The notes beneath the pieces are model-generated. The model was not told the origin of the DNA. It made no database searches and was given only the letters and a program-made list of their open reading frames with translations. Position numbers and translations under genes: made by a program. Shown piece after piece: positions 1 to 35,546 of a DNA stretch of 35,546 nt. Every line of letters begins with the position of its first letter. Position 1 is the first letter of the stretch. Origin of the DNA: Candidatus Saccharimonadota bacterium (GTDB lineage: Bacteria > Patescibacteriota > Saccharimonadia > Saccharimonadales > Saccharimonadaceae); NCBI GenBank assembly GCA_017431745.1, contig JAFRKK010000007.1, positions 1 through 35,546 of the forward strand, given 5' to 3'.

Positions 1-40
1 ATGGTACCGCTGGGAGCAAGCTAATAAGTGAGGTAATCTA

Positions 41-1483
41 ATGACAACAAAGCACCAATTTCATATCAAACATCAAACCGTTCTATTCGCTATTTCAGGA
101 CTGCTTTTGTTAACTACTTTACTTGCTGGCCTTATACTAGCCAATTCCTCCAGCCGTGCTACAGACAATGCCAAGCATGGTAGCGCCGTTGCCGTATCGG
201 TCAACTCGTCCTGTACCTTGAAAGGCGGTAGTGACGGCACCAGCACCACGGACAGTGTTTATAGTGCCACCATGAACGCCGGCACCACCGAGGAAATCAC
301 CGGCAGCAAGCTCACCGCAGTTTGTAATGATCCTAACGGCTACTCACTCTACGCCATTGGCTACTCAGGCGATAGTTATACTCCACCCACCAACACCCAA
401 ATGATTGGCGCAAGCGGCAATATCAATACCGGCACTAGCGGCACCGCCGCCTCCTGGTGGGCCATGAAAATTAACCCCGTATCCGGTAGCAACCCTACCA
501 TCATGAATAACTTCAACAACTATCATGTAGTACCACAAACCTACACCCAAATCGCCAAATACGAATCCGCCACCACCAGTCCCACCTCCACTGGCGCTCA
601 AGCGCAAACCAAATACCAAGTCTACATCAGCGAAGTCCAGCCCGCTGGTACTTATGTCGGCAAAGTCAAATACACCATGGTTCATCCGAGTACCGCCGCC
701 GCTCCATCCACCAAGAGTATCGCCGATGCCACCACCATGCAAGAAGTTGGCTCCTGTCCAGCCACTCTTACTACCGGTATGGTCTACGAGTTAACTGATA
801 GTCGCGACAACCAAAAATACCGTGTCGCTAAACTAAAAGACGGCAACTGTTGGATGCTTCAGAACCTTAAACTTGGTCGCTCTACCTCTACCCTCACATT
901 AACTCCTACTAACTCAGACGTAGGCAGCAACTACGTCTTAGATAACAAACTCCCATCCCCAGGCAAATTCCACGCTTACACTATTGATGGTGTACCTAAC
1001 CAGAACAACAGCACCGAATACTATTGTACTGGTGACGGCACGGCTAGCGACTGGGAATCCTGCTACTATAACTGGTACACCGCTACTGCTGGTACCGGCA
1101 CTACTTACATAACAACTCAAGGTCAAAACGTCAATAATAGTATCTGCCCAGCCGGCTGGACCTTGCCTACCCAACCTCAGTTCCAAGCTCTCTATGATCA
1201 GTATCCATCCGCTGCCGAGATGCTAGTAGCAAATCCAACTACTACAAAGGAAAACACCCCAACCGTAGGCCAAGTAACGAGCACCCCGGGCTTCCTCCTT
1301 AGCGGCGACTACTACACTGGCGGCGCCGTCGATTTAGGCTCCGGCGGCCTCTACTGGTCTCGTACCGCGTATAGCGCTCAGCGCGCGTACCGCCTGGTCA
1401 TGGATACTTCTAGCGTCTACCCTGCGGGCAGCTACAGCAAGTACAACGGGTTCACCGTACGCTGCCTCGTGGCTGACCAGTAA
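41..1483 (+). CDS. Secreted FISUMP-domain surface protein 1
   Basis: 480 residues. A basic N-terminus and one hydrophobic segment at about residues 14-34 form a signal peptide or signal anchor. Thr/Ser/Asn-rich extracellular sequence follows. The C-terminal third resembles the FISUMP (Fib_succ_major) C-type-lectin-like fold: DSRDNQKYRVAKLKDGNCWM, NLKLG, CPAGWTLPT and GLYWSRTAYS, ending GFTVRCL. A GAGG ribosome site lies at 31-34 before the ATG. Unlike the two other FISUMP genes in this window it lacks the MKSMKKC leader. The last about 60 codons are rich in NNC codons (TAC, AGC, GGC, GTC), the composition expected of a hypervariable lectin tip, though this is not proven. Function is probably surface binding; the ligand is unknown. 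Confidence 0.8.
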   Translation: MTTKHQFHIKHQTVLFAISGLLLLTTLLAGLILANSSSRATDNAKHGSAVAVSVNSSCTLKGGSDGTSTTDSVYSATMNAGTTEEITGSKLTAVCNDPNGYSLYAIGYSGDSYTPPTNTQMIGASGNINTGTSGTAASWWAMKINPVSGSNPTIMNNFNNYHVVPQTYTQIAKYESATTSPTSTGAQAQTKYQVYISEVQPAGTYVGKVKYTMVHPSTAAAPSTKSIADATTMQEVGSCPATLTTGMVYELTDSRDNQKYRVAKLKDGNCWMLQNLKLGRSTSTLTLTPTNSDVGSNYVLDNKLPSPGKFHAYTIDGVPNQNNSTEYYCTGDGTASDWESCYYNWYTATAGTGTTYITTQGQNVNNSICPAGWTLPTQPQFQALYDQYPSAAEMLVANPTTTKENTPTVGQVTSTPGFLLSGDYYTGGAVDLGSGGLYWSRTAYSAQRAYRLVMDTSSVYPAGSYSKYNGFTVRCLVADQ

Positions 1484-1560
1484 CATTTTTGGCGGGTAGC
1501 GTCAGGACTCACCAAAGAATAGCATAAAGCAAAGGTTGCGAATAAAATTTAGGTTTGAAG

Positions 1561-2268
1561 TTATTTATCTATCGTACTTGCCTCACGAAATCCATCATAA
1601 AAGTTTTCCGACACTTTCGGATGGCCAATTTTATTTGCCGCTTTTACTACCTCATTTACATCATTAGTGATTTTAAAAATCCCCGTATCTTTTGCGCTAA
1701 TTAATTTTAGCGCAATCATTTTACCAATCATCTTGTCAAAGCCCTTCCAGTAGTCTTCGCCCACTAAAAACACTGGCATCGTTGGCATCTTTTTTTCCTG
1801 CATTAAACATAATATTTCCGACAGCTCATCCATCGTGCCAAATCCGCCCGGGAAAAACACGAATACTTTCGAAGCCATCGCTAGTGATACTTTCCTAGCA
1901 AAGAAGTACTCAAACGTCAAACAATCAGTCAGGTACGGATTCGGAAATTGTTCGTGCGCAAGTGTAATATTAAAACCGATTGCTCTGCCGCCAATCTCGT
2001 ATGCTCCGTGCGATGCCGCTTCCATAATGCCTGGGCCACCTCCGGTTACTACAGCGTGACCATTTTCTGCTAGTAATCTTCCGAGCTTATAGGCCATTTT
2101 ACAGTATTTCGAATCTTGCGAGAGTCTGGCCGAACCAAAAATTGTTACGCCTTGCGGAAATGAACGTACCGTTCTAAGCCCATGTATTAAATCTTTGGCA
2201 TAAGCATTAGCTCGTTCTAGATCGGCAATTGAAAGTTTCTCTAAAAGTTCAGCTTGGCTTTTAATCAT
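1561..2268 (-). CDS. LOG family protein (TIGR00730-type nucleotide hydrolase)
   Basis: 235 residues. The family signatures are visible: GGGPGIMEAASHGAYE in the middle and PGGFGTMDELSE about 50 residues later, the PGGxGTxxE motif of LOG / lysine-decarboxylase-like proteins. Characterised members cleave cytokinin or other nucleoside 5'-monophosphates to base and ribose 5-phosphate. An AAGGAG ribosome site precedes the ATG. It is the last gene of a minus-strand run downstream of a PfkB kinase, ribulose-phosphate epimerase and RpiB, so a role in releasing ribose 5-phosphate into this sugar-phosphate module is plausible. That substrate assignment is inference. Confidence 0.85.
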   Translation of the reverse strand: MIKSQAELLEKLSIADLERANAYAKDLIHGLRTVRSFPQGVTIFGSARLSQDSKYCKMAYKLGRLLAENGHAVVTGGGPGIMEAASHGAYEIGGRAIGFNITLAHEQFPNPYLTDCLTFEYFFARKVSLAMASKVFVFFPGGFGTMDELSEILCLMQEKKMPTMPVFLVGEDYWKGFDKMIGKMIALKLISAKDTGIFKITNDVNEVVKAANKIGHPKVSENFYDGFREASTIDK

Positions 2269-2283
2269 AAAACTCCTTAACGT

Positions 2284-3246
2284 TTAAATTTTTTGAATCG
2301 GCATCGGATGTAGTTTTTCGCGCCCGGTCAGAATTCCCCGATTTGCCCCGATTTTTGACACGACCGCCGTGGAGTTCGCTGACGCAAAAACTAACGCACT
2401 TCTAAACGATTTGCCAGCGGCGATAGAAGCTAAAAATCCTGAACCAAAAGCGTCGCCTGCTCCCGTTGCATCCTTTATCCGCACATCCTCATAAATACCA
2501 AACCGGTAAATGTCTGTACCGTCTCCTGCAATTCCTCCCATTGCCCCGTCCGTAATGATGACGGTCGGTACATATCCATTCAAATGATACAAAAGCTCCG
2601 TCAACACCACTCCCGGTACTAGTTGCGATGCTTCTGATTTATTTACGTTCAACACGTCCACATATTTCAAAAGCTTCAATAATTCCTTCGGGTTTTCTAG
2701 CTCACGTACTCCTGGGTTAAACATCACTTTCACGCCTAATTCTTTCGCCTTCCGGAAAAACTTCGCCAAAGTATCCATATCGCCCCGCAACGTCGTTACA
2801 TAAAGCCAATCCGGCTGTATAAAATCTAAGTCATTCGCCTCGAAGTTTCCAAATTGTTCACTTGCTCCTCGGCAAGTCAAAATTGTCCTCTCGCCGGATT
2901 TAGTGTCAAGCAGCACTACTGAAGTCCCGGTAGTTTTTCGTTCCAAAAATTTCACATAGCTACCGTCCACCCCTTCGCGATCTAATCTCCGAATCACTGC
3001 TGCCCCCGCCGGGTCGCGCGATACATTTCCCATAAACACCGCTTCGTGTCCGTGTCTAGCAAAAGTAATCGCTGAATTCACACCCCCACCGCCTACTTCG
3101 TACGAAATTCGGTCGATGTCAACTTTCGAGCCTACCAAAACTTTTCCAAAAATTGCCGCATCACCAATCGATGTCGCTACGAGATCATCGTGGTCAATCA
3201 AATAAATATCCTGCAAAGCTGAGCCTAAGGATACTATTCTTGCCAT
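2284..3246 (-). CDS. PfkB/ribokinase-family sugar or nucleoside kinase
   Basis: 320 residues, a normal length for the PfkB family. The N-terminus MARIVSLGSALQDIYLI and the GGGGVNSAITFARHG segment match the substrate-binding half. DATGAGDAFGSGF near residue 260 is the second PfkB signature, holding the catalytic Asp and the anion hole. The start codon overlaps the upstream rpe stop by one base (TAATG), so the two are translationally coupled. Clustering with rpe, rpiB and gap suggests a pentose or nucleoside phosphorylation step feeding lower glycolysis. The exact substrate (ribose, adenosine, fructose 6-phosphate) cannot be read from the sequence. Confidence 0.85.
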   Translation of the reverse strand: MARIVSLGSALQDIYLIDHDDLVATSIGDAAIFGKVLVGSKVDIDRISYEVGGGGVNSAITFARHGHEAVFMGNVSRDPAGAAVIRRLDREGVDGSYVKFLERKTTGTSVVLLDTKSGERTILTCRGASEQFGNFEANDLDFIQPDWLYVTTLRGDMDTLAKFFRKAKELGVKVMFNPGVRELENPKELLKLLKYVDVLNVNKSEASQLVPGVVLTELLYHLNGYVPTVIITDGAMGGIAGDGTDIYRFGIYEDVRIKDATGAGDAFGSGFLASIAAGKSFRSALVFASANSTAVVSKIGANRGILTGREKLHPMPIQKI

Positions 3247-3902
3247 TATATTACCACTCCGTTTTTATCGATTTCGGCAACTAACTCTTGGAAAACTTCC
3301 GCCGGGTTATCCGCAAGTGCAATTACTGAACCTACGTTGATTACGTCAAGGTCGGCGTGCGCGAGCGCTCGCACGTTACTCATATTTGCACCGCCATCCC
3401 AACCAATCTCCACTTCCGGTTTCATGTTTCTGACTAAAGCAATTTTTTCCATTTGCATCAAATCTGCCGGCGAGCCCTGCATCCCTAACTGTCCCGCAAA
3501 AATCAGCACATGGTCTGCTGCTTCAATATATTGCTTCACGTTCCCCGGGAAAGTCGACGGTAATAATGCCACGCCAACTTTAATCCCTGCGTCCTTCAAA
3601 GCCTGAAATGTCGGCATCAAATCTTCACTTGCTTCCGCATGTAAAATACAAAGCGACGGATTTAACTTTAACACAGTATCGAGATTCTCGGATGGATTCG
3701 TCACCATTAAGTGTAAATCTGCCTGCCAATTTTTTGGCCACCACACATTCGTCACGTCCAAAGTTTGCGTTGGCGCAAACTTTCCATCCGTCACGTCAAT
3801 TTGTACTCGCCTAGTGAATACATTAATCTTTTCTACCTGCGTTCGGTAATCCTGTTTGTTGTCAGTCAAAATTGACGGCACAATTGACACGGTCCTAATC
3901 AT
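3246..3902 (-). CDS. rpe: Ribulose-phosphate 3-epimerase family protein
   Basis: 218 residues, the usual size of this TIM-barrel epimerase, which interconverts ribulose 5-phosphate and xylulose 5-phosphate. Visible family features are VSIVPSILTDN at the N-terminus, RVQIDVTDGKFAPTQT (usually DVMDGxFVPN), DLHLMVTNP, CILHAEAS and EIGWDGGANMSNVRAL, the phosphate-binding end. It overlaps the rpiB stop by 8 bases and is followed without a gap by the PfkB kinase. The substrate loop is somewhat divergent from the canonical enzyme, so a related ketose-phosphate epimerase activity is possible. Confidence 0.8.
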   Translation of the reverse strand: MIRTVSIVPSILTDNKQDYRTQVEKINVFTRRVQIDVTDGKFAPTQTLDVTNVWWPKNWQADLHLMVTNPSENLDTVLKLNPSLCILHAEASEDLMPTFQALKDAGIKVGVALLPSTFPGNVKQYIEAADHVLIFAGQLGMQGSPADLMQMEKIALVRNMKPEVEIGWDGGANMSNVRALAHADLDVINVGSVIALADNPAEVFQELVAEIDKNGVVI

Positions 3903-4344
3903 AATCTTCCCTTTCGTCTAAACGATTAATGCGCCTTACTCGGCGTTCTAAGTTTTCAAAATTAGTTTCAAGAAATGCCTTAGTGATTTCTTGGATTTTA
4001 TCTTCATCCATAAAATGCGCGGAAAGACACAGTACATTCGCATCATCATGCTCGCGCGCTAATTTTGCTGATTCAGCCGAGCCGCAATGTGCCGCCCGGA
4101 TACCCTTAAATCGATTTGCCTGAATCGTCATGCCGTGCGCTGAATCGCAAATCAAAATTCCAAACGAGCCTCGGTTTTCACGGACAGCTTTTGCTACTGC
4201 TACCGCCGAATCGTTAAAATCGTCACCTTCATTGTATTCATAGGCTCCTAAATCTGTCACTTCAAAATTATTCTTTGCCAAAAACTCTAGCAGTTGGTTT
4301 TTCTTTTCGAATCCTCGGTAGTCCGCACCCACGTAAATCATCAT
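3895..4344 (-). CDS. rpiB: Ribose-5-phosphate isomerase B (LacA/RpiB family)
   Basis: The frame is open upstream to 4398, but the start is placed at 4344 because that ATG overlaps the gap stop as ATGA and the protein then begins MMIYVGADYRGFEKK, the family N-terminus. This gives 149 residues, the normal RpiB length. ILICDSAHGM holds the active-site Cys, although the usual GTGIG after it is changed. RFKGIRAAHC and AREHDDANVLCLSAHF match the sugar-phosphate binding signature. It interconverts ribose 5-phosphate and ribulose 5-phosphate and sits between gap and rpe, so it likely links pentose phosphates to triose metabolism. Confidence 0.85.
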   Translation of the reverse strand: MMIYVGADYRGFEKKNQLLEFLAKNNFEVTDLGAYEYNEGDDFNDSAVAVAKAVRENRGSFGILICDSAHGMTIQANRFKGIRAAHCGSAESAKLAREHDDANVLCLSAHFMDEDKIQEITKAFLETNFENLERRVRRINRLDEREDYD

Positions 4345-5345
4345 AAGCCCTTTCCAAAATCTATCGTAAGTTCCACCAAACGATTTGAATAGCCCCACTC
4401 ATTGTCGTACCAAGCGACTACTTTTACCATATTCCCGCCTACTACATCGAGCAGCGGCAAATCTACGATACAAGAATGTGGGTCACCAATAAAATCAGAC
4501 GACACAAGCTCCTCTTCTGTTACGCCAATGATTCCTTCATAATATGGTTCTGCCGCAGCTTTTTTAAATACTTCGGCCAGTTCTTCCTTCGTAGTATTAG
4601 CATTTAAAACCGCGGTGATATCAGATAATGATACAACCGGTGTCGGAACGCGTACCGATAACCCATTAAATCTATCCTTTAGCGTTGGAATAGTTAACGC
4701 CGCTGCTTTTGAAGCTCCGGTTGAAGTCGGTACAATGTTTTCCGCCGCCGAGCGTGCTTCACGCAGGTCTTTCGCTGGCGCATCCAAAATTCTTTGCGAG
4801 CCGGTGTAAGAGTGCACCGTTGTCATCATGGCTTTTTCAATTCCAAATTGGTCTTCTAGAACCTTCATCACCGGCGCGATGCAGTTAGTTGTGCAAGAGG
4901 CGTTGGAGATAATTTCATCTTCACCATCCACAACTTCTTCGTTTACGCCAAGCACCACGGTTTTCGCACCTTCGCCTTTCGCTGGCGCTGAAATTACTAC
5001 TTTTTTAGCACCGGCCTTGATATGCGCCCTTGCGTCTTCCGGTTTGGTAAAGAAACCAGTTGACTCAATTACTACGTCTACACCAAGCTCCCCCCACGGC
5101 AATTTGGCCGGGTCTTTTTCTGCGTAAACCGGAATTTCGCGCGAATTAATAATGATGGAATTCTCCCCCGCTGACACTTTTTTATCATAGGTCCCATAGG
5201 TCGAATCATGTTTCAAAAGATGCGCCAAAGTCTTCGCGTCGGTAATATCGTTAATCGCTACCACCTGAGCATCACGCCGTTCCAGTAAAATTTTCAAGGC
5301 ATTACGCCCAATTCTACCAAAACCATTAATCGCAACTTTTACCAT
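4341..5345 (-). CDS. gap: Glyceraldehyde-3-phosphate dehydrogenase
   Basis: 334 residues, full length. The N-terminus MVKVAINGFGRIGRNALKI is the NAD-binding Rossmann motif, SNASCTTNC holds the catalytic Cys, and HSYTGSQRILD and the C-terminal WYDNEWGYSNR are diagnostic. It oxidises glyceraldehyde 3-phosphate to 1,3-bisphosphoglycerate. A GGAGG ribosome site lies 6 bases before the ATG. An extended -10 box lies about 30 bases upstream, so this is the first gene of the gap-rpiB-rpe-pfkB-LOG operon. Confidence 0.97.
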   Translation of the reverse strand: MVKVAINGFGRIGRNALKILLERRDAQVVAINDITDAKTLAHLLKHDSTYGTYDKKVSAGENSIIINSREIPVYAEKDPAKLPWGELGVDVVIESTGFFTKPEDARAHIKAGAKKVVISAPAKGEGAKTVVLGVNEEVVDGEDEIISNASCTTNCIAPVMKVLEDQFGIEKAMMTTVHSYTGSQRILDAPAKDLREARSAAENIVPTSTGASKAAALTIPTLKDRFNGLSVRVPTPVVSLSDITAVLNANTTKEELAEVFKKAAAEPYYEGIIGVTEEELVSSDFIGDPHSCIVDLPLLDVVGGNMVKVVAWYDNEWGYSNRLVELTIDFGKGL

Positions 5346-5372
5346 TTATACCTCCTAAATATACTTATGTTA

Positions 5373-5378
5373 ATTATA
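5373..5378 (-). promoter_or_regulatory. Extended -10 promoter of the gap operon
   Basis: TATAAT on the minus strand preceded by TGG (TGGTATAAT). It gives a leader of about 20 bases with a GGAGG site before gap. The same extended -10 form recurs at most promoters in this window. Confidence 0.6.
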
Positions 5379-5386
5379 CCACGTTT

Positions 5387-5591
5387 TTGCATTATGCAAG
5401 ATAAAAAGCCTTTCCGAGGCATAATGAGATTTAGACCAGATTTGTTTGCGTAATTATTACAACTTAACAATGAAAAAATCTCCCCCAGCCCGAAGGGCGA
5501 ATAAGGAGATTTTTTCTTGACTTATGTTGTAATAATTACAGGCAAACAAGTCCAAGCCTCGGAAAGGCTTTTTATCTTGCAAAGTGTGCAA
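5387..5591. repeat. Giant imperfect palindrome (205 bp) at the end of rpsG
   Basis: The outer arms 5396-5420 and 5556-5580 are perfect 25-bp inverted repeats, extended less perfectly to 5387 and 5591. Inside are further arms: a TAATTATTACAAC pair (near 5451-5463 and 5525-5540) flanked by GTTTGC/GCAAAC, and the 11-bp AAAAAATCTCC/GGAGATTTTTT hairpin at 5473-5515. The right arm contains the last codons and stop of rpsG (positions 5572-5591), so the noncoding left arm appears to be an inverted copy of coding sequence. Confidence 0.9.
5473..5515. terminator. Bidirectional intrinsic terminator
   Basis: AAAAAATCTCC at 5473-5483 pairs with GGAGATTTTTT at 5505-5515, giving a stem followed by a T-run on both strands. 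It lies at the core of the larger palindrome, between rpsG and gap, both on the minus strand. It would end rpsL-rpsG transcription. Confidence 0.75.
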
Positions 5592-6048
5592 ACGCACGGT
5601 TTGCTTCAGCCATCCGGTGACAATCTTCCTTCTTTTTGAAGGCTGCACCAGTTTCGTTGTAAGCATCTACAATTTCCGCTTCTAGCCGCTTAGCATATGG
5701 CATACCTTTGCGGGCACGAGCAGATTGTACTAACCACGAAAAGGCAAAATGTAATTGCCGATGGCCCGAAATCGCAAACGGAATCTGGTAGTTTGCACCA
5801 CCAACCCGGCGAGATTTTACTTCAAAATCCGGCGAAACATTAGCAATGGCTTTTTCCAAAACTTCCACTGGGTTTTCGGAATCTAATTTCTTCGCAGCAC
5901 CCTCAATCGCGGAATATACTGCGCGCTCTGCTACTTGGCGCTTGCCGTTTAGCATCGATTTATTAATCAAGCGCTGTACCAAGATTGACTGGTATTTGCG
6001 ATCTGGATTAACTTTTCTGACTAATGATTTAGTAGTCTTACGTGGCAT
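5572..6048 (-). CDS. rpsG: 30S ribosomal protein S7
   Basis: 158 residues, normal S7 length. The N-terminus MPRKTTKSLVRKVNPDRKY, the QVAERAVYSAIEGAAKK segment, RRVGGANYQIPFAI and the C-terminal CHRMAEANRAFAHFAR are characteristic. S7 nucleates assembly of the 30S head by binding the 3' domain of 16S rRNA. It follows rpsL with two bases between them, the conserved str-operon order. fusA/tuf do not follow; gap does. The last codons lie in one arm of the 205-bp palindrome. Confidence 0.97.
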   Translation of the reverse strand: MPRKTTKSLVRKVNPDRKYQSILVQRLINKSMLNGKRQVAERAVYSAIEGAAKKLDSENPVEVLEKAIANVSPDFEVKSRRVGGANYQIPFAISGHRQLHFAFSWLVQSARARKGMPYAKRLEAEIVDAYNETGAAFKKKEDCHRMAEANRAFAHFAR

Positions 6049-6050
6049 AA

Positions 6051-6464
6051 TTACTTACCCTCCTTCTTCGCGCCGTATTTGGAGCGACCTTGCTTACGCC
6101 CTTGTACACCCTGAAGGTCTAAAGTACCCCGCACTACGTGATAACGCACACCAGGAAGATCCGGCACACGACCACCGCGCACTAGCACTACAGCGTGTTC
6201 CTGTAGGTTGTGACCTTCACCACCAATATAGGCCCAAACTTCCTGACCGTTAGTGAGGCGCACACGCGCTACTTTCCGCATCGCGGAGTTTGGTTTCTTT
6301 GGCGTCTTCGTCGTTACTTTGATACATACACCGCGCTTCAATGGCGCCGGCTTATCGTATTTCTTCGTCTTCAAGGTGTTCACAATGGAACCAAGAGCCG
6401 GAGATTTCGATTTTTTCGCAGTCTTCTTACGAGGCTTACGAATCAACTGATTGATAGTTGGCAT
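6051..6464 (-). CDS. rpsL: 30S ribosomal protein S12
   Basis: 137 residues. Highly conserved S12 blocks are present: [45 protein letters not shown] and [19 protein letters not shown], the decoding-centre loop containing the methylthiolated Asp of other bacteria. S12 acts in tRNA decoding accuracy. GAAGGAAA forms the ribosome site upstream of the ATG. It is the first gene of rpsL-rpsG, with a leader of about 155 bases. Confidence 0.97.
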
Positions 6465-6632
6465 TAAAATTTCCTTCTTTTACATTACATATAATATATG
6501 GTGGACTCACCACGCTATATCTAGCGTTTCAGGCCTCCAAAATCCGCCCAAAACTCCATATCTAGCGTCTGCCACTTTGCCCGGTTTCTTACAGCAATCA
6601 AAACCAAGCTGAAACTCTTACCCCATATTATA
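6465..6632 (-). promoter_or_regulatory. rpsL promoter and 5' leader
   Basis: An extended -10 box (TGATATAAT, minus strand, TATAAT at 6627-6632) would start a leader of about 155 bases. The leader holds a self-complementary ACGCTATATCTAGCGT at 6512-6527 and a second copy of its ATATCTAGCGT half at 6558-6568. Ribosomal-protein leaders are often autoregulatory; that role here is only inference. Confidence 0.45.
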
Positions 6633-6699
6633 TCACACTACATCCAAAATGTCTACAAAAATGGTTGTGGACTCTGCCACCATATGTTACAATGGTAGC

Positions 6700-6774
6700 A
6701 GAGGGTAAGCTCTAGAAACTTACCTGTTTAAGCGGTGTTACCGTTCGTCTTCTACGACGACGGTAACCTTTTTT
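6700..6774 (+). ncRNA. Candidate small RNA of about 75 nt with own promoter and terminator
   Basis: A promoter TTGTGG (6665-6670), 17-bp spacer, TGT-TACAAT (6688-6693) is followed by a short hairpin GGTAAG/CTTACC near 6706-6725 and a strong terminator hairpin at 6737-6774. No ORF fits between. The same DNA encodes the end of a 28-codon ORF on the other strand, so one of the two calls may be wrong. It does not match SRP RNA, tmRNA or RNase P as far as can be seen by eye. Confidence 0.4.
6737..6774 (+). terminator. Intrinsic terminator
   Basis: GTTACCGTTCGTC pairs with GACGACGGTAAC (one bulged base) around a short TTCTA-containing loop and is followed by TTTTTT at 6769-6774 on the plus strand. 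Confidence 0.6.
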
Positions 6775-6824
6775 GTTTTCGGCTTGCGCTTCAGTTTAAA
6801 ATAGAAATAACATTCTACTTCCAT
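6738..6824 (-). CDS. 28-residue basic small protein (hypothetical)
   Basis: The ORF reads MEVECYFYFKLKRKPKTKKV followed by TVVVEDER and a TAA stop. It is preceded by one of the strongest ribosome sites in the window, AGGAAGGAGGTG at 6829-6840, four bases before the ATG. The peptide has an aromatic N-terminal strand, a Lys-rich middle and an acidic end. No family is recognised. A long structured leader lies upstream on the same strand. The downstream RNA folds into CTCTGC-ACCAT/ATGGT-GCAGAG at 6672-6703. It could instead be a leader peptide or be accidental, since the plus strand here looks like a small RNA. Confidence 0.45.
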   Translation of the reverse strand: MEVECYFYFKLKRKPKTKKVTVVVEDER

Positions 6825-6828
6825 AGCG

Positions 6829-7060
6829 CACCTCCTTCCTGTTTGTTTTCACACTCATTGGGAGGATGGCAACCGAGATTTATCTAGAACACCAACGGGG
6901 TAAATCCCCCCTTTGTGGAGCGGATCCACCGCACCTAAAAATGCCAGTAATCCGCTCCTCCGGAAGGGAGATCTAACAGTACCCGTAAACTCAAAGTCCG
7001 CCCAAACCTGACACCTTTCTAACATGCCCAAAAATAGAAGTCAACCCCCTACTAAGCCCT
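6829..7060 (-). promoter_or_regulatory. Structured leader upstream of the 28-residue ORF
   Basis: On the minus strand a long leader contains a perfect 9-bp stem, GGAGCGGAT (6950-6958 on the complement) with ATCCGCTCC (6917-6925), then a G-rich strand at 6904-6911 that can pair with 6860-6867 (GGGAGGAT, one wobble), just before the ribosome site. A weak promoter TTGACT with a poor -10 lies near 7030-7055. This could be a cis-regulatory RNA. No known riboswitch was recognised. Confidence 0.3.
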
Positions 7061-7085
7061 AAACACTCATATTTTTAGTGGGGGG

Positions 7086-7114
7086 TTGTAAAACCTTGAC
7101 GCCTATGCTACAAT
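7086..7114 (+). promoter_or_regulatory. Promoter upstream of FISUMP gene 2 (distal)
   Basis: TTGTAA, 17-bp spacer, TGC-TACAAT (extended -10). It is followed by CAGGAG and a 25-codon ORF at 7138-7215 whose codons run through the second, stronger promoter at 7141-7170. The short ORF is weakly supported and is not listed as a gene. Confidence 0.4.
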
Positions 7115-7140
7115 TCCCCCCACCCCAGGAGTCTTAAATG

Positions 7141-7170
7141 TTGACACAAAAATCAATCTCATGTTATAAT
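7141..7170 (+). promoter_or_regulatory. Main promoter of FISUMP gene 2
   Basis: Consensus TTGACA (7141-7146), 18-bp spacer and TGT-TATAAT (7165-7170). Transcription would start at about 7175-7177, exactly at the first base of the long leader stem. The promoter of FISUMP gene 3 has the same 18-bp spacing. Confidence 0.75.
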
Positions 7171-7174
7171 GAAA

Positions 7175-7318
7175 GTGCTATAGTTAGAAATTTGTTAAAC
7201 GACACGCAATTTTAGTTGTAGTTGCTAGAACTTATAAATGGCATCGTTAGGATGTTGGAAAGTTCTAGGACTACGTGTCGGCGAATTTCTAGCTATAGCA
7301 CCTAGCGGTGCCATTTTT
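7175..7318 (+). promoter_or_regulatory. Structured 5' leader RNA of FISUMP gene 2
   Basis: The 18-nt segment 7175-7192 pairs with 7284-7301 (one G-U). Inside, CGACACG 7200-7206 pairs with 7274-7280, and CTAGAACTT 7225-7233 pairs with 7260-7268. The apical loop 7236-7250 is complementary (15 positions, two G-U) to 7302-7316, directly 3' of the main stem and ending in TTTTT. This is either a large pseudoknot or a switch between two folds. The leader of FISUMP gene 3 has the same layout with different sequence. Confidence 0.65.
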
Positions 7319-7377
7319 GTGAAAGGCCACAGAAGAAGCGTATCGCTTGGGAAAGATAATTAACAAGAGAGGTATAC

Positions 7378-9114
7378 ATGAAAAGCATGAAGAAGTGCAA
7401 AAGCACTAAACAAAATATCAACCATAAGCGACGTTCCAGCGCCGGTATGTTTTACACTTCTTCTGCCGGCGCTGTGACCTCGCTTATTTTGTGCTTGGTG
7501 GCGAGCCTGGTCTTTAGCTCTCTCATGGCTCATAATACTTCCGCCGTAGGCACAGTTAGCCTCACCGTTAGCAGCGATACAATAGGTGTCAATATCGCAC
7601 CCACTATGCCAAACGGCACCTTTGCTAAGTCAGACAATGTCAATATCAGTGCCTCTACCGATAATAGCACTGGCTACACCCTAATGCTAGCAGCAAATAG
7701 TAGTACAGACTATAACAAACTAAAAAACGGCAATGAATACCTCACCTCAGTCACTTCACCTACCACCGAGGAAGCCTTCAAATCTATCAGTGGCACTGCT
7801 TATAACAATATGTGGGGTTATCTACCTAGTAAGTATTGCACTAGTGATACAAACAGCGTTGTGTGTTCTACCAACACAGATTTTCTTCCTGCACCTAATA
7901 CATCCGGCGATATCCTAGATAAAACTTCATCAGCCAATACCACAGCTAATGACTACACCTTAGCCATAGGTGCTAGAGTAGATAACACCACTAAGATGGG
8001 AAGCTATACTAATACCTATAATGTCATATTAGTGGCTAATGAAGTACCATATTCCATTACCTACTATGACAGCATTATTAGTAACATGCCAGTAGATGTA
8101 GTATCAGCCTCATCATCTCAAACAGTCAATATCTCAAACAATACCCCTACTAGAGATGGCTATACCTTCCTAGGTTGGTGTACAATACAACCTACTACTA
8201 CAAATGGTGTAGATGCCTGTACTGGCGGCACTACCTACTCTCCAGGACAAGCTTGGACTCTAGGTGCTAGTGATAATAATCTAAGTCTTTATGCTATGTG
8301 GGGTCAAGAAACCGGACTATGTAGTAGTAAAGACAACTGTATGCAATTCGTAGATAGATATAGACTAAGTACCCTAATGCCTACCGTAGGCAGTACTACT
8401 ACCTTATATGATATGCGTGATGGACAAGCCTATACAGTAGCTCTTCTAGCCGATGGTAAATACTGGATGACTAAGAATTTGAATCTACCAGGTGGTACTA
8501 CCTTACACGATTACGATACTAATATGCCAGCAGGCTATACTCTCCCTACTGCTAATAACTTCCAAAGCGGCAATAGACTTCCTGCTTCATCTACTACAGG
8601 GTTTGATGATAAAGCAAAAGCATATGTCTATAATAGTAATAGCACTACTTGTGGGAATAACAGCCCCTGTTATTCATATTACTCTTGGACAGCAGCTACG
8701 ATTGGTTCTGGTCTAAATATCGCCAGTGAAAACACTGATGCCCCCTATAGCATCTGCCCTAAGGGCTGGAGATTACCCACATCAGGAAATAGCCAGAACA
8801 ACGGTTGGAAAAGGGGCGACTTCTATCAACTCGCTACTAATTATGGCGTGAACCTAAGCAGCCAACAATATGAGTATTCAGCCACCTTCTATAACAATGC
8901 TGGTCCTGGCACTACCCCCAGCTTCCTGCTCGCCGGCGGCTACGCTTCCAGCGCGTTCTACAATGGCGGGACGCGCGGCTACTATTGGTCGTCTACTTCG
9001 TACGACAATAATAGTCGCGTTCGTCGCATGTATTTCTATTCAGGCGGCGTCGAATCAGCCGATAACACCAAACGCGACGACGGCGGTAGCGTCCGTTGTG
9101 TGTTCGCCGGCTAG
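7378..9114 (+). CDS. Secreted FISUMP-domain surface protein 2 with InlB-type repeat
   Basis: 578 residues. The start MKSMKKC is chosen from the GAGAGG ribosome site at 7368-7373. The basic start is followed by RRSSAGMFYTSSAGAVTSLI and a hydrophobic segment (residues about 33-53) as signal peptide/anchor. A beta-rich Ser/Thr/Asn region (about 55-230) leads to an InlB/Listeria-Bacteroides-type repeat (NTPTRDGYTFLGWCT to SLYAMWG, about 240-310). Then the FISUMP domain: MRDGQAYTVALLADGKYWM, CPKGWRLPT and GYYWSSTSYD, ending GGSVRCVFAG. Body codons are AT-rich (ACT, AGT, GGT), while the last about 65 codons shift to GC-rich NNC codons. It is a probable surface adhesin; ligand unknown. Confidence 0.82.
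   Translation: MKSMKKCKSTKQNINHKRRSSAGMFYTSSAGAVTSLILCLVASLVFSSLMAHNTSAVGTVSLTVSSDTIGVNIAPTMPNGTFAKSDNVNISASTDNSTGYTLMLAANSSTDYNKLKNGNEYLTSVTSPTTEEAFKSISGTAYNNMWGYLPSKYCTSDTNSVVCSTNTDFLPAPNTSGDILDKTSSANTTANDYTLAIGARVDNTTKMGSYTNTYNVILVANEVPYSITYYDSIISNMPVDVVSASSSQTVNISNNTPTRDGYTFLGWCTIQPTTTNGVDACTGGTTYSPGQAWTLGASDNNLSLYAMWGQETGLCSSKDNCMQFVDRYRLSTLMPTVGSTTTLYDMRDGQAYTVALLADGKYWMTKNLNLPGGTTLHDYDTNMPAGYTLPTANNFQSGNRLPASSTTGFDDKAKAYVYNSNSTTCGNNSPCYSYYSWTAATIGSGLNIASENTDAPYSICPKGWRLPTSGNSQNNGWKRGDFYQLATNYGVNLSSQQYEYSATFYNNAGPGTTPSFLLAGGYASSAFYNGGTRGYYWSSTSYDNNSRVRRMYFYSGGVESADNTKRDDGGSVRCVFAG
7424..7491. repeat. 68-nt block identical to 28217-28284, nested hairpin inside coding sequence
   Basis: The block is identical at every position to the one in FISUMP gene 3. 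It folds as ATAAGCGA (7424-7431) with TCGCTTAT (7480-7487) around CAGCGCCGG (7437-7445) with CCGGCGCTG (7466-7474). It encodes the RSSAGMFYTSSAGAVTSLIL segment before and into the membrane helix. The rest of the two genes has diverged strongly. Confidence 0.85.
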
Positions 9115-9328
9115 AACTTCAAACTAGATTTTTCTAGCATTTCGCAAGCCCAGTTAATTTTCACAACCTTTCCTCATCCGAGACGAGTAAAGTCGCCGAG
9201 CGAGGCTCAAGGCCGAAGGCCGGCCTCGCGAGCTGGCGACTTGATCGAGGCGAGGATTGAGTGAAATGTTGTAAAAATTAACATGGCGCGAAGCGAATCG
9301 CGAAGAAAAATTTCAGTTTGGAGTTCTA
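9112..9328. repeat. Giant imperfect palindrome (217 bp) between FISUMP gene 2 and tig
   Basis: Outer arms begin at the FISUMP stop codon: TAGAACTTCAAACT at 9112-9125 pairs with AGTTTGGAGTTCTA ending at 9328. Next, GTTAATTTTCACAAC near 9154-9168 pairs with GTTGTAAAAATTAAC near 9269-9283. CTCATCC pairs with GGATTGAG, and AAGTCGCC near 9190-9197 pairs with GGCGACTT near 9235-9242. The centre is GC-rich (GGCCGAAGGCC). It lies between converging genes and probably terminates both. Confidence 0.85.
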
Positions 9329-9333
9329 ATTAA

Positions 9334-10611
9334 CTACGAGTTCGCTTTCACCAAATAATCCAACGTCTTTTCAATCGTCATCCGGTTTTTGATATCCATC
9401 TTTACATTTGGGTCTTTGAGTTGTTTTAATGCATCCGGCGATTTTTTATAAACATCACGCAGCTCTGCAATTTTCGCACCAACCTCATCGTCCGACACGG
9501 TAATTTTTTCAGCTAACGCCACATTCTGCAAAGCCAAGGATGCTTTTACTCGTTGCTCGGCAATCTTCCGGGCTTCTTTTTCCCAATTTTCCAAAGTTTC
9601 ATTATTCGCTTCCAGGAAATCTTCAAAACTCAGTCCTTGCGCTGCAGCATTCCGCGTCATATCTTCACGAATCATCCGCACTTGGTCGTCAATCAAAATC
9701 TCCGGCGCCGGAATTTTCGATTTTTTCACCAATTCGTTCACCAAGTCATCTTTGTACTTATCTTCTAATTTGTGTTCGTTTTGCGCCTGTAAGTTTTTCT
9801 TGATATCCGCCTTTAGCTCCGCCACAGTTTTAAATGGCCCACATTTCGCGGCGAGTTCATCATCAATCTTCGGTTTCACGATTTCATTAACTTGCTTTAC
9901 CAAAACTTCAAATACCGTCTTCGCACCAGCAAGGTCCTTAACACCGTAATTCTTTGGAAAAGTTAACGGCAAATCAAATTTATCGCCCGAGGCGTGTCCT
10001 ACAACTCCCTCCTCAAATCCCGGAATAAAAGTTTTAGAACCCAAAGTCAGTTTATAATCCTTTGCCGAGCCACCATTAAATTCTTTGTCATCCTTTTTTC
10101 CGACAAAATCTAATACCACCTCATCGCCCATCTTCGCCGCACGTTTTACTACCTTTTTCTCGCCATACGAAGTCGCAATGTTGTCTAGAATTTCGGAAAT
10201 TTCTTTTTCGGTTACTTTTACAGTTTCCTTTTTTACGCCAAGTTTTTTATAATCACCAAGTTTTACTTCTGGAATAATATCCGCAGTTGCAGTGTACTCC
10301 ACTATTTCATCCGGCACGTATTTTGTTACATTCACAGACGGCATCACTAGCGGCGATTTTTCAACTTCTTGGAACGCCGGTACCACGGTCGTGCGTACGG
10401 CATAGTCTACTACCTCCGCATTTAAATCATTTTCTGGAATAAACTTCTTAGCAACTTCCGCTGGCACTTTTCCCTTGCGGAATCCTTCGACTTTCAATTC
10501 TTTCGCAAGTTTTGCCAAAGCCTTTTCCTTTGCCGGTTTTAAATCTTTCGCGTCCAAAGTCACGGTAAGTTCCACGCGCGAATCAGACAGTTTTTTCAAC
10601 TTGGTTTTCAT
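9334..10611 (-). CDS. tig: Trigger factor (ribosome-associated chaperone and PPIase)
   Basis: 425 residues, normal length. The N-terminal ribosome-binding domain has the signature GFRKGKVPAEV at about residues 43-53. An FKBP-type peptidyl-prolyl isomerase domain follows at about 150-235 (GDEVVLDFVGKKDDKEFNGG, IPGFEEGVVGH). The rest is the helical substrate-binding domain (KYKDDLVNELVKKSKIPAPE). It folds nascent chains at the exit tunnel. A GGAG ribosome site and a TGATATAAT promoter lie upstream. The stop lies just past the giant palindrome. Confidence 0.95.
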   Translation of the reverse strand: MKTKLKKLSDSRVELTVTLDAKDLKPAKEKALAKLAKELKVEGFRKGKVPAEVAKKFIPENDLNAEVVDYAVRTTVVPAFQEVEKSPLVMPSVNVTKYVPDEIVEYTATADIIPEVKLGDYKKLGVKKETVKVTEKEISEILDNIATSYGEKKVVKRAAKMGDEVVLDFVGKKDDKEFNGGSAKDYKLTLGSKTFIPGFEEGVVGHASGDKFDLPLTFPKNYGVKDLAGAKTVFEVLVKQVNEIVKPKIDDELAAKCGPFKTVAELKADIKKNLQAQNEHKLEDKYKDDLVNELVKKSKIPAPEILIDDQVRMIREDMTRNAAAQGLSFEDFLEANNETLENWEKEARKIAEQRVKASLALQNVALAEKITVSDDEVGAKIAELRDVYKKSPDALKQLKDPNVKMDIKNRMTIEKTLDYLVKANS

Positions 10612-10638
10612 AAAAATAACTCCTATAAATTTAATATA

Positions 10639-12225
10639 TTATATCATAATCTTCGGTTGATTAACAGACCGAAAATGCGTCAAGGTGTATTTAGAATTCG
10701 CACCTAGTTTTGCATCCGGGTTTAAAATCCCGTTTTTATCAAACAATTTTTTGATATCTTCGTACAGCTTTTTTTCTGGCTCCAGCATCGTGGTGTTTGA
10801 TACCACTGCTTTCAGCCGCCCTTCCGGCGAGCCACCAGTTAGTTCTCCGCCTTGCCGGTTAATGATAAACGCTCCCGCTCTAAGAAACATCGTAGCTTTT
10901 TTGTTAAAATCTTCATCTTCCAAATTAAACTTCGGCCGCAGGCTATAAACTGACGAACTAAGCGACCCAAATAATTCCAGCTTCAAATCCAACTTCGCCT
11001 CCAAAACTTTCAAATCCTTTAGGAATCCTTCCAGGTTTTCGCGCGGTAAATAAAAATCCGTCAAAATCGGCACTCGCTCGCCGTTTTTTACATGATTCAA
11101 ATAACTTGGCAACGCATTTTCAAATTCATTCAAAGTCGGGCGCTCGTTGACGCTCTCAAAAATAAACTTTGCAGTGCGCGGGAATTTTTCGCGCATATTC
11201 ATTAATTTTTTAATTGCTACATTCGGCCGCTCGTCAAAATTGGCAAACACCACAAAACCATCTTCCAATTTTTTAATCACGCCGTCTAGGTTTTTACCAG
11301 TCTCGCGCGCCTCCATGATAATTTTAAGATCGAACAAATTCAACTTTCGCGGCTTCAAGGTGCTAACTATTTCCGCGTATTTTACCGCGTGCTCAATTTC
11401 CTTAAATGTCGCCACTACGCGCTCCGGATGTTTACGAATCGGCACAGCCTTTAAAATCACTTCCGAAATAATCCCGAGCGTCCCTTCCGCGCCAAAGAAA
11501 ATCGGCAAAAGATCCAAAGTTTCTTTTCGCGGGGCTTTAGCAATTCCTGGATAACCTGCCAAGCTCTTGTTTTCAGATTCAATTTTTTCCAGCAACTGAC
11601 TGTTATTTTTTACAATGCCAGCAGTTTTCCGATAAATTTCACCTTCATAAGTTTTTTCCGCCGCCTGTTTAGCCAGAGCATATTTTTTAAATCGCTCGGT
11701 CTGTAATACCTCGCCGTTTGCTAACACCACCTCCAACCGTGCTACGTAGTTCGATATTCCGCCATACTTGCCAGCGCATTCGTCCACAATGTTTTTAGAA
11801 ATCAAGCCACCAATCGTTTCTTCGTCACGACCATCCACCGGCACCGTTAAACCCGAAACCGACAAAGCCGTATTCAGCTCGCGCAAAGTAATTCCGGACT
11901 GCACTCGCACCAATCTTTCGCGTGTATCAATCTCCAGCAACTTATTCAATTTCTCCGTCGAAATCACTACGCCGTTCGTCAGGTCCGCACCGGTATCACT
12001 AGTTCCAGCCCCCCGCGCCGTCACGGCAACTTTAATATCTTTCGTGGCGAGTTGATTAAAAAACCGCATTAACTTACGGATATCATCGGTAGATTCTGGG
12101 AACGCCACAAACTTTGGTTTAATTTTCAGTGCAGAACGATCCGTCGCGTATTCTTCCAGAATCTCTGGTGTATCAAAAACATTTCCAACCGTCAATTGAT
12201 TCAAATACTTCGCAATTTTCCCCAT
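10639..12225 (-). CDS. FAD-linked oxidase, GlcD/D-lactate dehydrogenase type
   Basis: 528 residues. The N-terminal FAD-binding PCMH domain (about 30-210) shows TARGAGTSDTGADLTNGVVI and SGLTVPVDGRDEETIGGLIS. The C-terminal FAD-oxidase_C domain ends in LKAVVSNTTMLEPEKKLYED, GILNPDAKLG and HFRSVNQPKIMI. No C-terminal iron-sulfur cluster region follows, so this is the short form. It likely oxidises a 2-hydroxy acid such as lactate or glycolate; the substrate is not readable. A TGATATAAT -10 box lies 10 bases before the ATG with no ribosome site, implying a nearly leaderless mRNA. Confidence 0.85.
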   Translation of the reverse strand: MGKIAKYLNQLTVGNVFDTPEILEEYATDRSALKIKPKFVAFPESTDDIRKLMRFFNQLATKDIKVAVTARGAGTSDTGADLTNGVVISTEKLNKLLEIDTRERLVRVQSGITLRELNTALSVSGLTVPVDGRDEETIGGLISKNIVDECAGKYGGISNYVARLEVVLANGEVLQTERFKKYALAKQAAEKTYEGEIYRKTAGIVKNNSQLLEKIESENKSLAGYPGIAKAPRKETLDLLPIFFGAEGTLGIISEVILKAVPIRKHPERVVATFKEIEHAVKYAEIVSTLKPRKLNLFDLKIIMEARETGKNLDGVIKKLEDGFVVFANFDERPNVAIKKLMNMREKFPRTAKFIFESVNERPTLNEFENALPSYLNHVKNGERVPILTDFYLPRENLEGFLKDLKVLEAKLDLKLELFGSLSSSVYSLRPKFNLEDEDFNKKATMFLRAGAFIINRQGGELTGGSPEGRLKAVVSNTTMLEPEKKLYEDIKKLFDKNGILNPDAKLGANSKYTLTHFRSVNQPKIMI

Positions 12226-12281
12226 ACTGCTTATTATTATATCACAAAATCACTAACCCTACGTGACTATTTTTTGCTGAT

Positions 12282-12479
12282 TCAGTTTTTCTTGCCTTCC
12301 GGTTTTTTGAAAATCAAATCAATTTCTAAAGTTTTGCCACTTGGCCCAAACAGCACGGGAATAAATCCAACATATTCCATGCCTTTTTTCTCGACATACT
12401 CATCGATCACGTCGCGGTGTTCTTTAATGTCGGCATTGATTAATTTGTTGTTGGCATATTTTAGTCTGACAAATTCCAT
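12282..12479 (-). CDS. Small DUF4177-like protein
   Basis: 65 residues, start supported by AGGAGG 7 bases upstream and a TGGTATAAT box further up. The pattern MEFVRLKY, a helix (DIKEHRDVIDEYVEKKGMEY) and a final strand TLEIDLIFKKPEGKK resembles the compact beta-alpha-beta layout of DUF4177-type proteins. The match is from memory and weak. Function unknown. It lies alone between the FAD oxidase and a membrane protein, all on the minus strand. Confidence 0.6.
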   Translation of the reverse strand: MEFVRLKYANNKLINADIKEHRDVIDEYVEKKGMEYVGFIPVLFGPSGKTLEIDLIFKKPEGKKN

Positions 12480-12509
12480 TAGACCTCCTTTTCATTAATT
12501 ATACCATAG

Positions 12510-13166
12510 TTAGGTCAAATACTTCCAACCGATTGACCGGTAAAACTCCATCGCGTCCGGCCAACCAAACACTTTCGACGCAAGCAAATTATAAACTTCG
12601 TCCGCCATAAATATTGCAAAGAGTGATATCGACAACATCAAAAACGCCCGTTTTGACATCCTCTTTGCGAGGAATATACAAAACGGCACCATCACGTAAG
12701 TTAGAAATAGTGCTGACACACCAAAGAACAGCACGCTCCTTAAGCACACAAACCCGCCGATGTTGCCAAAGTTTAATATTTCAGTATTGTAATCCCAGTA
12801 CCTTGCGCCATCAAACATAGTGTAAACTAGCCATCCACCGATAAGTTCCACCAGCCCGGCTACTACCATCGCCACTAAAAATACCGCCCACGGGTAACGT
12901 TTAATCTTTTGCGTCGCAATAATAATTAACACCGCACCAATCGCGTAAATATTAATCCACGGCAAAAAGTTCCCACCCTGCATATAAAATTCACCCGTCC
13001 CACCATCAAAATAATAAAAAATAAACTCATAAACCCAACCAAAAATCCCAGACAAAACAATCACGAGAAACAGCACGCCAAGCTTCTGGTATTTTTCTAG
13101 TTTTAATTCCCCACTTAAGTACTTACGAAAAAGTGTTTTATATGATAGTTTTTTATCCTTAACCAT
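12510..13166 (-). CDS. Putative ABC-transporter type IV membrane protein (CmpB-like)
   Basis: 218 residues with about five hydrophobic helices. The pattern IFGWVYEFIFYYFDGG, GNFLPWINIYAIGA, VELIGGWLVYTMFDGARYWD and IGGFVCLRSVLFFGVSALF fits the ABC_trans_CmpB family (PF06541: GWxYE, NRGFLxGP-like, LExxFxxxWWDY, GxICL). No partner ATPase is adjacent, and the transporter role of the family itself is putative. TATAAT lies 6 bases before the ATG, so the mRNA appears leaderless. Confidence 0.7.
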   Translation of the reverse strand: MVKDKKLSYKTLFRKYLSGELKLEKYQKLGVLFLVIVLSGIFGWVYEFIFYYFDGGTGEFYMQGGNFLPWINIYAIGAVLIIIATQKIKRYPWAVFLVAMVVAGLVELIGGWLVYTMFDGARYWDYNTEILNFGNIGGFVCLRSVLFFGVSALFLTYVMVPFCIFLAKRMSKRAFLMLSISLFAIFMADEVYNLLASKVFGWPDAMEFYRSIGWKYLT

Positions 13167-13172
13167 AACCTC

Positions 13173-13178
13173 ATTATA
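13173..13178 (-). promoter_or_regulatory. Leaderless promoter of the CmpB-like gene
   Basis: TGA-TATAAT on the minus strand ends 6 bases before the ATG at 13166, placing the predicted start site at the A of the start codon. Confidence 0.6.
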
Positions 13179-13213
13179 TCATAGACAAAAAAACCCTCCA
13201 AAAATCGGGTCAT

Positions 13214-13297
13214 TGGTGCCCGGGACAGGATTTGAACCTGCACGCTAGAAGCATATGCTCCTAAGGCATACGTGTCTACCAATTCCACCACCCGGGC
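13214..13297 (-). tRNA. tRNA-Leu (anticodon UAG)
   Basis: 84 nt including an encoded CCA. The acceptor arm GCCCGGG pairs with CCCGGGC. The D-loop region TGGTAGACAC, anticodon loop CTTAGGA (anticodon TAG), a short variable arm of class II type and T-arm GCAGGTTCAAATCCTGT are all visible on the minus strand. It decodes CUA and CUG/CUN leucine codons. Confidence 0.93.
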
Positions 13298-13326
13298 TTA
13301 GAGAAATTATAACACATCGGAATCAA

Positions 13327-13353
13327 AAAAGCGAGGCCAACCGCCTCGCTTTT
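13327..13353. terminator. Intrinsic terminator after the wall-anchored protein
   Basis: AAAAGCGAGG at 13327-13336 pairs with CCTCGCTTTT at 13344-13353 with a 7-base loop, with A/T runs on both sides. It lies 6 bases past the stop of the gene at 13360 and before the tRNA. Confidence 0.8.
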
Positions 13354-13359
13354 CTGTTT

Positions 13360-13809
13360 TTAAGCTTCCTTTTTAGCTAGTTTGCGTGAACCAAGGTAGG
13401 TTACCAACATCCCAACCATCAAGGCAACTGGCAAGAAATCTTCCGGACCGGTTGACGGCATCGAGGCGGTACTTTTGGCTGCGGCTTCCCGCGCAGCATT
13501 AGCCTCTGCTGCCCTTCTTTCAGCCTCGGCCTTTTCCTCGGCAGCCTTTTTTTCTTCAGCGGCCTTTTTCTCCTCCGCGGCCTTCTTCTCAGCCTCAGCC
13601 TTCTCTGCCTCAGCAGCATTGTTTCCGTCGTTGTCGTCCTTGTTTGCGACCTCAGAGCTTGTTGAATCGTTGTTTAAATTCTTAGAGGTTTTCTTCGTTG
13701 CCACTACCACAATCGCAGCAACCAAAACCAAAATAATTGCAACTGCAATCGTTGCTACAGCAATGATTTTTCGACGCTCTTTCTTTTCAGCTTCTATCTG
13801 ATTATACAT
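13360..13809 (-). CDS. Membrane protein with Ala/Glu/Lys coiled coil and LPXTG-like sorting signal
   Basis: 149 residues. An N-terminal helix (KIIAVATIAVAIILVLVAAI, about 14-35) is followed by a linker and an AEKKAAEE-type repeat (about 65-110), predicted as a charged helix or coiled coil. The C-terminus has MPSTGPED, a hydrophobic stretch (FLPVALMVGMLVTYLG) and a basic tail RKLAKKEA, the layout of a sortase substrate with MPSTG in place of LPXTG. No sortase gene is in this window. An AAGGAG ribosome site supports the start. It is probably a cell-surface stalk or spacer. Confidence 0.7.
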   Translation of the reverse strand: MYNQIEAEKKERRKIIAVATIAVAIILVLVAAIVVVATKKTSKNLNNDSTSSEVANKDDNDGNNAAEAEKAEAEKKAAEEKKAAEEKKAAEEKAEAERRAAEANAAREAAAKSTASMPSTGPEDFLPVALMVGMLVTYLGSRKLAKKEA

Positions 13810-13861
13810 AATAAAACTCCTTATCTTTTAATTATACCACACTCACGTAAAAAAATCAAGC

Positions 13862-14380
13862 TTACCCCTTAAGATAAACCGAAATCCCTGCTCCAGCGTA
13901 TTTTCGCGATTTCAAAAGCGTCATACCAGCAAATTCTGGCGCCTCACCCGGATGCGACAAAACAAAAATACCGCTTCCCCGTAAAAATTGCAACAAATGT
14001 GTCACTTCTGAAATTTCAAAATTATCGTACGGTGGGTCTGCCAAGATCAATTGGAATTTATTTTCAGTAGTAAATTTTTTAACATCACCTCGCCAAACTT
14101 CGGCCGCCAAATCCAAGTTTTGCAAATTTTCCCGAATCACTCGGCAAGCTTCAGCGCTTTTCTCTATAAAAATCGCTTCCGCCGCTCCGCGCGATAGTGC
14201 TTCAATTCCTAGCGCTCCCGAGCCAGCAAAAGCATCCAAAATTTTCGCTCCAGGAACGTAGTTAACAATCATATTAAATAGCGCTAATCTCTCCCGTTCT
14301 CCCATTGGATGCGTAGCTCCACCAGGAGTGGCGATTTTTCGCCCCCTGTATTTACCAGCCGTAATTCTCAAACTATTCAT
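13862..14380 (-). CDS. rsmD: 16S rRNA (guanine966-N2)-methyltransferase RsmD
   Basis: 172 residues, slightly short of the usual 180-200. MNSLRITAGKYRGRKIATPG is the family N-terminus. ILDAFAGSGALGIEALSRGA is the SAM-binding motif I, and ADPPYDN is the DPPY-type catalytic motif. It methylates G966 of 16S rRNA during 30S assembly. Its start abuts the recG stop with no spacer, indicating co-transcription. Confidence 0.9.
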   Translation of the reverse strand: MNSLRITAGKYRGRKIATPGGATHPMGERERLALFNMIVNYVPGAKILDAFAGSGALGIEALSRGAAEAIFIEKSAEACRVIRENLQNLDLAAEVWRGDVKKFTTENKFQLILADPPYDNFEISEVTHLLQFLRGSGIFVLSHPGEAPEFAGMTLLKSRKYAGAGISVYLKG

Positions 14381-16396
14381 TTAATTCAAAGTCGTTAATT
14401 GTTGATATTTAGTGATCCCCTCCATCAGTTCTTTATATTTTACCATATTTTCAGGGTTTTGCAAGAAACTCAAAACATCGGCCTGTGCTCGTGCAATGAG
14501 TCGGGTATCAGATAAAGAAGCAATTCTTAGGTCTAATGCGCCATGTTGCAGAGCTCCATAAATCTCACCCGGCCCTCGTAATTTCAAATCTACTTCCGCA
14601 AGGTAAAATCCGTCTGAAGATTTTTCCAATTCTCTTAACCTGCGTGATGGTTGTAAATCTCCAGAGGTAAGCAAGTAACAATACGAAGCCGCCTGTCCTC
14701 GCCCCACACGCCCCCTTAATTGATGTAGTTGCGCGAGGCCGTACGATTCGGCGTTTTCTATCGTCATCAGCGTTGCGTTTGGCACGTCCACCCCCACTTC
14801 CACCACCGTGGTCGAAACTAAGATTTTAGTTTCACCTTTAGAAAACCGCTCCATTATCGCATCCTTCTCAGCCGGCTTCATCCGTCCGTGCAAAAATTCA
14901 ATTTGTATACCTGGAAAATCTCTGGTCAACTTCGCCGCCCGCGATTTCACCGAGGTAGTTTCGGTGCGCGGGTCGTCATCAATCGCTTTGCACACCCAAT
15001 AAACCTGTTGGCCTAGACTTACAGTTTCGCGAATTTTCGGATATAGTTTTTCACGCGTTTCTACCTCCGTCAAAATTGTCGTCGTAATTGGTTGCCTGCC
15101 CTTTGGCATTTCATCAAGCACCGAAGCGTCGAGGTCCCCAAACACCGTTAACTGCAAGGAACGCGGAATTGGTGTCGCCGTCATTGTAAGTAAATGTGGT
15201 GCCTTGCCGCTCGGCGATTTCAAAACTAATTTTTGCCTTTGTTCTACCCCAAATCGGTGTTGTTCATCAATCACCACCAGCGCCAAATTTTTAAACTCCG
15301 TATCGTCGGTGAGGAGCGCATGCGTACCAATCACCAAATCTATCGCCCCCTCCCGAATCAGGTCCTTCAGTTCGCTTTTTCTCTTTGTCGCCCCTGTTAA
15401 AAGCGCTACTTTTATACCCAAAGGTTCCAAGATTCGTTTTAAATTATCGTAATGTTGCACCGCCAAAATCGCTGTCGGGGCAAGTAGAGCCACCTGCTGC
15501 TTAGCTAGTGCCACCTCATAAGCCGCTAGCGCCGCCACCATAGTTTTGCCCGACCCCACATCGCCTTGCAGTAGTCGATTCATCGGTTGTCCTTTTTCCA
15601 TGTCCTGAAAAATTTGCCACGCCGCTTTTTTTTGTGCTCCAGTTAATTTAAACGGCAAACTTGCTACAAATTCTCGAATCTTGGTCACCTCAAAGGGTAT
15701 TTTCACTGCTTTTAACTTTTCGTTTTCCTGCCGATTAAGTCGCGCCGCTAAAATTAGTTCAAACAATTCCTCATACGCCAAATAATCCCGCGCGTTTTTT
15801 ATAGATTTCAAAGAATGCGGAAAATGCGCTTGGAATAGCGCCTCCTTCCTCACTCCCGATTTTACCGTGGGCAGCAAATCAGAAATCAAAACAAATTTAT
15901 CTTTCGAAGCTGTCATTAGTCGCCGGAAATCATGCGACTTCAATTTGCCGTGCGCTACGTAAATCGGGTTTAGTCCGGTGGAAAGGTCAATTTCCGACAC
16001 TTCCGCTGCCGAAGGCGAAATTAAACTGTACCGCCCATTTTTAAATTCATAATTTCCGGAAAAATAGTATTCCTTCTCTGGCGAAAACTGCCTCAAGCGA
16101 TAAGATTGATTAAACCACACCACCTTTACTGCGCCCGTATTATCTCTCACTACCCCCTCAGTTACCGATAAATTTCGCCGTCTCGCCCGCCGTGAAGTCA
16201 AAGCATCAATGCGCCCGCGTATCACGACTTTTCCTGGTCGCATCTCAGCAATCGAAGTTGGCGTTTCGTAGTTCTCGTAATCCCGCGGTAAATTATAGAA
16301 AAAGTCTCGCACCGTTTTAATCCCGTAGCGCCTGAGAGTCTCCGCTGTTTTTGGCCCAACTCCCTTCAGTACCTCCACATCATCGAACAAATCCAT
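14381..16396 (-). CDS. recG: ATP-dependent DNA helicase RecG
   Basis: 671 residues, full length. An N-terminal wedge/OB domain (PGKVVIRGRIDAL) is followed by helicase motifs: Walker A GDVGSGKT, APTAILAVQH, motif II DEQHRFGVEQRQ, TMTATPIPRSL, YWVCKAID, and motifs V/VI (LVSTTVVEVGVDVPNATLM, QLRGRVGRG). RecG reverses stalled forks and unwinds R-loops and branched DNA, which is notable in a genome carrying many long palindromes. TATAAT sits 6 bases before the ATG with no ribosome site, so the mRNA is probably leaderless. Confidence 0.96.
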   Translation of the reverse strand: MDLFDDVEVLKGVGPKTAETLRRYGIKTVRDFFYNLPRDYENYETPTSIAEMRPGKVVIRGRIDALTSRRARRRNLSVTEGVVRDNTGAVKVVWFNQSYRLRQFSPEKEYYFSGNYEFKNGRYSLISPSAAEVSEIDLSTGLNPIYVAHGKLKSHDFRRLMTASKDKFVLISDLLPTVKSGVRKEALFQAHFPHSLKSIKNARDYLAYEELFELILAARLNRQENEKLKAVKIPFEVTKIREFVASLPFKLTGAQKKAAWQIFQDMEKGQPMNRLLQGDVGSGKTMVAALAAYEVALAKQQVALLAPTAILAVQHYDNLKRILEPLGIKVALLTGATKRKSELKDLIREGAIDLVIGTHALLTDDTEFKNLALVVIDEQHRFGVEQRQKLVLKSPSGKAPHLLTMTATPIPRSLQLTVFGDLDASVLDEMPKGRQPITTTILTEVETREKLYPKIRETVSLGQQVYWVCKAIDDDPRTETTSVKSRAAKLTRDFPGIQIEFLHGRMKPAEKDAIMERFSKGETKILVSTTVVEVGVDVPNATLMTIENAESYGLAQLHQLRGRVGRGQAASYCYLLTSGDLQPSRRLRELEKSSDGFYLAEVDLKLRGPGEIYGALQHGALDLRIASLSDTRLIARAQADVLSFLQNPENMVKYKELMEGITKYQQLTTLN

Positions 16397-16402
16397 AGCA
16401 AA

Positions 16403-16408
16403 ATTATA
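16403..16408 (-). promoter_or_regulatory. Leaderless promoter of recG
   Basis: TGT-TATAAT on the minus strand ends 6 bases before the recG ATG. It diverges from the sRNA promoter at 16430-16458. Confidence 0.6.
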
Positions 16409-16429
16409 ACATTTTTTTAAAAAAAGTGC

Positions 16430-16458
16430 TTGACAAGTTAGTGCTTATGATTTATTAT
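16430..16458 (+). promoter_or_regulatory. Promoter of candidate sRNA upstream of trmD
   Basis: TTGACA at 16430-16435, 17-bp spacer, TATTAT at 16453-16458. Transcription would start near 16465. Confidence 0.6.
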
Positions 16459-16464
16459 AAACAT

Positions 16465-16608
16465 AAGCTGGTACGCTTCACAGGGGTTCCACTGGATGCA
16501 AAGTGGAGTGTGGAGACTTAACAAAAACAAACAGCGGATTAAAACAAACCAATGTGCCCCAAGGGTGGGCGCGCATCAGCGCGGAAACCGACCGTTCAGG
16601 TCGGTTTT
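16465..16608 (+). ncRNA. Candidate 145-nt RNA (sRNA or trmD leader)
   Basis: This lies between a consensus promoter and an intrinsic terminator (AAACCGACC 16585-16593 with GGTCGGTTT 16599-16607 plus T-run). It contains TCCAC/GTGGA (near 16487-16507), GTGCCCC-containing and GCGC-CATCA-GCGC hairpins, and an A-rich single-stranded middle (16517-16553). It is open in the trmD frame from an ATG at 16496, but that ATG has no clear ribosome site and the peptide is unlike TrmD. No match to 6S, SRP, tmRNA or RNase P was recognised. Confidence 0.5.
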
Positions 16609-16627
16609 CTTAAGGCGCATTTTATGG

Positions 16628-16633
16628 TATAAT
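16628..16633 (+). promoter_or_regulatory. Leaderless promoter of trmD
   Basis: TGG-TATAAT ends 6 bases before the ATG at 16640, the start that gives the canonical TrmD N-terminus. Confidence 0.6.
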
Positions 16634-16639
16634 ATGCAC

Positions 16640-17290
16640 ATGATTAAATTCACGATTATCACACTGTTTAAGGACGCAATCGAACCCTATCTCAAAACTT
16701 CCATGATGTGGAAAGCCACCGAAAAGGGTTTGGCCGAGTTTGATTTTGTGGATTTACGCGAATTTGGGCTTGGCCCTCATAAGTCTGTTGACGACACTCC
16801 CTACGGTGGCGGTGACGGTATGCTGCTCCGCTGTGAGCCAGTTTTTGCCGCGACTGAATCCGTTAAAGCCAAAGACCCTACCGCTAAGGTTATTCTTCCT
16901 ACGCCGGTTGGCGAAACCTGGAATCAAGAGATGGCTCGAGAATTTGCCAAAGATGCGCACTATATTATTCTTTGCCCACACTATGAAGGCTATGATGAAA
17001 GAATTCTAAGCATCGTAGATTATAAAATATCACTCGGTCATTATGTTCTCACTGGCGGCGAACTTCCCGCTCTCATTATTATTGATTCCATCACCCGCCT
17101 CATTCCCGGCGTACTCGGTGGTGAACAATCCGCGGCTATCGAATCGTTTTCTGATGGCGACAATCTCGAATACCCCCAGTACACCAAACCTTCCGACTTT
17201 CGCGGTATGGCCGTCCCGGACGTCCTGCTATCCGGCAACCATGGCGAAATAGCCAAATGGCGCGAAGCCCATTCCAAAAAAGCTAAATAA
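16640..17290 (+). CDS. trmD: tRNA (guanine37-N1)-methyltransferase
   Basis: 216 residues from the ATG at 16640, which begins MIKFTIITLFKDAIEPYL as in the family. A longer in-frame start at 16496 would cross an intrinsic terminator and is rejected. TPYGGGDGMLLRCEPVF, LCPHYEGYDERI, LGHYVLTGGELPALIIIDS and LEYPQYTKP are the SPOUT-knot SAM and tRNA binding segments. It makes m1G37, preventing +1 frameshifting. It is slightly shorter than the usual 230-250 at the C-terminus. A strong terminator follows. Confidence 0.95.
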   Translation: MIKFTIITLFKDAIEPYLKTSMMWKATEKGLAEFDFVDLREFGLGPHKSVDDTPYGGGDGMLLRCEPVFAATESVKAKDPTAKVILPTPVGETWNQEMAREFAKDAHYIILCPHYEGYDERILSIVDYKISLGHYVLTGGELPALIIIDSITRLIPGVLGGEQSAAIESFSDGDNLEYPQYTKPSDFRGMAVPDVLLSGNHGEIAKWREAHSKKAK

Positions 17291-17292
17291 AG

Positions 17293-17327
17293 CCCCGGCT
17301 ACCTTTTGGTTTAAAGCCGGGGTTTCT
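17293..17327 (+). terminator. Intrinsic terminator of trmD
   Basis: CCCCGGCT at 17293-17300 pairs with AGCCGGGG at 17315-17322, followed by TTTCTT. Confidence 0.85.
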
Positions 17328-17346
17328 TGGGAAAAATGTTAGAACA

Positions 17347-17553
17347 CTAGTTTATTTCATCGTAGCCCTTTGGCAAACCGAAGGATAATCCATAGCAAGT
17401 ATTAACCTTTTTGGTCGTCTTTTTCTGCTTTTGTTTGGCCATTCTAGCTAGCTCATCCGCAGTAAAAGTTTTCATTGCCTCCTTCCGAAGCCATTTTTTC
17501 TGAGCAGCCGGTCCTCCCGCGAGCTCACTAGACACTTTCTTGTTCTGATCCAT
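17347..17553 (-). CDS. Small lysine-rich hypothetical protein
   Basis: 68 residues from the ATG at 17553, chosen because GGGAGG lies 8 bases upstream. A further upstream ATG would give 85 residues without a ribosome site. The protein begins MDQNKKVSSELAGGPAAQKK, has a basic helix (KKWLRKEAMKTFTADELARM, AKQKQKKTTKK) and ends CYGLSFGLPKGYDEIN. No family is recognised. It lies alone on the minus strand between trmD and obgE. Confidence 0.5.
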   Translation of the reverse strand: MDQNKKVSSELAGGPAAQKKWLRKEAMKTFTADELARMAKQKQKKTTKKVNTCYGLSFGLPKGYDEIN

Positions 17554-17627
17554 TATACACCTCCCTATTAAGATACTCGCTCCTCTACTGGAGCGCCTAG
17601 ACATATAACTAAATTATATCACAAAAC

Positions 17628-17655
17628 TTGCAAACTGTCAACAATATGCTATAAT
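17628..17655 (+). promoter_or_regulatory. Leaderless promoter of obgE
   Basis: TTGCAA at 17628-17633, 16-bp spacer, TGC-TATAAT at 17650-17655, then 6 bases to the ATG at 17662. Confidence 0.7.
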
Positions 17656-17661
17656 GTAGTT

Positions 17662-19125
17662 ATGTTTGTAGATATTGCCAAAGTTCATCTAAAAGCCGGT
17701 AAAGGCGGCAACGGCGCCGTTTCTTTTCGCCATGAAATTTATATCCCGAAGGGTGGTCCCGATGGTGGTGACGGCGGTCGTGGTGGCAGCATTATTTTTC
17801 ACGCCGATAAGGACACTAATACTTTAATCGACTTTCGTTTTACCCCGATTCTCGAAGCCGAAAATGGCAAAAACGGCTCAGGTCAGCGTTCCGCTGGCCG
17901 TTCCGGCAAGGATCTAATCGTCGACGTCCCCATCGGCACTTGTGTTTATCGGTTGGAACACGAGGAAACACCTCGTTCGAGGAGCATATTTTCCGACGTG
18001 GAAAATACGGAGCGACCGAGCCCCGTAACGACGGGCGCGAGGGAGCGTTCCGAGAACGATGGTGTTTCTCGTGTTCTGATGGCTGATTTAACAAAGGATG
18101 GGGACGAAGCGGTCATCGCCAAGGGCGGCGACGGCGGCTTTGGTAACGCTCACTTCAAATCCAGCACTCGCCAAGCCCCAGTCATCGCTGAGGTCGGCGA
18201 ACCCGGCGAGGAATTTGATGCCGAGTTAGAGCTAAAGTCCATGGCCGACGTTGGCCTAGTTGGTCTCCCTAACGCCGGCAAATCTACTTTCCTTTCAGTC
18301 GTCAGTAACGCCAAGCCCGAAATCGCTGATTACCCTTTCACTACCATCACTCCCAATCTTGGCGTCGCTACTATTGACGATACAGATTTGTTAATCGCCG
18401 ATATTCCAGGATTAATCGAGGGCGCCTCTGAGGGCAAGGGTCTAGGCCATGACTTTCTCCGCCACGTCGACCGCACCGCCGTTTTGCTACATCTGATTGA
18501 CGTTTACAATGACGATGCCGGCGAGGCGTATCAAACTATCCGTAATGAGCTGAACAAATATTCTGATCTCAAAAACCGCCCCGAAATCGTCGCTCTTACC
18601 AAATGCGAAGGCGTCGATGAAGATATCATCAAAATGCAAATGGCTTCCATCCTCGCCAAAAACCCCGACGCGAAAATCTATACTATCAGCAGCTCCGCCC
18701 ACCAAGGCCTCACTGAGCTATTGCGGGAACTGGTTGCGATTGTTAAGGATAATCAAGGATATGCTTCTCGGGGGCTTTCGGAGGTTACGACCGAGAATGA
18801 GGGCGCGAGCCCCGTGACGACGGGAGCGAGCGACCCGTCCCCCGAGAAGTCGTATCCTGATTATCCTACCATCTCTCTTAGTGACAAAGCCTTGGATGAC
18901 ACTTGGAAAGTCGAAAAATTAGACGACGGTTCTTTTCTGGTCACCGGCGCAAAAATCGAAAAATTCGCCCGCCGCACCGACATGGATAATTATGCTAGTG
19001 TCAACCGCCTCCGTGACATCATGAAAAAACTCGGCATCCGCGCCGAATTAACTTCAAAAGGCGCCGAGCCCGATTCCATTATCGAAATCTCCGGCAAACG
19101 TTTCCCCCTCGTTGAAGACTGGTAA
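17662..19125 (+). CDS. obgE: Obg/CgtA GTPase carrying two palindromic inserts
   Basis: 487 residues, longer than the usual about 430 because of two inserts. The N-terminal glycine-rich Obg fold (MFVDIAKVHLKAGKGGNGAV, GPDGGDGGRGGS) is followed by the G domain (GLPNAGKST near residue 201, ADYPFTTITPNLG, DIPGLIEGA, TKCEG) and a C-terminal OCT domain (about 405-487). Insert 1 (residues about 99-139) lies in the Obg fold before LMADLTKDGDEAVIAKGG. Insert 2 (about 362-402) lies between G and OCT domains. Both keep the frame and are Ser/Thr/Glu/Pro-rich. Obg couples GTP level to 50S assembly. Confidence 0.95.
   Translation: MFVDIAKVHLKAGKGGNGAVSFRHEIYIPKGGPDGGDGGRGGSIIFHADKDTNTLIDFRFTPILEAENGKNGSGQRSAGRSGKDLIVDVPIGTCVYRLEHEETPRSRSIFSDVENTERPSPVTTGARERSENDGVSRVLMADLTKDGDEAVIAKGGDGGFGNAHFKSSTRQAPVIAEVGEPGEEFDAELELKSMADVGLVGLPNAGKSTFLSVVSNAKPEIADYPFTTITPNLGVATIDDTDLLIADIPGLIEGASEGKGLGHDFLRHVDRTAVLLHLIDVYNDDAGEAYQTIRNELNKYSDLKNRPEIVALTKCEGVDEDIIKMQMASILAKNPDAKIYTISSSAHQGLTELLRELVAIVKDNQGYASRGLSEVTTENEGASPVTTGASDPSPEKSYPDYPTISLSDKALDDTWKVEKLDDGSFLVTGAKIEKFARRTDMDNYASVNRLRDIMKKLGIRAELTSKGAEPDSIIEISGKRFPLVEDW
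17956..18076. repeat. In-frame palindromic element in obgE (insert 1)
   Basis: Outer arms GAACACGAGgAAACACC (from 17956) and GGTGTTTCTCGTGTTC (to 18076) are inverted repeats. Inner hairpins are TATTTTCC/GGAAAATA (17977-17999 area) and the core CCCGTAACGACGGG at 18022-18035 with flanking CGAGC/GCGAG. Core orientation is plus. It is read as about 40 residues. Confidence 0.85.
18747..18866. repeat. In-frame palindromic element in obgE (insert 2)
   Basis: Outer arms GGATAATCAAGGATA (18747-) and TATCCTGATTATCC (to 18866) continue inward as CTTCTCGGGGG and CCCCCGAGAAG. Hairpin 1 is TTTCGGAGGTTACGACCGAG, hairpin 2 holds the core CCCGTGACGACGGG at 18811-18824. The core region is nearly identical to the second mnmA element (33790-33927). 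Confidence 0.9.
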
Positions 19126-19134
19126 ACCTACCCC

Positions 19135-20199
19135 TTAATGGATATAATTAAACTTCCCCACCTCACTGGCCGGGATGGTTGAAAACATCACACCATAACA
19201 ACCGGCGTAGTTTCGTTCAGAAACATTAATTGAGCCATCCGAATTTACTGACTCCACATAACCTACGTGCCCATACCAACCGGAATCAGTCTGGAAAATC
19301 GCCCCCGCCGAAGGCGAACGGTTGACTAATATGCCATTGGCCCGCGCCACGTCATCCCAACGGTTAGCATTTGCCTTGATGATACCAAGATCTGGGCGCT
19401 TGAGCCAAGCCCAAGTAGTACATTGTCCGGCCCCTAAACTACGATTACAGGAGGCACTGGAACGATTTGCTGTATCACCGAGGTAAGTATACGATGCGTA
19501 GGTATTATATCGCCTAGTTGGTGCCACATACTCTGGCCGCTCTGTTACCGGTAAGGCCCCATCCTTAATCAAAATCCGAGTTCCCTCTACAATCCCCGAC
19601 ACTTCTAGGTCGTTTAAAGCAATAATCTCCTCCGCCGAAGACCCATAACGCGAAACGATGGATTCAATTGTATCTCCAGATTTCACCAAATATACAATTC
19701 CTGAGGAACTTGGCACATAAATCAACGTCCCCGCCGGCACATCAGAGGTCTTTAACCCGTTAGACCACCGGATTTGATCCGGCGATACTCCGTAACGCGC
19801 AGCAATAATATCAATGTTTTCGCCTTCTTGCACTGTATATTCAATTATCCCTCGTGAGGCGTCTACATCTGTTAAGCTGGGTTTTTCAAGTTTGCCGTTA
19901 GTAAAAGTTTGACCAGCGTCGTACATGGCATTCACCATCACGTAATTCGAGCCCACATCCGAGGCTGAAGCAAGCCCTAGAGTATCAGATAAGCCCGCCA
20001 CAGTGTATAGTTCTGACATCTGGTCTACCGACACTTCATCGCTGTTATCCGTCGCAAACGAACTAAGGCTAAGGCTGTTTTCTCCTCTCTGTTTGTCTAG
20101 AGAGCCCACAAAAACTAAGCCTAAAACCACTACCCCTGTTAAGAGGTACGGCAAAATTCGCTTTAAACCGTTCCAAAACTGTTGTTTTTTCTTTGTCAT
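19135..20199 (-). CDS. Membrane-anchored LysM-CHAP peptidoglycan hydrolase
   Basis: 354 residues from the ATG at 20199, which overlaps the upstream stop as ATGA; a longer start at 20226 is rejected. One N-terminal helix (ILPYLLTGVVVLGLVFVGSL). Two LysM modules follow (EYTVQEGENIDIIAARYGV to LIYVP, then VYLVKSGDTIESIVSRYGS to RILIK). The C-terminal CHAP domain has the catalytic Cys in GQCTTWAW and His in GHVGYVE. It likely cleaves peptidoglycan peptides or cross-bridges during growth or host attachment, and is co-transcribed with the RuvX-MltG fusion, another wall enzyme. Confidence 0.88.
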   Translation of the reverse strand: MTKKKQQFWNGLKRILPYLLTGVVVLGLVFVGSLDKQRGENSLSLSSFATDNSDEVSVDQMSELYTVAGLSDTLGLASASDVGSNYVMVNAMYDAGQTFTNGKLEKPSLTDVDASRGIIEYTVQEGENIDIIAARYGVSPDQIRWSNGLKTSDVPAGTLIYVPSSSGIVYLVKSGDTIESIVSRYGSSAEEIIALNDLEVSGIVEGTRILIKDGALPVTERPEYVAPTRRYNTYASYTYLGDTANRSSASCNRSLGAGQCTTWAWLKRPDLGIIKANANRWDDVARANGILVNRSPSAGAIFQTDSGWYGHVGYVESVNSDGSINVSERNYAGCYGVMFSTIPASEVGKFNYIH

Positions 20200-21671
20200 A
20201 ATGATACTGTACAGAGGTTCTGGCAATGGGCTGCCGCATTCTGGAGATGCTCAGACTCTGTATAACTATAATACATCAAACCATCGTCTCCTGTCAAGAA
20301 GTAAAGATAAGCTGTATCTGATGGCTCTGCCACCGCAGTTAGGGCCGCTAACCCCGGATTAGAGATTGGCCCACAGGGGAGACCGGCGTGTAAACGCGTA
20401 TTATAGCACGAATCGACGCTGAGAGCCGCTTGATTATCGGCATATGTCTGTCTATCAGGATCAATAGTATCAAGCGCGTAAGATACCGTTACGTCGCTTC
20501 CAAGGGGTATTCCATACGCCAAACGGCTCAAAAACACCTGTGCTACCGTAGGCATTTCAGCGTCAGCTGATTCTTTTTGGACTACCGAAGCCAGTGTTAT
20601 TCCCTGATAAAGCGATAAGCCCTTTGCTGCGTAGCGCTCTTCCAAGTTATTACTAGTGATTACCTGCCCCATTCCCTCTAGATACTTCGTCAAAATATCC
20701 TTTACGCTATCTGTTTTGTAAAATTCGTAAGTTTCGCCGTATAAATACCCCTCCAAAGTCGCCCCCTCTGGTCGCCCCTGTAAAAAGTCAAAATCGTATG
20801 GAGCCTTGAAAGCCTCTTCTACCTCTGTAGCATCATAGCCCACCTCTATTAGATTTTTCTTAATCTCATAGATATTTTCCCCTGGGCGCACCGTAAAACT
20901 AAACACGCTGTCTGCGTTTTGCTGAGCTTCTAATTCGGCAAAATACCGCGCTCGTTCCTCGTCGCGTTGATGTTTGTACCAGAGTACACCCCCTGTAGCT
21001 GCCGCAGCTACTAGTACCGCTACTGCTATAATTGATACGGATTTCACCGCTGTTTTAGCCTTATGCTTGGTTTTTTTGGCTTTCAGCTTCATTTTATCAG
21101 CCTCCTTCTTGATTGAATCTGCTATTTCTTGAGGGCGCTCGGAACCTTCTTTCGAGGGCTGTAGGTTTGGGTGAGCGCTCTTAAGCGTATCCGATGAAGA
21201 AGGCTCCGAAGAATCTCCTGAATTAGGGCCTGAGCCGTCGGCCGAGAGTGGATTCGCCGTAGATCTCTTTCCCCCAAAGCTTTCAATAAAATCCTGCAAA
21301 ATAATTGCCGCTGCTTCCGCATCAATCTCCCCTTTACCATAAGTCCGCCGCCTAGCCTTCAGTCTCTCCTCTGCCACTACAGAGGTCAACGATTCATCCT
21401 GAAACCGTACTTTTGCCCCCGGTATCTTTTCCACTAACACCTTTGCAAAATTCCTGACATATGCTGATTGCTTAGTCTCGTTGCCCTCGTTGCTTCGTGG
21501 TAACCCTACTACAAAGTAAGTAGTACTGTGCATATTAGAGAGTCGAGCGATTTCCTGCCATTCTGAGCCGTTTACTTCAATAAACCCTACTGGCACCGCA
21601 ATTCTAGTGCTTGAATCAGCCCGCGCCACGCCAATACGTTTCTCGCCAACATCTAGTCCTAAAATCTTCAT
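20196..21671 (-). CDS. RuvX-MltG fusion (Holliday junction resolvase-like + endolytic transglycosylase)
   Basis: 491 residues. Residues 1-133 are a full YqgF/RuvX RNase-H fold: MKILGLDVGEKRIGVARADS, VVGLPRSNEG, FQDESLTSVVAEERL, IDAEAAAIILQDF. A Ser/Pro/Gly linker (134-190) contains a palindrome. A helix at about 211-231 and a YceG/MltG domain (about 245-490) follow: EGYLYGETYEFYK, LASVVQKESADAEMPTVAQV with the catalytic Glu, NTRLHAGLPCGPISNPG. The two enzymes act in cytoplasm and periplasm, so the topology (RuvX inside, MltG outside) is consistent. In Bacillus these genes are near neighbours; here they are one frame. An internal Met at the start of MKLKAKKTKHK could also start MltG alone. Confidence 0.88.
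   Translation of the reverse strand: MKILGLDVGEKRIGVARADSSTRIAVPVGFIEVNGSEWQEIARLSNMHSTTYFVVGLPRSNEGNETKQSAYVRNFAKVLVEKIPGAKVRFQDESLTSVVAEERLKARRRTYGKGEIDAEAAAIILQDFIESFGGKRSTANPLSADGSGPNSGDSSEPSSSDTLKSAHPNLQPSKEGSERPQEIADSIKKEADKMKLKAKKTKHKAKTAVKSVSIIAVAVLVAAAATGGVLWYKHQRDEERARYFAELEAQQNADSVFSFTVRPGENIYEIKKNLIEVGYDATEVEEAFKAPYDFDFLQGRPEGATLEGYLYGETYEFYKTDSVKDILTKYLEGMGQVITSNNLEERYAAKGLSLYQGITLASVVQKESADAEMPTVAQVFLSRLAYGIPLGSDVTVSYALDTIDPDRQTYADNQAALSVDSCYNTRLHAGLPCGPISNPGLAALTAVAEPSDTAYLYFLTGDDGLMYYSYTESEHLQNAAAHCQNLCTVSL
21140..21208. repeat. Palindrome in the RuvX-MltG linker
   Basis: CGGAACCTTCTTTC at 21140-21153 pairs with GAAGAAGGCTCCG at 21196-21208 (two mismatches). AGCGCT/AGCGT sequences lie inside. 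It lacks the CCCGTnnmGACGGG core, so it is a degenerate or unrelated relative of the in-gene elements. Confidence 0.45.
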
Positions 21672-21702
21672 TTTCTAAGCCTTAAAACCTTCCCCACCCC
21701 TA

Positions 21703-23514
21703 TTAAGATTTTTTCTTCTCGTCAGATTCTTTGTTTTCTGATTTGTTGTCTTTGTTTTCTTCGGTGTTATTGTTCTCTTCGGAATTTTCGTCTTTTTCCT
21801 TAATCTCGTGACCATCTTGGTCTTTTACTTCAAATTTAACACTGACTTTGTTCGAATCGCCCGGGATTGACATCACCCAAGGATAAGACGTAATAATTTT
21901 AACATCCGAAACCCCATAAATATCGCGGATTTCGCGCTGCGCATCACCCAGTCCTTTACCCTTGATTTTATCTACTACCTCTGATTCAGTAATCTTTGGC
22001 CCCAGGAAGTACTGTGCTTTCAGCTTTGTCGTCGAGCCATCCTTAATCTCAGAAATATTCTCGATATAAATGTCCCTTACGTCGTAAATCTTTTGGTCAT
22101 CAGCAAGGTCGGCCTTTTCTCGAATAAACTCCTCAAGTTTCACCTTATCTATTACGTATACAGTCGCTGTAGTGGTGGCTTTGAGTACTGGCTGAGTACC
22201 GCTCTTAACCTCTTCATCTACGCCCGGAGTAGCCGTTGCGGAATCAGTTTTAGCTTCAAAAGTTGAATCAATGACGTAGTAATTATCATCGATTGTCTCG
22301 TACAGCTTCTCTTTGTATTCGTCTTCCTTTGCGGAGGTCAACTCATTCTTCGCCTTTTCCACGTCAGCTTGCTGAACCACCGTAATTATATCGTCCGTAC
22401 CGCCCCCCATCGCCTTGTCGGAATAAATTACGACATCCGCTATCGAACTCCAAGCGTTAGAGGCGCCAATATTGTATTTTGTTCCTCCTTCAACAGCCGC
22501 TACGGATATTTTTGTAGAAACCTGGCAGCCAGAGCGCACCAAGCTAGATGGTTGATTGGCGTTATCGCAAGCGTCGTCTGTTTCTCCGTCCCAAGATAGT
22601 GTAGCATTTTCTGACGTAGTAAATGACAAACCGTTCACAGTAAGAACGGTGCCAGAATTAATAGCCACGCTTCCAGCACCCTTAAAGAAGGTGTACGCGA
22701 CTACCTGCCCCGAAGCCTTGTTCCCACGGTTTTTCTGCCCCGTTGCTTCAAAATTCACTTCCTGAGTGTTCTCGACTTTCTTCTGCTCCAAATAGAACTT
22801 GCCTTCCTTTGCATTTTCGTTGGCTAAATTATCAGTAAAAGAAATGTTTTCAGAGAAATTTTTCTGGTCAGTCTTAATCGCTACGGTGATATCTACCGCC
22901 GGGGCAAACCCAAACGCCCAAATCAAGAATCCAATCAAGCCTACAATAGCCACTCCAGCAAAAATCGATAATTTCTTATGTACCTTAATCCAATCTAGCA
23001 CCTTATTGCCAGATAATTTCATGGATTTTTTGGGTTTTTTCTGCTTTTTTTCTTCCTCTTCCTCAGCGTCTTCCTCCTCAGCTTCTTCAGCCTCTTCTTC
23101 GGCTTCCTTTGCGGCGGCCTTTTCAGCTTTCGAAGGTTTCAAATCTTTCACGTCCTCCTCAGTTTCCACAGTGCCATCTTCTTCCTCAACTAATTCTTCC
23201 TCAATGGTGTCATCTTCTGGTTCAATTGGCTCAGCAACTTCTGGTACTGCTGGCGCCGATTGTAAATCTTTTGTTACCGGAAGTTTTGCGGTTGCAGCTA
23301 GTTTTACGATTGAAGGATCCACAGTCACCAGTACGACTGTTTTTTCCGACGAAACTCCTGCCTTTGCTATCAGTTTAATGTTTACAATACTCCGGAACAC
23401 GCCGGCCTTTTTCGGCGGCACCAAAGCCACGATTTTTTCTTTTGAGTTTTCGATTTTGAGGATGACGTCAGTAATGTCATCTTCAGGCTCAATATAAATC
23501 ACGTCTTTATTCAT
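21703..23514 (-). CDS. Single-pass membrane protein with baseplate-J-like barrel domain
   Basis: 603 residues. The N-terminal globular domain (about 1-85, VIYIEPEDDITDVILKIENS) is followed by a highly acidic Glu-rich region with a Lys patch (about 95-165), one helix (LSIFAGVAIVGLIGFLIWAF, about 182-203), and a large exterior part. NKASGQVVAYTFFKGAGSVA, INSGTVLTVNGLSFTTSENA and KYNIGASNAWSSI match the repeated-strand pattern of baseplate J-like domains common in Patescibacteria. A charged Asn/Glu/Lys tail ends the protein. No phage genes are nearby, so the name describes a fold only. It starts 6 bases after a TAAAAT box. Confidence 0.65.
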   Translation of the reverse strand: MNKDVIYIEPEDDITDVILKIENSKEKIVALVPPKKAGVFRSIVNIKLIAKAGVSSEKTVVLVTVDPSIVKLAATAKLPVTKDLQSAPAVPEVAEPIEPEDDTIEEELVEEEDGTVETEEDVKDLKPSKAEKAAAKEAEEEAEEAEEEDAEEEEEKKQKKPKKSMKLSGNKVLDWIKVHKKLSIFAGVAIVGLIGFLIWAFGFAPAVDITVAIKTDQKNFSENISFTDNLANENAKEGKFYLEQKKVENTQEVNFEATGQKNRGNKASGQVVAYTFFKGAGSVAINSGTVLTVNGLSFTTSENATLSWDGETDDACDNANQPSSLVRSGCQVSTKISVAAVEGGTKYNIGASNAWSSIADVVIYSDKAMGGGTDDIITVVQQADVEKAKNELTSAKEDEYKEKLYETIDDNYYVIDSTFEAKTDSATATPGVDEEVKSGTQPVLKATTTATVYVIDKVKLEEFIREKADLADDQKIYDVRDIYIENISEIKDGSTTKLKAQYFLGPKITESEVVDKIKGKGLGDAQREIRDIYGVSDVKIITSYPWVMSIPGDSNKVSVKFEVKDQDGHEIKEKDENSEENNNTEENKDNKSENKESDEKKKS

Positions 23515-23520
23515 ATTTAA

Positions 23521-23554
23521 ATTTTAACACATTTTTCTATTTTTGTGTTAAAAT
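23521..23554. promoter_or_regulatory. Symmetrical divergent promoter
   Basis: The inverted repeat TTTTAACAC/GTGTTAAAA contains one TAAAAT -10 box per strand: minus at 23521-23526, six bases before the ATG at 23514, and plus at 23549-23554, eight bases before the ATG at 23563. It could be a shared operator or simply facing -10 boxes. Confidence 0.5.
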
Positions 23555-23562
23555 AAACATAA

Positions 23563-25143
23563 ATGGAATCGATTAAAGATATGTTTGCCAAAATAAAGCA
23601 ACCGATTGGCCAGTCCAAAGCTGCCAGTTCTGCTACGCCTGCCAAAAAACCTGCCGAAGACCAATCTGCGCTTGCCGAAATGGCTTTGAAGGCTATCCAC
23701 GATGGAGTCGTGATAACCGACCGGGCTGGAACAGTGCGTTTTATTAACCCTGCCGCCGTTACTATGACCGAAGTCGGCTCGCCAGACCAAGCTATTGGCC
23801 TAGATTATGGTTTAATCATTAAACTAGAGTCTAAAGAAGGCCGCGAGCTGCCCGAAGCGGAGAACCCTTTAATTCAAGCCATGAAGTCTAACCAGCCATT
23901 AGAACGCGCCGAAGTGATACTAATTCCTACCAAATCCGCCAAACGTATTCCGATTGCGCTTTCTATGCTCCCAGCCGAAGGGCTTTCTGGCAATCGCATT
24001 ATCACCTTCCGCAATATCACGGCCGAGCTTGAAGAAGAAGGCGAACAAACTGAATTTATCTCTACCGCCTCGCACGAAATGCGCACACCTGTTGCTACCA
24101 TTGATGGCTATTTGACTTTAGCTTTGAATCCACAAACTGCCACCATCGATGAGCGTGCTCGGGGTTACCTCACTGCCGCCGAGAAGGCCTCCAAGCATCT
24201 TGGCAAATTATTCCAAGATCTACTTGATGTCACCAAGCTAGACGATGGCAAAATTCGTCCAAATCTCGAACCAGTCGAAATGACCGAGCTAGTCAGGTCT
24301 ATCGCAAATGACTATATTACTCGCGCTCAGGCCGCTAAACTGACTTTTACCTTTGGTTCCACCGAACCAGTCGGTTTTGATCCCGACCGTCGCCTCGACC
24401 AAGTGGTTTACGGCTTTGTCGATGTCAACTTTATGCGCGAAATTATGGACAACCTAATTGAAAACGCTCTTAAATATACACCGGCTGGCGGCTCCGTTTA
24501 TGTCAATGTGCGTGGCGATGGCGACCGTGTCTTGATTAATGTCACCGATACCGGCATCGGGATTTCAGCTGACGATCTAACGCATATTTTCCAAAAATTC
24601 TACCGCGCCGACAATTCCGATACTCGCGAAATTGGTGGTACTGGTCTAGGATTATACCTGGTTAAACAACGCGTTGAATCGATGGATGGGCGCGTTTGGG
24701 CCGAATCTGGTTTTGGTGAAGGCTCGACCTTCTTTGTGTCTTTGCCGCGTATTTCCCAGGAAGAATATGAAAAACGTATGATAGCGGTTAATAATCAAAA
24801 ACTTCAGCCTAACCCGGTAGTTCAGCCTGTAGCGCCAACACCAGCGCAGCCCGTAGCTCCAGCACCAGTTCAGTCTGTTGTGCCAGCACCAGTTCAGCCT
24901 ACCCCCCAACCCCAACCTCAACCTGTAACACCAACGCAACCTACGATGCAACCTGTGGCACCAATTAGACCTACTGGCGAGTCGGCTCAAAGTCCTCCTG
25001 AGGGAGTAAGACTTGGCCTAGCGGCCCGGAGCGCTCCCGAAGGAGGACCTTTGAGCGGCTCGCCACAGACACAAACAGCGCCCGTGGCGCCCGCACCTAG
25101 CACACCAACAATTAATAATAATTTAAACGGAGAAGCAAAATGA
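23563..25143 (+). CDS. Cytoplasmic PAS sensor histidine kinase
   Basis: 526 residues, no membrane helix. A PAS domain (about 43-155, AIHDGVVITDRAGTVRFINP) is followed by HisKA with the phospho-accepting His in STASHEMRTPVATIDGYL (about 166-183), then HATPase_c: N box MDNLIENALKYTPAGG, G1 VTDTGIGIS, F box FQKFYRAD, G2 GGTGLGLYLVKQRVESMDG. The tail (about 410-526) is Pro/Ala/Gln-rich and contains a palindrome at 24976-25064. Its stop overlaps the response regulator start (ATGA), so the pair is co-translated. Confidence 0.92.
   Translation: MESIKDMFAKIKQPIGQSKAASSATPAKKPAEDQSALAEMALKAIHDGVVITDRAGTVRFINPAAVTMTEVGSPDQAIGLDYGLIIKLESKEGRELPEAENPLIQAMKSNQPLERAEVILIPTKSAKRIPIALSMLPAEGLSGNRIITFRNITAELEEEGEQTEFISTASHEMRTPVATIDGYLTLALNPQTATIDERARGYLTAAEKASKHLGKLFQDLLDVTKLDDGKIRPNLEPVEMTELVRSIANDYITRAQAAKLTFTFGSTEPVGFDPDRRLDQVVYGFVDVNFMREIMDNLIENALKYTPAGGSVYVNVRGDGDRVLINVTDTGIGISADDLTHIFQKFYRADNSDTREIGGTGLGLYLVKQRVESMDGRVWAESGFGEGSTFFVSLPRISQEEYEKRMIAVNNQKLQPNPVVQPVAPTPAQPVAPAPVQSVVPAPVQPTPQPQPQPVTPTQPTMQPVAPIRPTGESAQSPPEGVRLGLAARSAPEGGPLSGSPQTQTAPVAPAPSTPTINNNLNGEAK
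24976..25064. repeat. Palindromic element in the histidine kinase tail
   Basis: GGCGAGTCGGCTCAAAGTCC from 24976 pairs with GGACCTTTGAGCGGCTCGCC ending at 25064. AGGAGG/CCTCCT and GGGAG/CTCCC continue the stem toward a loop with GGCCTAGCGGCC. It lacks the CCCGTnnmGACGGG core and is thus a second type. Confidence 0.75.
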
Positions 25144-25745
25144 GCAAAATAATGGTAGTCGAAGACGATGCAGCGCTTCGCGAAATCTACAGTATCCGCA
25201 TTACCGCCGAAGGCTACGATGTAGTCTCTGCTGGTGACGGTGAGGAGGCCCTCGCGGTAGCCGTCCGTGAAAAACCCGATTTAATACTATCTGACGTTAT
25301 GATGCCAAAAATCTCTGGTTTTGACATGCTAGATATTCTGCGTTCTACCCCCGAAACTGCCAATATTAAAGTCATCATGATGACCGCTCTTTCTGCCGAC
25401 GACCAACGTGAACGCGGCGAACGCCTCGGCGCCGACCGCTATCTTGTTAAATCTCAAGTTGGCATTGAGGATGTCGTTAATGCAATTCACGAAGTTTTAG
25501 GTGACAAACCAGCTGCCGCACCTGCTCCCGCAACAGAAGCACCTGCTCCTGCACCAGAAACTCCCACCCCTGCGCCAGAAGCACCAGCACCAGCTCCGGA
25601 AGCACCCACTGAAACATCTGCTTCGGAAACTCCAGTTCCCGCCCCAGGAGCCCCAGCTGAAGCTCCTGCTCCAATCCCCGAAACTCCAGCCGAACCGCAG
25701 CCAACTCCACAGGTTGAAAATGAACCAGCAGCTCCGGCTCAATAA
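25140..25745 (+). CDS. Response regulator: receiver domain with Pro/Ala tail
   Basis: 201 residues. Receiver domain at 1-122: acidic pair in VVEDDAALREIY, phospho-accepting Asp in PDLILSDVMMPKISG, TALS and Lys in RYLVKSQVG. No DNA-binding or enzymatic output domain follows. The last about 75 residues are APAPE-type repeats, probably a disordered linker or spacer. Output therefore likely goes through protein contacts. Translation is coupled to the histidine kinase, and its 3' end overlaps the next gene by 26 bases. Confidence 0.9.
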   Translation: MSKIMVVEDDAALREIYSIRITAEGYDVVSAGDGEEALAVAVREKPDLILSDVMMPKISGFDMLDILRSTPETANIKVIMMTALSADDQRERGERLGADRYLVKSQVGIEDVVNAIHEVLGDKPAAAPAPATEAPAPAPETPTPAPEAPAPAPEAPTETSASETPVPAPGAPAEAPAPIPETPAEPQPTPQVENEPAAPAQ

Positions 25746-26496
25746 ATTTCTTGCCGAACGCCTGGGCGTATCCCGCCGTGAGGCCGACGAGCTAATCGCT
25801 ACCGGCAAAGTCACTATCGACGGCCAACCCGCTGTAATAGGCAATAAAATTGACAGTAAGTCAAAGATATGTTATAACAATAAAACTATCCCTTTCAACA
25901 TAGAGTTTATCTACCTCGCTTTCAATAAGCCAGTGGGCTATGTGTGTTCCCGTCACGCTCAAGGTTCAGCCCCCACTATTTATGAAATACTACCAAAAAA
26001 ATACCACAAATTAAAAACCGTCGGCCGCCTAGACAAGGATTCCTCTGGCCTTATTTTGCTGACCAACGATGGCGATTTTGCTTACCAAATGACTCACCCA
26101 AAATTCCATAAAGAAAAAGTTTACGAAGTTGAACTCGACAAACCCCTCGAACCTCTCCACCAGCAAATGATTTCCGACTACGGCGTGATGCTCGACGACG
26201 GCCCCAGTAAGTTCACTGTGATAAAGAGCGAGCTTGCAAAACCGTCTTCCTCGGGACGCTCCTCGCGCCCGTCTTCACGGGGCTCGTCGCTGAGTCCTCG
26301 TAGCGACTGCGGATTCCCCTCGAAAGAGGTTTCGCAAGCTCGCTACACCGTAATTCTTACCGAAGGTCGCAATCGCCAAATCCGCCGCACCTTCGCAGCG
26401 TTAGGCTATAAAGTGACCAAACTACACCGCACCAATTTCGGAAAATATGAACTAAATGGATTAGAATCTGGGAAGACAACAGAGTTTAAAATATGA
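25720..26496 (+). CDS. RsuA/RluB-family pseudouridine synthase with palindromic insert
   Basis: 258 residues from the ATG at 25720 (MNQQLRLNKFLAERLGVSRR). The open frame extends upstream to 25501 only as a shadow of the response regulator tail. An S4 RNA-binding domain (about 4-50) is followed by the catalytic domain with VGRLDKDSSGLILLTNDGDF (catalytic Asp in GRLD), THPKFHKEKVYEV and ILTEGRNRQIRR. Residues about 170-208 (ELAKPSSSGRSSRP to KEVSQARY) are an in-frame palindromic insert between two conserved strands. It modifies uridine in 23S or 16S rRNA. Its stop codon lies inside another palindrome (26485-26653). Confidence 0.9.
   Translation: MNQQLRLNKFLAERLGVSRREADELIATGKVTIDGQPAVIGNKIDSKSKICYNNKTIPFNIEFIYLAFNKPVGYVCSRHAQGSAPTIYEILPKKYHKLKTVGRLDKDSSGLILLTNDGDFAYQMTHPKFHKEKVYEVELDKPLEPLHQQMISDYGVMLDDGPSKFTVIKSELAKPSSSGRSSRPSSRGSSLSPRSDCGFPSKEVSQARYTVILTEGRNRQIRRTFAALGYKVTKLHRTNFGKYELNGLESGKTTEFKI
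26228..26343. repeat. In-frame palindromic element in the RluB-like gene
   Basis: GCGAGCTTGCAAAACC at 26228 pairs with GGTTTCGCAAGCTCGC (to 26343). The inner pair AGTCGC/GCGACT-like hairpin and the core CCCGTCTTCACGGG at 26268-26281 (minus-orientation core CCCGTGAAGACGGG) are visible. It is read as about 38 residues rich in Ser and Arg. Confidence 0.85.
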
Positions 26497-26653
26497 TTTT
26501 TATGAGCATTGAACGAACCAAGTAATTTTTGGTGATTTTTAGGAAATTTACGAGCGAGACCCCCATCCGGCGTGAGACGAGTAAATTTCCGTTAAGAAAA
26601 TCGCTAAAAATTACTTGACGTGAGTGAATCGCGAATAAAAACCATATTTTAAA
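26485..26653. repeat. Giant imperfect palindrome (169 bp) between the RluB-like gene and ftsA-like gene
   Basis: TTTAAAATATGATTTTTAT from 26485 pairs with ATAAAAACCATATTTTAAA to 26653. AAGTAATTTTTGGTGATTTT pairs with AAAATCGCTAAAAATTACTT. GGAAATTTAC near 26548 pairs with GTAAATTTCC near 26580. The loop is GAGCGAGACCCCCATCCGGC. The left arm contains the last codons and the TGA of the upstream gene, so the right arm is an inverted copy of coding sequence. Confidence 0.85.
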
Positions 26654-26662
26654 TACTTATGT

Positions 26663-26668
26663 TATAAT
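26663..26668 (+). promoter_or_regulatory. Leaderless promoter of the FtsA-like gene
   Basis: TGT-TATAAT ends 6 bases before the ATG at 26675, just beyond the giant palindrome. Confidence 0.65.
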
Positions 26669-26674
26669 AATCCT

Positions 26675-27913
26675 ATGAGTACTATTTTAGGACTTGATAT
26701 TGGTACTGAATTCGTAAAGGCTGTCCTCGCGAGACCTACTCGAAAAGGCGATCTCGAAATCCTCGGCGTCGGCAAAGCCAAACAGGTTGATGGCAATATG
26801 CATGCTGGCGCGGTAGCCGATATTCCCGCCGTGGTTAATGTATGCGAGGAGGCTTTGGTCCAGGTAGAAGAGCAGGCCGGCGAACGCGCAAGCCTTACCG
26901 TAGTTGGTATCGCCGGTGAATTGATTAAGGGCAACACCACTACCGTGAATTACAACCGCAAAAATCCCAACAAACCCATCACCGAGTCCGAAATGGAAGA
27001 AATTATCAAAAAGGTCCAGCAAAAATCCGGCGAAGTCGCCAAAAAAACCGTTGCTATTGAAACTGACAACAAGAACGTCGAAGTCCGTTTAATTAATTCC
27101 GCCATTGTTTCCCTCACCATCGACGGTTACAAAATATCAAACCCTATCGGTTTCAAGGGCTCTGATGTCGTCATTCAGTTTTACACGGCCTTTGCCCCAT
27201 TGATTCACGTTGCTGCGATTGAAAAAGTCTGCGCCGAACTGAATTTAGACCTACTCACTGTGGCAGTTGAACCATTTGCTGTTTGCCGCGCTTGCCTTGG
27301 TGATGATTTAAGTTCTAATTTTTCCGGCATTGTCATGGATATTGGCGGTGGCACCACTGATATCGCAGTCGTTGAGGATGGCGGCGTCGAAGGCACCAAG
27401 ATGTTTAGTATTGGTGGCAAAAGTTTCACTCACCAAATCGCTAGCTCCCTTGGCGTAGATTTTGATACCGCCGAACAGTACAAACTAGATTACGACACCA
27501 CCAAACTAGACGACCGCGTCAAAGCCAAAGTCGAATCCGCCATTTCTCGCAATCTGTCCGTCTGGCTCACCGGCGTCGAAGTCGCACTCGAAGATTTTAA
27601 CAATGCCGGCAGTTTGCCACGCAACGTTTTACTATGCGGCGGTGGCGCTAGCTTATCATTATTGCAAGAAGAACTCGCCATTTCCGATTGGTATAAAGAT
27701 TTGCCATTCTCGCGTCGTCCAGTGATTCATCTAATTGACGTCGCCGAACTGCCCGATCTTGACACTGCCAAATTAAACGTCGAAGGCGCTAGTCTTCTCG
27801 ATCATTCTTTTGCTACTGCTCTTGGTCTGCTCCGAGTCGGCACCGACACTCTTGCCGGCGCTCCGGAGGAAAACAAACTCCGCGCTCGGATCAGCAAACT
27901 CCTCCAAAAATAA
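26675..27913 (+). CDS. FtsA-like actin-fold ATPase
   Basis: 412 residues. Actin-superfamily motifs in order: phosphate-1 ILGLDIGTEFVKAVLA, phosphate-2 GIVMDIGGGTTDIAVVEDGG, and adenosine motif NVLLCGGGASLSLLQEEL. The segment between the first two (about 80-160, EMEEIIKKVQQKSGE) fits the SHS2/1C insertion of FtsA or PilM. No obvious C-terminal amphipathic membrane helix beyond KLRARISKLLQK. FtsA tethers FtsZ to the membrane; PilM serves pili. No ftsZ or pil gene is in the window, so the choice between them is open, with FtsA favoured by length and motifs. Confidence 0.75.
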   Translation: MSTILGLDIGTEFVKAVLARPTRKGDLEILGVGKAKQVDGNMHAGAVADIPAVVNVCEEALVQVEEQAGERASLTVVGIAGELIKGNTTTVNYNRKNPNKPITESEMEEIIKKVQQKSGEVAKKTVAIETDNKNVEVRLINSAIVSLTIDGYKISNPIGFKGSDVVIQFYTAFAPLIHVAAIEKVCAELNLDLLTVAVEPFAVCRACLGDDLSSNFSGIVMDIGGGTTDIAVVEDGGVEGTKMFSIGGKSFTHQIASSLGVDFDTAEQYKLDYDTTKLDDRVKAKVESAISRNLSVWLTGVEVALEDFNNAGSLPRNVLLCGGGASLSLLQEELAISDWYKDLPFSRRPVIHLIDVAELPDLDTAKLNVEGASLLDHSFATALGLLRVGTDTLAGAPEENKLRARISKLLQK

Positions 27914-27924
27914 CTAATATTTAT

Positions 27925-27954
27925 TTGACTTATTCATTTTAGTCGTGCTATAAT
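27925..27954 (+). promoter_or_regulatory. Promoter of FISUMP gene 3
   Basis: TTGACT at 27925-27930, 18-bp spacer, TGC-TATAAT at 27949-27954. The predicted start site (about 27961) is the first base of the leader stem. Confidence 0.75.
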
Positions 27955-27960
27955 GAAAGA

Positions 27961-28103
27961 GTCTTACGTTATTTATATGAACCGCAATTTTTAATAAATC
28001 GAATATTAAATCGACAAAAATCGGCACCGTGCGTGTACGATTGCTGTCGATTTGATATGCGGTTGTATAAATGGCGTAAGACACCAGCACGGTGTCGATT
28101 TTT
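27961..28103 (+). promoter_or_regulatory. Structured 5' leader RNA of FISUMP gene 3
   Basis: 27961-27986 pairs with 28058-28082 (GTCTTACG/CGTAAGAC, ATTTATA/TATAAAT, AACCGCA/TGCGGTT, with G-U pairs between). AAATCGACA 28008-28016 pairs with 28045-28053. The apical loop 28016-28032 is complementary over 17 positions (one G-U) to 28087-28103, which ends in TTTTT. The layout equals the leader at 7175-7318 with no shared sequence. Confidence 0.7.
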
Positions 28104-28140
28104 ATATTCGCCACCTCTAACAAAACTAAGAGAGGTACAC

Positions 28141-29742
28141 ATGAAAAGCATGAAGAAGTGCATAGTCACTAAAGAAATAATAAGCAAAAGCATTAAGCTG
28201 GATAAACGACGAAGCAATAAGCGACGTTCCAGCGCCGGTATGTTTTACACTTCTTCTGCCGGCGCTGTGACCTCGCTTATTTTGATCACTACGCTTTCTT
28301 TTCTCACTTCTGCATTTCTGAATCTTACTGGGACTAGCCAGGCCCACGCCACCGCCTCCACCATCAACATCAGCGTAGTAGATAATGTATCACTGAGTAT
28401 TCTACCAACTAGTACTTCTGGTACCTTTGCTACTTCAGACACTAGTACTAATAACATTAGTGTTAGTACTACTAATGGTACTGGCTACACACTAGGCATT
28501 AAAGCAAGTGCAGAAGGCAGTAACGCCCTAAATGGAGCAAATAGTACTAGCATCCCATCCCACACAGTATCAGCTGGTATTAGTGAAGCTACCTATAGTA
28601 CAGATTCTACTTACAACAACACTTGGGGCTATAGACCAAGTAAACTAAACTCCACAGCAAACTCTAACTATCTCCCAGGCCCTACTAGTGCAAGTACAGC
28701 TATCACTCTAGATAAGACTACTTCAGCTAACCCTACTTCTTCTAACAACTATAACCTAGCTATTGGCGTCAGAGTTGATGGTAATACTGCTGCAGGAGCT
28801 TACTCTAATACTTTTATCATAACTGTAGTAGCTAACCCATCAGTCTATTCCATCACTTACAACAAGAACACTACAGACACAGTATCTAACATGCCAACTA
28901 ACGTAGTAAACCAAGAAACATCTAGTGAAACAGTTACCCTAGCAAATAACACCCCCACCAGAACCGGTTATAATCTCCAAGACTGGTGTACAGTACAAGT
29001 AGCAGACGGTGCAGCCTGTACTGGTACATCCTACTCACCTGGAAGTACCTGGACCATTGATCAGACAGCTTCAACCAACTCCTTAACCCTTTATGCTAGG
29101 TGGAAATTAGACAAGGTATACATTCAAGACTTCACTAAAGCCAACTGCCAAGCCCAAGCATCTTCTGCTGACTTTAAAGTATACGATAAACGTGATGAAA
29201 ATGATTATACCGTGCATTATATCAATGGTGAATGTTGGATGACTCAGAACCTCCGCTTCACCGGCGCTTCACTCAAAGTAGGCGAGACCAACGTTACTTC
29301 AAATAGAACAATTTCTCCTTATGGCGCCCTTACTTCCGGTGATAGCTATACTGAAGCTCGTAAGCAATATAATAACAACACTAACTATGGTGCCTACTAT
29401 AACTTCTGTGCTGCTTCAGCTAAGACAGTATGTGATTACAATACTCAAGCCGATGCCACCCAAGACATCTGCCCAGCTGGTTGGAAACTCCCAACCCAAG
29501 CCCAAATTCAGACTATTGCTGACAACAAAGGTGCTAATTGGAACGCAGTCGTCGCCGGGTACTACAGCGGTGGGTCGCTAAGCGGCGCTGGCACGTACGG
29601 TTACTGGTGGGCTTCTACTGCAAATAGCGCTACGGCTCAGTATAACCTATACTACAGCAACCTCTACGGCTTCGACTTCTGGAACGTCAGCAGCTACGGC
29701 AAGGCCCGCGGGTTTTCCGTCCGTTGCGTTAGGGCTTCTTAG
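28141..29742 (+). CDS. Secreted FISUMP-domain surface protein 3 with InlB-type repeat
   Basis: 533 residues from the ATG at 28141 (MKSMKKC), chosen from the GAGAGG site and the identical start of FISUMP protein 2. A longer frame start at 28033 lies in the structured leader. The signal segment RRSSAGMFYTSSAGAVTSLI plus a helix precedes a Ser/Thr/Asn beta region, an InlB-type repeat (NTPTRTGYNLQDWCT to LTLYARWK) and a FISUMP domain (YDKRDENDYTVHYINGECWM, CPAGWKLPTQAQIQ, GYWWASTANS, GFSVRCVRAS). The last about 65 codons turn GC-rich with many NNC codons, unlike the ACT/AGT-rich body. Probable variable surface adhesin. Confidence 0.82.
   Translation: MKSMKKCIVTKEIISKSIKLDKRRSNKRRSSAGMFYTSSAGAVTSLILITTLSFLTSAFLNLTGTSQAHATASTINISVVDNVSLSILPTSTSGTFATSDTSTNNISVSTTNGTGYTLGIKASAEGSNALNGANSTSIPSHTVSAGISEATYSTDSTYNNTWGYRPSKLNSTANSNYLPGPTSASTAITLDKTTSANPTSSNNYNLAIGVRVDGNTAAGAYSNTFIITVVANPSVYSITYNKNTTDTVSNMPTNVVNQETSSETVTLANNTPTRTGYNLQDWCTVQVADGAACTGTSYSPGSTWTIDQTASTNSLTLYARWKLDKVYIQDFTKANCQAQASSADFKVYDKRDENDYTVHYINGECWMTQNLRFTGASLKVGETNVTSNRTISPYGALTSGDSYTEARKQYNNNTNYGAYYNFCAASAKTVCDYNTQADATQDICPAGWKLPTQAQIQTIADNKGANWNAVVAGYYSGGSLSGAGTYGYWWASTANSATAQYNLYYSNLYGFDFWNVSSYGKARGFSVRCVRAS
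28217..28284. repeat. 68-nt block identical to 7424-7491, nested hairpin
   Basis: Second copy of the shared block in the signal region, with the same two nested stems (ATAAGCGA/TCGCTTAT and CAGCGCCGG/CCGGCGCTG). Confidence 0.85.
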
Positions 29743-29845
29743 CTTGAACTATCCCCTTAAAAGTAGACACCTTTTTCCACTGTACCCAAAAAACAAACAA
29801 CAACCCCCGACCCCAAACGTGCTATAATATAACAAAGGAGCTTTC

Positions 29846-30001
29846 ATGAAGATTTTGACGACAAAAGTCACAAACCAAGAATTGGCAAAATCAAACAACG
29901 TTTTTGACGGCCCCATGACGAAGGGTGTCGTGGATGTCAGCAGGCGCCTCCTTGCTATTGATGCCCCAATGCACGCTGATCTTGAAAAAACAAGGAGGTA
30001 G
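29846..30001 (+). CDS. Short DUF5674-like protein, possibly truncated
   Basis: 51 residues, AAAGGAG ribosome site 5 bases before the ATG and TGC-TATAAT at 29823-29828. MKILTTKVTNQEL, then GPMTKGVVDVSRRLLAIDAP and MHADLEK resemble the first half of DUF5674 proteins common in Patescibacteria (about 110 residues; remembered pattern MVKAVVDVEKxIMAxGGELHAD). Here a stop follows a six-A run right after HADLE, so the family's second half is missing. The +1 frame stays open and joins the next gene. Its stop region supplies the AGGAGG site of the next gene. It could be a true short protein or a frameshifted remnant. Confidence 0.55.
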   Translation: MKILTTKVTNQELAKSNNVFDGPMTKGVVDVSRRLLAIDAPMHADLEKTRR

Positions 30002-30008
30002 TTGCCGA

Positions 30009-30338
30009 ATGGATGGCGTGATTCAGCACAAAGACCTCTTTGAACGTTGGTGTGAAATGTCAATTGCCGAGCAGATGGGCAATATCGGTAGTGAAGTTTC
30101 GCGTTCGCTCAAGAACCAAAACAAACCAACTAGATTCCAAGGCGCTTTTGACCGCGCACTGGAACTATTTGACTTTACGATTGAATCACTGCAACGTCGC
30201 AAAGCCTCAGCTGAACTAGGCGAAGTCTGTCGCGCCCGCGAGGAGTTTTGCGATTATTTCAATGGCAACTCCATGAACACCGACCCAGCCAAAATGCAAA
30301 AGTACTACGACGAGTTCGCAATACTCGCCCGAAATTAA
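30009..30338 (+). CDS. Conserved hypothetical helical protein
   Basis: 109 residues from the ATG at 30009, selected because AGGAGG lies 10 bases upstream. The frame is open further upstream to 29925. The protein is predicted all-helical: WCEMSIAEQMGNIGSEVSRS, FQGAFDRALELFDFTIESLQ, ELGEVCRAREEFCDYFNGNS and a final KYYDEFAILARN. I recall related proteins with the MSLAEQxxNIGSEVxRA pattern in archaea and bacteria, but no function. It is co-transcribed between the DUF5674-like ORF and the prolyl-tRNA editing gene. Confidence 0.65.
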   Translation: MDGVIQHKDLFERWCEMSIAEQMGNIGSEVSRSLKNQNKPTRFQGAFDRALELFDFTIESLQRRKASAELGEVCRAREEFCDYFNGNSMNTDPAKMQKYYDEFAILARN

Positions 30339-30351
30339 TAGAAAGGATAAA

Positions 30352-30840
30352 ATGAACAAGCAAGAAACTTACGATTATCTCAAAACCCACAATATCAAAT
30401 TCGAAATCACCGAGCACGAAGCGGTCTTTAATATGGACGAGCTCGGCCGTGTCGACGTTCCCTATCCTGGCCGTGACGCCAAGAATCTCTTCGTCCGTGA
30501 CGACAAAAAACAAAACTACTACATGATTACGGTAAAAGGCGCCAAACGCGTAGACCTCAAGCAATTCAAAAAAGACCACGGCACCAGGCACCTAAGTTTC
30601 GCTTCCGCTGATGACTTGCAAAACATTTTGAAACTGATTCCAGGTGCCGTCACACCGCTCGGTCTTTTAAACACTGATGATAAAAGTATTGCCTTTTTCC
30701 TCGACGAAGATTTCGAAAAAGACGGTGGCGTTATCGGCGTCCACCCCTGCGACAACACCGCCACCGTCTGGCTTCAAACCAAGGACCTAGTAAAGCTCAT
30801 CAAAGACCACGGTAACCCAGTTACTCTAATATCGCTTTAA
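30352..30840 (+). CDS. Prolyl-tRNA editing protein (ProX/PrdX, YbaK superfamily)
   Basis: 162 residues, AAAGGA site before the ATG. MNKQETYDYLKTHNIKFEIT and EHEAVFNMDEL form the family N-terminus; AKNLFVRDDKKQNYYMITV, the conserved Lys in VKGAKRVDLKQF, PGAVTPLGLLND-like (GAVTPLGLLNTDDKS) and GVHPCDNTATVWL are typical of the trans-acting Ala-tRNA(Pro) deacylase. It clears misacylated prolyl-tRNA. Its 3' end overlaps the convergent alaS end by 20 bases. Confidence 0.9.
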   Translation: MNKQETYDYLKTHNIKFEITEHEAVFNMDELGRVDVPYPGRDAKNLFVRDDKKQNYYMITVKGAKRVDLKQFKKDHGTRHLSFASADDLQNILKLIPGAVTPLGLLNTDDKSIAFFLDEDFEKDGGVIGVHPCDNTATVWLQTKDLVKLIKDHGNPVTLISL

Positions 30841-32797
30841 TCCGACGTACTCCTGCCGAGGACGATTCTTCTTTCTTGATCTTGAATTTGCCTAGCACGC
30901 CAGTATGCTCCACATGTGGCCCACCACACACCTCGCGTGATACCGGGTTATCAAAATCGCCAATCGTGTAAACCTTCAAAACCTCCGGGTATTTATCCCA
31001 GAATTCACCGTGAGCCTTCAACGTATCCCGCGCATATTCTTTATCATACTCATCAAATACCACAGGGAGATCCGCCTCAATCCATTCATTCACCTGCTTT
31101 TCAACTGCAGCTTTTTCCTCGTCGGTTAATTTATGGTCGCAGTTAAAGTCAAAACGCACTCTCTCCGAAGTGATATTCGAACCTTTCTGGCAAGTGCCAG
31201 GATCAACAATCTTCTGTAAAGCCGCAAGCAACAAATGGCACGAAGTGTGATATTTCACAGTTTGTTCGCCGTGATCTTCAAGACCACCCTTGAACATTCC
31301 TTTCGAAGCTGTCTGTGAACGCTCGCGTTGCTCCTTCAAAGCCGCCTCAAATTCCTTTACGTAATCCTTCGACAATTCAATTCCTTGCCTATAACACTCC
31401 TCGACAGATAATTCCATCGGAAAACCGTAAGTATCCTGGAGCTTAAAGAGATCGTGCCCTGATAAGATGGCATTTTCGTCTCGACTCGGCGCATTTCGGA
31501 GCGCGGCAGCGCGAGAGTTAGCGCGCTCGCCCCGTGGCGACGGGCGCGAGCGACGCGGCGCCGAGTGAGATGAAAATGCCATCTTCCGGAGCTCTTTAAG
31601 CCCACGATTCAAAGTTTTCCGAAAAGCACTTTCTTCGCGTAGCATTACATCAAGCGCATCTTCTCGATGTGTCAAAATCGAATCTGGCAAGTCCTTGTAA
31701 TTATCCGCCACAATCGGCACAATCTCGGCTAAGAAATTCGACGAAATACCAAGGTCCAAAGCCCGCAAGATAGCACGGCGAAGTAATCGTCTCATCGCAT
31801 AACCTTGTGCCTTATTAGATGGCGCCAAGCCTTGTGCAGCAAGCAAATACGCGCCCCGAATATGGTCCGCGATTACCCGCATTTCATCGGTGTTATTATC
31901 GTAAGACTTCCCTGAAATCTCCTCCAAATGGTCAATAATCGGCTTCATCAGCGAAATCTTAAACACATCAAACGACCCGATAGATGCCGCCGCAATTCGC
32001 TCCAAACCTCCGCCAAAGTCTACGTTCTTTTTTTCAAGCGGCTCAAACGAACCATCCTCAAGCCGTCTATATTGCATAAAGACCGAATTTCCGATTTCCA
32101 TAAAGCGCGCTCCATCCGAAGCTGGATGCGATTTGCCATATTTCTTGACATCTTGTTTATCTTCACCAAAGTCATAAAACACCTCGGAATCCGGTCCGCA
32201 CGGGTCGCCAATTGGCGTAGATTCACAGCCACCCCCGCGTGACCACCAGTTTTCGTGGTCGCCATAGAAGAAAATCCTCTCACCTGGCTTGATTCCACGC
32301 TTGTCGCCCTCGGCCGCCGTACCAATTTCCGCAACCTTTGCCTCGATTCCAGCCTCCTTAAATACTTTTTTCCAAATTTCTGCCGCTTCCTCATCCTTCG
32401 GAATACCATATTTTTCATTTCCTATAAAACAAGTCACATAAATTTTCTCTGGGTCTAACCCCACAATTTCCGTCAAAAACTTAAAGAAATTCCGAATCTG
32501 CTCTTCCTTAAAATAATCACCTAGCGACCAGTTGCCCAGCATCTCAAACACCGTGGTATGGCGTGGGTCACCCACATCTTCAATGTCTTGCATCCGCATC
32601 GAAGGTTGCGAATCGCAAAGCCTCGTCCCATCCGGATGATCCTTGCCTAGTAGATATGGCAAAAGTGGCTGCATCCCCGAACCGGTAAACAGTGTGGTCG
32701 GATCACCTTCTAAAACTAGCGGTGCCGGCTGAATCACCTTGTGGCCATTTTTAACTTGAAACTCTAAAAATTTTTTTCTAATCTCGTTTGTATCCAT
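30821..32797 (-). CDS. alaS: Alanyl-tRNA synthetase, short form, with palindromic insert
   Basis: 658 residues against about 875 for the full enzyme; the C-Ala domain is absent. Catalytic domain MDTNEIRKKFLEFQVKNGHK, FTGSGMQPLLPYL and GDPCGPDSEVFYDFGED, the tRNA-recognition helices (YAMRRLLRRAI), and the editing domain with HTSCH (HxxxH) and CGGPHVEHTG are all present. Residues about 399-453 contain a palindromic insert (RRSRPSPRGERANSRAAALR) just before LSGHDLFKLQDTYGFP. TATAAT lies 6 bases upstream of the ATG, so the mRNA appears leaderless. Short AlaRS forms are known in reduced genomes. Confidence 0.95.
   Translation of the reverse strand: MDTNEIRKKFLEFQVKNGHKVIQPAPLVLEGDPTTLFTGSGMQPLLPYLLGKDHPDGTRLCDSQPSMRMQDIEDVGDPRHTTVFEMLGNWSLGDYFKEEQIRNFFKFLTEIVGLDPEKIYVTCFIGNEKYGIPKDEEAAEIWKKVFKEAGIEAKVAEIGTAAEGDKRGIKPGERIFFYGDHENWWSRGGGCESTPIGDPCGPDSEVFYDFGEDKQDVKKYGKSHPASDGARFMEIGNSVFMQYRRLEDGSFEPLEKKNVDFGGGLERIAAASIGSFDVFKISLMKPIIDHLEEISGKSYDNNTDEMRVIADHIRGAYLLAAQGLAPSNKAQGYAMRRLLRRAILRALDLGISSNFLAEIVPIVADNYKDLPDSILTHREDALDVMLREESAFRKTLNRGLKELRKMAFSSHSAPRRSRPSPRGERANSRAAALRNAPSRDENAILSGHDLFKLQDTYGFPMELSVEECYRQGIELSKDYVKEFEAALKEQRERSQTASKGMFKGGLEDHGEQTVKYHTSCHLLLAALQKIVDPGTCQKGSNITSERVRFDFNCDHKLTDEEKAAVEKQVNEWIEADLPVVFDEYDKEYARDTLKAHGEFWDKYPEVLKVYTIGDFDNPVSREVCGGPHVEHTGVLGKFKIKKEESSSAGVRRIKAILE
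31441..31601. repeat. In-frame palindromic element in alaS
   Basis: Arms GCTTAAAGAG (31441-31450) with CTCTTTAAGC (31592-31601), AAGATGGCATTTTC (31464-) with GAAAATGCCATCTT (31571-31584), and CTCGGCGC with GCGCCGAG. The core CCCGTGGCGACGGG is at 31531-31544. The inner about 65 bp differ at a single position from the cysteine desulfurase element, while the arms are unrelated. Confidence 0.92.
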
Positions 32798-32803
32798 TTG
32801 TTA

Positions 32804-32844
32804 ATTATACCATACTTGACGACCTCGTGCCAACGTGCTATGAT
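32804..32844. promoter_or_regulatory. Divergent promoters of alaS and the small basic protein
   Basis: Minus strand: TGG-TATAAT (32804-32809) 6 bases before alaS. Plus strand: TTGACG (32816-32821), 17-bp spacer, TGC-TATGAT (32839-32844). Confidence 0.6.
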
Positions 32845-32871
32845 AATCATAAGTATAATAAAGGAATTTTT

Positions 32872-33078
32872 ATGGCTCAAGCAAAAAAGAAAACTGCAAC
32901 TAAAACTGCGAAAAAAACCACTGCAAAATCCGGTGCCCGCAAAAAAACAGCAACTCGCACTACCAAAGCTAAAGGCATCAGTAATCGCGAGCGTGCACAC
33001 ATCTATATTGTCACTATCATGAGTATGATCGTCGCCATGTTGCTTTGTGCCGATGTTGCAATGATGGTTGTTCGCTAA
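32872..33078 (+). CDS. Small Lys/Ala/Thr-rich single-helix membrane protein
   Basis: 68 residues from the ATG at 32872 (AAAGGAA site upstream); a longer frame start at 32788 lies in the promoter. MAQAKKKTATKTAKKTTAKS is a histone-H1-like basic tail, followed by a helix (IYIVTIMSMIVAMLLCADVA) near the C-terminus. The basic tail should stay cytoplasmic and may touch DNA or ribosomes; that is inference. Its stop is directly followed by the stop of mnmA on the other strand with no bases between. Confidence 0.65.
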   Translation: MAQAKKKTATKTAKKTTAKSGARKKTATRTTKAKGISNRERAHIYIVTIMSMIVAMLLCADVAMMVVR

Positions 33079-34302
33079 TTACGCAATAATTCCACCACCT
33101 AGGCAAATTTCACCATCATATAACACAGCGCTCTGTCCCGAAGCAGGGCGCTTTACTTCATGCTCAAACTTTAATGTATTTCCATCAAGAATTGCCGGAA
33201 TCAATGGTGCCCGGTGACGCAAACGCACTAGCACATTCAAAGCTCTTCCGCTTCGTTCGGGGCCGCGTCCGGCCGGCCCGTCGCCACGGGCGGCCGGCGC
33301 TAATTCTCGCGCTGTCGCGCTCCGAAATGCCCCGAACCGAAGCAGAAGATCTTTTAACTCTAGTTCCTTAGTCCACAGTTCCTTATTATTTAAATTCTTT
33401 GATATATACACAATGTTTTTGGCGATATCCTTTTTCACGACATAATACGGCACTTCGGCAGCAATGTATAAACCGTGTCTTTGCCCAATCGTATAAAACA
33501 CCGCACCTTCGTGGTAGCCTAACACTTTTTCGGTCTCAATTTCTCGTATTTCACCCGGCTCCGCCTCCACATATTTTTTCAAAAAATCTTTCATCCCCAC
33601 TTCGCCCACAAAACACACCCCCATCGATTCTTTCTTATAGGCATTATGTAATCCATGCTTTTCCGCCAACTTTTTCACCTCCGGCTTCATCATTCCCCCA
33701 ATCGGGAACAAGGTGTGCCGTAATGCTTCCTCCGAAATCCGGTATAAAAAATACGTCTGATCTTTATTCTCATCAACCGCCCGCATTAGGCAAGCTGAGG
33801 ACGATTCAGAACATACTTCTCGGGGGCTTTCGGAGGTTACGACCGAGAATGAGGGCGCTTCGCCCGTAACGACGGGCCGAAGCGACCCGTCCCCCGAGAA
33901 GTCATGTTCGAATCGTCCTATTCTTGCATAGTGCCCGGTAGCAATAAAGTCAGCCCCTTCCTCCATCGCTTTCTCGTAGAATAATTTAAATTTGATCTCT
34001 TGATTACACATGATGTCCGGATTCGGCGTATTACCTTTGCGAAACTCCTCAAGCATATATTCAACCACTTTTTCTCGATACGAATCTTCAAAATCCCACA
34101 CCTTAAAATCAATCCCCAGTTTCACTGCCACCCGCTTTGCATCGGCGAGGTCTTCCGCCCAAGGACACTTCATTCCTGGCAAATCCTCAGACCAGTTTTT
34201 CATGTACACCCCCACCACTTTGTATCCTTGCTCCTGCAAAATTAGCGCCGATACCGACGAATCCACCCCTCCGCTCATCCCTACATACACCGTTTTAGCC
34301 AT
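33079..34302 (-). CDS. mnmA: tRNA-specific 2-thiouridylase with two palindromic inserts
   Basis: 407 residues against about 360 usual. PP-loop GMSGGVDSSVSALIL at the N-terminus, VYMKNW, CPWAEDLADAKRVA, PNPDIMCNQEIKF (first catalytic Cys) and ESMGVCFVGEVGMKDFL (second Cys), YTIGQRHGLYIA. It makes s2U34 in Lys/Glu/Gln tRNAs using sulfur from the cysteine desulfurase encoded just upstream, which it overlaps by 8 bases. Insert 1 (residues about 126-171) follows HYARIGRFE and precedes DENKDQTYFL. Insert 2 (about 316-355) interrupts the C-terminal beta-barrel domain. Confidence 0.95.
   Translation of the reverse strand: MAKTVYVGMSGGVDSSVSALILQEQGYKVVGVYMKNWSEDLPGMKCPWAEDLADAKRVAVKLGIDFKVWDFEDSYREKVVEYMLEEFRKGNTPNPDIMCNQEIKFKLFYEKAMEEGADFIATGHYARIGRFEHDFSGDGSLRPVVTGEAPSFSVVTSESPREVCSESSSACLMRAVDENKDQTYFLYRISEEALRHTLFPIGGMMKPEVKKLAEKHGLHNAYKKESMGVCFVGEVGMKDFLKKYVEAEPGEIREIETEKVLGYHEGAVFYTIGQRHGLYIAAEVPYYVVKKDIAKNIVYISKNLNNKELWTKELELKDLLLRFGAFRSATARELAPAARGDGPAGRGPERSGRALNVLVRLRHRAPLIPAILDGNTLKFEHEVKRPASGQSAVLYDGEICLGGGIIA
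33238..33356. repeat. In-frame palindromic element in mnmA (C-terminal insert)
   Basis: AAAGCTCTTCCGCTTCG from 33239 pairs with CGAAGCAGAAGATCTTT, then TTCGGGG with CCCCGAA. The core CCCGTCGCCACGGG at 33277-33290 is in the opposite orientation to the alaS and desulfurase copies. Its hairpin stem is CCGGCCG/CGGCCGG instead of GCTCG/CGAGC, a compensatory replacement of both strands. Confidence 0.9.
33790..33927. repeat. In-frame palindromic element in mnmA (N-terminal insert)
   Basis: GCAAG...AGGACGATTC (33790-33807) pairs with GAATCGTCCT...CTTGC (33910-33927), then ACTTCTCGGGGG with CCCCCGAGAAGT. Core CCCGTAACGACGGG at 33863-33876. It is near-identical inside to obgE insert 2, but it is translated from the opposite strand. 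Confidence 0.9.
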
Positions 34303-35530
34303 TTATTCGCGCCCTTTCCTTAGTCACAACCTCATTAATAATCTTTGCGGCTTCACGAATTTTTGCCTCATCATTGGTTTCACCAAACGTAATTCGCAAA
34401 GACCCAGCAATCGCTTCGTCTGTCAGCCCAATCGCCTTCAAAACATGCGACTTTTCACCTTTTGAGGCCGCACAGGCTGCGCCAGTCGCCACATAAACAC
34501 CTTTTTCTTCCAACGCAAAAATCAGCCTCTCCGCATCAAGTCCCGGAAAACTCACCACCACAAAATTATCCAAAGCATGTTTTTTGTTAATCAGTTCGTA
34601 ATCTTTTAACTCGTCCAACAATATCTTTCGCCAGGCCGCATATTTTTTGCGATTACCATTCGTATGTTCTTTGGCTAGAGAAAGAGCTTTAGCAAAACCA
34701 ATCACGCCCGGCACGTTTTCTGTACCAGACCTTAGCCCGCGTTCCTGCCCTCCGCCACAAGTAAGCGGTAAAAGCTCGGCATCATGCGACACATATAAAG
34801 CTCCTACTCCCTTCGGTCCATATACTTTCGCGGCGTTCAAAGTCAACAAATCGACCCCCAGCCGCGCCACATTAATATCTAATAGATTCATAGCCTGCGA
34901 CGCATCCGAATGTAATAATAATTGCGTCTTAACTCCCCGCTTCATTCGGTCCAGTTTTACCTCCCTCAAAATTCTGGCAATTTCCGCAAGCGGCTGAATC
35001 GTCCCCAGCTCATTATTCGCAAGGCTAACCGAAACCAACTGCACCTCATCTGTAATTTTATTCTTCAAATCCTCAAGATTAATCACTCCATTCGCCAGCA
35101 CCTTAATCGCTTCACCCCCATACTGCTCCGCCACCCGCCGCACCGAATCATGCTCCGTCTCCAGATAAAGAACAGAACATATGCTTTGGCTCGGGGTATT
35201 TCGGAGCGCGGCAGCGCGAGAATTAGCGCGCTCGCCCCGTGGCGACGGGCGCGAGCGACGCGACCCCGAGCGAAGCATATGTTCTGTGTCTATAGCTGTA
35301 AACGCCAAATTATTCGCTTCGGTCGCCCCAGCAGTAATCACAAGGTCCGATTGCTTAGCTCCTATTGTGTGCGCAATCTCCCCCTTCGCCGCTTCATACT
35401 CGGCCGCAACTTGCTTCGCTGGCAAATACGCCGCTGACGGATTAAAGAACTGGACATCAAAATACGGCTTCATGGCCTTCAAAACTCGCGCATCAACCGG
35501 CGTCGCCGCCGCATGGTCCAGATATATCAT
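34295..35530 (-). CDS. iscS: Cysteine desulfurase (NifS/IscS-like) with palindromic insert
   Basis: 411 residues. MIYLDHAAATPVDARVL is the class V aminotransferase N-terminus. LETEHDSVRR holds the PLP-stacking His, LLHSDASQAM the PLP-binding Asp/Gln, NAAKVYGPKGVGALYV the Lys Schiff base, and VATGAACAASKGEKSHVL the catalytic Cys loop. Residues about 79-122 (RRSRPSPRGERANSRAAALR) are a palindromic insert just before the EHDSV motif. It supplies sulfur to MnmA, whose gene overlaps. TATAAT lies 7 bases before the ATG. IscS, SufS and NifS assignments cannot be separated here. Confidence 0.92.
   Translation of the reverse strand: MIYLDHAAATPVDARVLKAMKPYFDVQFFNPSAAYLPAKQVAAEYEAAKGEIAHTIGAKQSDLVITAGATEANNLAFTAIDTEHMLRSGSRRSRPSPRGERANSRAAALRNTPSQSICSVLYLETEHDSVRRVAEQYGGEAIKVLANGVINLEDLKNKITDEVQLVSVSLANNELGTIQPLAEIARILREVKLDRMKRGVKTQLLLHSDASQAMNLLDINVARLGVDLLTLNAAKVYGPKGVGALYVSHDAELLPLTCGGGQERGLRSGTENVPGVIGFAKALSLAKEHTNGNRKKYAAWRKILLDELKDYELINKKHALDNFVVVSFPGLDAERLIFALEEKGVYVATGAACAASKGEKSHVLKAIGLTDEAIAGSLRITFGETNDEAKIREAAKIINEVVTKERARING
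35165..35294. repeat. In-frame palindromic element in the cysteine desulfurase gene
   Basis: ACAGAACATATGCTT (35173-) pairs with AAGCATATGTTCTGT, then GCTCGGGGT with ACCCCGAGC. The core CCCGTGGCGACGGG is at 35236-35249. The inner sequence matches the alaS element at all but one position. Confidence 0.92.
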
Positions 35531-35537
35531 ACAATAT

Positions 35538-35543
35538 ATTATA
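35538..35543 (-). promoter_or_regulatory. Near-leaderless promoter of iscS-mnmA
   Basis: TGT-TATAAT on the minus strand ends 7 bases before the ATG at 35530. Confidence 0.6.
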
Positions 35544-35546
35544 ACA

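Follow-up and report, generated by a model that had tools for sequence, protein, structure and literature searches.

Palindromic inserts in mnmA and neighbouring genes

The window, which is the whole 35,546-nt stretch of DNA analysed, constitutes one entire contig of a 744-kb, 13-contig genome of a gut-dwelling Candidatus Saccharimonadota bacterium. A palindromic element interrupts the 3' part of mnmA, and seven copies of elements of this kind are present in the window: two each in obgE and mnmA, and one each in alaS, the cysteine desulfurase gene and a pseudouridine synthase gene (Table 1). The element is 118-121 bp in length and is repeated at many loci, with 43 copies in this genome. Read 5' to 3' on its own strand, a copy comprises a 5' arm, a small hairpin, a linker, a large hairpin and a 3' arm that pairs with the 5' arm. 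The small hairpin, by which several classes of element are distinguished, has a GGA/GA internal loop, and the linker that follows it ends in AG; the large hairpin has an invariant tip and two bulged bases. The G+C-rich core, with its two hairpins, is found in nearly every copy analysed and is closed by a stem of ∼27 bp, along which one-base bulges, inner and outer, recur at positions that differ by class.

Table 1. Palindromic elements in the window, their host genes and the parts of the mnmA insert
Feature	Position	Strand	Remarks
mnmA, tRNA 2-thiouridine(34) synthase (host gene)	33079..34302	-	407 aa; both inserts predicted as low-confidence loops
Whole hairpin element in 3' part of mnmA (feature studied)	33236..33356	-	27-nt arms plus 67-nt core
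5' arm of mnmA insert, TAAAAGATCTTCTGCTTCGGTTCGGGG	33330..33356	-	codes LKDLLLRF
3' arm of mnmA insert, CCCCGAACGAAGCGGAAGAGCTTTGAA	33236..33262	-	complement of 5' arm
Two-hairpin core of mnmA insert	33264..33326	-	covariance model R1, 90.0 bits; CCGGCCG/CGGCCGG stem, invariant CCCGT-GGCG-ACGGG tip
Second mnmA element, class B	33800..33917	+	antisense to mnmA, in frame
Class A element, alaS	31465..31585	+	antisense, in frame; stem GCTCGC/GCGAGC
Class A element, cysteine desulfurase gene	35170..35290	+	antisense, in frame; stem GCTCGC/GCGAGC
Class C element, obgE	17956..18076	+	sense, in frame
Class B element, second obgE insert	18748..18865	+	sense, in frame
Class D element, RsuA/RluB-type pseudouridine synthase gene	26227..26345	-	antisense, in frame

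The LKDLLLRF codons of the 5' arm in mnmA are host codons, being conserved in MnmA orthologues that lack the insert, and the 3' arm was not found in such orthologues. A first-pass annotation of this DNA had proposed that both sides of the core stem are exchanged in the mnmA copy relative to those in alaS and the desulfurase gene. These sequences are indeed present: the minus strand at 33263-33329 reads ...TTCGGAGCGCGACAGCGCGAGAATTAGCGC-CGGCCG-CCCGTGGCGACGGG-C-CGGCCGG-A-CGC, where the copies in alaS (31531) and the cysteine desulfurase gene (35236) have ...TAGCGC-GCTCGC-CCCGTGGCGACGGG-C-GCGAGC-GACGC. The loop and neighbouring sequence were described as retained, which holds for the hairpin tip and for the neighbouring hairpin, but the actual loop is a GGCG tetraloop with CCCGT/ACGGG as its closing stem, and the ATTTCGGAGCGCG reported there is the 5' half of the second hairpin. 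The extent of 33238-33356 was nearly right, the hairpin extending ∼27 nt into each flank, from 33236 to 33356. The mnmA copy has one further change, with GCGCGACAGCGC in place of GCGCGGCAGCGC. The exact 14-mer occurs three times in the window, and 10 matches were found with up to two mismatches allowed, against 0.28 expected. The CCGGCCG stem, one of the most frequent among more than 20 types of stem, occurs outside mnmA in the same genome (C1:180262 and C4:23786); the exchange of CCGGCCG for GCTCGC is a difference between subfamilies rather than an event private to mnmA.

Two other kinds of repeat were observed in the window. Positions 7365-7491 and 28128-28284 are alike at the start (90% over 50 nt) and have in common an identical stretch of 68 nt with an inverted repeat (ATAAGCGACGTTCCAGCGCCGG...). 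This repeat, which differs from the hairpin family, sits at the 5' ends of the long ORFs 7378-9114 and 28033-29742. Additionally, Pro/Ala-rich low-complexity tandem repeats with 24-nt and 21-nt periods occupy 24823-25690, at the ends of two adjacent genes.

Covariation within the core

The paired change in mnmA had been taken earlier to mean that structure, not sequence, is selected or templated, with a covariation analysis of the genomic copies suggested as the check. When this was conducted with 60 distinct copies, the core structure passed: standard pairs occupy 97.3% of cells, against 78.3% after shuffling, and 234 cells are changed on both sides, against 86.6 in shuffles, although such cells are not independent events since the copies share ancestry. 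The covariation score of 0.446 (0.122 when shuffled) was reached by none of 500 shuffles, with both helices covarying, and fell to 0.015-0.079 when the pairing partner was shifted by one to three columns. RNAalifold, given only the alignment, returned the same core structure. A G.A/A.G tandem, which also preserves structure, replaces two Watson-Crick pairs in 10 or 11 sequences. The covariation score therefore supports the earlier statement, and extends it from the mnmA copy to the whole family.

Selection and templating are only partly separated by these data. In the variable core stem (columns 31-36) there are 155 two-sided cells and only one that is one-sided, and such a scarcity of intermediates is as expected if the hairpin were extruded at the replication fork and one arm recopied from the other by neutral DNA template switching, with neither function nor selection involved. 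This mechanism is known (PMC8794818) and has been proposed for coding palindromes (PMC6649704).

The arms are specific to the locus and change in pairs

For 244 copies, alignment of the host portions of the two arms belonging to one copy gave a mean score of 9.9, compared with 1.3 for arms taken from different copies, and 96% of copies lay above the 95th percentile of swapped arms. Pairing between arms was 0.78-0.96 at 7-26 nt from the core and dropped to ∼0.55 at 28 nt and beyond, with swapped arms at ∼0.5. By these measures the outer arms are locus-specific and not common to different loci.

At orthologous filled sites in two related species, in a comparison limited to 5' arms at least 50% alike, 62 paired two-sided changes were counted versus 28 one-sided changes; obgE and mnmA provide examples of arms that have changed together. 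The 5' arm in the mnmA genes of three species consists of a conserved LKDxxLR stretch, the codons of which vary by species, and the 3' arm varies to match. Such tracking of host codons by the 3' arm would be accounted for by template switching. However, template switching alone leaves unexplained both the sharp end of the arms at ∼27 nt and the spread of the element to new loci.

In trmD of two species, as in mnmA, one arm is made up of conserved host codons, which the other repeats in inverted form; the net insertion in trmD is 93 nt, or approximately the core plus one arm. More generally, the median net insertion is the core plus 38 nt. Since net sizes fall between those for one novel arm (∼27 nt) and two (∼54 nt), copying of an inverted flank is clear at some sites only. 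At other sites both arms seem new or the native loop gives no guide, insertion sites being variable protein loops. On this sequence comparison, inverted copying of one flank is indicated for part of the copies only.

The strand that folds

A one-base mutation in a pair yields G.T or A.C mismatches equally if the two strands are alike, and a fold tolerates G.T better. Counted on the element strand in fixed arm windows, G.T:A.C mismatches were 64:17 in antisense copies, 29:3 in intergenic copies and 38:23 in sense copies. Bootstrapping over copies gave G.T/A.C ratios of 3.7 (2.1-7.8), 8.8 (3.9-57) and 1.6 (0.9-2.9), respectively, and a swapped-arm control gave 1.1:1. Isolated mismatches in the outer arm half (14-25 nt from the core) were distributed 37:5 in antisense and 11:1 in intergenic copies, with no G.T excess among sense copies (19:17). 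The sense copies look as if host transcription disfavours a stable hairpin in the message as well. The fixed-window count took the place of a count on arms aligned to variable ends, in which G.T and A.C were about equal (142:137) as a result of dilution by chance alignment past 28 nt.

The G.T excess in antisense copies indicates that the relevant fold is most likely that of the element's own strand, whichever the direction of the host gene, although the sense copies alone do not reveal this. Whatever the context, at least 90% of copies have an element strand of greater stability than the complementary one, which is owed in part to the shared core sequence. G.T is the milder mismatch in DNA and in RNA, and the mismatch comparison consequently does not separate the two.

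These counts bear on two alternatives. Selection on host mRNA structure, in which the hairpin serves to regulate or stabilise the transcript of its host gene, would be expected to produce strong compensatory changes in helices and co-evolving arms, and the hairpins do sit in transcribed genes. However, copies occur in both orientations (105 sense and 76 antisense to the host gene) and between genes, and their presence at a given site varies among related species. Moreover, such selection would require A.C to exceed G.T on the element strand of antisense copies, where the observed ratio runs the opposite way; it is therefore decidedly improbable that host mRNA structure is what is maintained. 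Simple correction by template switching, for its part, should make no distinction between G.T and A.C, contrary to the predominance of G.T on the element strand of antisense and intergenic copies. As a complete account neutral template switching seems rather unlikely, although it may contribute to making or repairing the hairpins.

Distribution of the family

Copy counts rest on pattern and covariance-model searches. In the genome of origin, 37 copies were found with the tip pattern and 36 with the core covariance model, 43 when the two sets are combined, and the reversed control pattern of the hairpin tip had no matches there. Between 0 and 37 copies per genome were found in the same genus, and related Candidatus Saccharibacteria contain hundreds of copies, mostly in frame within genes. 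The matches listed from named genomes are all from Candidatus Saccharibacteria, mostly of the ruminant gut. Tip-pattern matches, some of them due to chance, were present in 68 of 199 genomes of the same family. With the covariance model and strict filters, five of 287 genomes from the phylum gave matches, three of these belonging to the genus, one lying elsewhere in the family and one, a weak match, in another family. Positions 31400-35500 had no match in Rfam 15 at gathering or permissive thresholds, even at E 5, and the element had none in phage and plasmid collections. No account of these elements was found in the literature searched, with subscription papers mostly outside the reach of the search.

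Reading frame and accommodation by host proteins

Domain matches to MnmA, AlaRS, ObgE and the cysteine desulfurase are interrupted by the inserts, which add 30-40 residues foreign to these families, a point of consequence for annotation. An AlphaFold model of MnmA (26 sequences from these loci) has pLDDT values of ∼35-60 over both inserts and ∼90 around them, as expected of loops that would leave the MnmA fold undisturbed. The host presumably tolerates copies by virtue of their position in surface loops and their translatability. Each of the six frames is represented, two at lower frequency, and insertions in sense and antisense orientation are both common, so that no single peptide is selected.

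Of 161 intragenic copies flanked on either side by long open frames, 157 remain open through the element, and at most four do not; one of the latter, L050 in mnmA, merely reflects a short 3' end. When filled sites were compared with empty relatives, 43 of 46 length differences were multiples of three. Translation of the inserted genes is predicted from the open frame. A strong hairpin with a bulged stem closing the ends of the insertion might suggest that the element is removed from the message, by splicing or by RNase III excision and religation, or is skipped by the ribosome as are the mitochondrial byps. In-frame retention would be unnecessary in that case, and so the stop-free frames and the size differences largely refute removal or bypassing, which we consider extremely improbable.

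Mobility

That the element moves is indicated by several observations. The leuS gene of this genome carries a copy at a site that is empty in a relative with flanks 88-90% identical, identical 44-nt core segments are present at different loci, and the same protein loops, for example in the desulfurase and MnmA, host different classes and orientations across species. In the desulfurase copies L069-L075 and the mnmA copies L039-L063, one surface loop holds differing classes in different species, pointing to hot spots of insertion or to copies having repeatedly replaced one another. In leuS (L023, L129) the empty site already holds a natural inverted repeat, GATAGAGTTT...AAACTCTATC, and the codons flanking the alaS insert likewise form one; natural inverted repeats may be preferred targets.

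At ∼120 bp, multicopy and palindromic, the element resembles MITEs or REPs of the classical sort, which have fixed terminal repeats and depend on a DDE or Y1 transposase for movement, and the TAG or GAG that precedes hairpin 2 recalls the tag that REPs often have beside the hairpin. Against this, the termini are locus-specific and unconserved, and those filled/empty pairs that were inspected showed no direct duplication of the target. Moreover, the Y1 transposase (PF01797) had no match in the genome of origin and is absent from nearly all genomes of the genus, a single match in the genus sample falling below threshold. Such an origin is decidedly improbable. A reverse transcriptase was also considered as the mobilising enzyme and rejected; it is present in 26 of 40 genomes of the genus and absent from the copy-rich genome G026, which has 12 copies, with no association evident. 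The genome of origin has two reverse transcriptase (RVT_1) genes (G000:C1:103364-104068 and G000:C6:34106-34648), possibly belonging to diversity-generating retroelements. Integron attC sites, which also recombine as one folded strand, were rejected by inference, the arms being devoid of conserved boxes.

Proposed explanation

The inserts probably represent a family of mobile, protein-coding palindromic elements that fold on their own strand and occur in one Saccharibacteria genus and parts of one family. The element's own strand would fold, as single-stranded DNA or RNA, during insertion or replication, and at insertion a fold-back step would copy one host flank to give the inverted arm. What then maintains complementarity could be selection on the fold, hairpin template switching in replication, or the two combined. 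More tentatively, and with limited credence on our part, these might be mobile elements of a new class, which on insertion duplicate ∼20 nt of the adjacent flank in inverted orientation, thereby acquiring a custom stem of nearly fixed length, and of which a single strand must keep folding. If true, this would be a mechanism of insertion with inverted rather than direct target duplication.

The covarying core, the codon-following arms and the abundance of sites that are filled in some related species and empty in others are features that enable new tests. They provide a natural system in which to ask whether paired changes in hairpins come about by selection on the fold or by template switching in replication, and whether the arrival of an element can entail inverted copying of its target.

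Comparison with known systems

Hairpins formed by template switching (PMC8794818) are alike in that one event makes an inverted copy of the flank and compensatory changes follow, but these are single loci without a transposable core. The coding palindromes of nematomorph mitochondria (PMC6649704) similarly place inverted repeats with complementary arms in functional protein genes, and template switching has been proposed for them; their arms are near-perfect, with no common core or mobile family, whereas the Saccharibacteria arms contain bulges and G.T mismatches. The mobile bypassing elements (byps) of Magnusiomyces mitochondria (mentioned in PMC6649704) are hairpins that interrupt protein genes at many places but are not translated, whereas the Saccharibacteria elements keep the frame. 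The REP/BIME sequences associated with RAYT transposases (PMC3733652) are likewise short multicopy hairpins; the Saccharibacteria elements differ in having no Y1 transposase in the genome of origin, in their long locus-specific arms and in being mostly intragenic.

The nearest known kind is the protein-coding palindromes of Rickettsia and Wolbachia, as an analogy that does not imply homology. The Rickettsia palindromic elements (RPEs; Ogata et al. 2000, 2002) are palindromes of ∼105-150 bp that fall into several families and lie in frame within housekeeping genes, and are probably selfish and tolerated in the translated proteins (PMC2229807, PMC10969869). The Saccharibacteria elements resemble these and the Wolbachia palindromes in size, palindromy, the existence of families and in-frame insertion in housekeeping genes such as mnmA, alaS and obgE. 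However, the phyla differ, and RPEs end in 12-bp repeats of their own and encode a conserved peptide, whereas the elements described here have locus-specific outer arms and use six frames. Conserved terminal inverted repeats of the RPE type were not found, as the scores for own and swapped arms (9.9 versus 1.3) indicate. RPEs are reported to lose repeat identity over time (PMC6649704), whereas the arms of the Saccharibacteria elements stay complementary through paired change. In-frame palindromic inserts in essential genes, best known from Rickettsiales, here have a counterpart in an episymbiont lineage that belongs to the candidate phyla radiation and has very small genomes.
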